Shown here in pieces: positions 1-64,000 of a stretch of 64,000 bases of DNA (position 1 is the first letter of the stretch; each line of letters begins with the position of its first letter). The stretch covers positions 1,736,001-1,800,000 of the forward strand of contig NZ_AP027362.1 in NCBI RefSeq assembly GCF_030295935.1. The letters are read 5' to 3'. Position numbers and translations under genes: made by a program. The notes below the pieces were generated by a model that was not told the origin of the DNA, made no database searches, and saw only the letters and a list, made by a program, of their open reading frames with translations. This stretch comes from Thalassotalea piscium (GTDB taxonomy: Bacteria; Pseudomonadota; Gammaproteobacteria; Enterobacterales; Alteromonadaceae).

Positions 1-1401
1 ATGAAAAGTAAAAAAGCAGCTAAATTTGCTTTTAGGACCTTAATAGTACCTGGAGGCATAGCCTTGCTGTCTGATACTGTAGGTTTTATCACCTTATTAT
101 CGATAGATATTGGTATTATTCGCGAGCTTGCAATTGCAGCCTCACTTGGTGTTGGCGTTATAATTTTAACTAACTTATTGTTGTTACCTGTACTCGTGTC
201 TTTTATCAACATTCCAGTTAAGAAAGTTAAGCCTAAAAGTAAATCTCAGATGGGTTTTCAACAAGCACAGCAAGAGCATTTGTTATGGCGATTTATGCAG
301 TCATTTAGTGACCGCAAGGTGGCAAGTGTTGTTTTAGTGATTGCCGCGATACTTTTTGGTCTTGGCTTTCATTATTCAAAACAGCTTAAAATTGGTGAGC
401 TACATGCAGGGGCACCTTCTTTGCACGAACATTCACGCTATAATCAAGATACCTTCTTAATTACCGATAGATATGCCATTAGTGTTGATTATATGTCGGT
501 AATTGTTGAAACCAACGCTAATGCCTGTACAAATCCAGAAGTGTTAAAAACTATGGACGGTTTTCAGTGGCGTATGGAAAACATCGAAGGTGTTCAATCA
601 ACGGTAAGTTTGCCTTCTGTAATGAAAATAATTAATGCAGGTTATTACGAGGGTAATTTAAAGTGGCGTATCATATCACCTAATCAATATGCATTAGCGC
701 AAGCTTTATCAAATGTTCCTAGCTCTACCGGATTACTTAATAACGACTGTAGTGTTATGCCTGTTATTCTGTTTTTGCAGGACCATAAAGCAGAAACAAT
801 CAATAGAGTTGTAGATGCGGCTAAAATAGCGATTGATGATTACAACAACGACCTTGTAACATTTAAACTTGCTTCAGGTCCTGTAGGGGTTATGGCTGCA
901 ACTAATGAAGCCGTTGAAGAAGCACAAACCCCCATGATGTTATACGTTTACGGCGCAGTAATTATTTTATGCTGGTTAAGTTTTAAGAGCATAAAAGCAG
1001 TCGTTTCAGTTGTGGTACCTTTATACATAGTATCAACGTTAGCTCAATGGTTGATGACAGTGCTTGATATTGGTTTAACTGTTTCTACATTGCCAGTAAT
1101 TGCTTTAGGTGTGGGAATAGGGGTAGATTATGGAATATATATTTTATCTACAATGAGTCAAAGGCTAACTGCCGGTGATAATATTCAACAAGCTTATTTA
1201 GCCGCATTAAAAGAAAGAGGAACTGCAGTGTTAATCACTGGCGTAACTTTAGCTATCGGTGTTTCAACTTGGTTTTTCTCTGATTTGAAATTCCAAGTCG
1301 ATATGGGAATTTTATTAACGTTTATGTTTTTAGTGAATATGTTGGCAGCGGTAACTATTTTACCTGCAATTGCCGCATTTTTATGGAAAAATCAAAAATA
1401 G
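1..1401 (+). CDS. RND/MMPL-family exporter, C-terminal part (gene enters from outside the window)
   Basis: This is the 3' part of an inner-membrane RND superfamily exporter of the MMPL/SSD type. Residues 20-75 hold hydrophobic helices of the first sterol-sensing-like bundle. A long periplasmic loop follows (about 125-300, with two Cys), then a second five-helix bundle from about 310 to the end. The glycine-rich segment VIALGVGIGVDYGIY near residue 365 matches the GXXXD helix that carries the proton-relay Asp in this family. The first codon of the window happens to be ATG, but full proteins of this family are usually 750-800 residues, so the true start almost certainly lies upstream. Substrate unknown. 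A hairpin terminator follows the stop. Confidence 0.85.
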   Translation: MKSKKAAKFAFRTLIVPGGIALLSDTVGFITLLSIDIGIIRELAIAASLGVGVIILTNLLLLPVLVSFINIPVKKVKPKSKSQMGFQQAQQEHLLWRFMQSFSDRKVASVVLVIAAILFGLGFHYSKQLKIGELHAGAPSLHEHSRYNQDTFLITDRYAISVDYMSVIVETNANACTNPEVLKTMDGFQWRMENIEGVQSTVSLPSVMKIINAGYYEGNLKWRIISPNQYALAQALSNVPSSTGLLNNDCSVMPVILFLQDHKAETINRVVDAAKIAIDDYNNDLVTFKLASGPVGVMAATNEAVEEAQTPMMLYVYGAVIILCWLSFKSIKAVVSVVVPLYIVSTLAQWLMTVLDIGLTVSTLPVIALGVGIGVDYGIYILSTMSQRLTAGDNIQQAYLAALKERGTAVLITGVTLAIGVSTWFFSDLKFQVDMGILLTFMFLVNMLAAVTILPAIAAFLWKNQK

Positions 1402-1442
1402 TTTAAAATAAATTATTTCTATATTAGTGCATAAATAAACAA

Positions 1443-1475
1443 GAAAATGGCCGTTTGGTCATTTTCTATTTATAA
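1443..1475 (+). terminator. Rho-independent terminator after the RND gene
   Basis: A 10-bp stem (1443-1452 with 1457-1466, one G-U pair, GTTT loop) is followed by a T-rich stretch. It lies 40 bases after the RND stop codon and separates that gene from gdhB. Confidence 0.7.
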
Positions 1476-1655
1476 GAAGTGAATAAAGCCTTGTTTATTC
1501 AGCTGCAAACCCTATTTTAAAAGACCAGTACAAAAAATAATCCTCGCAAAAGCCTAAAATACTTAATAAGATCGTAGATGTAGTCTATTATTTTTAGACA
1601 GCTATAAGAATATACAACAAATTATTTAAGTGTTTTATCCAAAAAGGAAAAAGGC

Positions 1656-4600
1656 ATGGCGTTAGTAGATGGGTTACCCTCTGTAATATTGTCGAATGTA
1701 TCGCAATTAATAGAGCAGAAAGTTCCGGCAAAAACAGCTCCGTTAGTGAAGCAGTTTGCTGAACTCTTATATAGAAATATATCAACACTTGATTTAGCAC
1801 ATAGAAATGATAGCGATATGTACGGTGCTACCTTAAGTCTATGGAAATCATTAAATGATCACCAAGTAAATACACCTGTAATTAAAGTATTTAATCCGAT
1901 GGTGACTAAAAACGGCTGGAAGTCTAGCCACACCATTATTGAAATTATCACGGGCGATATGCCATTTTTGGTTGATTCAATTCGCATTGCATTAAGTCGT
2001 TTAAACCTTTCACCTCATTTAATGTTGAATAGCCCTATTAAGCTTGTACGCGACAGCAACCACGGTATAACACAGTTGTCGGCGGCAGCAGATAAAAAGA
2101 TAAAAGCAACATCAACAGAAACAGTTTTTTTTATTGAAATTGATCGTCAAAGCGAACAAGCTGCACTTGATGAAATTAAAGAAGAGCTAGAGTCAGTATT
2201 ACGTGATATTTCAATTACGGTTAATGACTGGGAGGCGATGAAAAATCGTTTAGAAGATGTTATTAACGAAACGTCAAAAGCTAAATTGCCCTGTGGTAAA
2301 AAAGAAAAAGAAGATGGCTTAGAGTTTTTAAAGTGGATGCTAAATAACAACTTTACTTTGCTTGGCTATCGTTCTTACGATATTAAAGTATTAAAAGGGG
2401 ATAAGGCATTAGCAGCCGACGAAAAGTCGAGCTTAGGCCTTATGAAGCAGTCAATAGGTACACCAGAGCGGTTAATATCATCACTAGGTGAGCCTGCTCG
2501 TCAGTTAGCTTTAGGTGACAACTTACTTATATTAACTAAAACCAATTCTCGCTCACGTGTTCATCGTCCTGCACATTTAGATTATATTGGTGTTAAGCGC
2601 TTCGACAGTAACGGTAAAGTGGTTGGCGAAGAGCGTTTTGTAGGTTTGTTTGGCTCTGCTTATTACACTAATAGCGCACTTGATTTACCCCTGATTAAAT
2701 CAAAAGTATTAGCTGTTTGTGAACTTTCTGGCTTTGCTACAGGTACACATGCATACAAAACATTAATTAATATTCTAGAAACGTATCCTCGCGATGAAAT
2801 TTTGCAAACAAGTATTCAAGAACTTTTACAAAAAGTTATGGGTATTTTTCAAATGCAAGAGCGTGACTATTCAGGCTTATTTATTCGTCGAGATGCTTTC
2901 GATCGTTTTTATTCATGTATGGTCTATGTTCCAAGAGAACGCTATAACACGCAGTTACGAATAAAAACGCAAGAGTTATTACAGCAAGCTTTTGGTAGTG
3001 ATGAACCTGTTGAGTTTACTACGTATTTCTCTGAATCAGTACAAGCTAGAACACATTATATTGTTCGTGTTAAATCAACAAAAGCAGATATTAACGTGAA
3101 AGAAATTGAAAAGAATTTAAATGAAGCTGCTCGCAGCTGGGACGATAAACTTGCTTCGGCCTTAAACTCTAACAAGGGTGAAGAAGCCGGTAAAGCACTT
3201 GCACGTAAATACTCAGGATTCCCTCAATCTTATAAAGATGAGGTTTTGCCGGGTTCAGCAATCGTCGATATTGAAAAACTTGAAGCGCTTACCCCTGAAG
3301 ATAACTTAGAAATGTTATTTTATCAGCCTCAAGAAGAAGAAGCTGGAAGCCGTTTTGTTAAGTTAAAACTGTTTCATTGTGGTGAACCAATACATTTGTC
3401 TGATGTTTTACCAATGTTAGAGCATTTTGGCTTACGTGTAATTGGCGAAAGTCCATTTGCTATACGTACATCAGAAGGTGAAACCTGTTGGATATTAGAC
3501 TTCTCAATGCTGTTAACAGGTAAAGAGGAATTTAATTTAGAGAAAGTACAAACATTATTCCAAGACGCTTTTGCAAAAGTATGGAGTGGTGAGTTAGAGG
3601 ATGATGGCTTTAACCGCTTAATATTAGGTGCTGAGCTTGGTGGGCGTGAAGTGTCGATTATTCGAGCTTTAGCTAAATATGAGCGTCAAATCGGCGGAAC
3701 ATTTAGTCAAAGCTATATTGAAGATACCTTTGCCAACTACCCTAAAATTGCTGGATTATTAATTAAATTATTCTATGCGCGTTTTGATCCAAATCGCAAA
3801 ACCAATAACAAATTAATTCAACGATTCTTAGCTGATATTGAAGCGTCTTTAGATAAGGTTGCTAACCTTGACGACGATCGTATTATTCGTCGTTTTGTTG
3901 AAATTATAAAGGCAACAATTCGTACTAACTACTTTCAGCCATATGCAGACAATACTTACAAGAGTTATATATCGTTTAAAATTACACCTCGAAAAATTTC
4001 TGATATGCCACAGCCAGTACCAGCATATGAGATTTTCGTTTATTCTCCACAAATAGAGGGTGTACATTTACGTGGTGGTAAAGTTGCTCGAGGCGGATTA
4101 CGTTGGTCAGATCGTAGAGAAGATTTCCGTACAGAAGTTTTAGGGCTAGTTAAAGCTCAACAAGTTAAAAACTCTGTTATTGTTCCTGTTGGTGCAAAAG
4201 GTGGTTTTGTTTGCAAGCAGCTTCCTAAAGGTGATAGAAACGAAATTTTCGAAGCTGGTAAAGAGTGCTATCGTACATTTATCCGTGGTCTATTAGATAT
4301 TACTGACAACATTGTTAATGGTGAAGTCGTTCCTCCTGCTAATGTTGTTCGTCACGATGATGATGATCCTTATTTAGTTGTTGCTGCAGATAAAGGTACC
4401 GCAACATTTTCAGATACAGCAAATAGTATTTCAGATGAGTATAACTTCTGGATGGGTGATGCTTTTGCCTCTGGTGGTAGTGTTGGTTATGACCACAAAG
4501 GTATGGGAATTACTGCACGAGGTGCATGGGAATCTGTTAAACGTCACTTCCGTGAAATTGATATTGACTGTCAAACAACAGATTTTACTTGTATCGGCAT

Positions 4601-6497
4601 AGGCGATATGGCCGGTGACGTATTCGGTAATGGTATGTTGTTATCTAAACATATTCGTTTACAAGCGGCGTTTAATCACATTCATATTTTTATTGATCCT
4701 TCACCTAATGCAGCGACTACCTTTAAAGAGCGCGAGCGTTTATTTAAAACACCAGGTTGTACTTGGGAAGATTTCGACCAATCGTTAGTTTCTGAAGGTG
4801 GTGGATTATTCCATCGCTCAGCTAAATCTATTGAATTGTCGCCGCAAATCAAAACAATGTTGAATACTAAAAAACAAAGCATGTCTCCTAATGAATTGAT
4901 TCAATCATTATTGAAGATGAAAGTTGATTTAATATGGAATGGCGGTATTGGTACATACGTAAAAGGTAGCAAAGAAAGCCACTTAGATGTTGGTGACAGA
5001 GCTAACGATGGTTTACGTATTAATGGTGCTGACTTACAAGCTAAAATAGTAGGAGAGGGTGGCAACTTAGGCTTTACTCAATTAGGGCGTATTGAATACG
5101 CAGCTAAAGGTGGCCGCATAAATGCTGACTTTGTTGATAACGCAGGTGGTGTAGATTGTTCAGATAACGAAGTTAACATTAAAATTTTATTAAACGGTCT
5201 TGTTAAAAATGGTGATTTAACCGTTAAACAACGTAATAAAGTGTTATACGATATGACTGACGAAGTTGGCAATATTGTAATAAACGATTGCTATCGTCAA
5301 ACACACTCAATTTCTATTACTGCATTACGTGGTGTTAGCCAACTTAAAGAGCAAACCCGCTTTATTAATGAAATAGAACGTTCAGGTAAACTTGACCGTG
5401 CGCTTGAGTTTATCCCAAATGATGATGAAATTGCAGAACGATTAGCGCAAGGTAAAGGCTTAACTCGCCCAGAAATAGCAACATTACTTGCCTACTGTAA
5501 AATGGTATTAAAGGAAGACTTGGTTTGTCCTGAAATAACAGACAACCCTTATCATAACAGCCTGTTAATTGAGGCGTTTCCAGAGCCATTACAGAAAAAA
5601 TATAGCAAGGATATGCAAAATCATCCGTTAAGGGCTGAGATTATTGCAACCAAGTTAGCGAATAAAATTGGTAACGACATGGGGTTCAATTTCGTTAACC
5701 GCATGAAAGAAGAAACAGGTGCATCGGTTCATGAAATAGCTAACTGTTATACAATGGCTAGTGAAGTATTTGAACTCTCTGATATTTGGTTAAAAATTAC
5801 CAACCTTGATAATAAAATATCAACATTGGTTCAAACAGAGATGTTATTCCAATTACGTCGCACAGTTCGAAGAGCAACACGTTGGTTCTTACGCCACCGT
5901 AATAAGTCATTAGATATTGCACAATCAATTGCTTTTTATAGTGCAACATTTAAAAACATGGCTAAAAATGTTTCAACTTACATGATCGCAGACGAAGCAG
6001 CTCAAATACTACGAGTAGAAACCGACCTAGCAAATGCTGGTGCGCCAAAAGCGGTAGCTAAACGTATTGCACAATTGAGCAGCCTTTTTTCAGTAATGGA
6101 TATTGCAGAGCTTGCTGATAACGATGGTCGTAATGTTGACATAGTTGCCGATGTTTACTTTAAACTTGGTGCTAGACTTGATTTACATTGGTTCTTAGAT
6201 CAAATTACTAAGCAACCGGTATCAAATCATTGGCAAGCCCTTGCAAGATCTTCTTTTAGAGAAGAACTTGACTGGCAGCAGCGTTCAATTTCATCGGTAA
6301 TACTACGTTGTGAGCCGAAAAGTAAAGATGTTGATGCGATGCTTGATAGCTGGTTTAACAATAATGAACAGCCGCTAGAGCGCTGGTATCATATTTTAGA
6401 TGACTTTAGAATTGGTCAAACACATGAATTCGCGAAGTTTTCAGTCGCATTACGAGAATTAATGTTGTTAAGTTTAAACTGTGATCCAACAAAATAA
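1656..6497 (+). CDS. gdhB: NAD-specific glutamate dehydrogenase, large 180-kDa class
   Basis: Oxidatively deaminates glutamate to 2-oxoglutarate and ammonium with NAD, feeding amino-acid carbon into the TCA cycle. The 1613 residues match the very large bacterial class (about 1600), not the 450-residue GDHs. The N-terminal half carries ACT-like regulatory regions. The catalytic core begins near residue 805 with GGLRWSDRREDF, followed by PVGAKGGFV, which contains the substrate-binding Lys. A nucleotide-binding region follows (GIGDMAGDVFGNG near 985), then a helical C-terminal domain. Start: ATG at 1656 is preceded by a strong AAGGAAAAAGG. It stands alone between two terminators, so it is probably monocistronic. 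The reading frame is intact. Confidence 0.96.
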   Translation: MALVDGLPSVILSNVSQLIEQKVPAKTAPLVKQFAELLYRNISTLDLAHRNDSDMYGATLSLWKSLNDHQVNTPVIKVFNPMVTKNGWKSSHTIIEIITGDMPFLVDSIRIALSRLNLSPHLMLNSPIKLVRDSNHGITQLSAAADKKIKATSTETVFFIEIDRQSEQAALDEIKEELESVLRDISITVNDWEAMKNRLEDVINETSKAKLPCGKKEKEDGLEFLKWMLNNNFTLLGYRSYDIKVLKGDKALAADEKSSLGLMKQSIGTPERLISSLGEPARQLALGDNLLILTKTNSRSRVHRPAHLDYIGVKRFDSNGKVVGEERFVGLFGSAYYTNSALDLPLIKSKVLAVCELSGFATGTHAYKTLINILETYPRDEILQTSIQELLQKVMGIFQMQERDYSGLFIRRDAFDRFYSCMVYVPRERYNTQLRIKTQELLQQAFGSDEPVEFTTYFSESVQARTHYIVRVKSTKADINVKEIEKNLNEAARSWDDKLASALNSNKGEEAGKALARKYSGFPQSYKDEVLPGSAIVDIEKLEALTPEDNLEMLFYQPQEEEAGSRFVKLKLFHCGEPIHLSDVLPMLEHFGLRVIGESPFAIRTSEGETCWILDFSMLLTGKEEFNLEKVQTLFQDAFAKVWSGELEDDGFNRLILGAELGGREVSIIRALAKYERQIGGTFSQSYIEDTFANYPKIAGLLIKLFYARFDPNRKTNNKLIQRFLADIEASLDKVANLDDDRIIRRFVEIIKATIRTNYFQPYADNTYKSYISFKITPRKISDMPQPVPAYEIFVYSPQIEGVHLRGGKVARGGLRWSDRREDFRTEVLGLVKAQQVKNSVIVPVGAKGGFVCKQLPKGDRNEIFEAGKECYRTFIRGLLDITDNIVNGEVVPPANVVRHDDDDPYLVVAADKGTATFSDTANSISDEYNFWMGDAFASGGSVGYDHKGMGITARGAWESVKRHFREIDIDCQTTDFTCIGIGDMAGDVFGNGMLLSKHIRLQAAFNHIHIFIDPSPNAATTFKERERLFKTPGCTWEDFDQSLVSEGGGLFHRSAKSIELSPQIKTMLNTKKQSMSPNELIQSLLKMKVDLIWNGGIGTYVKGSKESHLDVGDRANDGLRINGADLQAKIVGEGGNLGFTQLGRIEYAAKGGRINADFVDNAGGVDCSDNEVNIKILLNGLVKNGDLTVKQRNKVLYDMTDEVGNIVINDCYRQTHSISITALRGVSQLKEQTRFINEIERSGKLDRALEFIPNDDEIAERLAQGKGLTRPEIATLLAYCKMVLKEDLVCPEITDNPYHNSLLIEAFPEPLQKKYSKDMQNHPLRAEIIATKLANKIGNDMGFNFVNRMKEETGASVHEIANCYTMASEVFELSDIWLKITNLDNKISTLVQTEMLFQLRRTVRRATRWFLRHRNKSLDIAQSIAFYSATFKNMAKNVSTYMIADEAAQILRVETDLANAGAPKAVAKRIAQLSSLFSVMDIAELADNDGRNVDIVADVYFKLGARLDLHWFLDQITKQPVSNHWQALARSSFREELDWQQRSISSVILRCEPKSKDVDAMLDSWFNNNEQPLERWYHILDDFRIGQTHEFAKFSVALRELMLLSLNCDPTK

Positions 6498-6504
6498 ATG
6501 ATAG

Positions 6505-6533
6505 AATCCCCACATAAACGTGGGGATTTTTTT
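6505..6533 (+). terminator. Rho-independent terminator of gdhB
   Basis: A GC-rich 9-bp stem (6505-6513 with 6520-6528) is followed by seven T, directly after the gdhB stop. A second, weaker hairpin (ATACCAAT/ATTGGTAT, 6572-6594) lies just upstream of pyrD. Confidence 0.92.
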
Positions 6534-6606
6534 GTCTAAAATTTATCTAATTCACAAATATTAACAATGTTATACCAATTAACGCTATTGGTATTATTGA
6601 GGTACT

Positions 6607-7617
6607 ATGCTTTACTCTGCTGTTCGTAAAATTCTGTTTCAACTTGACCCTGAAGTAAGCCATGATCTTACGATTAAAAGCCTTAAGAATACAGGTGCAA
6701 CCCCATTTAACTTTGCTTACAAACAACAAGTGCCTAGTAAGCCTGTACAAGTAATGGGTATTCATTTTCCAAACCCTTGTGGTTTAGCGGCAGGGCTTGA
6801 TAAAAATGGCGAGTGTATTCGAGCTTTTGAAGCCATGGGATTTGGCTTTATTGAAATTGGTACAGTAACACCAAGACCACAACCGGGTAACGAAAAACCA
6901 CGTATATTTCGTTTAACACAAGCAAATGCAATTATTAACCGCATGGGATTTAACAATAAAGGTGTAGATTACCTTGTTGAACAAGTAAGAAAAGCAAAAT
7001 ACCGAGGTGTATTAGGTATTAATATAGGTAAGAATAAAGATACACCAGATGATAATGCAAAAGATGATTATATATACTGCATGCGTAAGGTCTATAATTT
7101 TGCTTCCTATATTACCATTAACATTTCATCTCCCAATACCCCTGGTTTGCGTTCATTACAATATGGCGACGCCCTCAATAATTTGCTGTCTTCACTAAAA
7201 GCTGAGCAAACAGCACTTGCTGCGCAATATGATAAGTATGTACCTCTAGCGGTAAAAATAGCCCCCGACCTTACAGAAGAAGAAATTGAGTCAATTGCGC
7301 AATGTTTAATTGAAAACGATATTGACGGTGTGATCGCAACTAACACCACTTTATCAAGAGAAGGTGTAGAAGGGCTTGAACATAGCGAAGAGCAGGGTGG
7401 TTTAAGTGGCAGGCCAGTTAAAGATAAAAGCACAGAGGTAATAAAGTTACTAGCAAAAGCATTATCGGGTAAGTTACCCATTATTGGAGTTGGCGGTATT
7501 GCTAGCGGTAAAGATGCAAAAGAGAAAGTTGAAGCTGGAGCCTCACTGGTACAAATATATTCAGGTTTTATTTATCAAGGACCTGAGCTTGTAAAAGACG
7601 TTGTTTCTGCTATCTAG
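6607..7617 (+). CDS. pyrD: Dihydroorotate dehydrogenase (quinone), class 2
   Basis: Oxidises dihydroorotate to orotate in pyrimidine synthesis, passing electrons to membrane quinone through FMN. The 336 residues are the usual class 2 length. The N-terminal amphipathic helix ([16 protein letters not shown]) is the membrane-docking segment. Visible motifs are [11 protein letters not shown] near 59, NRMGFNN near 111, [11 protein letters not shown] near 173 with the class 2 catalytic Ser, and the FMN phosphate site [11 protein letters not shown] near 297. The C-terminus ([16 protein letters not shown]) is normal. A decayed second copy of this 3' end lies at about 15517-15590, beyond the integron, which suggests pyrD is the integration point of the block. 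Confidence 0.97.
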
Positions 7618-7904
7618 AAGCAATAAGCTTTAATTTATTATTACGCGGCAACACTAAAATGTAAGTTTAAATTACAACTTAATTTTTAACTCGAATAATT
7701 TATACCAATTGAAGCAATGCTAGTCGAAGGTTGTAGTTTAGTATTCGAGTTAACTTGATCGTACAGTTGATTAGGTTAGAAAAGATAAGATATAGACGTT
7801 AGTCCTAACGTATCTAGCGAGAAGTTCTCTAACATGAAACTACCGTCTTTCTTTAGATTCTAAGCTTCATAATTCAAAGCCATATTGGGGAAAATATTAG
7901 CAAC

Positions 7905-8077
7905 AATCTAAAATCCAATCACTTATTGCTTGTATCAATGAAAAAACAGGTTGTTTGTTAATGCTCTTGCATTGTCCACATAAGTTAGACCCATGTAGCG
8001 ATTATTATAAAATAAATAACGCAGTATTTGACTGTTTTAGCCAGTAGAAATGATCACATAGTTAGTGAGGTTGGTAT
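7905..8077 (-). repeat. Small inverted-repeat element, family A, copy 1 (degenerate)
   Basis: Read on the minus strand from 8077, this matches the first half of the element at 21359-21571 closely (shared start ATACCAA, then CTAACTATGTGATCATTTCT). It then diverges and appears to lack about 40 internal bases. Its outer end overlaps the last base of the integrase stop codon, so it inserted right at the 3' end of intI. The left boundary is approximate. No gene is seen in 7618-7904. Confidence 0.75.
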
Positions 8078-9036
8078 TACCTATCAATTGGGCTTAAAGT
8101 TCCTGATGAATGTTGACCAACGACATGTGTATATATTTGTGTAGTCTTTAAATCGTTATGTCCTAACAACTCTTGTACCGTTCTAATATCAGCTCCATTT
8201 AACAATAACTGAGTTGCAAACGAATGCCGAAACGTATGTGCTGTAACATGTTTTCTGATACCCGTCTTTAAAACAGCAACTCTTAGCGCTTTGGTTAATG
8301 AAGTCCAATGTAAGTGATGACGACAATAGTAACCATCTGTTGGGTGTTGACATCTCACGGTTGAGGGAAATAAATACTGCCATTTAAACTGCGTAATAGC
8401 TTTAGGGTATTTTCGTGCTAATCCAGAAGGTAAACTAGTTTTTCCCTCACCTTCAGCTAAGTCTTTATGATGCAAGTCTTCGACTTTTTTTATTTGAGAT
8501 TGAAGTGATTCTATAAGTGTTTTTGGTAGTAAGGTCATTCGGTCTTTAGCCCCTTTACCTCTAAAAACGTAAATTGAATTACCATCAAAATCAATATCTT
8601 TTATTCGTAACCTCAATAACTCTGCTTTTCTTAATCCACAGCCGTATAACAAGCTAAACATAAGATGATAAGGATGTTTTAGTTCATTGATAATTGTAGT
8701 TGCTTCCTGATTTGATAATACCATAGGCACTCTGGTCGGTGCTTTTGCTCTGACCATATTAGATAATAGAGTAAGCTCGCGCTCAAACACATGCTTGTAC
8801 ATAAAAACGATTGAGCAAAGTGCTAAATTTTGAGTTGAAGCAGTAACTTGTCTATCAACAGCTAAGTAGGTTAAATAGTTACTAACCTCTTGTTCTCCCA
8901 TATCTTTTGGGTGACGCTTTTGGTTAAAAAGAATAAATCGTTTAATCCAAAGTAAATATGTTTTTTCAGTTTGAATACTGTAATGCTTCGTACGAAGGAT
9001 ATGGCGGATACTTTCAAGGAAAGGTGATGTAGACAT
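8077..9036 (-). CDS. intI: Integron integrase (tyrosine recombinase)
   Basis: Inserts and excises gene cassettes by recombining attI with attC sites. The 319 residues fit the IntI family. An N-terminal SAM-like DNA-binding domain (1-90) precedes the catalytic domain. The catalytic Arg is in [13 protein letters not shown]. The IntI-specific insertion is seen as [16 protein letters not shown] near 235-250. Then come [28 protein letters not shown] with the nucleophilic Tyr, and a normal-looking C-terminus. It reads away from the cassette array, the standard integron arrangement. A LexA box lies 16 bases upstream of the ATG, implying SOS induction. The stop codon abuts a small repeat element. The frame is intact, so the enzyme is probably functional. 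Confidence 0.96.
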
Positions 9037-9041
9037 AATTA

Positions 9042-9077
9042 AAACCTATAGCTGTATTTATATACAGTTATAGGTTT
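9042..9077. promoter_or_regulatory. LexA (SOS) operator inside a 36-bp palindrome at the intI promoter
   Basis: CTGTATTTATATACAG (9052-9067) fits the CTGT-N8-ACAG LexA consensus. It is the centre of a longer near-perfect palindrome whose arms AAACCTATA (9042-9050) and TATAGGTTT (9069-9077) extend the symmetry. The site ends 6 bases upstream of the intI start codon, so LexA binding should block intI transcription. SOS control of intI is known for vibrio and mobile integrons. Confidence 0.9.
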
Positions 9078-9114
9078 CAATTATATAAAGATCAAATAAA
9101 TTTCTTAATTTGAT

Positions 9115-9350
9115 ATTACTGAGAAGTCTCAGTAAATGACCAAATGATAAGAGTACTATAAAATAATCAACTTAAATTATTGAATAATATACTTTTATTT
9201 TTTTCTTGTTGGCTGGATATTACTGAGGCTTCTCAGTAATATTCGAACATAATCAATTATAGTTAAATTAATATTTATAATTTGTTGAAATTGTGGAATA
9301 TTAAGAGATAATAAATAAAAAATATGGAACGGACATTACTGAGAAGTCTC
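9115..9350. repeat. Three copies of a short palindrome between intI and attI
   Basis: A palindrome of the form ATTACTGAG-N3-4-CTCAGTAA occurs at 9115-9135 and 9219-9240. A half-degenerate third copy (ATTACTGAGAAGTCTC) lies at 9335-9350. Spacings are about 104 and 116 bases. All three fall in the 300-base leader between intI and the first cassette, where the cassette promoter and integrase-binding sites are expected. They could be operators for an unknown regulator or accessory IntI-binding repeats. Confidence 0.7.
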
Positions 9351-9369
9351 CATAATAAGCTGTTATGTG
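9300..9369 (+). other. attI recombination site (approximate)
   Basis: The insertion core is CTGTTATGTG, with crossover expected after the G at 9362. The first cassette begins GTTATGTGC, and its own attC opens with the complement GCACATAAC at 9844, which fixes the junction. The left boundary is not visible by eye. The third copy of the palindromic repeat lies just upstream. Confidence 0.7.
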
Positions 9370-9387
9370 CTTCAAGGGAGAATTAGG

Positions 9388-9840
9388 TTGGATACCAAAG
9401 TAATATACGTTGAAAGAGATAAGCACTATCTAGAGTTTAACGATTTATTCGAAGAATACGCATCAGATTTGCCCGAGGAAGTTCGCTCGAAAGTCGTAGG
9501 ACAGTTATTTGAGTTACCGTATTTTCATGGATTTATTTGTTTTGTGAATAATCAGCCAGCGGCGTGCGCTGTATGTTACGAGTCGTTTTCGACATACCGT
9601 TCCATGAAATTACTCAACGTTCATGACTTTATGGTTTCAGAACGTTATCGAGGTAAAGGATTGGGTAAGATTCTACTGAATGGTATTGAGCAATACTGTA
9701 ACGCCAATGAGTATTTAAAAATCACCTTGGAAGTAAACAATAACAATACAGTGGCTAAAAAGTTATATCAGTCATGTGGTTTCGAAGATTATCAAGTTGA
9801 GCAAAAAGACTTGAATCATTGGCAAAAGTACCTCGTTTAG
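9388..9840 (+). CDS. Cassette 1: GNAT-family N-acetyltransferase
   Basis: A 150-residue acyltransferase of the GNAT fold. The acetyl-CoA pyrophosphate loop is RYRGKGLGKILLNGI near residue 84. It is followed by the usual late strands and helix LEVNNNNTVAKKLYQSCGF. Substrate unknown; antibiotics, polyamines and toxin-like peptides are all possible. Start: TTG at 9388, seven bases after AAGGGAG. An upstream GTG at 9367 is in frame but sits on the attI junction and lacks a ribosome site. As the first cassette it is the best placed for transcription from the integron promoter. The gene ends three bases before its attC. Confidence 0.85.
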   Translation: MDTKVIYVERDKHYLEFNDLFEEYASDLPEEVRSKVVGQLFELPYFHGFICFVNNQPAACAVCYESFSTYRSMKLLNVHDFMVSERYRGKGLGKILLNGIEQYCNANEYLKITLEVNNNNTVAKKLYQSCGFEDYQVEQKDLNHWQKYLV

Positions 9841-9843
9841 CAC

Positions 9844-9969
9844 GCACATAACAAACGCTTCAAGGCGGATTCGCAACGCTCGGCGGTTTTGGTTTGATTC
9901 AGTTTTCGTGTTTACGATGTAATAATTGAATTTCGTGGTAGCGTTGCTCACCACTTAAGCGGGCGTTAT
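9844..9969 (+). other. attC site of cassette 1
   Basis: The site opens with GCACATAAC, the complement of the cassette start, and ends with GCGTTAT. Inner arms GCAACGCT and AGCGTTGC pair, and outer arms around ACGCTT/AAGCGGG pair imperfectly. At 126 bases it is long, and unlike attC3-7 it lacks the TTGGCT inner box, so it has a different origin. Confidence 0.88.
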
Positions 9970-9989
9970 AAACCACAAGGAGAGTTCAT

Positions 9990-10211
9990 TTGAATATTAA
10001 TGCTACGTTGCTCGGCGAGTTCATCGCTTTATTCGCCTTAATCATGGGTGCAGTCTGTTATTACCTTGGCCGTCGTAAAACTCAAACTCCAATTTTGGCT
10101 GGTTTGCTCGGTGTGGTACTTTCAATCATTCCACCGTTTGGCTTAGTTTATTTGGTGGTGCTAGTGCTTAAAAAAGATGTAGGTTCAACATCGGCAGCAG
10201 TAAGTGGGTAA
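9990..10211 (+). CDS. Cassette 2: small membrane protein, function unknown
   Basis: A 73-residue protein with two predicted hydrophobic helices (about 10-28 and 38-62) joined by a basic loop (GRRKTQTP). Start: TTG at 9990, six bases after AAGGAG, the typical cassette ribosome site. No family recognised with certainty. Small two-helix proteins are common in integron arrays. The stop codon lies immediately before its attC. Confidence 0.75.
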   Translation: MNINATLLGEFIALFALIMGAVCYYLGRRKTQTPILAGLLGVVLSIIPPFGLVYLVVLVLKKDVGSTSAAVSG

Positions 10212-10212
10212 A

Positions 10213-10299
10213 GTGGTTTATAACAAGGCCAGTCACGGCGACGCCTTTTCCGCTGCGGCTTCGCCTTCACTACAAAGCCGCGCATGCTGGCTGCGTTAT
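10213..10299 (+). other. attC site of cassette 2
   Basis: It opens with GTGGTTTATAAC (complement of the cassette start) and ends with GCGTTAT. Internal pairing is seen between GGCCAG and CTGGCTGC. It is compact (87 bases) and of a different sequence type from both attC1 and attC3-7. Confidence 0.88.
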
Positions 10300-10321
10300 G
10301 TACTCAAGGAAGGTGCGTGTT

Positions 10322-10627
10322 TTGGGATTTATAAATGTACATATAGCGTTAGGGATATTAGCTTGGCCTTTTCTAGCTATGATGGCAATGTTTCTCGTAG
10401 CAGCACCTAACTCCGCAAGCAATCCACTTGTTATAGGGTTATTTTTCTCAATGTTAGGCTATCCCATACCTGCAATCTGGGGATGTATTCTATTTTTTAA
10501 GAATAGAAAAAAGGGTAACGATAAAATCAATATGAAATATACGCTCATTGGCGCATCAGGTTACATTGCTATGTTTGTACTTTTCTTCTTACTTGAACTT
10601 ATAAGAGTATTATCTCAGAGTACATAA
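10322..10627 (+). CDS. Cassette 3: small membrane protein, function unknown
   Basis: About 101 residues with three hydrophobic segments (near 8-28, 35-55 and 76-96) and a basic loop FKNRKKGND between the second and third. Start choice: the open frame begins at an ATG (10298) that lies on the preceding attC end and has no ribosome site. TTG at 10322 has AAGGAAGG eight bases upstream and is preferred. No recognised family. The stop codon falls inside its own attC, as often happens in cassettes. Confidence 0.7.
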   Translation: MGFINVHIALGILAWPFLAMMAMFLVAAPNSASNPLVIGLFFSMLGYPIPAIWGCILFFKNRKKGNDKINMKYTLIGASGYIAMFVLFFLLELIRVLSQST

Positions 10628-10720
10628 CAAGTCGTTAAAGCAGGACAAATAACAGTTGGCTTTTGCTCCTGCGTCGCTTATTTTAGCCAACATATTATTT
10701 GCCTCTTAACGAGGCGTTAG
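10618..10720 (+). other. attC site of cassette 3
   Basis: It opens with GAGTACATAAC (complement of the cassette start) and ends with GCGTTAG. Inner boxes CAGTTGGCT and AGCCAAC pair. It is the first of five closely related attC sites (3 to 7) that mark one homogeneous family in this array. Confidence 0.92.
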
Positions 10721-10765
10721 GGCTCTTAATTGCGTGGCATTTTCTGCTCTTTAGTTCTTTTTTAT

Positions 10766-11212
10766 CTAGTTTGATAGTGCTTTTAGTTCTTCTATAATGT
10801 TAAGGGCACTTTCTGTGTTTTTAATGTGCTCTGGAGAGCTTCCATTTGCTATAGCTGAAGCTAGTCTTTTACGCATAGATGCTAATAAATCATATTTAAC
10901 TTCTGGATCTTGATTCATACTAGTAGGTGCCATTAAGTATAAGCCATCTTTTGAAGATATTAATTTATTGTCAGTTAGACTTGAAACCATACTGCCTATT
11001 TCATTTTGTGATATGTTTTTAACATCATACTCATCGGCAATTTTCTGCCAATTACTTTTGGCATTAAAACCTGCATTGCTTATACTCACTGTATCGGTTT
11101 TTGTTGTTGTTTTATTCTGAATAGTAGTGCCCGATTCGTGTTCCGAAGTATTAGAAGCTATATTTTGGATTTGATAAATTTGATTTGCTTGAGCATTATT
11201 ATTTATGTGCAT
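10766..11212 (-). CDS. Cassette 4: unknown protein, antisense to the array
   Basis: A 148-residue hydrophilic protein on the opposite strand to most cassette genes. The N-terminal 50 residues are rich in Asn, Gln and Thr and probably disordered. A short motif DTVSISNAGF (about 40-49) resembles the DxVxIS segments of small secreted or flagella-associated proteins. A helical C-terminal half follows (from about 100). There is no signal peptide or membrane helix. No function can be assigned. Because it opposes the array it needs its own promoter. A 33-bp block at 11337-11369 upstream is shared with the other antisense cassette gene (12890-13414), which has a similar N-terminal composition. Confidence 0.75.
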   Translation of the reverse strand: MHINNNAQANQIYQIQNIASNTSEHESGTTIQNKTTTKTDTVSISNAGFNAKSNWQKIADEYDVKNISQNEIGSMVSSLTDNKLISSKDGLYLMAPTSMNQDPEVKYDLLASMRKRLASAIANGSSPEHIKNTESALNIIEELKALSN

Positions 11213-11336
11213 TAAAATTCCCTTATTAAATATAAAACCGGCAGATGCGATGACATGAAAGCAAAAAACAAGCCAATAATAATTCTTTGGTGGTGTTGGC
11301 TATGAGTGTATTTAGTAATTAATTTACGGTCTTGTA

Positions 11337-11369
11337 GGAAAATTATTGCCGCTTAAAAAATTATATCGG
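11337..11369 (-). promoter_or_regulatory. Upstream block shared by the two antisense cassettes (copy 1)
   Basis: This 33-base block is identical at 26 positions by eye to 13512-13544. It lies 124 bases upstream of the start at 11212. On the coding strand its core reads GCGGCAATAATTTTCC. It is a candidate promoter or regulator site. A degenerate attC remnant is a less likely alternative. Confidence 0.5.
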
Positions 11370-11389
11370 AAATGTTTGGCACATAACCA

Positions 11390-11489
11390 AGCCCTAACAA
11401 GAAAATCAACAAGGACTTAAAACAGTTGGCTTCCTTCGCTGCGCTCGGTAATATAGCCAACAATTTTAAGCCTGTTATTTAGGCGTTAG
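11390..11489 (+). other. attC site of cassette 4
   Basis: It opens with AGCCCTAAC (complement of the cassette start GTTAGGGCT) and ends with GCGTTAG. It contains inner boxes CAGTTGGCT and AGCCAAC around TCCTTCGCTGCGCTCGG, nearly identical to attC6. Confidence 0.92.
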
Positions 11490-11510
11490 TTTACAAAAAG
11501 GATTTTGGTA

Positions 11511-12116
11511 GTGTTTGAAAGTATTGCGATCTATTCAGGGTTAGTTGCAACAATCTGGATCTTCATTGGTGTTTATGTTGCGAGCCGATTTTATAATGGT
11601 TACAGCCATTCTAAACAATTTTGTAGTGAATTAGGCGCAACAGGCAGCCCAACAGAAAAATTGTCTCCCTTAATTAATAATTACCCTCTAGGCTTTTTCT
11701 TTTGCTTTTTCGGTTGGTATTTGGCGCAGCTATCAAGCGTTTCAATTTTAGTAAATATTGCGGGTTGGTTAGTTATAGCTCATGGCATTGGTACATGGGT
11801 AGCAGGGTACTTTCCTATGGACGCTGATCCATTTACTAAAAATCCAACTTTTAATTGTAAGGTACACTCTTGGGCTGGTTTTATTATGTTATTGTCGCTA
11901 GTTGTAGCACCAATATTAGTAGCTATAAGTCCAACAACAGAAATTATCCCACTATATTTCCGTATTTTTTCAGTTGTTTCTGTTATCGCTGCTGTTTATT
12001 ATCTATTTGCTATGGCTAAAGCCTTAAAATCTCAAAGTAACCCTGGAATTCATCAACGTATTTCTTATGGTTTTCAGCTAATTTGGCTAAGTGCCTTTTC
12101 ATTAGTGTTAGCGTAA
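11511..12116 (+). CDS. Cassette 5: DUF998-family integral membrane protein
   Basis: About 201 residues with six hydrophobic helices. The DUF998-type signature region between helices 3 and 4 is visible as GIGTWVAGYFPMDADPF, followed by the conserved HSWAGF segment. The family is widespread and of unknown biochemical role. Start: GTG at 11511, eight bases after AAAAGGA; an in-frame TTG at 11505 is too close to the ribosome site. The frame is intact and close to family length, so the cassette carries a complete gene. It follows attC4 and ends two bases before its own attC. Confidence 0.82.
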   Translation: MFESIAIYSGLVATIWIFIGVYVASRFYNGYSHSKQFCSELGATGSPTEKLSPLINNYPLGFFFCFFGWYLAQLSSVSILVNIAGWLVIAHGIGTWVAGYFPMDADPFTKNPTFNCKVHSWAGFIMLLSLVVAPILVAISPTTEIIPLYFRIFSVVSVIAAVYYLFAMAKALKSQSNPGIHQRISYGFQLIWLSAFSLVLA

Positions 12117-12118
12117 TT

Positions 12119-12219
12119 GTAAACTAACAAGCTGTTAAACAAGGACAAAAAACAGTTGGTTTTTGCTCCTTCGTCGCTAATTTTAACCAACTATTTTTTG
12201 CCTGTTAACAGGGCGTTAT
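12119..12219 (+). other. attC site of cassette 5
   Basis: It opens with GTAAACTAAC (complement of the cassette start) and ends with GCGTTAT. Inner boxes CAGTTGGTT and AACCAAC carry a compensated pair of changes relative to the other sites, so the stem is preserved. This is good evidence that the folded single strand is under selection. Confidence 0.92.
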
Positions 12220-12239
12220 ATGCCCCAAGGAGGTTAAGC

Positions 12240-12737
12240 ATGGTTTCAGAAATGGAGTTTCCATCAGAAACAAAAATCAATGGTAAAGAGCTAAATTCAT
12301 ATTATAGAGATGCCTTTAAGTTACAGGTTAATAAAACTGAACTTGATGCGAAAAATGTATATCACAGCATCTTCGGTTTTTTGCCTAAACCAGTGCAGTT
12401 AGCTTTATCATTTCGTAACTCTATTGTTAAACACTTCGGCTTTTCCGCTAGCAATACGGAAATGGCTTTACCATTAGAAGATATTGAAGCGGGTAAAAAA
12501 GCAGGTTTTCTTATTATCGAGTCAGTAGAACCGACAGAAGTTATTTGTGGTGCATATGAACCTAATATGGATATGTGGCTTTCCGTTTTAAAATTATCAG
12601 ACGATGAGTTTGCAGTATCTACTTTAGTAAATTTAAAAACTAAAACTGGAAAGGTGTATATGGCATTTATAAAGCCATTTCATAAGGTTGTGGCTAAATA
12701 CTGTATTAAGCAAGCGCTCAAAGCAGGTCGCATATAA
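12240..12737 (+). CDS. Cassette 6: DUF2867-family protein
   Basis: 165 residues resembling the DUF2867 family (SRPBCC-like fold, role unknown). It shows an N-terminal DAFKLQV strand, a central helix LPKPVQLALSFRN, the GFLIIESVEPTEVICGAYEPNMDMWLS strand pair (about 82-108) and a C-terminal helix FHKVVAKYCIKQAL. No signal peptide, so probably cytosolic. Start: ATG at 12240 with AAGGAGG eight bases upstream; the open frame extends upstream only because it runs into attC5. The last codons and the stop overlap the opening of attC6. Confidence 0.8.
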   Translation: MVSEMEFPSETKINGKELNSYYRDAFKLQVNKTELDAKNVYHSIFGFLPKPVQLALSFRNSIVKHFGFSASNTEMALPLEDIEAGKKAGFLIIESVEPTEVICGAYEPNMDMWLSVLKLSDDEFAVSTLVNLKTKTGKVYMAFIKPFHKVVAKYCIKQALKAGRI

Positions 12738-12828
12738 CAAGCCATTGCAAAGGACTTTTAACAGTTGGCTTCCTTCGCTGCGCTCGGTATTATAGCCAAC
12801 AATTAAAAGCCTCTGAATGGGGCGTTAG
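12730..12828 (+). other. attC site of cassette 6
   Basis: It opens with GCATATAAC (complement of the cassette start GTTATATGC), has inner boxes CAGTTGGCT and AGCCAAC, and ends with GCGTTAG. It overlaps the 3' end of the cassette gene. Confidence 0.92.
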
Positions 12829-12889
12829 GGCTTTTAATTTATAGATTGTATATTTGGTGACAAAATATCATAAAATTCCTTTTTTGTGA

Positions 12890-13414
12890 TTAAGCATAAT
12901 AGTTTACATAATTAGAGGTTAATTCAACCAGTTTTGTATAATTTTCTGGTGAAGTAAGTCCCTTGCTTCCCCAATTAGCAGACATTTTATATAGCTCAGA
13001 CTGTTCATCTTGCATCTTAACAATACTCATTAAAATATCCTTATTACTTTTTCCTTCTGCACGTCCCTGACTAATTAAATTTTGCTCTTGATCCAAAACA
13101 TTACGATGCTCTTGATCCATTTGACCTTGTAAACGACCTATTCTAGCGACTAATTCATCCCCATTTTCGGAATTCATAATTTCCCTTAAATTGATAACAG
13201 CCATTGATGGCATTCTTCCTGTTAATGAGTTAACTTTTGCTTCAAGCTCCTCAGGGGAGGCTGTTTCAATGAAGGAAAGAGTATTCTTTCGAGTATCAAT
13301 ATTATTGGTGTTTTCATAATTTTTAGGGATGTTTCTTACTGTTTCTTCCGTTTTATTAGTATTCGTTTGTGTCTGTTGTACGGTATAATTTTGTGAGTTA
13401 ATCGAAGTTATCAT
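12890..13414 (-). CDS. Cassette 7: unknown protein, antisense to the array
   Basis: A 174-residue hydrophilic protein on the strand opposite the array. The first 45 residues are rich in Asn, Gln and Thr, as in cassette 4. A helical region follows with LEAKVNSLTGRMPS, an Arg/Gln-rich coiled-coil-like stretch (about 90-130) and a C-terminal NYTKLVELTSNYVNYY. No signal peptide or membrane helix, and no family recognised. It shares with cassette 4 its orientation, N-terminal composition and a 33-bp upstream block (here 13512-13544), so the two may belong to one family with its own promoter. Confidence 0.75.
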   Translation of the reverse strand: MITSINSQNYTVQQTQTNTNKTEETVRNIPKNYENTNNIDTRKNTLSFIETASPEELEAKVNSLTGRMPSMAVINLREIMNSENGDELVARIGRLQGQMDQEHRNVLDQEQNLISQGRAEGKSNKDILMSIVKMQDEQSELYKMSANWGSKGLTSPENYTKLVELTSNYVNYYA

Positions 13415-13511
13415 TATATTGTCTCTAATATTAAAGCTGCCTATTACATATATGCGGTTTTTATGCCAATATTAATGCTATATTTTTCACTGGCTTAAAT
13501 GTATAAATAGA

Positions 13512-13544
13512 GGAAAATAATTGCCGCCTAATAAGTTATTATGG
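13512..13544 (-). promoter_or_regulatory. Upstream block shared by the two antisense cassettes (copy 2)
   Basis: Counterpart of 11337-11369, 97 bases upstream of the start at 13414. The core reads GCGGCAATTATTTTCC on the coding strand. Further down both leaders also contain a GCCAATA-type stretch. The role is inferred only from conservation and position. Confidence 0.5.
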
Positions 13545-13561
13545 CAACTCTTGTGCGCTTC

Positions 13562-13664
13562 AAGCCCTAACAAGGGTTTTCAAGTCGGACAAATTACAGT
13601 TGGCTTTTTGTTCGTGCCTCACTTATTTTAGCCAACTGCAATTTGCCGCTTAAAACGGCGTTAT
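13562..13664 (+). other. attC site of cassette 7
   Basis: It opens with AAGCCCTAAC (complement of the cassette start), has inner boxes CAGTTGGCT and AGCCAAC, and ends with CGGCGTTAT. It is the last complete attC in the array. Confidence 0.92.
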
Positions 13665-13687
13665 ATTTTAAAGCAAAGGTTCACACT

Positions 13688-13978
13688 ATGAATCATGAAG
13701 AATTAGTACGAGCGATTCAACGAGTTGGTATGGGTACATTTGTTAAGTACTTTGAGGCCTTTTCTAACGAGACCAAAGAATCCGATGACTTGGTTGATGC
13801 TCTTATTAAAATTGAAGGGTATGGCGATGACTCCGCTAGAACAAAAGTTAATTCTGCTCGTAGAATTCTAAGTTGTAATTTAGGCCTAGAAGCTCTTGAG
13901 ATAATATCAAATAGTCAAAATGCCGATAGCTGGGTTGTTCCCAAAGCAAATTTCTTAAAGGCTCAAAATGCAATTTAA
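13688..13978 (+). CDS. Cassette 8, first gene: small unknown protein
   Basis: A 96-residue soluble protein, mostly alpha-helical by eye. It begins NHEELVRAIQRVGMGTFVKYFEAF and has a central VDALIKIEGYGDDSARTKVNSARRIL segment (about 36-62). The repeating small helix and basic residues are compatible with nucleic-acid or protein binding, but no family is recognised. Start: ATG at 13688. The open frame continues upstream only into attC7. It overlaps the following lipoprotein gene by 11 bases, so the two are translationally coupled, a rare two-gene cassette. Confidence 0.72.
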   Translation: MNHEELVRAIQRVGMGTFVKYFEAFSNETKESDDLVDALIKIEGYGDDSARTKVNSARRILSCNLGLEALEIISNSQNADSWVVPKANFLKAQNAI

Positions 13979-14174
13979 AAATATAACTTATGCTCTTGCA
14001 CTTATCAGCTTACTAACTGGGTGTGTCACTACAACCACTGGCCCAATGCCTGCTGGTAAAAATACTTATGTTATGTCTCGCCAAGAAGGTGCATTTCCAT
14101 CGGGTAACGAGCCATTAATGGCCGAGGTTTTGGCTGAAGCTAGTGTTTTTTGCTCAAACCAAGATAAAGTATAA
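13968..14174 (+). CDS. Cassette 8, second gene: lipoprotein, probably truncated
   Basis: 68 residues with a clear lipoprotein signal: a hydrophobic stretch then LLTG-C at 16-20, followed by VTTTTGPMPAGKNTYVM. The protein ends abruptly at FCSNQDKV just after a Cys-containing helix. From memory, lipoproteins of this kind found in cassettes usually continue for a further 30-60 residues. The stop lies in a sequence that resembles the opening half of an attC (14165-14175). A deletion or insertion linked to the downstream transposase probably removed the gene end and most of the attC. The signal peptide and coupling to the upstream gene argue that the start is real. Confidence 0.65.
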   Translation: MQFKNITYALALISLLTGCVTTTTGPMPAGKNTYVMSRQEGAFPSGNEPLMAEVLAEASVFCSNQDKV

Positions 14175-14190
14175 CTAGGACAGTCGCTTA
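14165..14190 (+). other. Possible left-half remnant of the attC of cassette 8
   Basis: Cassette 8 starts GTTATATTTTA, so its attC should open TAAAATATAAC. The sequence at 14165-14175 is TAAAGTATAAC (one mismatch), followed by TAGGACAG. No right half is seen before the transposase gene. Confidence 0.4.
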
Positions 14191-14253
14191 TATTTGAATA
14201 ATACAAATCACTGAACTAAGGTTAATATCTAATCAAAATTCAAGGATGGTATT

Positions 14254-15228
14254 ATGACAACAGCGAGAAAACAGTTAATTAGCTTAACCGACACCCCTTA
14301 TTATCATTGTATTTCTCGTTGTGTACGCCGTGCTTTTTTGTGTGGTGAAGATAAAAATACAGGTCAGAACTTTAACCACAGGAAAGGCTGGGTAGAAGAA
14401 AAACTACTTAGCCTAACTCAAGTGTTTGCTATTGATGTATGCGCTTACGCTGTGATGAGTAACCACACGCATACCGTACTGTTTATTGATGAAGACACCG
14501 CTAAAGGTTGGTCAACCAAAGAAGTGCTTGAACGCTGGCATCAATTATTCAAAGGCACACTACTCACACAGCAATATTGTTGTGGTGATGAAATTCCCGA
14601 CTATTTAATGTCCTCATTGCTTGAAACAGTTGAGGTATATCGCAGCCGTTTAATGGATATTAGCTGGTTTATGCGCCTACTAAACCAAAGTATTGCCACA
14701 AAAGCCAATAAAGAAGATAACTGTACAGGGCATTTTTGGGAAGGACGTTTTAAATCACAAGCGTTACTTGATGAAGCCGCCCTTGCAGCTTGTATGGCCT
14801 ATGTTGATTTAAACCCCGTGCGAGCCAATGTAGCTAAAACACCAGAAAGCTCAGAGAATACTAGTGTCAAACAACGCGTAATATCAGCTAGAAAAGCGAC
14901 ACAACCAACACTATTATTGCCTTTTATAGGCAACCCACGCCAAACCATGCCAAAAGGCTTACCGTTTGAGCTTAAAGACTACCTTGAACTCATTGAGCTA
15001 ACAGGGCGCTGTATTCGAGAAGACAAAACAGGGTATATTGACAAACACCAACCAGCACTGCTAACAAGGCTAAATATAAAGCCTGAAAACTGGTTAACGT
15101 TAAGTAAAGATTTTAGAAAGCTCTTTCATGGCGCTGTAGGTCATAGCGATGTATTAACTGACTATTGTGAACATAAAGGGTTAAAACGACGAGCCAATGT
15201 TAACCGTTGTACTAAATTGTTAGCATAG
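14254..15228 (+). CDS. RAYT-type (REP-associated) tyrosine transposase, Y1/HUH family
   Basis: A 324-residue single-strand DNA endonuclease/transposase of the IS200-like Y1 superfamily. The HUH pair is H71-T-H73 in MSNHTHTVLF. The catalytic Tyr is Y183 in AYVDLNPVRANV, the RAYT signature. These proteins are usually single-copy host-kept genes that act on short palindromic REP sequences. Here it sits directly after the broken last cassette, with AAGGATGG seven bases before the ATG. A hairpin downstream (15241-15300, centred on ACATCA-AGCC-TGATGT at 15272-15287) may be its REP-like substrate or a terminator. Transfer of both integron and RAYT as one block is possible. Confidence 0.88.
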   Translation: MTTARKQLISLTDTPYYHCISRCVRRAFLCGEDKNTGQNFNHRKGWVEEKLLSLTQVFAIDVCAYAVMSNHTHTVLFIDEDTAKGWSTKEVLERWHQLFKGTLLTQQYCCGDEIPDYLMSSLLETVEVYRSRLMDISWFMRLLNQSIATKANKEDNCTGHFWEGRFKSQALLDEAALAACMAYVDLNPVRANVAKTPESSENTSVKQRVISARKATQPTLLLPFIGNPRQTMPKGLPFELKDYLELIELTGRCIREDKTGYIDKHQPALLTRLNIKPENWLTLSKDFRKLFHGAVGHSDVLTDYCEHKGLKRRANVNRCTKLLA

Positions 15229-15516
15229 TATTAAGCAAAACTTTTAGTACTACCACTTAAATCCCACCAACACATCAAGCCTGATGTAGTAGTTATGCTT
15301 AGAAAACAGTGTTTTTCTACTTTGACTGTAACTTTGCCCAATGTTTTTCAAATTAAGTTTATATTCTTAATCATTGAGTTTATTTTAAGCTGTTTATTAG
15401 CTTGCATGCTGGCTTTGTTGTAGGTAATTTATAAGCGAGTGTCTTGATTGATTTTTATTAATTTTCTAGTTAACTTACAGTATTATTATTAGCAGTAAAT
15501 ATTTAAAAGGGAAGAA
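15229..15516. other. Gene-free stretch after the RAYT gene with one long imperfect hairpin
   Basis: No open frame is supported. The only structure seen is an imperfect stem-loop around 15238-15300 with the perfect core ACATCA/TGATGT and outer arms TACTAC/GTAGTA. It may be a REP-like site of the neighbouring RAYT. Confidence 0.4.
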
Positions 15517-15590
15517 TGAAGTAGATGGCTCGCTGGTACAAATATATTCAGGCGTTATTTACTAAGGAGATAATTTAGTTGCAGAAGTAG
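15517..15590 (+). pseudogene. Decayed duplicate of the pyrD 3' end
   Basis: 20 identical bases (15533-15552 versus 7546-7565) lie within about 70 alignable bases. Translated in the pyrD frame it reads [12 protein letters not shown], stop, GDNLVAEV, against [21 protein letters not shown] in the intact gene. No further pyrD sequence is found upstream. It marks the far edge of the integron-RAYT block and looks like a displaced or ancestral pyrD tail from a slightly different allele. Confidence 0.75.
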
Positions 15591-15707
15591 CTTCAACGTT
15601 TTTGTGTTGATGTTGTCATAAACTACCTGTCTAAAGTTTAAGTAAAACACGTATTGTTGTATCTTATCCTTTCAGGTTGGTATTAAAAAATAATTAAGGT
15701 CAGTTGT

Positions 15708-17717
15708 ATGTTGAAGTTGGACACCATTCAAAAGAAAATTCTCTTTGTTATATCTAGTTTTGCTATTGTTGTTATTTTTGGCAGAACCGTTTTATTTGCC
15801 AGTAGTTCTTACCAAGAAGTTAAAGATGACCTTCAGCAACAAATCGTTACTCAACTTGAACGCGATAGCTTAAAGCTAACAAGCTATTTTATGCAATATG
15901 CACGTGTTGTTGACACCTTTATTAATGCACCTGAAGTTATTGATTGGATGCTTAACCATAAGGAAAGAGGAGCATTTACTGCGGCTGATAAACAATATGA
16001 TAGTTTAAATCGTGTCTTTCATACTATTAGTGACCGAGATGAAAATATTTTATCTGCATTCTACGCATCTGAAGCAACTCAAGAGTATATGGCAGAGGGT
16101 CGAATAACAGGAGTGCCTGACGAAGGTCATGAGTTTGATGAAGAAAAAGGCTACTTTGTACGTAAAAGGCCTTGGTATAATCATGCAGTAGATTTCAAAG
16201 ATATGTTAACAACACCGCCTGCTGTTGATGCTATCACAGGCGCAATTTCAGTTTCATTAGAACAAGCAGTCTATGTTAATAATAAATTACTAGGTGTTGG
16301 TGGTATTGATATCTCTTTGAACAATATTAATAAGCTTTCATCAGAGATCAATTTTAAGGGACAAGGTTTTGCGGCATTGTTTGATGATAAATGGCAAAAT
16401 ATTACATTCCCAAACACCATCATAAAAAAAGATATAAATACTCCCATCGAAAAATATGATGAATTACAAGGGACTATCGGCCTTAGTTCATTATCAACAG
16501 CTGACCCTCTTAAGATGACAGAAGTTACTATCAATGAAACTAATTATTACGCAGTAACTATGCCTGTAACAACTCAAATGCCTAAAATGACTTGGCATCT
16601 TGCTTTATTTATTCCTATTGAAGTTATTGAAAATCCGGCCAGAAAAGCTGTAACTAACGAAATTATAATTAGTATAGTAATATTAGTAATTACTTTGACT
16701 ATTCTGACAATTATTACTTCAATTGTGAGTCGTCCCCTTAGGAGGTTAACAGATGCTTTCGCTAGTGTAGCGGAAGGCGATAGCGACCTAACACTAGTTA
16801 TTGATGAGAATAGTTCAGACGAAACAGGTAAATTAGCTAATTACTTTAATATCTTTTTAGCGAAGCTTCGAGAGGTTATCTCCGGAGTAGCTTTAGATAA
16901 GGAAGGTGTATCAACCGCTTCAGCAAAAGTAGAATATGTATCACAGCAACTAATTGAAAAAACCAATGTAAACAAACAAGCATTGAGTACGGCGAGTGTA
17001 GCGGCAACACAATTGGCTGCGAGTGCTGGTGAAATTGAAAACAATGCGATGAAGACGTCGAATGCTTCTACAGATATGCGAGATAAAACTGATGAAACTA
17101 TCTCTTTGGCTAAAGAAGCTGTTACTAATATGCAACTGCTTGGTGATAAAATAGAAGCTGTAAATACAATTATGAAAGACTTAGATTCAGCGTCTGCTAA
17201 TATCGGCCAGGTAGTGGATGTAATTAACTCTATTGCGGATCAAACAAATTTATTAGCGCTAAATGCTGCAATTGAAGCTGCACGGGCTGGCGAACATGGA
17301 AGAGGGTTCTCAGTTGTTGCTGATGAGGTCAGAGGGTTAGCACAAAGAACCCAAGAGTCTACAAAAGAAATATATACTGTAGTAGACGACTTACAACGTA
17401 AAATAACGCAAGCTGGTACAGGTATGTCGGAAGGGATTGAGCAAACTAAGAAAGTGAGTATGAATATTGCGACTTCTGGAGAATCAATGGAAGAAATCGG
17501 GTCACTATTAGATACCATTCAAGATGATATGGGACAAGTTGCTACAGCTTGTGTGCAACAAACTAAAGCCATAAATGAAATTAGTGAAACGATGAGCGAA
17601 GTTAACGACTTTTCTGAGGAAAGTACGTTGTTAATTCAAGATTTAGGTGTTCAAGCTGTGGAACTGAAAAATGCCGTAAATGGTTTAGAGCGTCAACTAA
17701 ACAAGTTTACTTATTAG
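15708..17717 (+). CDS. Methyl-accepting chemotaxis protein with Cache sensor
   Basis: A 669-residue chemoreceptor of the inner membrane. Transmembrane helix 1 is at about 10-30. The periplasmic part (about 35-310) shows dCache features ([13 protein letters not shown], then [11 protein letters not shown]). Helix 2 is at about 315-338, then a HAMP domain, and a cytoplasmic signalling domain whose conserved hairpin tip ([19 protein letters not shown]) begins near residue 510. It should control the CheA kinase and so flagellar motion; such dCache receptors often bind amino acids or organic acids, but the ligand is not readable here. Start: ATG at 15708 after AAGGTCAG. Monocistronic. Confidence 0.93.
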
Positions 17718-18294
17718 TAGTTAATTTAGTTATTTTAATATAGCCTAACTGAAGTAGGGGGGGGTACTCTAAGTGCAGTATTTAATAGCCAAAATTGTCT
17801 ATGCGTTACTACACTAACCAGGAGTATTTCACCCCTTAATCAAGGTTGAGACTAGGGCATACCAGTAAATTATTGCAATAAAAATCAAACCAAAAAACGT
17901 TTAAAGCTAATTTTATATTTATGTTTTACATGCTCTTTTTCAAGCTAATAAATAGGCTTGAAGTTATTATTTAACCTGCTATATTGAGCTCTATGAAAAC
18001 ACCCATTGTCTTACTCAATATCATTATATTTTTAGGGAGCTTCGCCCTAAAATTTCCCGTTTAAACGGGCATTTTACTGCCCAGACAGTTTTTACAGTTA
18101 AAGATAATTTCCCCTGAATTGTTTATAAAGTTATTTTTACTCAATATAAATTTGTTTTACGCGCTATTTCTGTGGACGTATATCACAAGTGTAGTGCAAA
18201 AATTTTAGTAAGGAGGTTAAGCGTTTAATTTTTCGATTTGTTAGTTTTATAAAACCATATGTTATTAATCTGATAGTTACTAATAGGTGATAAA
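17718..18294. other. Gene-free interval with two small hairpins
   Basis: No supported coding frame. A stem TTTTAGGG/CCCTAAAA (18029-18052) is followed at once by the perfect palindrome CCCGTTTAAACGGG (18056-18069) and a T-rich stretch. The pair could end transcription from the chemoreceptor gene or be part of a small RNA. Confidence 0.4.
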
Positions 18295-18405
18295 ATGTCT
18301 AAAAAAGATAAGAAACAACCTGTATTGACGTTAAAAGAGAAACGTAAATTGAAAAAAGAATCAAGTAGTAATGAAGTTGTAAAACCAAGAAAACGTAAAG
18401 GTTAA
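18295..18405 (+). CDS. Very small, highly basic protein (36 residues)
   Basis: The frame encodes 36 residues starting MSKKDKKQPVLTLKEKRKLK and ending VVKPRKRKG, with about 14 Lys or Arg. It is flanked by a plausible ribosome site (TAGGTGA) and a strong terminator 6 bases after the stop, the layout of a real short gene. Tiny Lys-rich proteins of this style often bind ribosomes or nucleic acid, but no family is recognised. Confidence 0.6.
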   Translation: MSKKDKKQPVLTLKEKRKLKKESSSNEVVKPRKRKG

Positions 18406-18411
18406 ATTTAT

Positions 18412-18437
18412 AAAGCGCCAATTTAATTGGCGCTTTT
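18412..18437. terminator. Bidirectional-looking terminator
   Basis: A 10-bp stem AAAGCGCCAA/TTGGCGCTTT (18412-18421 with 18427-18436) is followed by T6 on the plus strand and flanked by A-rich sequence on the other side. It serves the 36-residue gene and perhaps the convergent gene at 18448. Confidence 0.85.
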
Positions 18438-18447
18438 TTATTATAAA

Positions 18448-19251
18448 TTAATTAATTTGACCAGGCGCCAAAGGTTTATTCGCTTGTAATTTCAACTGAG
18501 CCTCTAGTTGTTCAATACGCTCAATAACAAGCTGTAAAGAAGTGTCTACTTGGTTAACTGATGTTGCTACTTCCATTTGTTGTTTGTCACGTATGTCAGC
18601 TTTCTGACTCAGCGAGTTTACTTGTTTTAGGAGGGTAGCAAGTTCATTTTGCATTTTACTTGAAGCAGATATTTGCTCAGAAATTGCATTTAAACTAAAT
18701 TCTGTTGATGTTTGTTTTTCTTGGATTTCTTTAACAACAGCCAAACTAGCGGTATTTTTTAAACTGTTAATATTACTGTTTACGCTTTTATCTAATGCTA
18801 TCGACTTTGAACGTAATTCCTTTATTTCACTTTGGTTTCGTCGCCATGCACTTGCCCAAAGTTTATCCATTTCGCTCCATAACTCATTAGACTTTTCTGT
18901 TAATGCTTCAAGCTTAACTTTTAGCGCTACTGTAGATTCACCAATTTCTTCACCTGTTGCTGATAATTGTTGCTCAAGTTGAGCAATACGCTGTTCTGCA
19001 TCCGTTTGTATTTCTTTTAACTTGGTATTTTCTAGATAAAACCAATAGCTTGCACTTGCTAAGGCAATATATACTAGTATTAATGCAAATTTGTTTGCAA
19101 ATGAAGCTTTCCCTTTTGTACTATTTTCAGCTGTCGGAGGTGGTGTTGGCGAGCCTCCTTTGCGCGTATTAGAACGTGTAGATTGAAATGATTCAACCTG
19201 ATCAATATCAGGCGTGATGCTGGTAATTTCTGGTTCTATTCTATTAGTCAA
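18448..19251 (-). CDS. Membrane-anchored coiled-coil protein, function unknown
   Basis: 267 residues. A Pro/Ser/Thr-rich cytosolic N-terminus (1-50) is followed by one transmembrane helix (about 53-72, FALILVYIALASASYWFYL) and a long coiled coil to the end (heptads such as IAQLEQQLSATG and VIERIEQLEAQLKL), probably in the periplasm. Architectures like this occur in scaffold or cell-envelope proteins, but no specific family is recognised. It is read in the same direction as asnB, 167 bases downstream of it, and could share its transcript. Confidence 0.75.
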   Translation of the reverse strand: MTNRIEPEITSITPDIDQVESFQSTRSNTRKGGSPTPPPTAENSTKGKASFANKFALILVYIALASASYWFYLENTKLKEIQTDAEQRIAQLEQQLSATGEEIGESTVALKVKLEALTEKSNELWSEMDKLWASAWRRNQSEIKELRSKSIALDKSVNSNINSLKNTASLAVVKEIQEKQTSTEFSLNAISEQISASSKMQNELATLLKQVNSLSQKADIRDKQQMEVATSVNQVDTSLQLVIERIEQLEAQLKLQANKPLAPGQIN

Positions 19252-19418
19252 AATGCTTTCCTATTACTACAATGGTACGAAAAAATAGCCGCTATAACTT
19301 TAAAGCAAAAGTGCTTAGTTTTTAACTAATAATTACAATTAATTCAAATAAAAAGTCGAAAATAATTACTTATCTTCGACTTCGTACTAAAAATACAATA
19401 AGTGCTGTATTTTATAGC

Positions 19419-21083
19419 TTAGTAACTATCGTTATGTACATTTTGTACAGCACGCCCAGATGGATCAGCCATAAGCCTAAAGCTTTCATCCCATGCAAGA
19501 GCTTCAGGTGTACTGCAAGCAACTGACTTACCGCCTGGTACACATTCCGCGGCAGAAGGAAGTGGAAAGTGTTCTTCAAAAATGCTGCGATAAAAATAGG
19601 CTTCTTTGGTGTCTGGTGTATTTAATGGAAATTTAAACTCAGCACTGGCGAGTTGTTGATCGGTCACTTGACTTTCAACATGAGCCTTTAAACCATCAAT
19701 CCACGAATAACCAACGCCGTCAGAAAATTGCTCCTTTTGACGCCATAAAATTTCTTCAGGCAAATAGCCTTCAAAAGAAGATCGTAAAATTGCTTTTTCC
19801 ATTTTACCATTGCCGCACATTTTATCAGCGGGGTTAATACGCATAGCCACATCTAAAAAGCTTTTATCTAAAAATGGTACGCGGGCTTCAATACCCCATG
19901 CAGACATAGATTTGTTTGCGCGTAAGCAATCAAACATATGTAGCTTATCAAGTTTACGCAGTAACTCTTCGTGAAACTCTTGAGCATTGGGTGCTTTATG
20001 AAAATACAAGTATCCACCAAATATTTCGTCAGCGCCTTCTCCTGATAGCACCATTTTTATACCCATCGCTTTAATTTTACGAGCCATTAAGTACATAGGG
20101 GTAGAGGCACGAATTGTGGTAACATCGTATGTTTCAAGGTGATAAATCACTTCTTTAAGCGCATCAATTCCTTCTTGTGCTGTAAATACAACACTATGAT
20201 GAATAGTACCAATGCTATCAGCTACTTTTTGAGCTGCTATTAAGTCAGGTGAGCCAGCTAAACCACAGGCAAAGGAGTGCACTTTTGGCCACCATGCTTC
20301 TGCTAAATCATTATCTTCAATTCTTCTCGCAGCAAATTTTTGCGTAATAGCTGAAATTAAAGAGGAATCTAAACCGCCTGAAAGTAATACACCATAAGGA
20401 ACATCGGTCATAAGATGACTTTTTACTGAGTCTTCTAATGCTTCACGTAACTTTGTTTTATTAGTAAAGTTATCTTTGATCGCAGAGTATTTTTGCCAGT
20501 TACGCTGATAATACTTTTGAACTGTACCTACGCGACTATCTAAGAAGTGACCAGGAGGAAACTCAGATACAGTTTTACATACAGGCATTAATGCTTTCAT
20601 TTCTGACGCAACGTAAAAGTTGCCTTCTTCGTCGTAGCCAGTATAAAGCGGAATAATACCAATGTGATCACGTGCAATTAAATAGCTGTTGTCTATTTCG
20701 TTGTATAAACAAAAGGCAAACATACCTTGTAGTTTATCTACAAAGTCTACACCGAACTCTTCATATAACGGTAAAATAACTTCGCAGTCAGAGCCCGTTT
20801 GAAATTCGTAGTCAACCTTTAGGTTAGTGGCTAATGCTTTATGATTATAAATTTCGCCATTTACGGCTAATATATGTGTTTTAGCTTTATTATAAAGAGG
20901 TTGTGCACCATGCTCAGTGTCAACAATAGACAGGCGTTCATGTACTAATATTGCATGCTCATTGTTGTATATGCCTGACCAATCAGGACCACGGTGACGT
21001 AGTAATCGAGAACATTCTAGTGCTTTTGGACGTAAAGCCTCAGCACCTGTTTTTATATCTAAAATTCCAAAAATCGAACACAT
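19419..21083 (-). CDS. asnB: Asparagine synthase (glutamine-hydrolysing)
   Basis: Converts aspartate, ATP and glutamine to asparagine and glutamate. The 554 residues equal the E. coli AsnB length. Residue 2 is the catalytic Cys (MCSIFGILD). The glutaminase domain contains RLSIVD and NGEIYNH. The synthetase domain carries the pyrophosphate loop SGGLDSSLIS near 235 and SGEGADEIFGGY near 350. Acts in the cytosol. The start cannot be further upstream because the N-terminal Cys must be exposed after Met removal. A 625-base upstream region holds repeat element A copy 2. Confidence 0.96.
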   Translation of the reverse strand: MCSIFGILDIKTGAEALRPKALECSRLLRHRGPDWSGIYNNEHAILVHERLSIVDTEHGAQPLYNKAKTHILAVNGEIYNHKALATNLKVDYEFQTGSDCEVILPLYEEFGVDFVDKLQGMFAFCLYNEIDNSYLIARDHIGIIPLYTGYDEEGNFYVASEMKALMPVCKTVSEFPPGHFLDSRVGTVQKYYQRNWQKYSAIKDNFTNKTKLREALEDSVKSHLMTDVPYGVLLSGGLDSSLISAITQKFAARRIEDNDLAEAWWPKVHSFACGLAGSPDLIAAQKVADSIGTIHHSVVFTAQEGIDALKEVIYHLETYDVTTIRASTPMYLMARKIKAMGIKMVLSGEGADEIFGGYLYFHKAPNAQEFHEELLRKLDKLHMFDCLRANKSMSAWGIEARVPFLDKSFLDVAMRINPADKMCGNGKMEKAILRSSFEGYLPEEILWRQKEQFSDGVGYSWIDGLKAHVESQVTDQQLASAEFKFPLNTPDTKEAYFYRSIFEEHFPLPSAAECVPGGKSVACSTPEALAWDESFRLMADPSGRAVQNVHNDSY

Positions 21084-21358
21084 TGAAGCGCTACTCCATT
21101 TTGTTAGACGTTAGTAAATAGGCTCACTAACAAGGTTACAGTTTGTTTTATATCTATAATAATTATTAGAAAATATTATGTTTAAGGTGTTATTTCGGCG
21201 AGAGATTTTGAAGACTTTCACTAAAACTACAAATAAACAGTTAGCATTAACTTAACTTCTGTTTACACTTGTTAATGTGCCAGTATTAGAATAAAAATCA
21301 ACTGTTATTTCGCTTTTCGTTAGTTAAAATAAACATATAAAAGATTATTAGCGATATA

Positions 21359-21571
21359 ATACCAATCTTACTAACTATGTGATCATTTCTACGGGCTAAA
21401 ATAGTCAACTACTGCGTTATTTATTTTATAATTATCGCTACAAGGATGTAGCTTATGTAGGCAATGCTGGAGCATAATTGCCCTGAACAACTCGTTATGA
21501 AAATAAATGCCTTGTATTTGGCTGTTTTCATTGCGTATAAAATAGATCACTTAATTGATGAAACTGGTATA
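21359..21571 (+). repeat. Small inverted-repeat element, family A, copy 2 (full length)
   Basis: A 213-base element with imperfect terminal inverted repeats of about 30 bases (ATACCAATCTTACTAAC at the left; ATACCAGTTTCATCAATT read inward from the right). The left 120 bases match copy 1 at 7905-8077 in the opposite orientation. No coding potential, so it looks like a MITE that uses a transposase elsewhere. The rest of the 21084-21708 gap shows no gene. Confidence 0.82.
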
Positions 21572-21708
21572 AAAGCCAATTTATTACTAATAGAGAGGGT
21601 ATTCTTTGTTTTTCGTGGCTTGTGTTAGCTTATGTAATCTACTAAGTTGTTACCCATCAAAAATTAATAAACTGTTTATCTTTTAATAACGACATCTGAG
21701 TTTAATAT

Positions 21709-22917
21709 ATGAATTTTAATAGGATACAAAGCAAGCAAATGTTAGTTAATAAATTTAAACCTGCACTTATTTTTACCGCAATAGTTGCAGGCACTTTGCT
21801 ACATAATCCCCTTGCCCTTGCTAACAACATGAATGAGTTGACTGTTGAAGAGGGCCGTATTGCATTGGCGCAAGAAACTATGCCACAGGTTTTTACTCGG
21901 CTAGAAAAGCGTTATCAGCTGTTTGTTGAGCAAATAACAATTGCAAGAAACTATACTGCATTAACTCAGCTTATTATTCGTCATGGAACTGGCTTGTGGA
22001 AAGACGCGGTTTCAGACTTTTCAAAGCAAAGCCAAATGGATGATCGATCACTGTATTGGACTAGACTGCAAATGCAAGCGGCACTGCGTAAAGCAAAAGT
22101 GTTTAATGACTTATTACCAATGCAACAAGAAAAGATACTATGGAGCTTCGAATTATTGTCTCGTGGTCAACAAGATATTCGTTTTGATCAAGGTACACAT
22201 AAAAAAATACTGGTTACAGGCTTTGATCCTTTCTTTTTAGATAAAAATATTAATCAAAGTAATCCTTCTGGTATTGCTGCATTAGCATTAGACGATTTAA
22301 CGCTTAGTTCAGATGGTATAAAAGCTGAAGTTGAAACGCTTATTTTCCCTGTTCGTTTTGAAGACTTTGATCAGGGTATGGTTGAAACTTTACTTGCACC
22401 TTATATGAAAAACGTAGATATGATTGTAACAATTAGTATGGGGCGAAAATCATTTGACTTAGAAAGGTATCCTGCACTTAGACGAAGTGCAGAAGCCCCT
22501 GATAATTTAAATGTGCTAACCGGAGCTAGTGCTAAAAACCCTTTAATTCCCTTATTAAATGAAATGCCGTTAAAAGGGGAGGAGTTTGTTGAGTTTAGTT
22601 TGCCTGCTAAAGCAATGCAGCAAGCTAAAGGATATTTTTCTGTTAATGATAATAACAAGGTAAGCACTTTAACGGGGACATTCGACGCTTCATCTTTAAA
22701 ACAACTTCAAAATGAAACTTCAGTAGAAGGCTCTGGGGGAGGGTATTTATCTAACGAGATTTCTTATCGAAGTATATTACTGCGAAACAGTTATAATCCA
22801 TTATTACCTGTCGGCCATATTCATACACCAAGAATTAGCGCTTATGACCCTGTAACATCTGAAAAAATAATTAAACAAATTAAACAAATGCTGACATTAG
22901 CAATTACTGAAATATAG
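21709..22917 (+). CDS. Exported pyroglutamyl-peptidase-like (C15 fold) protein with Cys-to-Ser active site
   Basis: 402 residues. A signal peptide is likely (hydrophobic 18-37, cut near ALA-NN). An extra helical domain (about 40-160) precedes a pyrrolidone-carboxylate-peptidase-like domain that begins KKILVTGFDPF. Family catalytic residues are Glu, Cys and His. Here Glu252 (DLERYP) and His372 (VGHIHTP) are present, but the Cys position (family pattern AGxYxCN) reads GGGYLSNEIS, giving Ser348. Standard C15 enzymes are cytosolic, about 215 residues, and use Cys. This protein may be a Ser hydrolase variant, a binding protein, or inactive. Monocistronic, with a terminator 14 bases after the stop. 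Confidence 0.75.
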   Translation: MNFNRIQSKQMLVNKFKPALIFTAIVAGTLLHNPLALANNMNELTVEEGRIALAQETMPQVFTRLEKRYQLFVEQITIARNYTALTQLIIRHGTGLWKDAVSDFSKQSQMDDRSLYWTRLQMQAALRKAKVFNDLLPMQQEKILWSFELLSRGQQDIRFDQGTHKKILVTGFDPFFLDKNINQSNPSGIAALALDDLTLSSDGIKAEVETLIFPVRFEDFDQGMVETLLAPYMKNVDMIVTISMGRKSFDLERYPALRRSAEAPDNLNVLTGASAKNPLIPLLNEMPLKGEEFVEFSLPAKAMQQAKGYFSVNDNNKVSTLTGTFDASSLKQLQNETSVEGSGGGYLSNEISYRSILLRNSYNPLLPVGHIHTPRISAYDPVTSEKIIKQIKQMLTLAITEI

Positions 22918-22931
22918 TAATTCTTGAAATA

Positions 22932-22957
22932 AAAAAGGTGCTAAATAGCACCTTTTT
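22932..22957 (+). terminator. Rho-independent terminator
   Basis: An 11-bp stem AAAAAGGTGCT/AGCACCTTTTT with a four-base loop, running into T5. It ends the transcript of the gene at 21709. Confidence 0.92.
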
Positions 22958-22966
22958 AAGTTAGTT

Positions 22967-23196
22967 AACCTGAGTTCTGGATAAGCTAAGCACGTCAATG
23001 TCACGATTTTTGCGCGTATCTGCGTTAAATTTGCTACTAATAGCTCGCTATTAGGTACGCAAACTTGCCTTGATTCACTCAAAACTTATAACATTGATAT
23101 ATAACTACATAAGCAATACGATTGCTCTATAATAAGTAATTGAAAAGTATAACTTTATCTGTGTTGATCGTACATCCGTTATCCAGAACTCAGGTT
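22967..23196. repeat. Small inverted-repeat element, family B, copy 1
   Basis: 230 bases bounded by AACCTGAGTTCTGGATAA and its complement, flanked by AGTT on both sides (4-bp target duplication). The interior includes AATAGCTCGCTATT, shared in form with copies at 47214 and 58558. It lies between the C15-like gene and the end of mltD. Confidence 0.88.
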
Positions 23197-23210
23197 AGTT
23201 AATAATTCGA

Positions 23211-24842
23211 TTAAATGTTATTAGTTACATCTACAGACAGTTTTAGTTTTTGACCAGGCTGTAAATATTTATTTCTGCTAAGTTTATTCCAGCGCTCAAT
23301 ATCTTTAATGGTAACGTTAAATTTATCTGCTATACGAGCAAACGAATCGCCTTTACGGACACGATAAATAATATTGCGCATAATTGAACTTTCGTTAGGC
23401 TGTTGTGTTGCAGCAGTTGTTGCTATAGCATTTTTTTGCCAGACAACTAACCTTTGGCCAAGTTTTAATGTGTCGCGTGGTGCCATTCCATTCCATTTGG
23501 CTAAGCTTCGGTAGTCAACCTTATATGCACGGCTAATATCCCATAAAGTGTCACCAGCCTTAACCGTGTGGTACTTTTTAATGCCTTGTTGGGTTTTGTT
23601 TTGTTTTGCTTGTAGGCGCTGAGATTTAGATAATATATATTTATCAGCGGCCTCTGAAGCAACAGGAATCAATAAATGCTTCCCTTCGCGTATTTGAGTA
23701 CCTCGAATATTGTTTACCTGCTGAATAACACCAATGTCCGTATTAAACTTTTTCGCTATTTCGCCTAAGCTATCGCCTCTGCGTATTTGATAGCGCTGCC
23801 ACGATAAGCGGTCTTTCGAACTAAGCTTAGCTAGCTTTTGATTAAAAGCGTCAATTTTAGAATTAGGTAATACAAGGTAATGCGGCCCTTTAGGGTCGGT
23901 CGCCCAGCGATTATAACCGGGGTTTAAATGCTGTAATTCCTTTAATGAAATATCGGCTAATTCAGCCGCTTTAGCTAAATCTATTTGTGAGCCAATATCA
24001 ACTTGACTGATCACGCCAGTGTTGTGTAATTCGTATAACTTAACGCCAAACTCTTCAGGCCGTTTAACTAAATCAACTAATGCTAATAATTTAGGTACAT
24101 ACGCGCGAGTTTCTTTAGGTAAATCTAATGACCAAAAGTCAGTTGGCATATTGCGACGTGCATTATTTTTTACGGCGCGTTTTACTCTTCCTTCCCCTGA
24201 GTTATATGCAGCTAGTGCTAATAACCAATCGCCATCAAAGTATTTATGTAAGTACTTTAAGTATCCAATAGCTCCCTTTGTTGAAGCAACTACATCTCGG
24301 CGGCCGTCGTACCACCAGTTTTGCTTCATACCAAAACGTGTACCTGTTTCAGGTACAAATTGCCACATACCAGAGGCTCTACCATGCGAATAGGCAAAGG
24401 GATCAAATGCACTTTCTACGATAGGAAGTAATGCTATTTCAATTGGAATATCGTTAGCTTTAAGCTCTTCAACGATAAAGTGTAAAAAAGGCTCGGCACG
24501 TTTAGCGACTCTATCTAAATAAGATTGATTTCGACTAAACCAGTTGCGTTGTGAAATAACGCGCTTGTTTTGTGGAATATCAAAAGTTATACCGTCTCTT
24601 ATTCGTTGCCAAAGATCATCAGTTACGTAGGTTTCATTGTCTGTAAGGGTAATCTCAACATCGTCTACAGGGTGAATAACATCAACAGCACCATCGGCTG
24701 TTAATGCTTCAGTTATGTCAATAGGTGAGGCTACACTCTCCTGATTAATAACGATATTAGATTTGTTTTCTGTTTGTTCTAGCGTTGACTGACAACCGGA
24801 TAAAACAAGCGCAGCGGTAATGGAAAAAGTTAAATACTTCAT
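23211..24842 (-). CDS. mltD: Membrane-bound lytic murein transglycosylase D with three LysM repeats
   Basis: Cuts peptidoglycan glycan strands to 1,6-anhydro products from the outer membrane. Lipobox LVLSG-C at residues 12-17. The SLT catalytic domain shows IALLPIVESAFDPFAYSHGRASGMWQF near 140-165, with the catalytic Glu in VESAF, then LALAAYNSGEGRV. Three LysM domains bind glycan: YQIRRGDSLGEIAK (about 355), YHTVKAGDTLWDIS (about 426) and YRVRKGDSFARIAD (about 492). Length 543 compares with 452 and two LysM in E. coli; extra LysM copies are common in marine relatives. It lies next to gloB in the same orientation, as in E. coli. Confidence 0.95.
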   Translation of the reverse strand: MKYLTFSITAALVLSGCQSTLEQTENKSNIVINQESVASPIDITEALTADGAVDVIHPVDDVEITLTDNETYVTDDLWQRIRDGITFDIPQNKRVISQRNWFSRNQSYLDRVAKRAEPFLHFIVEELKANDIPIEIALLPIVESAFDPFAYSHGRASGMWQFVPETGTRFGMKQNWWYDGRRDVVASTKGAIGYLKYLHKYFDGDWLLALAAYNSGEGRVKRAVKNNARRNMPTDFWSLDLPKETRAYVPKLLALVDLVKRPEEFGVKLYELHNTGVISQVDIGSQIDLAKAAELADISLKELQHLNPGYNRWATDPKGPHYLVLPNSKIDAFNQKLAKLSSKDRLSWQRYQIRRGDSLGEIAKKFNTDIGVIQQVNNIRGTQIREGKHLLIPVASEAADKYILSKSQRLQAKQNKTQQGIKKYHTVKAGDTLWDISRAYKVDYRSLAKWNGMAPRDTLKLGQRLVVWQKNAIATTAATQQPNESSIMRNIIYRVRKGDSFARIADKFNVTIKDIERWNKLSRNKYLQPGQKLKLSVDVTNNI

Positions 24843-24919
24843 ATATTATTGTTCAATTCAATTTGGGCAACAGTGTTACTTATTTAGGTAGACTATTCAA
24901 CAATAGTCAGTAGTTGGTG

Positions 24920-25726
24920 TTAAAAATTATCTTTCCATTTTCTGATCACAGTAAATGTCTCTAGCCCAGCTTCAACAGCCTGCCCGCCATATTCTGTAGC
25001 GCTACTCATAATAGTTTGCTGAAAGCATCGTAAAAAAGGGTTAATTAAATTTTCTTTGCCGATTGTACTTGGTAGCGTTATTTCATCTTGTTCACGCATT
25101 ACTCGTACTTGATTATAGTAGGCAATTAAATCAAGGTTATCGGGTTCAACTGCTAAAGCAAAAGATAAATTTGCTAGTGTATATTCATGGGTACAATAAA
25201 CACGTGTTCTCGCAGGCAATTTGCTTAGCTTATTTAACGAGTTATACATTTGCTTGGCAGTTCCTTCAAAAACTCTACCACAACCACCCGAAAATAATGT
25301 GTCTCCACAAAACAGAATATCGTCGCAAATAAAGGCTATATGACCTAATGTATGCCCTGGTAGATCAATAACAGTAAAGCTAAGGTTAAAATGTTTTAAC
25401 ACTACAGTATCGTTTTCTACAAGTTTTATATCGCTAGCCTTTTTTGCTTCAATTGCTGGACCATAAACAGTAAGCGGCCATGTTTTTTGATTACAGTAAT
25501 CGCGTAAAGCATCTACTCCACCAATATGGTCGTTATGATGATGCGTAATTAATATGGCATCTAGCTGTAAATTATGCTGTTCGATATAATCTATACAAAC
25601 AGTGGCATCACCAGGATCAACTAAAACTAAAAAGTTATTTCCTTTAGTTGTAATAGCCCAAATATAATTATCTTTGAACGCTTTAATGGGATTTATATTA
25701 ATAAGTTCGTTAGAATTAGTTGGCAC
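24920..25726 (-). CDS. gloB: Hydroxyacylglutathione hydrolase (glyoxalase II)
   Basis: Hydrolyses S-lactoylglutathione to lactate and glutathione in methylglyoxal detoxification. A metallo-beta-lactamase fold with the metal motif THHHNDHIGG near 60-69, DLPGHTLGHI near 126, CGDTLFSGGCGRVFEG near 142 and THEYT near 182. The 268 residues are slightly longer than E. coli (251). It is divergent from the methyltransferase at 25780 across about 50 bases, the gloB-yafS arrangement also seen in enterics. Confidence 0.95.
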   Translation of the reverse strand: MPTNSNELININPIKAFKDNYIWAITTKGNNFLVLVDPGDATVCIDYIEQHNLQLDAILITHHHNDHIGGVDALRDYCNQKTWPLTVYGPAIEAKKASDIKLVENDTVVLKHFNLSFTVIDLPGHTLGHIAFICDDILFCGDTLFSGGCGRVFEGTAKQMYNSLNKLSKLPARTRVYCTHEYTLANLSFALAVEPDNLDLIAYYNQVRVMREQDEITLPSTIGKENLINPFLRCFQQTIMSSATEYGGQAVEAGLETFTVIRKWKDNF

Positions 25727-25779
25727 TGAATTATATCCTCAATATACTGATAGCTACAGTATACTAACATTTGATATTG

Positions 25780-26532
25780 ATGAAACCAGCTTTAGCTTTT
25801 AGACAACCCCATTATCCTAAATCATGGAAAAATTTACCTAATGGTGAATTGATTCTTGATAATATAGATCAAGCATTAGCGCCTTGGTGGCCTAAGTTTT
25901 TTGGTTATCATTTACTTAAAATAGGTGCATTAAGTGGCAGCGTAGACACTTCATTATCATCAATTAAACATCAAATGGTTTTGGCTGAGGCTAAACACAA
26001 AGCAGACATTACCGCAGATATTGATGATTTACCCTTGTTAGAACACAGTATTGACGTTTGTGTGTTAAGCCATGCATTAGAGTTTTCAGTTGACCCTCAT
26101 CATGTTATTCGTGAGGCAAACCGGGTATTAATACCTAATGGTTATTTAGTTATTACCGGTTTTAATCCCTTTAGTTTAGTTGGTTTAAATAAATTAATGC
26201 CTTATCGCCGAGAAGTTACACCTTGGAGTGAACGTTTTTTTTCACCGATGCGAGTAAAAGATTGGTTACACCTAATGGGGTATGAAATTTTAGATGATCA
26301 ACGGTGTTTACATTCAACGCTTGTTGGTAGTATTAGCCAAGGTATAGTAGCGCGTAATTGGCGTAAATTTGCAGAGCATTACTTACCTAACTTAGGCTCA
26401 GTATATGTTATTGTTGCTAAAAAAAGGGTATTACCGCTCACACCAATTAAGCCTAAATGGAAGTTAAGAGCTAAGTTAGAAGCTGTTAATGCCTCTACGA
26501 TGAATTCATCTTCACAAAATAAAAAATCTTAA
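25780..26532 (+). CDS. SAM-dependent methyltransferase, YafS type
   Basis: About 250 residues of class I methyltransferase fold. The glycine-rich SAM loop is weak. DIDDLPLLEHSIDVCVLSHALEFSVDPHHV (about 86-115) is the strand 4 region with the acidic and DVCVLSHALE motifs of the Methyltransf_11 family, followed by EANRVLIPNGYLVITGFNPFS. Substrate unknown. Two starts are possible: TTG at 25771 or ATG at 25780, which is chosen here. Divergent from gloB, and 10 bases upstream of the Nif3-like gene, so the two probably form an operon. Confidence 0.85.
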   Translation: MKPALAFRQPHYPKSWKNLPNGELILDNIDQALAPWWPKFFGYHLLKIGALSGSVDTSLSSIKHQMVLAEAKHKADITADIDDLPLLEHSIDVCVLSHALEFSVDPHHVIREANRVLIPNGYLVITGFNPFSLVGLNKLMPYRREVTPWSERFFSPMRVKDWLHLMGYEILDDQRCLHSTLVGSISQGIVARNWRKFAEHYLPNLGSVYVIVAKKRVLPLTPIKPKWKLRAKLEAVNASTMNSSSQNKKS

Positions 26533-26542
26533 TGGAAAAAAT

Positions 26543-27301
26543 ATGTTAAGCACTAACTTTGAGCAACACCTCAATCAATTACTTAAACCTGAACAAATTA
26601 AGGACTTTTGCCCAAATGGGTTACAAGTTGAAGGTAAAAAAGAAATAAATAAAGTCATTACCGGTGTTACTGCCACTCAAGCATTAATTGAACAAGCTAT
26701 TAAAGAAAAAGCAGATGCTCTTGTGGTACACCATGGCTACTTTTGGAAAAATGAGTCGTATGTCATTAGTGGTATGAAATACAAACGTATTAAAGCATTA
26801 ATTGAAAACGGAATAAGCTTGTATGCTTACCATTTACCACTGGATATTCATCCTGTTTTAGGTAATAACGCACAGCTAGCAAAGCTATTATCAATAGAAG
26901 TAACGGGCCCTTTAGAGCTTGAAAATCCGTTAAGTGTTGCTATACAAGGTAAGCTTGCAACGGAAACCGATGGGGAAAGCTTTGCACAGCTTATTTCAAC
27001 GCAATTAAACCGCCAATGCCTGCATATTGCACCACCCTCGAATAAACATATAAAAACTGTGGCTTGGTGTACTGGCGGAGGGCAAGGTTACATTGAATTA
27101 GCCGCTGAGCTTGGTATTGATGCGTTTATAACTGGCGAAGCCTCAGAGCAAACAACACATGTGGCAACAGAGATGGATATTCACTTCTTTGCAGCAGGAC
27201 ATCATGCAACAGAGCGCTATGGTGCAAAAGCATTAGCTGAGTATATCAATGAGAACTTAGCCATAGAAGCTAAGTTTATTGATATTGATAACCCAGTGTA
27301 A
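26543..27301 (+). CDS. Nif3-like dinuclear metal centre protein (YbgI family)
   Basis: 252 residues of the Nif3/YbgI family, toroidal hexamers with two metal ions per subunit. The metal ligands are visible as VVHHGYFWK near 66, the Asp and His of HLPLDIHP near 101, and GHHATERYGA near 220. In E. coli this gene (ybgI) is next to the pxp genes; here pxpABC lies about 33 kb away. Biochemical role still unclear; GTP cyclohydrolase-like and metallochaperone roles have been proposed. The second gene of a likely two-gene operon. Confidence 0.92.
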   Translation: MLSTNFEQHLNQLLKPEQIKDFCPNGLQVEGKKEINKVITGVTATQALIEQAIKEKADALVVHHGYFWKNESYVISGMKYKRIKALIENGISLYAYHLPLDIHPVLGNNAQLAKLLSIEVTGPLELENPLSVAIQGKLATETDGESFAQLISTQLNRQCLHIAPPSNKHIKTVAWCTGGGQGYIELAAELGIDAFITGEASEQTTHVATEMDIHFFAAGHHATERYGAKALAEYINENLAIEAKFIDIDNPV

Positions 27302-27341
27302 TGAGGGCGGGTTTTTATTTTGTGTAATGGTATTACAGCGG

Positions 27342-28103
27342 TTAAAACAATGCTTTTAGCCACTGTACCAATTGACCAACATACTCATAAGTTGCGTTGG
27401 TACTTCTCGATAAACTTTGAACATTAGGTACATAATAGCCCCAGGCTTTATCATCATCAAATCCTTTTACCCATGGGCTAGCCGGTGCTGGAATGGCATT
27501 AACGCCTTGCTCGGTAAAGTATTTCAGCGCTCTTGGCATATGGTCTGCATTGGTTACTAAGACAACATTTTTACCCCTAACCCGGGGCGCAATTAGCTCT
27601 GCTTCTTCTTCTGTATCTTTTGGAAAAGGCTCTACTATAATTTTTGCTTGGTTTACCCCTAATAGCATCGCCGCTTGTTTGACTTTTTCTGCGTTTGCTA
27701 CAGGGTCACCGAGTGCCGCGCCTGATGTAATAAGTGTTGCTTCGGGGTGAATGCCTAATATTCGTATACCCTCAACCAAACGTTGTAACGAGCAAGCTTT
27801 AAGTTGTGAAGTGGCGGGTAGGGCATCATCGGTAGTATGACCGCAACCTAAAATAACAATATAGTGAACAGGGCTAGCTGAACGTGTAAATGCTGAATAT
27901 TGGCTCTCTATTGGCAACATAAAACGATCAGATAAAGGAGACAAAGATGCCAATAACAAAATAACAAACCCTGTTACCATACATTTGAAGCTATGTTTAG
28001 GCTTTCTATGAAATAAAATAAGTGAAATTAAAAGTAATAATAAAACAATAGAAAGCGGCATTATCATTACAGTTGCAACTTTTTTTAAGAAAAATAAATC
28101 CAT
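27342..28103 (-). CDS. ElyC/SanA/YdcF-family membrane protein (DUF218)
   Basis: 253 residues with two N-terminal transmembrane helices (about 10-28 and 36-54) and a periplasmic DUF218 domain. It shows VILGCGHTTDD near 94, GSVRIL-like GIRILGIHPEATLITSGA, EPFPKDTEEEA near 160 and VTNADHMPRALKYF near 182. This matches E. coli ElyC, which affects envelope biogenesis and lipid carrier use. Start: ATG at 28103 gives the expected short cytosolic tail before helix 1; an upstream GTG at 28145 lies in repeat sequence. Confidence 0.88.
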   Translation of the reverse strand: MDLFFLKKVATVMIMPLSIVLLLLLISLILFHRKPKHSFKCMVTGFVILLLASLSPLSDRFMLPIESQYSAFTRSASPVHYIVILGCGHTTDDALPATSQLKACSLQRLVEGIRILGIHPEATLITSGAALGDPVANAEKVKQAAMLLGVNQAKIIVEPFPKDTEEEAELIAPRVRGKNVVLVTNADHMPRALKYFTEQGVNAIPAPASPWVKGFDDDKAWGYYVPNVQSLSRSTNATYEYVGQLVQWLKALF

Positions 28104-28123
28104 AGCAATTAGTTTGTATCCTT

Positions 28124-28330
28124 TTGTTATCTGTACCCGTTCCACTTGAAGATGCTCGTTTAAGGAAGTCTGAGCTACTCATAATCAAGGCGCAATTTTT
28201 TACTAATGGTTATCTCCTTAAAAAGAAATGCAACGCAGGATCAGTTACCGAGAATAACCATTCATTTCAATCATTGTTTGTCAAAAACGTTTCTAATTCC
28301 AGCTAAATCCCGCACATTCAAGTGGAGCGA
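28124..28330. repeat. Probable intergenic repeat with nested inverted arms
   Basis: Outer arms TTCCACTTGAA (28140) and TTCAAGTGGA (28318) and inner arms AATGGTTAT (28204) and ATAACCATT (28253) are inverted repeats. This gives a roughly 200-base foldable unit with no convincing gene. Only one copy is in the window. Similar sequence is, from memory, common in Colwellia genomes. 28331-28577 shows nothing else recognisable. Confidence 0.45.
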
Positions 28331-28577
28331 GTTTATCTGTAGTGTATATAACTTAATATATCACTTAGCTATTATTAAAGCCTAGTGATGCCTCTAGTCC
28401 TTATAGTTAAAATGTGCGACCTAATGTTGGCATTGCATATGAAAACTTCTAGGTAATAATACACTAAAAAGACCATTGATATTCGTACTATATTAATGTT
28501 TAATATCGATGTCTTATTTTAGAATAATTACTCAATTTGTGTTGGGTTTGAACAACTTCTATATATTAAGCACCAGA

Positions 28578-28799
28578 AGAGGTGCGTTAGCCAGGTAGTT
28601 TTCGAGAGGAGCCACAACTCCAATGAATGAAAATGAGGGGGACTAACGCCGAGGGCAACAAAGCTTGTGGAGACGAGTTGCTCGGTCGCTAAGGTTGAAT
28701 CCTTAGGATTGTCACCGCGGTTCAACTTTTAAATTGAGTCGCATAGGGTGGAGAGCTTCTGGCTGAAAAGACAAGCTGCTCGCTTATATACGCACCTTT
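28578..28799 (+). promoter_or_regulatory. Lysine riboswitch (L box) upstream of lysC
   Basis: The closing P1 helix pairs AGAGGTGCG (28578-28586) with CGCACCTTT (28791-28799). Between them are hallmark conserved blocks: GCCAGGTAGT, GAGAGGAGCC, ACTAACGCCGAGGGCAACAA and GTCACCGCGG. At 222 bases it is longer than the usual 170-190, owing to an enlarged last arm (28745-28785). It lies 76 bases before the lysC start and should reduce lysC expression when lysine is bound. The mechanism (terminator or translation) is not evident, because no clear T-tailed hairpin follows. Confidence 0.93.
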
Positions 28800-28875
28800 C
28801 CACTCAGTCATGCTCTTCCTTGTATTTATATAATAACTAAATGTTATACACATTTAGATTTGGGAGGTTTAGTAA

Positions 28876-30258
28876 ATGTCAAAATTAACAGTTGCCAAGT
28901 TCGGTGGAACCAGTGTTGGTGATTACCCAGCAATGTTGCGGTGCGCAAATATTATAAAAAACGATACGGGTAATCGTGTAGTTGTGGTTTCAGCAAGTGC
29001 TGGCGTTACTAATTTATTGGTACGTTTATCACAAGCTAATTTAAGCTCATCAGAACAAGTTAGTATTATTAATCAAGTGCGTGATATTCAATATAACATC
29101 ACTCAAAACTTAGTTAATCAGGCAGAACTGAATCAAGAAGTTGATGGCATATTAGTAGAACTTTCAGAGTATGCCAAGCTGCAATCAGCGGAAGTTAGTT
29201 CGAAAATTGCTGACACTATTTTATCATTTGGGGAGCAGCTAAGCTCACGTATTTTCGCTCAAGTATTGAAAACGGTTCAAGTTAACGCGCAATATTTTGA
29301 TGTTCGCAGTGTCATGCAAACTAACAGTTCTTTTGGAAAAGCGGTGGTTGATACAGAGAAACTGAAACAAAACTGTCATCAACTACTTGTACCATTACTA
29401 ACGAATCAGGTTGTTGTTACACAAGGGTTTATTGGCAAAGACTATGATAATAATACAACAACGCTAGGACGAGGTGGGTCTGATTATAGTGCCGCGTTAC
29501 TAGCTGAAGCATTAAATGCTGATAACTTGGCGATATGGACAGATGTTGTTGGAATATTTACCACAGACCCTAGAATTACCGATAAGGCGAGGGCGATTAA
29601 CGAAATTAGTTTTGGCGAAGCAGCAGAAATGGCAACATTTGGAGCAAAAATTTTACACCCAGCAACGTTAATTCCTGCGATGCGACATAATATTCCGGTA
29701 TTTGTTGGTTCCAGTAAAGAGCCCAACAAAGGTGGAACTTATATTCAAAAAACAGTTAGCTCAACTCCAACGTATCGGTCAATAGCGCTTCGACGTGAGC
29801 AAACATTAGTGACGGTAAAAAGCCCTGCAATGTTACATGCAAGTGGGTTTTTAGCAAAAGTCTTCAATGTATTGGCTAAGCACCAGCTAAGTGTAGACTT
29901 GATTACTACTAGTGAAATTAGTGTAGCCATGACTTTTGATAACCCAACGGGTACAACACAAGCATTGCTAAATTCAACAGTTGTTCAAGAGTTAGAAAAA
30001 TTATGTGAAGTTTCCGTTGAAAATGGCTTATCCTTGATTGCTGTAATTGGCAATAAAATGCAGCAAAAAAGTGGAGTGGGGAGTTGTATTTTTGATACGA
30101 TTAGCGGTATTAATGTTCGTATGATTTGTCATGGGGCAAGTGAGCATAATTTATGTTTTTTAGTTAATGAAGAGCAAGCTAACTTAGCGGTTGAGCAACT
30201 ACATAAAGCATTTTTTGAGCAAAACGTGAAGCCGACGGAATTAGCTACAGCAAGCTAA
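28876..30258 (+). CDS. lysC: Aspartate kinase, lysine-sensitive type
   Basis: Phosphorylates aspartate, the first step to lysine, threonine and methionine. The 460 residues are monofunctional, near E. coli LysC (449). The kinase domain starts VAKFGGTSVGD; ATP/aspartate motifs are VVVSASAGVTN, TTLGRGGSDYSAA near 200 and WTDVVGIFTTDPR near 224. C-terminal ACT domains run from about 315 to the end (DLITTSEISVAMT, then ISLI-like NVRMICHGASEHN) and bind lysine. The lysine riboswitch upstream confirms the end-product logic. Start: ATG at 28876 after GGGAGG. Followed by a terminator. Confidence 0.96.
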   Translation: MSKLTVAKFGGTSVGDYPAMLRCANIIKNDTGNRVVVVSASAGVTNLLVRLSQANLSSSEQVSIINQVRDIQYNITQNLVNQAELNQEVDGILVELSEYAKLQSAEVSSKIADTILSFGEQLSSRIFAQVLKTVQVNAQYFDVRSVMQTNSSFGKAVVDTEKLKQNCHQLLVPLLTNQVVVTQGFIGKDYDNNTTTLGRGGSDYSAALLAEALNADNLAIWTDVVGIFTTDPRITDKARAINEISFGEAAEMATFGAKILHPATLIPAMRHNIPVFVGSSKEPNKGGTYIQKTVSSTPTYRSIALRREQTLVTVKSPAMLHASGFLAKVFNVLAKHQLSVDLITTSEISVAMTFDNPTGTTQALLNSTVVQELEKLCEVSVENGLSLIAVIGNKMQQKSGVGSCIFDTISGINVRMICHGASEHNLCFLVNEEQANLAVEQLHKAFFEQNVKPTELATAS

Positions 30259-30279
30259 ACTCGCATGAGTTTTCATTTA

Positions 30280-30311
30280 AAAAGAGTAAACGTATGAACA
30301 TTTACTCTTTT
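30280..30311 (+). terminator. Rho-independent terminator of lysC
   Basis: An 11-bp stem AAAAGAGTAAA/TTTACTCTTTT with a 10-base loop; the 3' arm supplies the T run. Its complement may also terminate the convergent queC transcript. Confidence 0.85.
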
Positions 30312-30326
30312 AAAATACTGTCAACT

Positions 30327-30983
30327 TTACTCATATGAGATGGGGTCAATCGCGTTGTTGTCTCTAAAGGCTTCTAATCGTTCTTGGCATGCTCCACATT
30401 TACCACAGGCCTTATCTCGTCCGTTATAACAGGTCCAAGTATTACTATAATCTAACCCCATTGATAAACCATCGGTTAAAATTGCGCTTTTAGATACAGT
30501 TAAATATGGGCTGAAAATTTCAACTGCATCGTAATTAGCAATTTGACAAACATCATTCATTTTTTCAACAAATTCAGGTCGGCAGTCTGGGTAAATATTA
30601 TGATCACCAGAGTGAGCACCATAATATACTTGGCTAGCTTTTACTGAGACTGCGTATGCAACTGCTAATGAAATTAAGATCATATTACGGTTTGGCACTA
30701 CAGTTGACTTCATGTTATCTACTTCGTAATTACCCTCAGGGATTTCAATGTCATCAGTTAGTGAAGAACCCGCTAACAGTTGATTAATTGCCGAAATATC
30801 AATAACTTTATGACTTACGGCAAGTGATTTACAGACCTTGCTGGCGCATTCAAGCTCTTTTACGTGGCGTTGTCCATAGTCAAAGGATAAAGCAAAAACT
30901 TCTTTTCCATCTTTTAATGCGCGATTAAGCACGGTAAATGAATCCATGCCACCGGAAAAAATAACAACAACTTTGTTAGTCAT
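30327..30983 (-). CDS. queC: 7-cyano-7-deazaguanine synthase
   Basis: Makes preQ0 from 7-carboxy-7-deazaguanine, ammonia and ATP in queuosine synthesis. The 218 residues show the N-type ATP pyrophosphatase loop SGGMDSF at 9-15, FDYGQRH near 34 and VPNRNMI near 97. A Zn site is formed by the Cys cluster [16 protein letters not shown] near 186-201. It is divergent from queE across about 80 bases that contain a TATAAT-like box near 31001, so the two genes of one pathway share a promoter region. Confidence 0.96.
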
Positions 30984-31062
30984 TTGTAAGCTCTCTTAGG
31001 TATAATATTTATCGCGACATTTTACGTTAAATTACCTAGGCATTAAAGCAAAGCGTTAAACT

Positions 31063-31740
31063 ATGACAACAACCAAATACAAAATTAATGAATTATTTCA
31101 AACTATTCAAGGAGAAGGGGCATTTACCGGTCAGCCTTCTATATTTATTCGGCTACAGGGTTGTCCTGTAGGTTGTTCATGGTGTGATACCAAGCATACA
31201 TGGGAGATAGATCCCAACCTGATCATTCCATCTAATGATATGTTAACTAAAAAACAAGAATCTGAGCATTGGTCGCATCTAACTGCAGATGAAATGGCCA
31301 ATATTTTTAGTCAGCAGGGCTATAAAGCTAAGCATATTGTTATTACTGGTGGCGAGCCTTGTATGGTTGATTTAACGCCGTTATGTGACACCTTTGAAAG
31401 GCTTGGTTACTCTTGTCAAATAGAAACATCAGGCACTTTTGAGATACTTACCACTGAGCGCTGTTGGGTAACTGTTTCTCCAAAAATAAATATGAAAGGT
31501 GGTTATGCTATTTTAGAAAGTGCGATGCAGCGTGCCAATGAAATTAAACACCCTGTTGCAACAGAACAGCACGTTGACGATCTAAAGAAGCTTTTGTTAG
31601 ATCATAATGTTAAGCACACACCAATTTACTTACAGCCTATTAGTCAAAAACAACGTGCAACTGAGTTAGCGATACAAACCTGCATAGACAATAACTGGCG
31701 TTTATCTGTACAAGTACATAAATACATAGGGATAGAATAA
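31063..31740 (+). CDS. queE: 7-carboxy-7-deazaguanine synthase
   Basis: A radical-SAM enzyme that turns 6-carboxytetrahydropterin into 7-carboxy-7-deazaguanine. The 225 residues have the N-terminal motif NELFQTIQGEGAFTGQPS, the cluster-binding Cys set GCPVGCSWCDTKHTW (about 32-46) and ITGGEPC near 95. QueD and QueF are not in this window. It is convergent with pdsS; a small palindrome (31753-31771) lies between and overlaps the pdsS stop. Confidence 0.95.
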   Translation: MTTTKYKINELFQTIQGEGAFTGQPSIFIRLQGCPVGCSWCDTKHTWEIDPNLIIPSNDMLTKKQESEHWSHLTADEMANIFSQQGYKAKHIVITGGEPCMVDLTPLCDTFERLGYSCQIETSGTFEILTTERCWVTVSPKINMKGGYAILESAMQRANEIKHPVATEQHVDDLKKLLLDHNVKHTPIYLQPISQKQRATELAIQTCIDNNWRLSVQVHKYIGIE

Positions 31741-31763
31741 GCTACTCACTTTGGACCTAGTTG

Positions 31764-33923
31764 CTAGGTCCTAGGAAAACTCATACTGATGGTAACTCCT
31801 TGCGGATTATGATGATTAGTGGCTGTAATTTTACCTTGATGAAACTGACAAATTAGTCTGGCTATATATAAGCCTAAACCTAAATGCGGTTGGGTATCTT
31901 GACTCCCTTTTCTTACTGACACCATAGAATCGAATAAACGCTCATGCATCTGTTCAGGTAAAAGTTGTCCGTTATTACTAATATGTACAACCACTTCTTT
32001 ACTATGGTATTCAGTTGTTATAAATATTTTTTGGTCAATACTAAACTCTGCAGCATTAGCAATCACTTTATCGAAAAGCTGGGCGATATGCTCTGGTGAA
32101 CCATTCATGCTAAGTGCTTTATCGCTAGGTTTATAATGAAAATTAATTGTACTATAAACTTGCTGATACCCTTGAATACAACCATTTAATACTCGATTAA
32201 AATCGAAATTTACTCGTTCACAGCTCACTAACATTTGCTCTATACGTGTAGCTTCGCTCATACTGGTGAGAATTGCGTTTAGTCTTGCAATCCCTCCTTG
32301 TGCTCTATCTATATATTGTTGACTTTGCTGGGGTATATCATGTAATGATAGGTTTTCGAGTGACGTTCTTACTACGGCTATTGGAGTGCGTAATTCATGA
32401 GATAACCGCGACGACATTCCCTCCAAATAGTGATTATATTGACTTAAACGGTTTACAACTTGCGCGAAACTACGTGAAAGATCTCCTATTTCATCATTTG
32501 CTGTTGAAGCCGTTATACTTGCCGTAATTCGTCCATTTTCATCAATGGCATTCTCAGCCTGATTTCTCAACTTGCTAATACGATTGGAAATACGAGAAGC
32601 AAATAATAAAAAGACCACAGCACTAATGAGTAGAATTGCAATAATAGCGCTAAATAATTTTTCTAATGCTTTGTTTCTTAATGTTCTGATACCATTTGTT
32701 GTTTCTTCAACAATAACCGCACCGTGTACCTGTTGATTGATAAAAATAGGGTAAGCCGCTGATAATACGACTGCTTGTTGGTCTTTTGTTAATCGCCATT
32801 GAGAGGAAGGGTCACCAATAAGTGCCGTTTCTATATGTTGGCCAGTTAAATTTTGTGTATCATACAAATTATCAATAAACGCCTTTGGTGGTTTTGTAAG
32901 AAATTTATAATACAAAGGAATTAACCAATTCTGCTCAAGTTGTTGCCAAGGACTTAAATTATTACCGTTTGTATTGTCATCAGGCAAACGAGTACGTTGC
33001 CACACACCACCGGCTTTAGTTAAGTCGCCAGCACTGGCTAATACCCGTTTATGTTGATCAACCACCCAAATACGAGAATTAGTATGGCTCATACCTTTTA
33101 CAATGCGCTCTATTTCAGGTGATGGCACAACAATTGTGCCCAAGGTTTCTTTTTGACTAGGGTCGGCAGAGCCAATGCTAGAAGATATTCCCTCAGTTGT
33201 GCTGTCAACATCGTGTACAGCAAAAGCAATTTGATCACCAACATGAGTGAGTGGTATTCGTAACTCAATATTGTAGCCTTGGGGAGTTGTTAGCCAATGT
33301 CCTTGTATAAAGTTGGCTACCTCTGGAAAGGGGCCCGATAGATGAGTAATACGGTAGCTATCTAACCAACCAGATTGTTTGTTAGCAATAATATATCGAT
33401 TGAAAACGCCGCTATTATCGACCAAAGCTATTTCTAAATGGTCATTATTAACAATACTTTGTGCATTTGTCGGCCTGAAAACTACTTTGTTATCAACAAC
33501 ACTGATAAATAAGTATAAATACTTACCATATTTAGCGATTGTAGCTGTGAACATATGTTCGGAGTTTATATTCGCGAGTAGTGGGTTAATACTGTTTTGT
33601 TGGTTGTATAAATGAATTCTATTTTCATAATTTGGCCAATCGTTAGGCAAACCATCTAATTGAATCGCTTGCTTTAATTCATAACCATAAAAGTCTTTCC
33701 CTTGTTCAACACTGGGTAAAAAGCTTGCTTGGTTGTTAAATAGGTTGGGCCTTTCATGCAAGGCAGTGGCTAATGCGCGAGCTGTGCCTAAAATAGTTTG
33801 TTCTTGGCCATAACGTAGGTATTTTTCCATTTCCCACACATATTGATAGCCAAACCAAGGGATGGTAAACAAAACACTGGCGAGTAATAAGAGTTTGGCT
33901 CTAAGCCCAAATCTAATGCGCAT
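31764..33923 (-). CDS. pdsS: Sensor histidine kinase of the proteobacterial dedicated sortase system
   Basis: 719 residues. Transmembrane helix 1 is at about 8-28. The periplasmic sensor follows the marine-sortase-kinase pattern (EKYLRYGQEQTILGTARALATAL) with a CBM9-like segment near 90-260 (DGLPNDWPNYENRI, then GHWLTTPQGYNIELRIP). Transmembrane helix 2 is near 425-443, then HAMP, a kinase core with the phospho-acceptor His in SHELRTPIAVVRTSLENL near 510, and an ATPase domain with NAAEFSI and HLGLGLYIARLI near 690. It forms an operon with pdsR (14-base gap). In this system it normally lies near a sortase and an LPXTG-like target; neither is present here. The family call is from memory of TIGR03785-type proteins. 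Confidence 0.82.
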   Translation of the reverse strand: MRIRFGLRAKLLLLASVLFTIPWFGYQYVWEMEKYLRYGQEQTILGTARALATALHERPNLFNNQASFLPSVEQGKDFYGYELKQAIQLDGLPNDWPNYENRIHLYNQQNSINPLLANINSEHMFTATIAKYGKYLYLFISVVDNKVVFRPTNAQSIVNNDHLEIALVDNSGVFNRYIIANKQSGWLDSYRITHLSGPFPEVANFIQGHWLTTPQGYNIELRIPLTHVGDQIAFAVHDVDSTTEGISSSIGSADPSQKETLGTIVVPSPEIERIVKGMSHTNSRIWVVDQHKRVLASAGDLTKAGGVWQRTRLPDDNTNGNNLSPWQQLEQNWLIPLYYKFLTKPPKAFIDNLYDTQNLTGQHIETALIGDPSSQWRLTKDQQAVVLSAAYPIFINQQVHGAVIVEETTNGIRTLRNKALEKLFSAIIAILLISAVVFLLFASRISNRISKLRNQAENAIDENGRITASITASTANDEIGDLSRSFAQVVNRLSQYNHYLEGMSSRLSHELRTPIAVVRTSLENLSLHDIPQQSQQYIDRAQGGIARLNAILTSMSEATRIEQMLVSCERVNFDFNRVLNGCIQGYQQVYSTINFHYKPSDKALSMNGSPEHIAQLFDKVIANAAEFSIDQKIFITTEYHSKEVVVHISNNGQLLPEQMHERLFDSMVSVRKGSQDTQPHLGLGLYIARLICQFHQGKITATNHHNPQGVTISMSFPRT

Positions 33924-33937
33924 TATAATAATTCACT

Positions 33938-34678
33938 TTACTCTTGGTCAGTTACGGATGAGGTTATGTGATTGGTAGCGTTGCTGTTGGCGGTATTCCA
34001 ACGATAACCCATACCGTAAACGGTTTCTATACAGTCAAATGTTTGGTCGATTTTAATAAACTTTTTTCTAATTCGTTTTATATGAGAGGTAATGGTGCTG
34101 TCATCAACAAATATTTTTGACTCGTTCATTAATTGTTGTCGACTTTTAACAAATCCCGGGTTTTTCGCTAATGCGTGAACCATCCAAAACTCAGTAATGG
34201 TAATATCAAGTGGCACAGACAACCATGATACTGTCATGCGTTGTACATCAATCTCTAACTGCTCTAAATTAAGTATATGCTCTTTAGCCGATGGTTGTTT
34301 AAGTGCATCTTCTCGTCTAAATAATGCTGCAATACGAGCAGTTAAATGCGGCAAGCTAATATCTTTAGTTAAATAATCATCAGCACCTATGCGAAGGCCT
34401 GAAACAGTATCAACGTCATTATCTCTAGCAGTTAAAAAAATTATAGGTAAGGTACTTGATAAGGTGCGTAACCATTGACATAAAGTAAAGCCACCATCGT
34501 ATTCTTGCTCTAAACCAATATCTAAAATAACTAAGTGAGGTAATTGTAGAGTGAAAGCTTGGGTAGCACTTTCACGATTGGCAAAGGTTTGCACTTGATA
34601 ACCTTGTGCTCTTAGTACATCGGCATAGTTTTCTCTGATAGCGGCTTCATCTTCAACAATAGCAATTCTTTTTGACAT
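33938..34678 (-). CDS. pdsR: Response regulator of the dedicated sortase system
   Basis: 246 residues of OmpR/PhoB type. The receiver domain (3-120) has acidic EDEAAIREN, the phospho-accepting Asp in LVILDIGLE near 54, and Thr/Lys in FLTARD and DDYLTKDI. A winged-helix DNA-binding domain follows (about 140-230) with ITEFWMVHALAKNPGFVKSRQQL and TSHIKRIRKKF. The first gene of a pdsR-pdsS operon. It diverges from pdsO over 236 bases, the obvious place for its binding sites, though no clear direct repeat was picked out by eye. Confidence 0.85.
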   Translation of the reverse strand: MSKRIAIVEDEAAIRENYADVLRAQGYQVQTFANRESATQAFTLQLPHLVILDIGLEQEYDGGFTLCQWLRTLSSTLPIIFLTARDNDVDTVSGLRIGADDYLTKDISLPHLTARIAALFRREDALKQPSAKEHILNLEQLEIDVQRMTVSWLSVPLDITITEFWMVHALAKNPGFVKSRQQLMNESKIFVDDSTITSHIKRIRKKFIKIDQTFDCIETVYGMGYRWNTANSNATNHITSSVTDQE

Positions 34679-34914
34679 ATATATTTAGGTATTAACAAGT
34701 GATATTTATGGGTGAACTATAACGAATATTATTAAGTGCGTCTTGTTAAAGACGATATTGCCATAATCTTGCCACAATTGACCTTCATATTGCCATTTTT
34801 ACAGCGTATTAAAGCCAAATTCCTTTGTTTAAATAACGTCATCGAAAGCTAACAGCAAATAATCGTTTGCTGATCAGCTTCACGCATAACACTTAACATG
34901 AAAAAGGAAATAGT

Positions 34915-35703
34915 ATGAAAACTTTTACTAAAAACGCAATTGTAAACACTATGGTTATTGCATCTTTAGCAGCAAGCCCTTTAATGGCACAAGAGAATGC
35001 CATCAATGAAATAGAAGCACAAACCATTATGTCTGCGGGTGACAAAGAAGGAGTTGGTTTCGGGGTGGGTGTGGTACTTGGTGCAATATTTGGCGGACCA
35101 GCAGGCGCACTTATTACAGGGATCGCAGGCAGCCTTGTAGCAAAAGAAATTAACGCAAAAGAAGAAATAACTTACTTATCGAGCGCCATCGTACAGGAAC
35201 AGCAAGCAAAAGCGGCGTTAGATGAAAAATATGCACAACAGCTTGAGGCACAAGAACGAGCTTTTAGTAACCAAATTGCTGCGGTTAAAGCATCATTATC
35301 TCAGGCCAGTAAATTACAAGCAGAAAACTTATTAATGAGTTTACAATTCTCTACAGGATCTAGTGAAATACAAGCACATTATGAAGCGCAAATAGACGCT
35401 TTAGCTAGACTTTTGGTTCAAGCAAAGCATTTAACAGTCGATTTATCGGGGTATACAGATTTACAAGGAAACAGTAAAAACAACCATGCTTTGTCTATTG
35501 CGCGTGTTAATTCAGTTAAAAAAGCCTTAATTGATAATGGTGTGGCACCAGATCGTATTAAACTTTATGCATTTGGCGATAACTCGCCGGTGGTAGCAAC
35601 GAATGAGCAAAAGGTGAGCTTTTATGACCGTAGAGTGGTTATTAAACTTAGTTCTAACGAAAACAATATCGAAAATGATCAGCACGTAGCAAATAATTAT
35701 TAA
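34915..35703 (+). CDS. pdsO: Sortase-associated OmpA-like protein PdsO
   Basis: 262 residues. A signal peptide (1-25, cut near LMA-QE) is followed by a glycine-zipper hydrophobic stretch GFGVGVVLGAIFGGPAGALITGIAG (positions about 43-70), a coiled coil (80-140) and a C-terminal OmpA domain with peptidoglycan-binding features (VDLSGYTDLQGNS near 180, then NHALSIARVNSVKKAL). This order matches PdsO of the proteobacterial dedicated sortase system. Probable place: outer or inner membrane, gripping the cell wall. In other genomes the target protein and sortase usually follow. Here the next sequence is a repeat element, then an unrelated binding-protein gene. Confidence 0.83.
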   Translation: MKTFTKNAIVNTMVIASLAASPLMAQENAINEIEAQTIMSAGDKEGVGFGVGVVLGAIFGGPAGALITGIAGSLVAKEINAKEEITYLSSAIVQEQQAKAALDEKYAQQLEAQERAFSNQIAAVKASLSQASKLQAENLLMSLQFSTGSSEIQAHYEAQIDALARLLVQAKHLTVDLSGYTDLQGNSKNNHALSIARVNSVKKALIDNGVAPDRIKLYAFGDNSPVVATNEQKVSFYDRRVVIKLSSNENNIENDQHVANNY

Positions 35704-35851
35704 ACATTAACGCTTACCAATGGTTCTTTTTATAGTGAGTAAATCTTAAACTTAAATAGGAGGTGTAAACTAAACATATTATAGCGATGTAACTTTTAGA
35801 TAAGGGCTAGTAGCTCCCATACTACTGGCCTTATTTAATTTTTCTAAGAAA

Positions 35852-36167
35852 TAGGGCGTGTTGATCATTCGTGTACGTATTTTGTACGAATTAAACATGA
35901 TTTAATTGAGGCGTAGCGAGCAAAGTGAAGTTATTCTACATAAATGAGCTAGACAGTTTCCGCGTCCTGATCACGCTAAGTACCTACTTCCGTGTAAGCA
36001 ACGAAAAGTAAATCATGTTTAAACCGTATCCGAAGGACAGCGCCCCTTTGGTTTTTCTACCACGTTTTCATATGTTTATGGGGAACAAGCCCATTACATA
36101 AGTTCGGCCTTGTATAAACACCAAATAAATCGCTGCAAAAATATTCAGAAAAGATCAACACGCCCTA
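35852..36167. repeat. Small inverted-repeat element, family C, copy 1
   Basis: 316 bases bounded by TAGGGCGTGTTGATC and its exact complement. The interior matches 53144-53410 over nearly all its length, except for about 49 bases missing from that copy. No coding potential. It lies between pdsO and the next gene, exactly where the sortase-system target would be expected. Confidence 0.9.
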
Positions 36168-36271
36168 AATCTTTTGTATTTGTTTTTATTATATCTACTA
36201 TACTGAGTTAAACATGACAATAGTTGTAAACCGTTTATTTTACTCGTTAATTGTTTATAGTAGGTGAGCAG

Positions 36272-37033
36272 ATGAAAAAGGAATTACACAGCAAGTTAAC
36301 TTATCTATTACTTGGGGTATTATTTTTAACACCTCAGGCTTATAGTCTTAATTTAGCAAGGGAGGCATTGCCGTATGTAGCACAAACAAAGCAAAATAAA
36401 TTGATTTTTGGCACTACCAATGGATCTCATACATTACTTTTCAAGCAAGCCGATCTAATTTTAACACACGCTTTTGCACAGTTAGGCTATCAATTTTCAT
36501 TAGTTAATTTACCCAATAAACGAAATTTATTATGGGCGAACGAGGATAAAATTGACGGAATTGCTTTCAGAGTCGATAACTTTGAAAATATATACGCTAA
36601 TTTGGTTCGTGTTAATGAAACAATATTTTCTGTTGAACAATGGGTTTATAGCAAAAAAACAATTGATGTAGATGGTTGGGAAAACCTTTACCCTTATACT
36701 GTTGCTTATGAACAAGGTACACTATTTATTGAGGAAAATAAGGATTACTTTCAATATTTAATGCAAGTATCTTCAACAGAACAGGCGTTTGAATTAGTTT
36801 ATAAGGATAGAGCTGATTTTACTATAACCAGTAAGTCAACGGGCGATCTTATCCTTAAACATCATGAGAACTACAAGGGAAAAATTATGCGTCAAAGCCC
36901 TGCATTAGTTGAAATACATATGTTCAGCTATTTACATCAAAAACATCAAGCTATCGCAATTAAGCTGGCGGAGGTGCTAAAGGTAATGAAAGAGAATGGA
37001 GAGTATAATCAATTAATACAGAGTATAAACTAA
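36272..37033 (+). CDS. Periplasmic solute-binding (SBP_bac_3-like) protein
   Basis: 253 residues with a signal peptide (about 1-25, LLLGVLFLTPQAYS). The fold is that of amino-acid-type binding proteins, with an early KLIFGTTNGSHTLLF strand, a central ENLYPYTVAYEQGTLF hinge region and a late ADFTITSKSTGDLIL. No transporter genes are adjacent, and many stand-alone members in Alteromonadales feed sensory proteins or are orphan. Start: ATG at 36272 with AGGTGAG upstream; the frame extends 21 bases further without a ribosome site. Ligand unknown. Confidence 0.78.
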   Translation: MKKELHSKLTYLLLGVLFLTPQAYSLNLAREALPYVAQTKQNKLIFGTTNGSHTLLFKQADLILTHAFAQLGYQFSLVNLPNKRNLLWANEDKIDGIAFRVDNFENIYANLVRVNETIFSVEQWVYSKKTIDVDGWENLYPYTVAYEQGTLFIEENKDYFQYLMQVSSTEQAFELVYKDRADFTITSKSTGDLILKHHENYKGKIMRQSPALVEIHMFSYLHQKHQAIAIKLAEVLKVMKENGEYNQLIQSIN

Positions 37034-37237
37034 TTCATTTCAGTTCGAGCCTACAACAGATTTTTGAACATTACTAACCAATGTAAATAAAGTCCGTTAA
37101 ACTGTCTTCGATTTAAATCATAAATCGATTCAAGAGCTTTTCAAATTTCTTATCGGCATTATCTCTTTTATGGTGCTCCTTCTAGCGAACATAGTATCCT
37201 AGATAGCTGTTTTAAATAACAAGTTAAGCATTAATTG

Positions 37238-39328
37238 TTAGTGCTTTATCACTTTATAAGGCGGTAAGCTGTTTAATAAATCTTTACCGTAGCGTTTTGT
37301 TAGTAGGCGTTTGTCCATAATGGTTATCACGCCGGTATCTTTTTCATTACGAAGTAATCGACCTGTTGCTTGCACTAGTTTTTTTGAAGTGTCAGGTACT
37401 GATAGCGACATAAATGGGTTACCACCTTTTGCTGTAATGAACTCTGCCTGTGCTTCTTCAACTGGAGAGGTAGGAACAGAAAATGGCAGTTTAGTAATAA
37501 TTAAATTTGTTAAATATTTACCGGGTAAATCAAGTCCTTCGGAAAAACTTTGTGTACCAAAAATAATACTGGGTTTGTCTTGGTCACACCGTTTTTTGTG
37601 TGCTTCAATAATATGCTGTCGAGATTGCTCTCCTTGTACTTGAATCTCCATTTTGTGCTTTTTGCGTAACGACTTTGCCACTTGCTCCATTTGCCAATAC
37701 GAAGAAAAAAGTACTAAAGTTGATTTATCTTGTGCAATTAATTCAGGTAGCTTTACAATAAGTTCATCAGTAAAATTCGGTGCACTAGGTTCATTATCCA
37801 TATTAGCGATAATTAACGAAGCATTATTTTTGTAGTCAAAAGGAGAGTCTACCTGTTGGTATTGACTGCCATCGTTTTGAGATAATCCTACTTGTCGTCT
37901 AAAGTGATCAAAAGAATTAAGTGCCATAATGGTTGCTGAACAGAGCACGGCACCCTCGCATTTAGACCAAAGCATATCTTCTAAAGCAAAACCAACATCT
38001 ATGGGAGAGGCTGAAACTATATAGTCTTGTCTTTTCCCTTCTACTTTTTCAATCCACCTTGCTAATGGTGCACCTTTTTCATGATCTGTTTTAGCGTACA
38101 TCTGCCAAAGTGACTGAAAATTTTCTAAACGTTGTAACATAAACCCAGCTTCAGCTAACAAAGGCTCAGCTAAATACATTTGGGTATCACCGTCTTTGGT
38201 AGATTCCATCAACAAATTATAAAGCTTGTTAGTATGTGTAATACACTTTTTGCTTAAGTCGGCTAAATCTTCTGCCCAATGTTTTAATGTTTTTGGAATA
38301 ATACCATTGTTGAAACGATATATAGCATCGTCACTTTCCTTAATTGAAGCAAAGTAAGCTGGTGCATTATTGTCAAAGAACGTAACTACTTTTTGCATCT
38401 CAATAATAGTGTCTTGACAGTCATCACCTAGTTTTAACGCTGGAGAAATTGCCGATTGAGACTTTACAAGAGCAGATATTTTATCACCCGTTTCTTTTAA
38501 TTTGGTTAGCCATTCTACTGAACCTTTAGCAGCCACATTAGCACTTGAGTGGTCTCTAGTTATTTTAGGTAAGTGGTGGGCTTCATCAATAATGTAAAAA
38601 GTATCCTCTGGTGGTGGGAGTATTTTACCACCACCTAGGGCTAAGTCAGCCAATAACAAACTGTGGTTTATGACTAATACATCTGCTTCGTCCATAGTTT
38701 CTCGTGCTTTATGAAACGGGCAATGACTATGTTCAGATAAATGTTTTAAACAACTATGTTTGTCGCATTGGATTTGCAGCCAAATGTGATGTGGCACAGG
38801 ATCAGGCCAAGAGTCAAGATCGCCAAGCCAACTACCATCGGTTAATTTTTTATGCATGGTGTTGAGTGTTCTAACATCAAGTGCACTTGGCTTTTGAGCA
38901 AAAGTAAAACCTGCTTGTGGGGTTTCGTCATTTGAAACCGCACAAGACAGTTTTTGCCGACAAACATAACGTTGACGACCTTTTACTAGTGTAAATTTGA
39001 AGTTAAGTCCTGAATTTTTCTTTAAAAAAGGAAGATCTTTATCAACCAATTGCTCTTGTAAAGCTACTGTTGCGGTTGAAATACATACCTTTTTATTACG
39101 TGATATGGCTAATGGAATAGCGCCCAAACTATAGGCCAGTGATTTACCCGTGCCTGTTCCTGCTTCGATAGTGATTATTTTACGCACACTATCGTATTCA
39201 CCAGCTAAAGTTTTGGCTATTTCGGCAATTAAAAATGTTTGTTGTTTTCTTGGATTAAAATTAGGTAAATTTTCACCAATAGCTTTATAAGACGAACGAA
39301 TGGCTGTTTTTATTTTATCACTTAACAT
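37238..39328 (-). CDS. dinG: ATP-dependent DNA helicase DinG
   Basis: A 5'-3' superfamily 2 (XPD-like) helicase that resolves R-loops and damaged forks. The 696 residues (E. coli 716) show Walker A EAGTGTGKSLAY near 55, an Fe-S cluster Cys set (VCRQKLSC, then CDKHSCLKH and SHCPFH, about 120-207), DEAH as IDEAHHLP near 248, and motif VI QATGRLLRN near 655. It is divergent from polB with an 82-base gap, so two DNA-repair genes sit back to back. In E. coli both are SOS genes; no clear CTGT-N8-ACAG box is seen in the gap. Confidence 0.94.
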   Translation of the reverse strand: MLSDKIKTAIRSSYKAIGENLPNFNPRKQQTFLIAEIAKTLAGEYDSVRKIITIEAGTGTGKSLAYSLGAIPLAISRNKKVCISTATVALQEQLVDKDLPFLKKNSGLNFKFTLVKGRQRYVCRQKLSCAVSNDETPQAGFTFAQKPSALDVRTLNTMHKKLTDGSWLGDLDSWPDPVPHHIWLQIQCDKHSCLKHLSEHSHCPFHKARETMDEADVLVINHSLLLADLALGGGKILPPPEDTFYIIDEAHHLPKITRDHSSANVAAKGSVEWLTKLKETGDKISALVKSQSAISPALKLGDDCQDTIIEMQKVVTFFDNNAPAYFASIKESDDAIYRFNNGIIPKTLKHWAEDLADLSKKCITHTNKLYNLLMESTKDGDTQMYLAEPLLAEAGFMLQRLENFQSLWQMYAKTDHEKGAPLARWIEKVEGKRQDYIVSASPIDVGFALEDMLWSKCEGAVLCSATIMALNSFDHFRRQVGLSQNDGSQYQQVDSPFDYKNNASLIIANMDNEPSAPNFTDELIVKLPELIAQDKSTLVLFSSYWQMEQVAKSLRKKHKMEIQVQGEQSRQHIIEAHKKRCDQDKPSIIFGTQSFSEGLDLPGKYLTNLIITKLPFSVPTSPVEEAQAEFITAKGGNPFMSLSVPDTSKKLVQATGRLLRNEKDTGVITIMDKRLLTKRYGKDLLNSLPPYKVIKH

Positions 39329-39410
39329 TAGCTAATGGTTTCCATTAAAGACGCTATCAATTACACTACTGGTTATATTAACAGCTTTTTAGTAAAGAGC
39401 AGAATTATTA

Positions 39411-41858
39411 ATGCAAATTTCTGCAGATAAAACTTCTTTATACACCGGTGTAGGCATTTTATTAACTCGACAGGTTATTGATACACCTGGCGGTACTTTA
39501 GTGTATTTGTGGATTAAAACTACAACCGGACCTGTTAAGTTAGAAATTAGTGGTGAAAAGCCTGTTTTTTTTATTGAACAAAACAACAGTGAGCAAGCAC
39601 AGCACTTAATTACCCGTTCAAAGTTACTTCAAACCCAGATTAAACCATTAGCGTTAAAAACATTTACTCAACAAAATGTTGTAGGCGTGTACTTTAATAA
39701 ACTACGTGACTTTTATTTAATCAGAGATTTGTTTAAGCAACATAATATAAAATGTTATGAAGATGATTTAAGGCCTGACGATCGCTTTTTAATGGAGCGC
39801 TTTATTACTGGCCAAGTTTCATTTATTGGGAAGGCTATTGCTAAAAAAACTGAAACTGATCAACGGCTCACATTAAATACAAGTAACTACCAATATTATC
39901 AGGATGTTAAGTGTAAACGTTGTGATGAGCCAACGCTTCTTTCAACAGATTTACTCAATAGTGTCTCTCTTGATATTGAATGTTCAATGGAAGGGGAGCT
40001 TTACTCTATCGGGTTATACAGTAAATTAATGCAAACGGTATTAATGATTGGTGAACCTAAAGCCTTAACTGAAGACATCAACTTTGATCTTGTTTGGGTG
40101 CCTAATGAAAAAGCATTATTACACGCGCTAAACCAATGGATGAATAGATACGATCCAGACATTATCATTGGTTGGAATGTCATTAACTTTGACTTTTTGT
40201 TATTAAAAAAACGATTCGACCACCATAACATTACTTTTACTATAGGGCGAGATGGGTCTAAACCCCGGTGGCGTAAGCATGCTAACAGTGAACAAAACTT
40301 TATCGACATAGCAGGCCGTGTAGTAATAGATGGCATAGATATGCTCAGAAGCGCTACTTATAGCTTCCCTAGTTTTTCACTTGATTACGTGGCAAATACA
40401 TTGTTAGGAATTGGCAAAAAAGTTGATGATGTTGACAACCGTGTTGCAGAAATTACTGATAATTTCAAACACAATAAGCTCGCTTTAGCAAAATATAATC
40501 TTGAAGATTGCCGTTTAGTTAGCTTGATTTTTGATAAAACCTTACTCTTAGATTTTGCCATATTAAGAGCCCATTTAACTGGGCTAGCGCTTGACCGTAT
40601 AGGTGGGTCAGTTGCTGCATTCACCAACTTATATTTGCCCAAACTCCATCGAAGTGGCTATGTTGCACCGAATATGGGAGATGGTTTACAAGGGTTAGTT
40701 TCCCCAGGTGGTTATGTAATGGACTCTGTACCTGGCTTATATCGAAATGTACTTGTACTGGACTTTAAAAGCTTGTACCCGAGTATTATTCGTACTTTTA
40801 AAATCGATCCTATGGGGATGATTGAAGGGCTAAAAACGCCAGAAAGTAGCATCGAAGGCTTTGACGGTGCATACTTTTCACGTGATAAGCACTTTCTTCC
40901 TGACATTATTAAAAGTTTGTGGTCAGAGCGTGACAAAGCAAAAAAAGATAAAAACAGTGCCTTATCCCAAGCGATAAAAATTATTATGAATTCCTTTTAT
41001 GGTGTTTTAGGGTCTACGGGTTGCCGATTTTTTGATCCGCGTTTGTCAGGCTCAATTACTAAACGTAGCCATGAAATATTAAAAACAACCAAAAAATGGA
41101 TAGAGCAAGAAGGCTATCAAGTCATTTATGGTGATACAGATTCCATTTTTATTCACGTAGGTGAAGATAAAAGTAGTAAAGAAAGTCAACGGCTAGGTAA
41201 AATATTAGCGAAACTGATAAACAACAATCTAATAAATGAATTAAATGAGCGCTTTAATGTAACAAGTGAGTTAGAAATAGAGTTTGAAACATACTTTAGC
41301 CAATTCTTCATGCCAACAATTAGAGGGTTGGAAATAGGAAGTAAAAAACGCTATGCAGGCCTAGTTGAAAAAGCAGGAAAACAACAATTAATTTTTAAAG
41401 GTTTAGAAAGTGTACGTACCGACTGGACCGAGCTAGCAAAAGAATTTCAACGCACGTTATACCTAAAAGTATTTAACCAAGAATGTGTGGTTTCCTTTAT
41501 TAAACAAACGGTTGAAAAAACTTATGCAGGAGAATTTGACGATAAACTGCTGTACCGCAAACGTATTCGTCGCAAACTTAACCATTATGTTAAAAACATA
41601 CCACCTCATATAAAAGCCGCACGTTTGGCAGATAAGTTTAACAAAGAGAATAACAAACCATTGAAATTTCAAAATAAAGGTTGGATAGAATATTACTTAA
41701 CCACTTCAGGCCCTCAAGCTAAAGGCTACGTTAATGCTCCATTAGACTATCAACTTTATGTAGAGCGGCAACTTTCCTCAGTTGCCGACGCTATACTGCC
41801 ATTTATTGGTACTAGCTTTAATGAAATAACAGATGCACAAATGAATTTATTTAATTAA
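39411..41858 (+). CDS. polB: DNA polymerase II (family B)
   Basis: A translesion and restart DNA polymerase with proofreading. The 815 residues are near the E. coli length (783). The exonuclease site begins SLDIECSMEG near 190 with Asp and Glu ligands, and IIGWNVINFD near 253. Polymerase motif A is VLDFKSLYPSIIRTF near 448, motif B is KIIMNSFYGVLGS near 526, and motif C is YGDTDSIF near 573. All catalytic residues are present. The start ATG at 39411 lies 12 bases after AGAGCAG, a weak ribosome site. Stand-alone transcript. Confidence 0.96.
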   Translation: MQISADKTSLYTGVGILLTRQVIDTPGGTLVYLWIKTTTGPVKLEISGEKPVFFIEQNNSEQAQHLITRSKLLQTQIKPLALKTFTQQNVVGVYFNKLRDFYLIRDLFKQHNIKCYEDDLRPDDRFLMERFITGQVSFIGKAIAKKTETDQRLTLNTSNYQYYQDVKCKRCDEPTLLSTDLLNSVSLDIECSMEGELYSIGLYSKLMQTVLMIGEPKALTEDINFDLVWVPNEKALLHALNQWMNRYDPDIIIGWNVINFDFLLLKKRFDHHNITFTIGRDGSKPRWRKHANSEQNFIDIAGRVVIDGIDMLRSATYSFPSFSLDYVANTLLGIGKKVDDVDNRVAEITDNFKHNKLALAKYNLEDCRLVSLIFDKTLLLDFAILRAHLTGLALDRIGGSVAAFTNLYLPKLHRSGYVAPNMGDGLQGLVSPGGYVMDSVPGLYRNVLVLDFKSLYPSIIRTFKIDPMGMIEGLKTPESSIEGFDGAYFSRDKHFLPDIIKSLWSERDKAKKDKNSALSQAIKIIMNSFYGVLGSTGCRFFDPRLSGSITKRSHEILKTTKKWIEQEGYQVIYGDTDSIFIHVGEDKSSKESQRLGKILAKLINNNLINELNERFNVTSELEIEFETYFSQFFMPTIRGLEIGSKKRYAGLVEKAGKQQLIFKGLESVRTDWTELAKEFQRTLYLKVFNQECVVSFIKQTVEKTYAGEFDDKLLYRKRIRRKLNHYVKNIPPHIKAARLADKFNKENNKPLKFQNKGWIEYYLTTSGPQAKGYVNAPLDYQLYVERQLSSVADAILPFIGTSFNEITDAQMNLFN

Positions 41859-42040
41859 GGAACTCTCTGTTTTTATGTTGCTATTTATTCATAAAATGAT
41901 AATTCTTAGCTTTTTAATATTTTTCTTGCTACCTTTAACTTTATCCAAGATTTTATATACTTAACGGCAGTTTCTACTGAAATTAACTGTAGAATGTATA
42001 AAATTGAAAGTGTTGAATTGCATTAAAACTAGGTGGGTTT

Positions 42041-44059
42041 ATGATTTTATTACAATGGAACGGTGTGCAATTTAAGTCATTAAGCAATTTTATTGCGTTG
42101 GTTTTCTGCGTTTTTGTATCAACTCAGTTGTTCGCTAGTGAAGTGGTAACAACAAATATTACTGAGGTACCAGTTACGTTGCCGCAAGTATATGAAACTT
42201 ATAGCTATGAAGAGAAAGTTGATTGGTTAAAACAAGCAATTGATAATAGTAAGAGTCGCGATAACATATACCGTTTAACGACAGAGCTTGTTTTTCAATA
42301 CGACTTAAATAATGAAACAGAATTAATTCGCTCGACTTGTCAGTCACTCCCTCCTGAGAGTAAAGACCTAGATTACCGCTTATTATGTGTAACTGCGCAT
42401 GTAGATAATGATGAAACTAAGCTAAAAACGCTTGTTGTACTGCAAAAAGATGCGCTCGAAGCTGACAATATTAGAGTTGCAGCAGAATCATCTAGTACCA
42501 TCGCATGGATCTATTCAAGTTTTGGCGAAATAGAGCAAGCTTTTCGAAATTATGAAATTGCTTTACCGTTAGCAGAGTACGCGAACATATATTTGTTTAA
42601 TGATGTAACACTTAACTTGGCCACTCTTTATATTGTACATGGTGATAGTGAATATGTAGAAAAAGGGATAAGTTTAATGCTTGATGCAATTGAACGTGTC
42701 AACAATTTACTCCTAGATGATCCAAGTGCTTCAAGGTATGTAGAGAATACACTCGCAAGAATTCATTTTAACCTAGGTATTGCCAATACCTTTCATCGAA
42801 CAAACTATCCACAAGCATTACATTATTTTGGGCTTATTGATCCCGAACTTACAGAGCTAAGACAATCTGTTTTAGTGTTTTCAAGTTTAGCTTATGCAGA
42901 GCTTAATAATTTTGAAGAATCTAAAGCGCTATTAGCTCAATCTTTTCAAGTACCTAGCAGCCAAACGTTTAACTCGGATTATTTGAAATGTTATCAAGAG
43001 GTTATCAAAGTTAAACTTGATGATTCTACTGAAATTGAGCAATGTCACTTACTCAGTGAGTCAACATCAGTTGAGGTGCAACAAGACCTTTTAAAACGCA
43101 TGATTGATGCCGAACATGCCGAGCTTAGTTTAATAGGCCTACAGAAGCTTTACTCATTATACATAAATAGCCTATTACCACTACTCAAACAAAATTCAGG
43201 TAAATCAGCATCGCGCACTGAGTTAACCCGCCTTCAGCAGGAGTCTCGTTTAAAGGGCGAACTAATTAATAAAGAAAAAGCACTTACAGCTGCAGAGCAG
43301 GAAAAACTAGCAAGCCAATCTAACCTGACGATAGCAATAATTGCTGTTTTTATTCTTCTTTTACTTATGGTTGTATTGCAGTTAAGACAAAAACAGAAAT
43401 TGGCAGATCAGTTCGCCCAAATGAGCTTATTTGATAAACTAACAGGTCTTAATAATAGGCATTATTTCGAACAAAATATAAAGCGGGAGATGAGATTTGT
43501 TAAACGGGCTATAGAAGGTGACAGATACACGCCAATTGCAATCTACCTGTTTGATATTGATCATTTTAAAAATGTTAATGACACCTACGGGCATGATGTG
43601 GGTGATGAGGTATTAATTGAGTTTGCGCGAAGAATTAATGAGGCTATTAGGGACTCTGATATGTTCATACGCTGGGGTGGAGAGGAGTTTCTATTGGTTG
43701 CAAGACTGTTTGAATTAGATGATTATTACGCAATTGCCGAGCGAGTAAGGGGGGCTATTAGCGACACAGAATTTGAGCTTGAAAATATGCTGAAACTCAA
43801 AGTGAGTTGTACTATTGGTAGTGTCATATTCCCGAGTTCACCTGAAGATGATCTCACTAGGCCTTGGGACCAATTAGTAAAACTAGCAGATAATGCGCTT
43901 TATATGGGCAAAAGACAGCAACGTGATTGCTGGGTTTGTGTAGATAAAGTCATAGCTGAGGAGAATTTTAGCTTAGTGCTATCGCAGGATTTGGAAGATT
44001 CCATCAAAGATAATTTAGTGGAAGTAACTCACTCAATTAAAGAGTTTGACCGCTCATAA
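42041..44059 (+). CDS. Diguanylate cyclase with periplasmic TPR-like sensor
   Basis: Makes cyclic di-GMP, the second messenger for attachment and motility. 672 residues. Signal or anchor at 12-32, TPR-like helical repeats in the periplasm (about 60-420), a transmembrane helix at about 428-447, and a GGDEF domain from about 465. The active site reads RWGGEEF at 544-550. The RDSD at 535-538, five residues upstream, forms the product-inhibition I-site. FDIDHFKNVND is the metal/GTP region. No EAL domain. Signal unknown. Followed by a hairpin. Confidence 0.92.
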   Translation: MILLQWNGVQFKSLSNFIALVFCVFVSTQLFASEVVTTNITEVPVTLPQVYETYSYEEKVDWLKQAIDNSKSRDNIYRLTTELVFQYDLNNETELIRSTCQSLPPESKDLDYRLLCVTAHVDNDETKLKTLVVLQKDALEADNIRVAAESSSTIAWIYSSFGEIEQAFRNYEIALPLAEYANIYLFNDVTLNLATLYIVHGDSEYVEKGISLMLDAIERVNNLLLDDPSASRYVENTLARIHFNLGIANTFHRTNYPQALHYFGLIDPELTELRQSVLVFSSLAYAELNNFEESKALLAQSFQVPSSQTFNSDYLKCYQEVIKVKLDDSTEIEQCHLLSESTSVEVQQDLLKRMIDAEHAELSLIGLQKLYSLYINSLLPLLKQNSGKSASRTELTRLQQESRLKGELINKEKALTAAEQEKLASQSNLTIAIIAVFILLLLMVVLQLRQKQKLADQFAQMSLFDKLTGLNNRHYFEQNIKREMRFVKRAIEGDRYTPIAIYLFDIDHFKNVNDTYGHDVGDEVLIEFARRINEAIRDSDMFIRWGGEEFLLVARLFELDDYYAIAERVRGAISDTEFELENMLKLKVSCTIGSVIFPSSPEDDLTRPWDQLVKLADNALYMGKRQQRDCWVCVDKVIAEENFSLVLSQDLEDSIKDNLVEVTHSIKEFDRS

Positions 44060-44069
44060 TGAAAAATGC

Positions 44070-44096
44070 AGGTAGGGAGCGTCTTGTTCCCTACCT
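44070..44096 (+). terminator. Hairpin after the diguanylate cyclase gene
   Basis: A perfect 9-bp stem AGGTAGGGA/TCCCTACCT with a nine-base loop directly after the stop codon. The T tail is short, so termination may be partial. Confidence 0.6.
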
Positions 44097-44218
44097 TTGC
44101 ATTAACAACGTCATGTCATTGTCTAATTTAAAAGACTTAAATAAGTACAACAAATATCGTAAAGTTACACAGCTATACTTTGTCTTTTTAATATCACTTA
44201 ACCAATCGAGTTATCATA

Positions 44219-45820
44219 ATGTACGACTTTATTATTATTGGTGCTGGCTCAGCAGGATGTGTGTTAGCTAATCGTTTAAGCGCTAATCCTGACCATAGTG
44301 TGTGTTTAATAGAAGCTGGCGGGAGTGATAAAAATTATCTGGTTCGTAACACTAACCCGTTAAACATGCTGATGTTAATGAAAAGTCGGCAGTATAATTG
44401 GGGATATAAATGCCAACCAGAGAGCAGAACAGGTAATCGACAATTTTTTTGGCCTAGAGGTAAAGTACTAGGTGGCAGTAGTTCTATTAATGCAATGATT
44501 TATACCAGAGGACATCCGTGGGACTTTGATCACTGGGCGCAAATTGGTAATCAAGGTTGGAGCTACAAAGATGTATTACCTTGGTTTAAGAAATCGCAAC
44601 GATGGTCGCGAGGTGCAAACTACTATCATGATAATCAAGGGACTATGGATGTAGTTGATACAAATTTTCACTTTCCAACCAGCAAAGCATTTGTAAATGC
44701 CTGTGACGAAGCCGGCTTTCGCATAAGTAACGACTTTAACGGCGCACAACAAGAGGGGTGTGGTTTTTTTCAGGTAACCCAAACACCGAGTGGACATCGT
44801 GCAAACTCAGCGTACTCCTTTTTAGATGATGTACTTGAACGAAAAAATTTAACCGTGCTAAGTAATGCTCATGTTACTAAAGTAATTTTTAATGGTAAAC
44901 GAGCGACGGGCGTAGAAATTAGCAGAGGCGCAAATAAAGGTAAGTTTGAGCAAATTCTAGCAAGTAAAGAGGTGATTTTAAGCGCAGGAGTTATTAACAC
45001 TCCTCAAATATTAAAGCTCTCTGGTATAGGTTCTGCTAGTGAGTTAGCACACCATAATATTCCGTTAATACATGAGCTATTGGGTGTTGGTGAAAATTTA
45101 CAAGACCACCCAGATGTAATTGTTCGTTTTTTGAGTAAAGCAGGTGGTGCTTTAACCACTTCGTTCTCGTTGGACACATTGCAATTTTTTAAAAAGGTTC
45201 TGTTTAGCAAAGATTTTATTTATACACCCACTGATGCTGGTGGTTTTATAAAGTCGAGTCCAGACGAACCTATACCAGATTTACAATTGCAATTTGGTGC
45301 AGTACGTATGCAACCACATGGTGAAGGTTTATTTACCTCAATGAAAAGTGGCTATGTACTTCATGTTTGTCATTTACGACCCGAAAGCAGAGGTAAAGTA
45401 AAACTAGCAAGTAAGGATCCCTTTGTTGCGCCAATCATTGAAGCAAATTATTTCGAAAAAGAAAAGGAACTTAATGCGTTAGTTAAAGGTGTTAAGCTAT
45501 GTAGAAATATTCTTAATCAGCCAGCTCTGGCAAAGTTTAATGGTGGGGAAGAACTACCAGGTATTGATGTACAAACAGATGAGCAAATAAAAAACTGGAT
45601 AAAACATCATGTAGAAACTGTTTACCATACAGCGGGCAGTTGCAAAATGGGCAACGATAAAATGGCTGTCGTAAACACTGATCTTCAGGTCCATGGAGTT
45701 ACCGGTTTGCGAGTTATTGATGCGTCAATAATGCCAACAATCACCGGTAGCAATATTCATGCGCCGACGGTCATGATAGCTGAAAAAGGTGCTGATAAAA
45801 TATTACAGCTATGGCGCTAA
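44219..45820 (+). CDS. GMC-family FAD oxidoreductase (choline/alcohol dehydrogenase type)
   Basis: 533 residues. The FAD-binding motif is FIIIGAGSAGCVLANRL at the N-terminus. GMC signature 1 is PRGKVLGGSSSINAMIYTRGH near 80-100, signature 2 is GVINTPQILKLSGIG near 258, and the catalytic His pair appears in YHTAGSCKMG near 474 and GSNIHAPTVMIAE near 510. Members oxidise choline or medium-chain alcohols (AlkJ, BetA). No betaine genes are adjacent, so the substrate is open. It is followed by the VOC gene after 41 bases, possibly one transcript. Start: ATG at 44219. Confidence 0.92.
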   Translation: MYDFIIIGAGSAGCVLANRLSANPDHSVCLIEAGGSDKNYLVRNTNPLNMLMLMKSRQYNWGYKCQPESRTGNRQFFWPRGKVLGGSSSINAMIYTRGHPWDFDHWAQIGNQGWSYKDVLPWFKKSQRWSRGANYYHDNQGTMDVVDTNFHFPTSKAFVNACDEAGFRISNDFNGAQQEGCGFFQVTQTPSGHRANSAYSFLDDVLERKNLTVLSNAHVTKVIFNGKRATGVEISRGANKGKFEQILASKEVILSAGVINTPQILKLSGIGSASELAHHNIPLIHELLGVGENLQDHPDVIVRFLSKAGGALTTSFSLDTLQFFKKVLFSKDFIYTPTDAGGFIKSSPDEPIPDLQLQFGAVRMQPHGEGLFTSMKSGYVLHVCHLRPESRGKVKLASKDPFVAPIIEANYFEKEKELNALVKGVKLCRNILNQPALAKFNGGEELPGIDVQTDEQIKNWIKHHVETVYHTAGSCKMGNDKMAVVNTDLQVHGVTGLRVIDASIMPTITGSNIHAPTVMIAEKGADKILQLWR

Positions 45821-45861
45821 ATATACTTTATGGCCATTTTAATTGAATATTAGGGAATTGT

Positions 45862-46245
45862 ATGAATCTTAACCAAGTTACTTTACCTGTAGACAACATG
45901 AATAAGGCAACACGCTTTTATTTGGCGCTTGGCTTTACTCAAATTGTAGATACAGAGCACTATGCAAGGTTTCAGTGTCCTGTTGGTAATGCCACCTTTT
46001 CATTACTGCTAGAAACAGCGCCATTTACCAATGGTGCTGTTATATATTTTGAACATGAAGCATTAGATGACTGGGTAAATAAGTTAAAATCACGAGGAAT
46101 TAAATTTGTACAAGAGCCAACCGAACAACGTTATCTTTGGCGAGAAGCCGTGCTATTTGATCCGTCAGGCAATAAAGTTAAACTTTATTGGGCTGGTGAA
46201 AATAGGATCAACCCACCATGGCGTGTAACTAAGCAGCTTTTATAA
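45862..46245 (+). CDS. VOC-superfamily (glyoxalase/bleomycin-resistance fold) protein
   Basis: 127 residues of two beta-alpha-beta-beta-beta units. It shows NQVTLPVDNMNKATRFYLALGF at the start and EAVLFDPSGNKVKLYWAGE near the end, with metal-type positions Glu in IYFEHEALDD and Glu in WREAV. The family includes glyoxalase I, fosfomycin and bleomycin proteins and extradiol dioxygenases. No activity can be read from the sequence. It lies between the GMC dehydrogenase and the pseudouridine synthase, with short gaps. Confidence 0.88.
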   Translation: MNLNQVTLPVDNMNKATRFYLALGFTQIVDTEHYARFQCPVGNATFSLLLETAPFTNGAVIYFEHEALDDWVNKLKSRGIKFVQEPTEQRYLWREAVLFDPSGNKVKLYWAGENRINPPWRVTKQLL

Positions 46246-46286
46246 ATAGTCTGTTAGCCAAATTAATGAGTTCAAATAGGTGAAGC

Positions 46287-46997
46287 ATGTCAATTAATCG
46301 ATCACGACTTGATCGTTATATTAGTGAAAAACTTAATATTAGTCGACGTGATGTACGTTTACTAGTGGCGCAAAAGCGTATTGTAGTTGACGGTAAAACT
46401 ACAGACGATATTAGTTTAATTATCAATAAATTTTCTCATATCGAATTTGATAGTAAAGTTCTACAAGCAAATAAAGCGAGCTATATAATGCTTTATAAAC
46501 CAGTAGGAGTAGTAAGCGCAACAAAAGACGAGCAACATAAAACGGTTATTGACTTACTTACTTTCCCTGAAAAATCAAGCTTACACATTGTTGGACGTTT
46601 AGATTTGAATACTTCTGGATTAGTATTGTTAACTAATGATAGTCGGTGGTCTGAACGATTAACAAAGCCAGAAAATAAAGTTAAAAAAAGGTATATCGTT
46701 ACCTTAAAAAATCCATTAACACCAGATTATATAGCAGCATTTGAACAAGGTATGTATTTTGCTTTTGAAAATGTTACGACTCGACCAGCAACCCTAGCAA
46801 TTTTATCTGACTATGTAGCGCAAGTTGACTTAGTGGAAGGGCGGTATCATCAAATTAAACGGATGTTCGGGCGCTTTCGCAATCCCGTTGTTAATTTACA
46901 TCGTCAATCAATTGGTAAATTGGCGCTAGATAATAAAATTAAAGTCGGAGAAAGCCGGTATTTAACGCCGTTAGAGATTGAGCAGATAGACACTTAA
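46287..46997 (+). CDS. RsuA/RluB-family pseudouridine synthase
   Basis: 236 residues. An N-terminal S4 RNA-binding domain (SRLDRYISEKLNISRRDVRLL) is followed by a catalytic domain with D106 in VGRLDLNTSGLVLLTND, the family signature. KPVGVVSAT near 72 and EGRYHQIKRMFGRF near 189 are the other conserved blocks. By length and the KPxGVV motif it is closest to 16S rRNA Psi516 synthase RsuA, though the exact target is not certain. Start: ATG at 46287 with AGGTGAAG upstream. Confidence 0.92.
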   Translation: MSINRSRLDRYISEKLNISRRDVRLLVAQKRIVVDGKTTDDISLIINKFSHIEFDSKVLQANKASYIMLYKPVGVVSATKDEQHKTVIDLLTFPEKSSLHIVGRLDLNTSGLVLLTNDSRWSERLTKPENKVKKRYIVTLKNPLTPDYIAAFEQGMYFAFENVTTRPATLAILSDYVAQVDLVEGRYHQIKRMFGRFRNPVVNLHRQSIGKLALDNKIKVGESRYLTPLEIEQIDT

Positions 46998-47213
46998 AGC
47001 CAAACCACCTTAAGAGGCGAGTTTCAGTTGGCATTAAAAGTGATTGAGACAAGGCATTGATTGCAAGTAATAGTGTGTCTATTATTAAAATGAATAAGGT
47101 AGTATAGATCGATTTAAACCAATCTTTTAGGCGCTTCACAGTCACTTACTCTCATCGTTGTTTCTTCTTAAAAAGGACTGCCATTCTTGCAAATTAACGC
47201 CTTGATATTAAGT

Positions 47214-47427
47214 AACCTGAACTCGGGTTAAGCAAAGTTACTCAGTAAGCTATTTTTGAGCCTATCTACGTTGAATTTGTTGCCAATAGCCCGCTATTGG
47301 ATCAATAAATTCGCCTTGATATTCACAAAACTATCAATACTGAGAAATAAAGGTTAACTGTTTTAAACAGTGAATAAAATAATGTTTTATGTGAGAAAAT
47401 CAACATTCATTAACCCGAGTTCAGGTT
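47214..47427. repeat. Small inverted-repeat element, family B, copy 2
   Basis: 214 bases bounded by AACCTGAACTCGGGTTAA and its near-perfect complement, flanked by AAGT on both sides (4-bp target duplication). The inner AATAGCCCGCTATT palindrome and TTCGCCTTGATATTCAC segment align with copies 1 and 3. It lies in the 713-base gap between the pseudouridine synthase gene and metY. The remainder of the gap holds the metY promoter and no convincing gene. Confidence 0.88.
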
Positions 47428-47541
47428 AAGTACCTATGACACGCTGAATTCTGCATCTTGAGGTGGCTTGGGTATAAACTTACCAATCCCCATTTCTCAG
47501 TCAACTATTAATCTAAAAACGGTTAAAAAGTAATAAACTTA

Positions 47542-47573
47542 TTGTAATTGGCGTTTTGGATGGCTAGACTGCT
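47542..47573 (+). promoter_or_regulatory. metY promoter with tandem MetJ boxes
   Basis: The -35 is TTGTAA (47542-47547) and the -10 is TAGACT (47565-47570) with a 17-base spacer. Two adjacent 8-mers GGATGGCT and AGACTGCT (47558-47573) match the MetJ consensus AGACGTCT at most positions and cover the -10. The same layout recurs before metC. Confidence 0.82.
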
Positions 47574-47710
47574 AAATAATTCATTACACATTATGGACAA
47601 CGATTTAAGCTTAGATAGGATTAGTTGGTCGAAAAAACCAGCTTTTACCTTGCGTATCCTTTTCTGGCATATACCAATAGAACAACAATTATTATTAGGA
47701 GTTAAATAGC

Positions 47711-48982
47711 ATGAGATTAGAGTCAATTGCCTTACATGAAGGTTATAAATCAGAAGAAACAACAAAATCTGCTGCCGTACCAATTTATCAGACAACATCT
47801 TACACCTTTGATAATACTCAACACGGCGCAGATTTATTTGACCTTAAAGTACCAGGTAATATTTATACCCGTATTATGAATCCAACTACTGATGTATTAG
47901 AAAAGCGCATGGCGGCTATGGAGGGTGGTATTGGTGCATTATGCGTAGCTTCTGGAATGGCTGCTATTACTTATGCTATACAATGCCTCTGTGAGGTTGG
48001 TGATAATATTGTAAGTACAAGCGAACTCTATGGCGGCACCTACAACTTCTTTGCACACACCTTACCAAGACAAGGTGTTGAAGCACGTATGGTTTCGTAT
48101 AATGATTATCAAGGCTTTGAAAATGCGATTGACGAAAATACAAAAGCAGTATTTTGTGAATCTATTGGTAACCCTGCTGGTAATGTTGTTGATATAACTA
48201 GACTAGCGGAAATTGCCCATAAACATGGTGTACCATTAATTGTCGATAATACGGTTGCAACCCCTTATTTATGCAGACCTTTTGAGCTAGGCGCAGATAT
48301 TGTAGTGCACTCTCTAACTAAATATATTGGTGGCCACGGCACTTCAATTGGTGGTGTTATTATTGACTCAGGAAAGTTTGACTGGGTTGCGAATAAACAG
48401 CGCTTTCCAATGTTAAATGAGCCAGATCCTTCATACCATAACGTAGTTTACACTGAAGCATTGGGGCCTGCAGCATATATTGGCCGTTGTCGTGTAGTGC
48501 CTTTGAGGAATACTGGCGCAGCGTTATCACCTATGAATGCTTTTCAGATTTTACAAGGTCTTGAAACACTAGGTTTACGTATGGATCGGCATTGTGAAAA
48601 CGCAGAAAAACTTGCCGCATACTTACAGCAACATAGCAAAGTTACATGGGTTAATTATGCAGCATTACCTGATAGCCCTTATTTTGCAAGCGCTGAAAAA
48701 ATAACTAGCGGTAAAGCTTCAGGCATTATTAGCTTTGGGGTTGAGGGCGGCATTGAAGCATGCGCTAGGTTTATAGACTCACTTGAAATGATCTTACGAT
48801 TAGTTAATATTGGTGATGCTAAGTCACTTGCATGTCATCCTGCATCAACAACACATCGCCAGTTGAATGACAAAGAACTGGCATCAGCAGGTGTTAGTGC
48901 AGACTTGATCAGAATATCGGTTGGTATAGAGCATATTGATGATATTATTGCAGATGTAAGTCAGGCATTAGATAAAGCGTAG
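47711..48982 (+). CDS. metY: O-acetylhomoserine sulfhydrylase
   Basis: Joins O-acetylhomoserine and sulfide (or a sulfur donor) to homocysteine, a direct route to methionine. 423 residues of the Cys/Met-metabolism PLP family. The PLP Lys is K204 in [38 protein letters not shown] near 56 and [18 protein letters not shown] near 99 are family blocks. The length and the RCRVVPLRN-containing insertion fit MetY and not MetB. Its promoter carries MetJ boxes, so it is expected to be repressed when S-adenosylmethionine is high. Start: ATG at 47711 after TTAGGAG. Confidence 0.94.
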
Positions 48983-49060
48983 TTTTATAACTGCTTAAGC
49001 GTTAGATTATAGTCTACTTTATTAAAAGTAGACTTAATTAATAATAATTGGAGTACAATT

Positions 49061-49366
49061 TTGAAAAAATTACTACAAGTTGATTTTGATTTTTCAGGCC
49101 CTTTTGGTGAAGAAATGTCGAATGCTTTGTTAGGTTTAGCTGAATCTATTAATAATGAAGCAGGTGTTATTTGGAAGATTTGGACAGAAAGCGAAAAAGA
49201 TCAAATAGCCGGTGGTGTTTACTTATTTGAAGATGAAGAAAGCGCAAAAGCCTATTTAGCAATGCATTCTGCTCGCCTAACTGAGATGGGAGTAAAAGGG
49301 GTTAGAGGTAAAATATTTGATATTAATATGCCTTTATCGACGATCAACAAAAGCCCTGTCAGTTAA
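49061..49366 (+). CDS. YdhR-family monooxygenase-like protein
   Basis: 101 residues of the dimeric ABM-like fold. It contains LLQVDFDFSGPFGEEM at the start, GVIWKIWTESEKDQIAGGVYLFEDEESAKAYL in the middle and GVRGKIFDINMPLS at the end, closely following E. coli YdhR (101 residues). YdhR is a putative mono-oxygenase of unknown substrate. The start is TTG at 49061 with TTGGAG eight bases upstream; no ATG is available. It follows metY after 78 bases. Confidence 0.87.
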   Translation: MKKLLQVDFDFSGPFGEEMSNALLGLAESINNEAGVIWKIWTESEKDQIAGGVYLFEDEESAKAYLAMHSARLTEMGVKGVRGKIFDINMPLSTINKSPVS

Positions 49367-49449
49367 TCATGATATGACATCATTTTTATAATTACAGGAA
49401 ATTACTCGCTCAACTAGGTTGGGTATTGTTTTACTATTGGGTCAACACA

Positions 49450-50307
49450 ATGAAAATGTCCTTTATTCTTTTTATCAGTGCCTTAGTTGTATTTAATGTG
49501 AATGCTCAGACTAACAATCCAACCCTCGCCACGCAAAAAAATCAAAAGATTCAAGTACTCAATTTTGGTACATTTCACTTTGGCACAACACCTGATGCAA
49601 ACAGTACTGAATTTGATGAAGAAGATGAGAAATCTCAAAAAGAAGTAAGAGCGCTCTCAAAAATGCTTGCTACTTTTAAGCCCACTATTATTTGTGTTGA
49701 AGCTCTCCCTGAGGAAAATGAACAACTTAATTTGTTGTACCAACAATTTGTAAAAAATCCTGAAAAGTTAATCACTTCTGGTGGTGAAACGAGTATGGTG
49801 GCATTTGATGTAGCTCGACTGAATAATATTGAAAAAATTTATGGTATAGACAATAAAATGAATTACAACTACAGCGTGGGTGATTTTTTTGAAAGCAGCC
49901 CAGACTATACAAACGCCATAGATTCAGAAACATACCTAGAAATAACCAATACCCCGTTTAAAGATTATCCAGAAATTGCAGCGCTAGATGAACAGTACGA
50001 AACCTTGTCATTAATTGATAAATTAAGGCTAATTAATCATCCTGTAAAACTTGATGCGTCGATCAATGCTAATGCAGATAAATTATTATATGTAGGATCA
50101 GAAAATAATTTTGAAGGTGCTGATAATGCAGCTGTTTTTTATCATAGAAATATGAAAATTTATTCTAACCTCAATCGTATCAAAATGGATGAAAATGACC
50201 GTGTTTTTATTCTAATGGGATCTGCTCATACTGCGTTTTTGAGAGAGTTTATTCAAAGAAGTCCTAAATTTGAAATGGTAGATACCTTAGACTATTTAAA
50301 AAAATAA
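49450..50307 (+). CDS. Exported DUF5694-family protein
   Basis: About 285 residues with a signal peptide (MKMSFILFISALVVFNVNAQ). The mature part matches the DUF5694 family, which is related to TraB/GumN proteins: VLNFGTFHFG near 36, KPTIICVEALPEENEQL near 77, and a late FILMGSAHTAFLREF with the conserved Gly and His. The metal-type His and Glu suggest an exported hydrolase or heme-binding protein, but no function is established. Start: ATG at 49450; the frame extends 24 bases upstream without support. Confidence 0.8.
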   Translation: MKMSFILFISALVVFNVNAQTNNPTLATQKNQKIQVLNFGTFHFGTTPDANSTEFDEEDEKSQKEVRALSKMLATFKPTIICVEALPEENEQLNLLYQQFVKNPEKLITSGGETSMVAFDVARLNNIEKIYGIDNKMNYNYSVGDFFESSPDYTNAIDSETYLEITNTPFKDYPEIAALDEQYETLSLIDKLRLINHPVKLDASINANADKLLYVGSENNFEGADNAAVFYHRNMKIYSNLNRIKMDENDRVFILMGSAHTAFLREFIQRSPKFEMVDTLDYLKK

Positions 50308-50561
50308 TAAACATTGTTTATGTGCAGTAAATAAAGTTTTTATTGCTTTAGTTATTCGTTGATTTAATTGAAGAAAATGTAGTTGTAAAATATTACTAAA
50401 TAATAATTGCATATTCTAAAAAAGGTGCTAAATTTAGCGCGTTATGCTGCTTCGTCGATTAACACGAACTTAAAATCCGTCCTACATCTACTGAAAATAC
50501 ATCTTTAAAAATTAGCATAACTTGGCAAAACATATGGCTTAATTTTTGAGGGTTACCAACT

Positions 50562-52007
50562 GTGTATAAAACGCTTATTGTTGTCGATAATGAACAAATT
50601 GATCTTGGTGAAGGTCGATCAGACGTTATTAGTTTTGAAAAATATTTACGTGAATATCCTAAATTAAATGAGCCTAAAACGCGCATTATCAATTTATGTG
50701 ATACAGAACAATATTTAAGTAAAGGCTATTATTGTTCGTTACTTGCAGAAGCACGTAATCATTTTGTATTACCAAGTTTAAAAACTATTAATGGCTTACG
50801 CAATATTACTCACGATAGTGATAGTACCGCAGTGTTCTCTCACTTATTGAGTGACTTGGGTACGGTTATTAACAAACAAGTATGGTTTGGAAAAACCGAT
50901 AATAGAGAATTCGACAAATTATCAGCAAAACTTTTCGCTTTATATCCAGCTCCATTACTTAATTTGAATGTTCAATCGCTAGACGGAAAGCCTAATATAA
51001 CGATTACTCGCACTTCATTTTCCGAGCTTGATAAACAGCAACAAGAAAGCTTTTTACAACACCTTGATGATTTTAAACAAACCGTGTGGCGTATTAACAA
51101 CAAACGTAAAAACTTTCGCTGGGATATGGCCATTTTGGTTGATCATGAAGATAAAGTGCCACCAAGTAACAAAGAGGCAATATCGCGCTTTGTAAAAGCT
51201 GCGAGCAAGTATGGTATTAACGCAGAGGTTGTAAGTATTGAACAACTTGATGACATAGCACATTACGATGCCTTGTTTATTCGTGAAACTACCGCAATTG
51301 ATCACCACACTTATCGTCTAGCACGTAAAGCGGAAGACTTAGGTTTGGTCGTTATCGACGATTCAGCTTCTATTTTACGTTGTTGTAATAAAGTGTACTT
51401 GCATGACGCGTTTAATTATAAAAAAGTACGTAGCCCCAAAACTCAAGTGGTTAGTGATCAAAGTGCTGAAACCATAGCTTTCTTAGAAGGTATGTTTAAT
51501 TACCCTGTAGTATTAAAAATGCCTGAGGGATCATTTTCTAATGGTGTATTCAAAGCTAAAGATCGTGCTGAGTTAACAACTAAGCTCGAAGATATGTTTA
51601 AAGTAAGTGCATTGGTTTTAGTACAAGAATATTTATATACAGAATTCGATTGGCGCATAGGTGTATTAAATGGGCGTGCTATTTATGCTTGTAAATACTT
51701 AATGGCCAGAGATCATTGGCAAATTTATAATCATAAAGCTAAACGATTCTTCTCTGGCGGTTTTGAAACACTTCCAACATTTGAGGTGCCAAAATATGTA
51801 CTTGATGCAGCGCTTCGCGCAACTAGTGTTGTTGGTTCAGGGCTTTATGGCGTTGATATTAAGGATGTTGATAATAAAGCGTATGTACTAGAGGTGAATG
51901 ACAATCCAAGTATTGATTATAAAGTTGAAGATGCTTACTTAAAAGATGAGTTATATATGCAAATTATGGCTGAGTTTCATCGTCGCTTGGAAGAGCGTGG
52001 ACGCTAA
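50562..52007 (+). CDS. RimK-like ATP-grasp ligase with extra N-terminal domain
   Basis: 481 residues. An N-terminal domain of about 190 residues found in RimK relatives (LIVVDNEQIDLGEGRSDVISFEKYL at the start) precedes a RimK/GshB-type ATP-grasp fold. The latter has FNYPVVLKMPEGSFSNGVFKAKDR near 312, the hinge ALVLVQEYLYTEFDWRIGVLNGR near 352, and metal ligands ending in VLEVNDNPSIDYKVED near 450. Such enzymes form amide bonds to carboxylates, often adding amino acids. Start: GTG at 50562. It is separated by three bases from the GNAT-peptidase gene, so the two act as one unit; this pair recurs in other gammaproteobacteria and its product is not known to me. Confidence 0.88.
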   Translation: MYKTLIVVDNEQIDLGEGRSDVISFEKYLREYPKLNEPKTRIINLCDTEQYLSKGYYCSLLAEARNHFVLPSLKTINGLRNITHDSDSTAVFSHLLSDLGTVINKQVWFGKTDNREFDKLSAKLFALYPAPLLNLNVQSLDGKPNITITRTSFSELDKQQQESFLQHLDDFKQTVWRINNKRKNFRWDMAILVDHEDKVPPSNKEAISRFVKAASKYGINAEVVSIEQLDDIAHYDALFIRETTAIDHHTYRLARKAEDLGLVVIDDSASILRCCNKVYLHDAFNYKKVRSPKTQVVSDQSAETIAFLEGMFNYPVVLKMPEGSFSNGVFKAKDRAELTTKLEDMFKVSALVLVQEYLYTEFDWRIGVLNGRAIYACKYLMARDHWQIYNHKAKRFFSGGFETLPTFEVPKYVLDAALRATSVVGSGLYGVDIKDVDNKAYVLEVNDNPSIDYKVEDAYLKDELYMQIMAEFHRRLEERGR

Positions 52008-52010
52008 TTA

Positions 52011-53156
52011 ATGGTAAGTACAACACTGGAATTTAACTACCGCTTTGCATCACTGGCCGATCTTGATGCTCTTGTTGTATTAGAGAATAACTGCTTTGTA
52101 TACGACAAACTAAGTAAGCGTAGCTTTCGTCATTGGATAAAAGCCAATACAGGTGTTTTATTAGTGGCAGAAACTGTTGCTGAATTAAATAAAGAAGTTG
52201 TTGGCTATGGCTTAGTTTGGTGCCATAAAGGTACACGTTTAGCACGTTTATATTCACTTGCAATAAGCCCAAAATGGCGTGGTCAAAATATTGCTAAACA
52301 GCTACTGACAAAACTTGAAACTGAAACATTACAACGTAAGCGATATTTTTTACGACTAGAGGTTTCTAAAACCAACGTTAGCGCCATTAGTTTATATGAA
52401 AGTTTAGGTTATCGGATTTTTGGAGAGTTTAGTGATTATTATGAAGATCACAGTGATGCTTACCGTATGCAAAAACAATTATTGCGTAAACAGGCATCTG
52501 ATTTTCAAAATTCTACACAGTGGTATCAACAAACGACAGAATTTACATGTGGCCCTGCATCTTTGATGATGGCAATGAATAGCTTAGATAATCTGTTAGT
52601 AATGGAACAACGTTTAGAGCTCGATCTTTGGCGTGAATCAACAACTATTTTTATGACATCGGGTCATGGAGGTTGCCATCCTGTAGGTTTAGCTAATGCT
52701 GCAAAGTTGCGAGGCTTTGAAGCTAAAGTGTTTCTTAACCAGCAAACGCCTCTATTTATTGATGGTGTTAGATCTCTGCATAAAAAAAACATTATGGAGC
52801 GTGTTCATCAGCAATTTATGGAAAATGCAGATATACAAAAAGTAGGGGTAGAGTTTTGTGATATTGACCAACTTCATTTAACAAGGCTACTTAGCGAAGG
52901 TTATGCCATAATCATGCTAATTAGTACTTATCGTTTAGACGGCAAAAAGGCACCACATTGGGTGACAATTACTGGTTTTGATGAGCTTTGTTTCTATGTC
53001 AATGATCCTGATTTAGATGAAAAATATCAACTGCCAATTGACTGCCAATACTTACCTATATCTCGTGAGAACTTCGATAAAATGTCGATGTTTGGTTCAG
53101 GTAAGCTTCGGACAGCCGTTGCGTTAAAGTTAAGTGAAAGTACTAGGGCGTGTTGA
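52011..53156 (+). CDS. GNAT acetyltransferase fused to a C39-like cysteine peptidase
   Basis: 381 residues, two domains. GNAT (about 7-155) has an acetyl-CoA loop in LAISPKWRGQNIAKQLLTKL and VSKTNVSAISLYESLGYRIFGE. The C39-like papain-fold domain (about 165-375) has Cys180 in TTEFTCGPASLMMAM, His316 in PHWVTITGFDE and Asp332 in VNDPDLDE, a complete triad. It likely acylates and trims, or cross-processes, a peptide made or extended by the neighbouring ligase. The last four residues (RAC and part of Thr) and the stop codon come from repeat element C copy 2, which starts at 53144, so the original C-terminus has been altered. Confidence 0.88.
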   Translation: MVSTTLEFNYRFASLADLDALVVLENNCFVYDKLSKRSFRHWIKANTGVLLVAETVAELNKEVVGYGLVWCHKGTRLARLYSLAISPKWRGQNIAKQLLTKLETETLQRKRYFLRLEVSKTNVSAISLYESLGYRIFGEFSDYYEDHSDAYRMQKQLLRKQASDFQNSTQWYQQTTEFTCGPASLMMAMNSLDNLLVMEQRLELDLWRESTTIFMTSGHGGCHPVGLANAAKLRGFEAKVFLNQQTPLFIDGVRSLHKKNIMERVHQQFMENADIQKVGVEFCDIDQLHLTRLLSEGYAIIMLISTYRLDGKKAPHWVTITGFDELCFYVNDPDLDEKYQLPIDCQYLPISRENFDKMSMFGSGKLRTAVALKLSESTRAC

Positions 53157-53410
53157 TCTTTCGAGTACAAATTTTGTACGAATTAAACATGATTTAATTG
53201 AGGCGTAGCGAATAAAGTGTAGTATTCTACATAAATGAGCTAGAACGAAAAATAAATCATGTTTAAACGTATCCGTAAGACAGCGCCTCTTTGGTTTTTC
53301 TACGGTGTTTTCACTTAGTTATGGGGAACAACCCCATTACATAAGTTCAGCCTTATATAAACACCAAATAAATCGCTGCAAAAATGTACAGAAAAGTCCA
53401 ACATGCCCTA
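53144..53410. repeat. Small inverted-repeat element, family C, copy 2
   Basis: 267 bases from TAGGGCGTGTTGATC to a slightly decayed complement (TGCCCTA end). It aligns with copy 1 except for about 49 missing bases. Its left end lies inside the coding frame of the GNAT-peptidase gene and provides the stop TGA at 53154-53156. Between it and the IS66 element (53411-53552) nothing is recognised. Confidence 0.9.
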
Positions 53411-53633
53411 ATTCGGTTAATTAAATACCTGCGAAGCAATTTAATTAGCCGTCAAAAGTAATCAATCGCTAGAAATAGTCTATTTATCTCTTAAACATGA
53501 TCTTTAGAATGAGCTAGTGTAGTCTTTAAGTACCTACAGAGTGTGATTATATGTAAGCGTCGGTTAAACCACACCTTTTCAATAATCGCCAAACTAAATA
53601 AACTCCTCAATAATTTACTATTGAGGATATATC

Positions 53634-53936
53634 ATGACCCGAAGAACGTTAGATGATTGGACGAAACTTATTGAACAACAAGCCCAAAGTGGCTTATCTA
53701 TTCTTGCTTTTTGTAGGCAACACCTGATACCTACGTCAAATTTTTATAAATACCGACATAAAATTGAACACCTCAATCAAACATCGGGTTTTGTAAAAGC
53801 TAAGGTAGCAACAAAGGTAACAACTCAACCTGCCGATGCAACAATACACATAGTCTTTGGTGACACAAGGTTAACGCTACCTCATCATTGCGAGCCAACA
53901 TGGTTAGCTGAACTTATTAAAGCGTTACACGCATGA
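53634..53936 (+). CDS. tnpA: IS66 accessory protein TnpA
   Basis: 100 residues, the first gene of IS66 elements. The helix-turn-helix region WTKLIEQQAQSGLSILAFCRQHLIPTSNFYKYRHK matches the TnpA family (PF01527-like). It helps TnpC by DNA binding. Its stop overlaps the start of tnpB (ATGA). Confidence 0.93.
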   Translation: MTRRTLDDWTKLIEQQAQSGLSILAFCRQHLIPTSNFYKYRHKIEHLNQTSGFVKAKVATKVTTQPADATIHIVFGDTRLTLPHHCEPTWLAELIKALHA

Positions 53937-54283
53937 AGATGTTTGTTGATGTGCCAGATGTCTATTTACACCGCCAGTTTGTCGACTTTCGCAAATCCAT
54001 TAATGGTTTATCGGCTTTGCTCGATAGTGAGCTGCAATTACCCGTGCTCTCTGGGGCTTTGTTTGTGTTTTGTAATAAAGGTCGCGATAAATTAAAAATT
54101 TTGTATTGGGATCAGACGGGTTTTGCGCTGTGGTATAAACGCCTTGAGCGAGATAAATTTAAGTGGCCAACAAGGTTAACTGAATCGACCATGGAGCTCA
54201 CCGAGCAGCAATTACATTGGCTGTTATCTGGCTTTGATGTGGTGGGCCATCAAGCGATGAGCCTCGATAATTTGTCCTTATAA
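53933..54283 (+). CDS. tnpB: IS66 accessory protein TnpB
   Basis: 116 residues of the IS66 Orf2 family: VYLHRQFVDFRKSINGLSAL, then LFVFCNKGRDKLKILYWDQTGFALWYKRLE, the family signature. Required for IS66 transposition in known members, with an unclear role. Coupled to tnpA by a 4-base overlap. Confidence 0.95.
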   Translation: MKMFVDVPDVYLHRQFVDFRKSINGLSALLDSELQLPVLSGALFVFCNKGRDKLKILYWDQTGFALWYKRLERDKFKWPTRLTESTMELTEQQLHWLLSGFDVVGHQAMSLDNLSL

Positions 54284-54369
54284 CCTGCGATCATAAGCAG
54301 CAGTTATCGATCACGAAATAGTCTAGGTAATAACAACAACTTAACCATTTACTCTGGTAAAATAACTGC

Positions 54370-55851
54370 ATGAATACCAAGACTAAACTTCACCAACGTA
54401 TTGCTCAGTTAGAGCGGTTATTAGCAGAAAAAGACGCACGTTTACTGTTCCTTGAAGAGCAGTTTCGCCTAGCGCAGCAAAAACAATTCGGTAAAAGTGG
54501 TGAAGGCTTTGCAGGTCAAGGGGAATTGTTCAACGAGGCGGAAGAAATCGCTGTGCTTGCTGAAACTGAGCAACAAGACATCAGCTATCGCCGTAATAAA
54601 CCAAAGCGTAAACCCTTACCGAAAGACTTACCACGGGAAGTGGTGGTGCATGATATTAGCGACGCTGAGAAAGTGTGCGTTTGTTGTCATGCTCAATTAC
54701 ATAAAATCGGTGAAGACATCACTGAAAAACTAGACTTCATCCCGGCACAAGTCAAAGTTATTGAACATGTTCGCCCTAAATACGCGTGTCGTGAATGCGA
54801 AAAAACAGGCACTAGCAACCCGATTAAACAAGCGTTGATGCCAGTAAGTCCTATCCCTAAAGGCATTGCTACTGCAAGTTTACTGAGTCAACTCATTACC
54901 AGTAAATATCAATATGGTTTGCCTCTTTATCGCCAAGAATCATTATTCAAACAATACGGTATCGCGCTCAGTCGCCAAACAATGAGTGATTGGATGCTCA
55001 AATCAGCAGCGTTATTTCCCCCGCTCATCAAACGGCTTAAGGAAGAATTACGAAAACAAGCAGTGATACATGCCGATGAGACTACGGTCAATGTCATCAA
55101 GTCTGACAAAATAAAAAGTTACATGTGGTTGTATTGCACGGGCACGGATTCCCCCATGCCCACTAGTTCAATCCCAAATATTATCTTATACGATTATCAT
55201 GATAGCCGTGCAGGTCGCTGCGTGGTTGATTATCTCGACGGCTATTCGGGCTACCTTCAAGTTGATGGTTATCAAGCCTATCATCAAACCCAAGCAACCT
55301 TAGTGGGTTGTTGGGCACATGCGCGGCGTAAATTCATTGAAGCCAAACAAGCACAACCCAAAGGAAAAAGTGGTAAAGCTGATGTGGCGCTAAGTTATAT
55401 TCAAAAATTGTACGGTATTGAATCGCGTTTTAAAAATACAACTCCAGAAGAGACTTACGAGGCTCGCCAAACTCAAGCCAAACCGATACTAGATAAATTA
55501 CACGGTTGGTTTACTCAACAAAATGTGTTGCCCAAAAACAAATTAGGTGAAGCTATCACGTATCTGAGTAATCAGTGGCCAAAATTGGTGGGTTACCTCG
55601 AAGACGGTCGCTTGAGCATCGACAATAATCGTGCAGAGCGGGCAATAAAGTCCTTCGTTATCGGACGTAAAAATTGGTTGTTTAGCCAAACCGCTAACGG
55701 TGCCGATGCGAGTGCTGCACTGTATAGTATTATCGAAACCGCTAAAGCTAATGGCTTAGTTCCATTTGATTATGTCAAGCAATGTCTTGAAGAGTTATGT
55801 AAACCACACCCTGATATTGACGCAATATTGCCGTGGAACATCAAGCGTTAG
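54370..55851 (+). CDS. tnpC: IS66 transposase TnpC
   Basis: 493 residues. An N-terminal leucine-zipper-like helix (LHQRIAQLERLLAEKDARL) precedes a Cys-rich zinc motif (CVCCHAQLH, then YACRECEKTG near 120-142). The DDE catalytic core has first Asp in VIHADETTVNV near 236, second in GYLQVDGYQAYHQT near 298, and Glu in SIDNNRAERAIKSF near 421. The C-terminal IS66_C tail is present (LYSIIETAKANGLVPFDY). Apparently intact. Confidence 0.96.
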   Translation: MNTKTKLHQRIAQLERLLAEKDARLLFLEEQFRLAQQKQFGKSGEGFAGQGELFNEAEEIAVLAETEQQDISYRRNKPKRKPLPKDLPREVVVHDISDAEKVCVCCHAQLHKIGEDITEKLDFIPAQVKVIEHVRPKYACRECEKTGTSNPIKQALMPVSPIPKGIATASLLSQLITSKYQYGLPLYRQESLFKQYGIALSRQTMSDWMLKSAALFPPLIKRLKEELRKQAVIHADETTVNVIKSDKIKSYMWLYCTGTDSPMPTSSIPNIILYDYHDSRAGRCVVDYLDGYSGYLQVDGYQAYHQTQATLVGCWAHARRKFIEAKQAQPKGKSGKADVALSYIQKLYGIESRFKNTTPEETYEARQTQAKPILDKLHGWFTQQNVLPKNKLGEAITYLSNQWPKLVGYLEDGRLSIDNNRAERAIKSFVIGRKNWLFSQTANGADASAALYSIIETAKANGLVPFDYVKQCLEELCKPHPDIDAILPWNIKR

Positions 55852-56160
55852 TCAGTAGAAAATGATAATGCAGAAATAAAAACGAAAGGTAAAACAGAGG
55901 TAATCATCCGTGATCAACACTCCCTGTTTACTTCATCCCTCATAGCAATCCTCGCTACATCACCTCATCCGTAAAGCTTCCCTAAACAAGCATCCAGCTT
56001 GCTGTTGTTACCAACTTTTTAAGTCTAGAATAAGGATGAAATATTGCAAATAATGCTGAATAAAAAATTTAGGTGTGGTTTAACCGACGCTTACGATTAT
56101 ATAATTACACTCGCATTTAAAACACTATAAAGCTTACCCATTACCACTAAGGACATTGTG

Positions 56161-57681
56161 ATGAAGTTTAGTCATTATATAAAACTGTTTAGCCTTTTAT
56201 TGTTGCTATCAACTTCTGTACATGCAGAATTTGAACGCAAAATAGCTATTGATGAAAGTATTACCACAAGTCACAGTACTTCTGTGAAAGGTAAGAAATT
56301 CGATTACACTGCAACTACAGGTACTCAGCCTGTATGGGATGAAGAAGGTAATCCAACAGCAACCCTTTTTTATACCTATTACCAGCGTTCAAAAGTAAAA
56401 GACAGAGCTGCTCGCCCATTACTTATTTCATTTAATGGTGGACCAGGCTCAGCATCGGTTTGGATGCATATTGCCTATACTGGTCCTAAAGTACTTAACG
56501 TCGACAGCGAAGGTTATCCGTTACAGCCTTACGGTGTTAAACCCAATGATTACTCAATTTTAGATACAGCGGATATTGTTTTTGTTAACCCTGTAAATAC
56601 CGGATATTCTCGAGTGTTACCGAACAAAGAAGGTAAAATGCCTTCAAAGGCTGAACAAAAAAGTATGTTCTTTGGCGTAAATGCAGATATAAAATATTTG
56701 GCTGATTGGGTGAACACTTTTGTTACTCGTAATAATCGCTGGCAATCCCCCAAATATCTTATTGGTGAAAGCTATGGCACCACACGCGTTGCTGGTTTAG
56801 CACTTGAATTACAAGCTCGCCAATGGATGTACCTTAATGGCGTTATTTTAGTTTCGCCCACAGAAATAGGCATTAAACGTGAAGGCCCTGTGGAAGCTGC
56901 AAATCGCTTACCTTACTTTGCAGCAACAGCTTGGTATCATAAAGCGTTAGCTGAAGACCTACAAAACCGTGATCTGTTAGAAATACTACCAGAGATAGAA
57001 AAATTTACCGTAGAAAAATATTTACCCGCACTCGCAAAGGGTGGGTTTATTGAAGCCCAAGAAAAGCAAAACATTGCAAAGCAGGTATCACGCTATTCTG
57101 GTTTGTCAGTACAAGAAGTATTACGTAATAATTTAGATATTGAAGCGTCATATTTCTGGAAAGAAATTCTTCGTGATCGTGAACAAACTGTTGGCCGTTT
57201 AGATTCAAGATATTTAGGTATTGACGAGAAAGTAACCGGTAGCAGACCAGACTATAATGCTGAGTTAACGTCTTGGTTACACAGCTTTACCCCAGCAATT
57301 AATTACTATTTGCGTGAAGAGCTTAATTATAAAACTGATATAAAATACAATATGTTTGGTAATGTTCATCCGTGGGATAGATCGAATAATAGAACCGGAG
57401 AAAACTTACGCTTAGCCATGGCACAAAATCCCTATTTAAACGTAATGGTTCAATCGGGTTATTATGATGGCGCAACCAATTATTTTGATGCTAAATACAC
57501 ATTATGGCAGCTAGACCCCAGTGGTAAAATGAAAGATAGATTGTCATTTAAAGGTTACAAAAGTGGTCATATGATGTATTTACGTTATGAAGATCTTAAA
57601 GCGTCTAACCAAGATATTCGTGAGTTTATGCAAGCAACTTTACCTGATAAAGGTACACCCGCAAAATATCACTCAAAATAG
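56161..57681 (+). CDS. S10-family serine carboxypeptidase, exported
   Basis: 506 residues with a signal peptide (1-23, LFSLLLLLSTSVHA). The oxyanion region is SFNGGPGSASVWMHI near 92. The catalytic Ser204 is in YLIGESYGTTRVAGL and the catalytic His470 in YKSGHMMYLRYED; the Asp lies in the preceding YYDGATNYF segment. These fit alpha/beta-hydrolase carboxypeptidases that remove C-terminal residues at acidic pH. Bacterial members are periplasmic or secreted. Start: ATG at 56161 after CTAAGGAC; a GTG directly before it is an alternative. The gene survives just downstream of the IS66 right end. Confidence 0.92.
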   Translation: MKFSHYIKLFSLLLLLSTSVHAEFERKIAIDESITTSHSTSVKGKKFDYTATTGTQPVWDEEGNPTATLFYTYYQRSKVKDRAARPLLISFNGGPGSASVWMHIAYTGPKVLNVDSEGYPLQPYGVKPNDYSILDTADIVFVNPVNTGYSRVLPNKEGKMPSKAEQKSMFFGVNADIKYLADWVNTFVTRNNRWQSPKYLIGESYGTTRVAGLALELQARQWMYLNGVILVSPTEIGIKREGPVEAANRLPYFAATAWYHKALAEDLQNRDLLEILPEIEKFTVEKYLPALAKGGFIEAQEKQNIAKQVSRYSGLSVQEVLRNNLDIEASYFWKEILRDREQTVGRLDSRYLGIDEKVTGSRPDYNAELTSWLHSFTPAINYYLREELNYKTDIKYNMFGNVHPWDRSNNRTGENLRLAMAQNPYLNVMVQSGYYDGATNYFDAKYTLWQLDPSGKMKDRLSFKGYKSGHMMYLRYEDLKASNQDIREFMQATLPDKGTPAKYHSK

Positions 57682-57999
57682 ATTCACATCTTCTGCAATA
57701 AAGGTTGTTGGTCTAGTTTAATAAGAGACTAGCAACCTTAATATACTCATATTGCGTGTTTTATTATTTACTGCATTTTCGCTTCTTTATGAGGAGTGAC
57801 TCTATTACTTCCGCCGAGCCTTTTACAATATTGAATGCTCAGCTGAAATAAGATCAACACGCCCTAGTAATTACGACATTAAAAATACTGCCCAAATTAG
57901 AATGAGTATAGCGATCAGCGATATTGATCAAACTAAAAGCTCGCGTACTTGCTCAATTCCTGCTTAAATTACACAATTAGACTATTGTAGGAGAACACT
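57682..57999. other. Gene-free interval containing one solo end of repeat family C
   Basis: GATCAACACGCCCTA at 57852-57866 is identical to the right terminus of family C, but no left end or family interior is present. It may be a decayed or deleted copy. Nothing else is recognised. Confidence 0.5.
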
Positions 58000-58470
58000 T
58001 TGAATAAACTTATTTTTGCTGGCCTTATTTCTTTATCTGCCTTATTAGCTGGTTGCCAATCGAACATAAACACACAAGACATTGAGCAGGAAACTATTAA
58101 TACGGCTACACTCACCTCAGCTTACTGGAAACTTACACAACTTAATGGTAATGCTGTAACTATGCAGCAAAATCAAGACCAAGAACGACACATGATTATG
58201 AACGCGGACGATAATCGTCTATCTGGTTTTTCTGGTTGTAATAGTTTTTTTGGTGAGTTTGAAGCAGAAGAACTACTTAAAGGGGAAGGGGAATTAAAGT
58301 TTGTTGGTGTTGCATCAACCAAAAGAGCTTGCCCTGATAGTAACATTAACGAACAAACGTACTTTAATGTATTAAGAGATACTGCTTTTTATCAAATTAA
58401 TACAAACTCATTAACACTACTTAACAAACATAAAAAAGTAATAGCGCTGTTTAATGCGGTGTATTTGTAA
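58000..58470 (+). CDS. META-domain (HslJ-like) lipoprotein
   Basis: 156 residues. A lipoprotein signal with lipobox LLAG-C at 16-20 is followed by a META/DUF306 domain: SAYWKLTQLNGNAV near 41, RLSGFSGCNSFFGEFE near 73 (the family core), and FVGVASTKRACPDSN near 100. HslJ of E. coli is linked to novobiocin resistance and heat shock; the family is otherwise uncharacterised. The start is TTG at 58000 after AGGAGA. Asp at lipoprotein position +2 is absent, so outer-membrane sorting is likely. Monocistronic. Confidence 0.88.
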   Translation: MNKLIFAGLISLSALLAGCQSNINTQDIEQETINTATLTSAYWKLTQLNGNAVTMQQNQDQERHMIMNADDNRLSGFSGCNSFFGEFEAEELLKGEGELKFVGVASTKRACPDSNINEQTYFNVLRDTAFYQINTNSLTLLNKHKKVIALFNAVYL

Positions 58471-58557
58471 ATACTGACCTTGTCTTTTATAAACGTGACT
58501 TAAATTTGCACATGGATGTGTAAGGTTTAATTAATGTTTATTCTCTGGTTACTACTT

Positions 58558-58788
58558 AACCTGAGTTCGGGATAAGCTAAGTACACCAAAGCTAAGATTT
58601 TCGCGCGTATCTGCGTATAATTTGCTACTAATAGCCAGCTATTAGGTACACAAATTAGCCTTGATTCACACAAAACTTTTAGCATTGGTTGAGTTACAAT
58701 GCACCTAGCACTTATAAAAGTCACCTAAAGCACTGTAAACTATTATTTTAAATGTTTTTATGCACATCCATTATCCCGAACTCAGGTT
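58558..58788. repeat. Small inverted-repeat element, family B, copy 3
   Basis: 231 bases with terminal repeats AACCTGAGTTCGGGATAA, flanked by ACTT on both sides (4-bp target duplication). The left half aligns well with copy 1, including GATT-TTCGCGCGTATCTGCG and AATAGCCAGCTATT. It lies between the META lipoprotein and metC. From here to the promoter at 58963 nothing else is recognised. Confidence 0.88.
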
Positions 58789-58962
58789 ACTTAAGAAAAA
58801 CAATAACACCTTTTTATTACAGTGCTCGTCACCGCACATACAATTATTTGGCTTAAAAGCGTTTTTATCTACACCAAACTTGGCCGCGAAAAGTCAACAG
58901 CTTTAGTTGAACCAATACAACATAATTTACCAATAGTGTTAATTACCATGGTGATAAATTCG

Positions 58963-58994
58963 TTGTAATTTTACTTTTAGATGGCTAGACTGCC
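58963..58994 (+). promoter_or_regulatory. metC promoter with tandem MetJ boxes
   Basis: TTGTAA (58963-58968), a 17-base spacer and TAGACT (58986-58991), with 8-mers AGATGGCT and AGACTGCC (58979-58994) as MetJ boxes over the -10. Composition and spacing match the metY promoter almost base for base in the operator. Confidence 0.83.
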
Positions 58995-59064
58995 AACTGT
59001 TGTTTTAATTTATGTTTAATACAAGATGACACTTATTAATACTTTCGCCAAAGCAGGGTAAATT

Positions 59065-60237
59065 ATGAAAAAAGAAACTAAAATAATCAATGCTGGCCGT
59101 CAGTCTAAATGGACTAGAGGCGTCGTTAATCCACCCGTTGAGCGTGCCTCCACTGTAGTGTTTGATTCTGTTAAACAAATGAAACACGCAACTTCAAATC
59201 GTGGTAAACAGGTTTTATTCTACGGCCGCCGAGGAACAACTACCGCGTTTGCTTTTGCTGATGCAATGAATGAGTTGGAGGGCGGAGCAGGTTGTGCTAT
59301 TTATCCTTCAGGTACTGCCGCTATTACCAATGCAATTTTGGCGTTCGTTAAAACGGGTGATCATATTTTAATGGCTGATAATACTTATGAGCCGACCCGT
59401 GATTTTTGTGAGAACGTGCTTAAACGCATGGGTGTTGAAACCACTTATTATGATCCTATGATTGGTGCAGGCATTGAACAATTAATTCAAAGTAACACTC
59501 GTATATTATTTTTAGAATCGCCAGGTTCAATTACTATGGAAGTACAAGATGTGCCTACCTTGGCTAAAATTGCACACCAACATAGTTGTATTGTAATGTT
59601 AGATAATACTTGGTCTGCAGGTGTTAATTTTCAACCGTTTGACTTTGGTGTAGACATTTCAATTCAAGCTGCCACTAAATACATAGTTGGCCATTCGGAT
59701 GTGATGTTGGGCACAGCAACAAGTACAGAAGAGTATTGGCCAACATTGCGTGAAAATAGCTACCTAATGGGGCAATGTACATCACCAGATGACTTATACC
59801 TTGCTTTGAGAGGTATTCGCACACTTGCTGTTCGGCTAAAACAGCATCAAGAAAGCACATTAAAAATAGTAAAGTGGTTACAAACACGTGAAGAAGTAGG
59901 AAAAATACTACATCCTGCTTTTAATTCTTGTCCTGGGCATGAATTTTTTCAACGTGATTTTACAGGCAGCAATGGCTTATTTTCATTTGTACTTACTCGT
60001 GGAAACCAGCATTCATTAAATGCCTTACTTGATGGAATGAAACATTTTAAGATGGGATACTCATGGGGCGGATTCGAAAGCCTTATTTTAGGGGTTACTA
60101 ATGTCAGTAGAACCCGTTCGGTAACTACGTGGGATGATACCTATCCATTAATTCGTTTGCATATAGGTTTAGAGAATGTTGATGATCTTATCGAAGACTT
60201 AACTCATGGGTTTGAACGATTAAACCAAACACTTTAA
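59065..60237 (+). CDS. metC: Cystathionine beta-lyase
   Basis: Cleaves cystathionine to homocysteine, pyruvate and ammonia. 390 residues (E. coli 395). PLP Lys is K205 in IQAATKYIVGHSDVMLG. VFYGRRGTT-like LFYGRRGTTTAFAF near 52 and YPSGTAAITNAILAF near 88 are MetC blocks, and GYSWGGFESL near 333 is characteristic of MetC over MetB. The promoter has MetJ boxes. It is followed after 17 bases by pxpA, so the 5-oxoprolinase genes may share this methionine-regulated transcript. Start: ATG at 59065 with AGGGTAA upstream. Confidence 0.95.
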   Translation: MKKETKIINAGRQSKWTRGVVNPPVERASTVVFDSVKQMKHATSNRGKQVLFYGRRGTTTAFAFADAMNELEGGAGCAIYPSGTAAITNAILAFVKTGDHILMADNTYEPTRDFCENVLKRMGVETTYYDPMIGAGIEQLIQSNTRILFLESPGSITMEVQDVPTLAKIAHQHSCIVMLDNTWSAGVNFQPFDFGVDISIQAATKYIVGHSDVMLGTATSTEEYWPTLRENSYLMGQCTSPDDLYLALRGIRTLAVRLKQHQESTLKIVKWLQTREEVGKILHPAFNSCPGHEFFQRDFTGSNGLFSFVLTRGNQHSLNALLDGMKHFKMGYSWGGFESLILGVTNVSRTRSVTTWDDTYPLIRLHIGLENVDDLIEDLTHGFERLNQTL

Positions 60238-60254
60238 TAAGGTTGTTCTTATGA

Positions 60255-60992
60255 ATGTTGACTGGCAAAAATAGAATGAAATTAAATTGTGATCTTGCTG
60301 AGATAGATAATGGTGTTGCAGAGTTGGTAATGCCCTTTATTGATATGGCAAATATTTGTTGTGCAGCACATGCAGGCAGTACAGCGTTAATAAAATCGAC
60401 CTTGAAGCTAGCTAAAAAGTATCAAGTGGAAATTGGCGCACATCCAAGCTACCCTGATCGTGAAAATTTTGGTCGAAAGTCGATAAATATTTCAAAGCAA
60501 GAGCTTACTGAAACCCTATACCAGCAAATTAGTTTAGTGTGTCTGCTTGCACATGAGAATGGACAAGAAGTGAGTTACGTTAAACCACACGGCGCGCTAT
60601 ATAATGATATGATTAATGACGAACAGTTATTTATATTGATCTTAAAAGTGATTGAGCAAATAAATTCGTCATTAAAGTTGATGCTATTGGCAACTCCCAA
60701 TAACCAACATTTTAGACAATTAGCGAACGCTTTTGGTATTGAACTTATATTTGAAGCATTCGCTGATAGACGCTATACAGATGATGGTTTTCTGATGTCA
60801 CGTACCGTAAGTGGTGCTGTGCTCAATAAAGAACAAACTTTAGCTCAAGTACAGCAATTAATTGCAACCCAAACCGTTGAAACCTCTGGCAAGCGCTTAT
60901 TACCGTTAAATGCACAAACTGTATGTGTACATGGTGATAATAAAGACGGTGTGGACCTGATCAAAGAACTAAAGGAACTCTGTCATCAGTAA
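60255..60992 (+). CDS. pxpA: 5-oxoprolinase subunit A (LamB/YcsF family)
   Basis: Part of the ATP-dependent PxpABC complex that opens 5-oxoproline to glutamate. The 245 residues match E. coli PxpA (244). It has KLNCDLAE at the start (family LNCDLGE), ANICCAAHAGS near 30 (usual NIACGFHAGD), and IGAHPSYPDRENFGR and VKPHGALYNDM near 112. The two altered motifs mark a diverged subgroup, but the core His and Asp remain. Start: ATG 60255 is used; an in-frame ATG at 60276 gives the family-typical MKLNCD start and is equally likely. The second gene of a metC-pxpA-pxpB-pxpC run. Confidence 0.92.
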   Translation: MLTGKNRMKLNCDLAEIDNGVAELVMPFIDMANICCAAHAGSTALIKSTLKLAKKYQVEIGAHPSYPDRENFGRKSINISKQELTETLYQQISLVCLLAHENGQEVSYVKPHGALYNDMINDEQLFILILKVIEQINSSLKLMLLATPNNQHFRQLANAFGIELIFEAFADRRYTDDGFLMSRTVSGAVLNKEQTLAQVQQLIATQTVETSGKRLLPLNAQTVCVHGDNKDGVDLIKELKELCHQ

Positions 60993-61734
60993 GTCATTAT
61001 TAAATAAACAACCAAGGTATCAGTATCATTGTGAAATTGCCGGTGAAAATGCTTTTATCATCTATTTCACCCTTGCCGCAAGTGTAAACAATGAAAAGAA
61101 AAATGCCGATATAATTCGCTATGTTGCTAGCATTTCACATAAAGTACAGCTTAAATTAGCCAATATTGTACTAAACGTGATCCCTGCATATCATAGTTTA
61201 TTAATTGTTTTCGACACAGATAAATCAAGCTTTAACCAATGCCAATCTTTGGTTGAAAACCTGATGTTAAACAGCAATCAACAGCTTTATAGTGTGAATA
61301 GTTTATCTACTAAAACTTTAACATTACCTATTTATTATGATGAAAGTGTTGGCCCTGATTTAGCACGTATTGCAAAACATGCAAAGCTTACGGTCGCAGA
61401 AGTCATTAACTTACATCAACAAGGTACTTACTACGTAAATGCAATTGGCTTTGCCCCTGGTTTTGCATATTTAGGGGAGGTGAATAGTAAAATTGCTATG
61501 CCAAGACTAACAAGTCCCCGTTTAAGTGTTCCTAAAGGTGCTGTTGCAATTGCAGAACAACAAACGGCTATTTATCCTGCATCATCTCCTGGTGGTTGGA
61601 ACATCATAGGTCGTTGCCCATTAACATTATTTGATATAAATAAAGAGCAACCAATGTCGTTTTCTTTAGGTGATACTGTTACTTTCGATTCAGTAGATAA
61701 AAATACGTTTTTATCGCTTGGCGGTGAACTTTAA
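60985..61734 (+). CDS. pxpB: 5-oxoprolinase subunit B (KipI type), unusual start
   Basis: The C-terminal 185 residues (from GTG at 61177) show the family blocks LPIYYDESVGPDLA, AIGFAPGFAYLGEV, PRLTSPRLSVPKGAVAIA and PASSPGGWNIIGRCP. The same frame continues upstream without a stop to 60973 and encodes a conserved PxpB N-terminus (YHCEIAGENAFIIYF, then LANIVLNVIPAYHSLLIVF), so translation must begin before 61177. No ATG, GTG or TTG exists there. ATC at 60985, eight bases after AAGGA and overlapping the pxpA stop, is the best candidate. Using it gives 249 residues (E. coli 218). A frameshift or sequence error is the alternative. Confidence 0.75.
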   Translation: MSKSLLNKQPRYQYHCEIAGENAFIIYFTLAASVNNEKKNADIIRYVASISHKVQLKLANIVLNVIPAYHSLLIVFDTDKSSFNQCQSLVENLMLNSNQQLYSVNSLSTKTLTLPIYYDESVGPDLARIAKHAKLTVAEVINLHQQGTYYVNAIGFAPGFAYLGEVNSKIAMPRLTSPRLSVPKGAVAIAEQQTAIYPASSPGGWNIIGRCPLTLFDINKEQPMSFSLGDTVTFDSVDKNTFLSLGGEL

Positions 61735-62669
61735 TGCAAGGTTTTATTGTTGAAAAATCAGGTGTTCAAAGTATTTTAGTGGATAGCGGACGATTCGGTC
61801 AGGCTCATATTGGACTTACTCAAGGTGGACCTGCAGATGAAAATGCATTTTATTGGTTAAATCGGTTACTGGGAAATAATAGTAATAATACCGCTATTGA
61901 GTGTAATTTCGGTGGCTTGTTATTACGTTCAACTTCAGATCAAACTATTGCCGTAACCGGTGCTAATGCGCCTTTATTTATCAATGGTCAACGAAAAGCT
62001 ACATGGTGTAGTTACCGTGTTTCAGCTGATGATTTGATTGAACTTGGCCATGCTAGTAAAGGCGCTATTGTATATTTAGGCGTTAATAAAGGTTTTAACA
62101 TCCCTTTACAGTTCGGTAGTAGTACAACGGTTGTTAGAGAAAATATTGGTGGGTTGTCGGGTGAGCCGCTAAAGATAGGTGATATACTTCCTATTTTCGA
62201 CGTTGAAACAAAACCCTTACTGTCAATGCCAAGAAAACACATCCCAAGTTATCATCAACATTTAACATTACGCCTTATATTAGGGGCTCAGCATAGTTTT
62301 TTTTCTGAGCAAGCTACAAAAACACTGTTTAATTGTGAGTATGTTGTTTCTAAACAAGCTGATCGTATGGGATATCGCCTTGAAGGGCCAGCTTTACAAG
62401 CATCAAAGTCTAGCATGACATCTGAAGGGATCGCTTTTGGCGCAGTGCAGGTGCCACCCAATGGGCAACCAATAGTGTTACTTTCTGATCGACAAACATT
62501 AGGCGGTTATCCTAAACTTGGCGCTATTTTATCAATAGATGCTTATCGTTTATCACAATGTACCGCGGGTGCGCTTGTGTACTTTCAAGAAATATCGCTA
62601 AATCAAGCGCAAACCTTTCTTGAAGAAGAGCAACAAATTCGACAATTAACGCTATTTAGCCATCAGTAA
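61734..62669 (+). CDS. pxpC: 5-oxoprolinase subunit C (biotin-dependent carboxyltransferase-like)
   Basis: 311 residues, near E. coli PxpC (310). Family blocks are VDSGRFGQAHIGLTQGGPADENAFYWLNRLLGN near 20, LLRSTSDQTIAVTGANAPLFING, FNCEYVVSKQADRMGYRLEGP near 213 and the end block GQPIVLLSDRQTLGGYPKLGAI. It acts with PxpA and PxpB in the cytosol. Its ATG overlaps the last base of the pxpB stop, so the genes are translationally coupled. Confidence 0.95.
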   Translation: MQGFIVEKSGVQSILVDSGRFGQAHIGLTQGGPADENAFYWLNRLLGNNSNNTAIECNFGGLLLRSTSDQTIAVTGANAPLFINGQRKATWCSYRVSADDLIELGHASKGAIVYLGVNKGFNIPLQFGSSTTVVRENIGGLSGEPLKIGDILPIFDVETKPLLSMPRKHIPSYHQHLTLRLILGAQHSFFSEQATKTLFNCEYVVSKQADRMGYRLEGPALQASKSSMTSEGIAFGAVQVPPNGQPIVLLSDRQTLGGYPKLGAILSIDAYRLSQCTAGALVYFQEISLNQAQTFLEEEQQIRQLTLFSHQ

Positions 62670-62736
62670 TCATTAGGCAAACTAGCATCAGTTATAGTTA
62701 TAGTAGGTATCCGATAGGTCTCATTTTAGGGTTTTT

Positions 62737-63876
62737 ATGAACACAAGTATTATTTCCAACGCAAAAGGTGATTATTACATCGGTATAATGTCAGGTACTA
62801 GCCTCGATGCTATTGATGTTTCATTGGTCAAGATAACGGATAATCAAACTCAGTATATAGCTGCAATTGAGCGGCCCTTTGATGAAGAGCTTAGAGGACG
62901 ATTATTATCACTTTGTCAAGATGGTAACATTCACTTAAAAACATTAGGCGAGCTAACCGTAGAACTAAGCTTGGCTTATGCTGATGGCGTTAATTTGCTA
63001 TTAAACAAGCACAATATTAATCCGACAGAGGTAATGGCAATTGGTTGTCATGGACAAACTGTTTTTCATTCACCTCAGGGCGAATATCCTTTTTCAATGC
63101 AATTAATTAATGCGAGTGTGCTAGCTGCAAATACAGGCATTACTACCGTATCTGACTTTCGTAGTATGGACCTTGCTTTAGGTGGCCAAGGCGCACCTTT
63201 AGTGCCAACGTTCCATCAAAGTTTAGTTGGTAGTAACGATGAAGCCGTATTTTTAAATATCGGCGGTATAGCCAACCTCTCAATAATTAGCCCTAATAAG
63301 TTAGTTGGTTTTGATACAGGCCCAGGGAACATTTTAATTGATAGTTGGGTACAACAAAAATTTTCAATAAAATATGATGATAATGGCAGCATAGCAAAAC
63401 AAGGAATAGTTATAGCCCCGTTGTTGAAAAATATGTTGGCTGATGAATATTTTAATAAAGTTGGTGCTAAAAGCACCGGGCGTGAATATTTTAATATTCA
63501 ATGGTTATCGACTCATTTAGCTAGCTTCCTTGACACTGAATATAAGAATAAACTAAGCAATGAAGATGTCTTAGCGACTTTAGTTGCTTTAACGGCACAA
63601 TCTATTGCAAGAGCGCTCTCTCATTTATCAGGCAGTACAATCTATGTTTGCGGTGGTGGTGCTAAAAATGGTTATTTACTTGAGCAGTTAAGTTTATTAC
63701 TGCCAGATTGCACAGTAACTACAACCGCTACACTTGATGTTGATCCTGATTATGTTGAAGCCATGGCTTTTGCGTGGTTAGCTTATCGGTGTGTTAATCA
63801 ACTGCCAGCAAATGACACTCGTGTAACAGGGGCAAGCAAAGAGGCAATTCTCGGACAGATTACTCAAGTAAACTAA
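62737..63876 (+). CDS. anmK: Anhydro-N-acetylmuramic acid kinase
   Basis: Phosphorylates and opens anhydro-MurNAc to MurNAc-6-P in cell-wall recycling. 379 residues (E. coli 369). The phosphate-binding start is YIGIMSGTSLDAIDVSLV near 15, with GCHGQTVFHSP near 105, NIGGIANLS near 172, GFDTGPGNILID near 190, and VCGGGAKNGYL near 303. It lies 67 bases after pxpC in the same direction, possibly on the same transcript. Together with mltD in this window it covers both release and reuse of wall sugars. Confidence 0.96.
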   Translation: MNTSIISNAKGDYYIGIMSGTSLDAIDVSLVKITDNQTQYIAAIERPFDEELRGRLLSLCQDGNIHLKTLGELTVELSLAYADGVNLLLNKHNINPTEVMAIGCHGQTVFHSPQGEYPFSMQLINASVLAANTGITTVSDFRSMDLALGGQGAPLVPTFHQSLVGSNDEAVFLNIGGIANLSIISPNKLVGFDTGPGNILIDSWVQQKFSIKYDDNGSIAKQGIVIAPLLKNMLADEYFNKVGAKSTGREYFNIQWLSTHLASFLDTEYKNKLSNEDVLATLVALTAQSIARALSHLSGSTIYVCGGGAKNGYLLEQLSLLLPDCTVTTTATLDVDPDYVEAMAFAWLAYRCVNQLPANDTRVTGASKEAILGQITQVN

Positions 63877-63942
63877 TACAGGCCTGAAGTTACTTCTAGG
63901 TAATGCGACTGGAAGTCTTCTACGTACTCATGCTTTTATTTA

Positions 63943-64000
63943 CTAACTTTTTAACCTTAGTGATAACAAAGCCGCAATGCCAATGAACAGGGTAGAGATC
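63943..64000 (-). CDS. C-terminal end of a minus-strand gene entering from the right
   Basis: Reading leftward from 64000, an open frame of 18 codons ends in TAG at 63943-63945 and encodes a hydrophobic tail STLFIGIAALLSLRLKS. It resembles a C-terminal membrane anchor or sorting helix followed by basic residues. It is too short to name, and could be chance. Confidence 0.35.
   Translation of the reverse strand, partial: ISTLFIGIAALLSLRLKS

What the first reader, a model, noticed from the sequence alone, without database searches (positions are those of the whole stretch)
50562..53156. RimK-like ligase coupled to a GNAT-C39 peptidase fusion: candidate peptide-modifying system
An ATP-grasp amide ligase with an additional N-terminal domain lies three bases before a protein combining an acetyltransferase with a papain-like peptidase that has a full Cys180-His316-Asp332 triad. 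The chemistry (ligate, acylate, cleave) implies a dedicated peptide or protein-tail modification or a small peptide metabolite. Comparable pairs were noted in amidoligase surveys, but I know of no characterised product.
Basis: partly seen in the sequence, partly recalled or inferred. Interest (0 to 1): 0.66.

Follow-up and report, generated by a model that had tools for sequence, protein, structure and literature searches.

The report
Peptide-ligase and acetyltransferase-peptidase gene pair
Two adjacent bacterial genes encode a peptide-bond-forming enzyme and a fused acetyltransferase-peptidase; the pair is conserved across many proteobacteria, looks like a kit for making and recycling a small capped peptide, and has no product known to us.

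Summary
Window 50562-52007 is an RLAN + RimK-type ATP-grasp ligase; three bases later 52011-53156 is a GNAT fused to a DUF3335 (C39-like) papain-fold domain. In 113 such proteins (window included) Cys180 is present in 113, His316 in 112, Asp332 in 103 (9 Glu; one protein truncated). In 274 genomes of the class, 43 of the 44 with strong DUF3335 also carry RLAN.

Beyond the finding: (1) the tighter link is ligase + GNAT; 28 of 165 ligase loci (30 after a recheck) have a lone GNAT instead of the fusion. (2) In one ligase clade the neighbours are a free-standing C39 homologue, a GCS2 ligase and an N-formylglutamate-amidohydrolase-like enzyme. DUF2817 (M14-like) and DUF155 recur nearby; MATCAP rarely. 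No conserved precursor ORF was seen near the pair.

Best reading (0.45): non-ribosomal synthesis and recycling of a small N-capped peptide, working like NAGGN or mammalian NAAG synthesis. Chief rival (0.28): protein-terminus modification. Seven searches of open-licence papers found no characterised product. Interest 0.45.

The parts
50562..52007 (+). RLAN + RimK-like ATP-grasp ligase, 481 aa, GTG start
   Evidence: K319, D363, R365, D432, E444, N446 in 162 of 162 ligases aligned, window included
50637..51056 (+). RLAN domain (residues 26-165), function unknown; N44, Y56, S59 invariant
   Evidence: Pfam PF14401, 5.5e-33; 162 of 162
51120..51995 (+). ATP-grasp ligase domain (residues 187-478), fold of LysX/ArgX/RimK
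   Evidence: AlphaFold2 model, mean pLDDT 86; VIA-align Z 27.7, rmsd 2.3, 266 aligned to LysX 3vpd
52011..53156 (+). GNAT-DUF3335 (C39-like) fusion protein, 381 aa
   Evidence: model mean pLDDT 92.5
52029..52490 (+). GNAT domain (residues 7-160), fold of Ard1/RimI N-alpha-acetyltransferases
   Evidence: VIA-align Z 22.8, rmsd 1.6, 147 aligned to Ard1 4pv6; Y144 in 113 of 113
52518..53126 (+). DUF3335 papain-like (C39-like) domain, residues 170-372
   Evidence: PF11814 1e-84
52548..52550 (+). Predicted catalytic Cys180
   Evidence: 113 of 113
52956..52958 (+). Predicted catalytic His316
   Evidence: 112 of 113, one truncated
53004..53006 (+). Predicted catalytic Asp332
   Evidence: 103 Asp, 9 Glu, 1 truncated of 113

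Best explanation
The pair is the two-gene form of a conserved bacterial module that makes, and can recycle, a small non-ribosomal N-capped peptide. Proposed steps, all inferred from fold and conserved residues: the RLAN ATP-grasp ligase uses ATP to activate a carboxylate as an acyl phosphate and joins it to the amine of an amino acid (the LysX/ArgX/RimK reaction); the RimI/Ard1-like GNAT puts an acetyl cap on the free N-terminal alpha-amine; the C39-like cysteine enzyme cuts the peptide to turn it over. Where present, the M14-like DUF2817 enzyme would remove the cap or a terminal residue. In one clade GCS2 (gamma-glutamyl transfer to an amine) and an N-formylglutamate-amidohydrolase-like enzyme would take over the roles of GNAT and DUF2817. 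Shown: gene order, conservation, catalytic-type residues, folds of ligase and GNAT domains, co-occurrence, confinement of the GCS2 version to one clade. Not shown: any substrate, product, activity or the order of steps.
For: Co-occurrence 43 of 44 in the class sample with every relative orientation (104 placements: 41 GNAT-C39 before ligase, 37 divergent, 22 ligase first as here, 4 convergent), so the link is not just inherited order. Ligase fold LysX/ArgX/RimK; GNAT fold N-alpha-acetyltransferase. GNAT kept where C39 is missing: 28 of 165 loci (30); that label changes at least 11 times on well-supported branches of the ligase tree (direction inferred). GCS2-type neighbours are confined to one clade of 11 ligases (1 change, support 100), 8 of which have C39 homologue + GCS2 + FGase within 5 kb; that C39 is homologous to DUF3335 (hhalign E 2.5e-9, Cys/His/Asp aligned). 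GCS2 and FGase families mostly act on free amino acids and small peptides (recalled), which favours a small product. No conserved short ORF nearby. Precedents: NAGGN, where a GNAT-family enzyme both acetylates and forms the peptide bond and the operon carries a peptidase (PMC8070244 passages); mammalian NAA made by NAT8L, NAAG by RIMKLA/B, NAA hydrolysed by aspartoacylase (PMC5756261 passages).
Against: The GNAT's closest solved relatives by profile and fold are mostly protein N-terminal acetyltransferases (with the window sequence alone the top hit was YpeA), RimK itself modifies a ribosomal protein, and DUF155 (RMND1 family) and MATCAP (tubulin tyrosine carboxypeptidase family) are neighbours; all this fits protein modification as well or better. 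DUF2817 co-occurs with RLAN no more than chance in the class sample (4 of 10, p 0.18), although all four are adjacent to the ligase, and the window's genome has none. Nine ligase loci have neither GNAT nor C39 in reach. That GCS2 replaced GNAT, rather than the reverse, depends on the tree's root, which is not known. No product is known.
Confidence: 0.45

Rival explanations
1. Protein-terminus modification: the ligase adds amino acids to the C-terminus (or a side chain) of a specific protein as RimK does to S6; the GNAT acetylates its N-terminus or the added residues; the C39 enzyme (or DUF2817, MATCAP) erases the tail, as RimB does for RimK.
For: Fold kinship of the ligase to RimK and of the GNAT to RimI/NatA; co-occurrence with DUF155 (21 of 37 DUF155 genomes have RLAN, p 1.5e-6); MATCAP next to the module in L088, L121, L133; RimK/RimB precedent (PMC12239564 passages).
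Against: GCS2 + FGase in place of GNAT in one clade. Outside synteny of single genera or families only DUF2817 and DUF155 recurred close to the ligase in the 80 named loci, and no candidate target gene was recognised, but most other neighbour families were not identified. The genome has its own RimI and a second RimK-like protein.
Confidence: 0.28
2. The papain-fold domain is an acyl- or peptidyl-transferase (BtrH- or phytochelatin-synthase-like) that builds rather than degrades the product, handing an aminoacyl or gamma-glutamyl group made by the ligase to an amine.
For: The GNAT-C39 protein has a sub-threshold Pfam match to phytochelatin synthase (E 0.017); weak PDB profile matches of the DUF3335 domain to BtrH-domain proteins (E 0.08); the Cys-His-Asp triad suits both chemistries.
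Against: These matches are near chance level; the domain is missing in many loci that keep ligase + GNAT, unlike an essential biosynthetic step.
Confidence: 0.14
3. An amino-group-carrier system like LysW/LysX, in which the ligase loads amino acids on a small carrier protein and the peptidase releases them.
For: LysX/ArgX are among the closest structural matches of the ligase (Z 27-28, tied with RimK).
Against: No conserved small ORF within 2.5 kb of the pair among 109 loci (the rest of the genomes was not searched).
Confidence: 0.06
4. A RiPP pathway that modifies a ribosomal precursor peptide.
For: C39-type peptidases and ATP-grasp ligases both occur in RiPP systems (recalled; no call supports it for this pair).
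Against: No conserved precursor-like ORF: the 15 most widespread small-ORF clusters (8 loci at most) were shadows of DUF2817 or DUF155, Marinobacter synteny, or low-complexity high-GC ORFs. No peptide exporter was recognised next to the pair; an ABC-ATPase family occurs in 11 of 80 loci but at a median 6 kb.
Confidence: 0.04

Closest known systems
NAGGN synthesis (AsnO / Ngg / peptidase operon)
   Same: Acetylation and peptide-bond formation with a peptidase in one operon; acetylated dipeptide product (PMC8070244 passages)
   Different: The window GNAT protein is far below the Ngg model cut-off (19.3 vs 569 bits) and the ligase's 25 best models did not include it; separate genes, RLAN domain, papain-type rather than aminopeptidase partner; no asparagine synthase among the flanking proteins scanned
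Mammalian NAA/NAAG metabolism (NAT8L, RIMKLA/B, aspartoacylase)
   Same: GNAT, RimK-like ligase and hydrolases; DUF2817 carries HxxE, DLNRN and later His/Glu invariants like the aspartoacylase/M14 fold (kinship recalled)
   Different: RimI/Ard1-type GNAT, RLAN domain, cysteine enzyme; substrates unknown; the window's genome lacks DUF2817
RimK-RimB S6 glutamylation
   Same: RimK-type ATP-grasp fold with a counteracting peptidase (PMC12239564 passages)
   Different: 84.2 vs 143.4 bits cut-off for the RimK subfamily model; extra RLAN domain; papain-like instead of retropepsin-like partner
LysX/ArgX with LysW
   Same: Among the closest solved folds of the ligase domain (Z 27-28)
   Different: No conserved small ORF that could be a carrier found nearby
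DUF3335-GNAT fusions named in the papain-like survey PMC10318531
   Same: Same domain architecture; the passage says the GNAT domains might be peptide ligases or acetylases
   Different: The passage seen mentions neither the RLAN partner nor a product

Membership tests
RLAN ATP-grasp ligases (PF14401) | RLAN domain over the curated cut-off, fused to a RimK-like ATP-grasp | tested here: met
   114.2 vs 25 bits; RimK 43.8 vs 21
DUF3335 C39-like family (PF11814) | Domain over cut-off, with Cys-His-Asp triad | tested here: met
   283.6 vs 25 bits; triad in the window and homologues
RimK S6 glutamate ligase | Score over RimK models | tested here: not met
   TIGR00768 84.2 vs 143.4; NF007764 38.1 vs 331
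RimI S18 acetyltransferase | Score over TIGR01575 | tested here: not met
   67.7 vs 86.4; a separate protein at G000 2601567 scores 101.9
NAGGN synthetase (Ngg) | Score over TIGR03103 | tested here: not met
   19.3 vs 569 bits, GNAT part only
NAGGN/NAAG-like metabolite system | Makes an N-acylated dipeptide | not testable with these tools
   needs metabolomics or enzymology
RiPP system | Conserved precursor ORF near the enzymes | tested here: inconclusive
   none recognised within 2.5 kb among 109 loci; distant loci not examined
LysW amino-group-carrier system | Small carrier protein as acceptor | tested here: inconclusive
   none recognised near the pair; rest of genome not searched
Papain-like peptidase activity | Cys-dependent hydrolysis of an amide | not testable with these tools
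   residues present; activity unknown

The most novel reading that the evidence does not exclude
Proteobacteria run an unrecognised N-acyl-peptide cycle that mirrors the vertebrate NAA/NAAG cycle with modular parts: a capping enzyme (GNAT or GCS2), an RLAN RimK-like ligase, a cysteine hydrolase that removes the added residue, and an M14-like decapping enzyme (DUF2817 or an FGase homologue). The product would be an abundant small capped peptide, for instance a compatible solute or nitrogen/acetate store; the ligase is carried by about a quarter of sampled genomes of this class (63 of 274).
Probability: 0.18. Interest if true: 0.75.

Novelty: new variant of a known kind. Interest (0 to 1): 0.45.

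Why it matters
RLAN was found in 63 of 274 sampled genomes of the class and 56 of 299 of the phylum, so a common enzyme pair with intact active-site residues still lacks a product known to us. The clade-specific GCS2 + FGase version and the repeated absence of the C39 domain turn a vague 'peptide modification' label into a specific, testable scheme of capping, ligation and recycling, and point to small capped peptides, or protein tails, that mass spectrometry could detect.

Tried and rejected
Chance neighbourhood: rejected by co-occurrence and varied orientation. Decaying gene: dN/dS 0.02-0.11 in 13 of 20 computable comparisons. RimK or RimI orthologue: below model cut-offs; the genome has a separate RimI and another RimK-like protein. 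RiPP/carrier; that scan covered only loci with both ligase and GNAT-C39, 2.5 kb on each side, and I looked at the 15 most widespread clusters. DUF2817 as an obligate third component: rejected; near the ligase in 21 of 165 loci, co-occurrence not significant, absent from the window's genome. No Rfam family in 49300-56200. Promoter and terminator scans were at shuffle level. Fold searches filled up with ATP-grasp and GNAT hits, so the RLAN and C39 domains were barely tested by fold; both prediction jobs went to full-length proteins. The C39 profile had only weak PDB matches (best E 0.08). DUF2817 had one solved match under 0.01, Rep34 4oko at 0.0016. Literature: no paper describing a product was found in searches (open-licence papers only); two were for precedents. 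I saw passages of PMC12239564, PMC4431377, PMC10318531, PMC8070244 and PMC5756261, other papers as listings only; Iyer et al. 2009 was not held and is recalled.

Limits: my gene caller is a simple longest-ORF method. Of 172 loci, 7 had no ligase label: L095, L123 and L153 were missed by the caller, L172, L174, L176 and L178 were DUF3335-only stretches. Of the 19 labelled ligase loci without GNAT or C39, three were caller misses (L185 and L197 have a lone GNAT, L219 a GNAT-C39), seven end within 1 kb of the ligase, and nine have neither in reach (L069, L071, L074, L082, L083, L148, L155, L173, L198; L155 has GCS2). The genome of L173 has its GNAT-C39 on another contig. The MATCAP profile came from one sequence, so MATCAP counts are low bounds. 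The 80 named loci are the best hits of a capped list and the unnamed loci were chosen by RLAN/DUF3335 hits, so these counts describe architectures, not prevalence.

Full report
What is there. Window 50562-52007 and 52011-53156 encode, three bases apart and on the same strand, a 481-aa RLAN + RimK-like ATP-grasp ligase and a 381-aa protein that joins a GNAT acetyltransferase to a DUF3335 papain-like (C39-like) domain. In 113 GNAT-C39 proteins (window included) Gln174 and Cys180 are present in 113, His316 in 112, Asp332 in 103 with 9 Glu; one protein is cut by a contig end before His and Asp. ATP-grasp residues K319, D363, R365, D432, E444 and N446 are present in 162 of 162 ligases. dN/dS was 0.02-0.11 in the 13 of 20 comparisons that could be computed, several with dS near saturation.

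Are they partners? Of 59 genomes (own and 58 relatives), 23 have a strong GNAT-C39 and 24 a strong RLAN ligase, 23 both; the exception, G006, has a ligase followed by a GNAT without C39 (G050's ligase was counted from a fragment at a contig end). In 274 genomes of the class, 63 have RLAN and 44 a strong DUF3335 (over 250 bits; four weaker matches dropped), 43 both, Fisher 1.6e-33; the exception is G211. Among 104 close placements GNAT-C39 comes first (41), divergent (37), after the ligase as here (22) or convergent (4). Partnership without fixed order points to a shared function.

What is the core? Of these 172, 165 gave a labelled ligase; within 5 kb, 107 have GNAT-C39, 28 a lone GNAT, 11 a free-standing C39 homologue, and 19 none of these. 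A recheck of the 19 found three caller misses (two lone GNATs, one GNAT-C39), seven contig ends within 1 kb, and nine loci with neither in reach. On a tree of 160 ligases the lone-GNAT label changes at least 11 times on well-supported branches. In G098, G234 and G328 (99-100% complete) the ligase has a lone GNAT and no DUF3335 match was found in the genome. In G010, G026 and G028 the ligase is followed by a lone GNAT and a GNAT-C39 lies on another contig. So ligase + GNAT looks like the core and the C39 domain like an add-on; the direction of change is inferred.

An informative version. Eleven ligases form one group on the tree (1 change, support 100), placed among ligases with GNAT-C39 neighbours; the root is unknown. 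Eight of the eleven have a C39-like protein, GCS2 (glutamate-cysteine ligase family 2) and an N-formylglutamate-amidohydrolase-like protein within 5 kb; the other three show one or two of these. The C39-like protein is homologous to DUF3335 (hhalign E 2.5e-9, Cys/His/Asp aligned). So in this group an enzyme family that joins glutamate to an amine stands where the acetylating GNAT stands elsewhere, as one expects if the GNAT's job is to cap an amine.

Other neighbours. DUF2817 lies near the ligase in 21 of 165 loci, 20 of them with GNAT-C39, in more than one class and in varying order. It carries HxxE, DLNRN and later invariant His and Glu residues; its one solved match under E 0.01 is Rep34 (4oko, 0.0016), with weaker ones to a xylanase inhibitor, carboxypeptidase N and MpaA. 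Its co-occurrence with RLAN is not significant (4 of 10, p 0.18; 14 genomes with weak DUF2817 matches dropped), though all four are adjacent. DUF155 is near in 17 of 165 loci and co-occurs genome-wide (21 of 37, p 1.5e-6; one match under the cut-off dropped); the window's genome has one far away. MATCAP lies beside the module in three loci. A 2OG-Fe(II) oxygenase is within 5 kb in six loci.

Structure. The ligase domain (residues 187-478; model mean pLDDT 86, pTM 0.62) matches LysX, ArgX and RimK at Z 26-28. The GNAT domain (7-160; model mean pLDDT 92.5) matches archaeal Ard1, RimI and eukaryotic NatA/NatC catalytic subunits at Z 21-23. By sequence the family profile also finds N-terminal acetyltransferases first, while the window sequence alone finds YpeA first. 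RLAN and C39 folds were not searched alone.

Mechanism. The most likely reading (0.45) is non-ribosomal synthesis of a small peptide by the ligase, N-capping by the GNAT, and turnover by the C39 enzyme and, where present, the M14-like enzyme. The NAGGN operon (PMC8070244 passages) and mammalian NAA/NAAG metabolism (PMC5756261 passages) are working analogies, not memberships: the window proteins fail the Ngg, RimK and RimI model cut-offs. The main rival (0.28) is modification of a protein terminus: the closest solved GNATs act on protein N-termini, and DUF155 and MATCAP belong to families known from protein biology. Sequence alone does not settle it.

Is it new? Both domains are named families, and the GNAT-DUF3335 fusion is mentioned in print (PMC10318531 passage, citing the 2009 amidoligase survey, not held). 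Seven searches of open-licence papers found no characterised product. The window copy itself is an ordinary, intact member of this conserved pair; the interest lies in the module.

Noticed in passing
window 53141-53413: A dispersed repeat of about 270 bp (MITE-like; by eye the ends read TAGGGCGTGTTG... and ...CAACATGCCCTA): 49 matches in the host genome, itself and split copies included. Most full copies start at window 53141-53144, so the repeat seems to supply the last few codons and the stop codon (53154-53156) of the GNAT-C39 gene.
   Followed up: partly
window 53553-56094: IS66-family insertion sequence with perfect 24-bp terminal inverted repeats, tnpB and transposase genes and a 100-aa ORF without a Pfam match, downstream of the pair.
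   Followed up: partly
window 56158-57681: Serine carboxypeptidase S10-family protein beyond the IS element; it had no counterpart in the stretches of relatives mapped around the pair.
   Followed up: no
L088 12039-13181, L121 5626-6963, L133 7262-8674: MATCAP (microtubule-associated tyrosine carboxypeptidase family) genes beside the module in three gammaproteobacteria; the bacterial function of this family is unknown to me.
   Followed up: partly
L109, L111, L113, L114, L115, L122, L131: In seven Marinobacter loci a gene family is conserved next to the ligase on the opposite strand; the L113 copy is a cation-efflux (zinc transporter) family protein; probably genus synteny.
   Followed up: no
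L069, L071, L074, L082, L083: RLAN ligases with about 10 kb on both sides but neither GNAT nor C39 in reach; three of them (L071, L082, L083) have a 2OG-Fe(II) oxygenase within 5 kb.
   Followed up: partly
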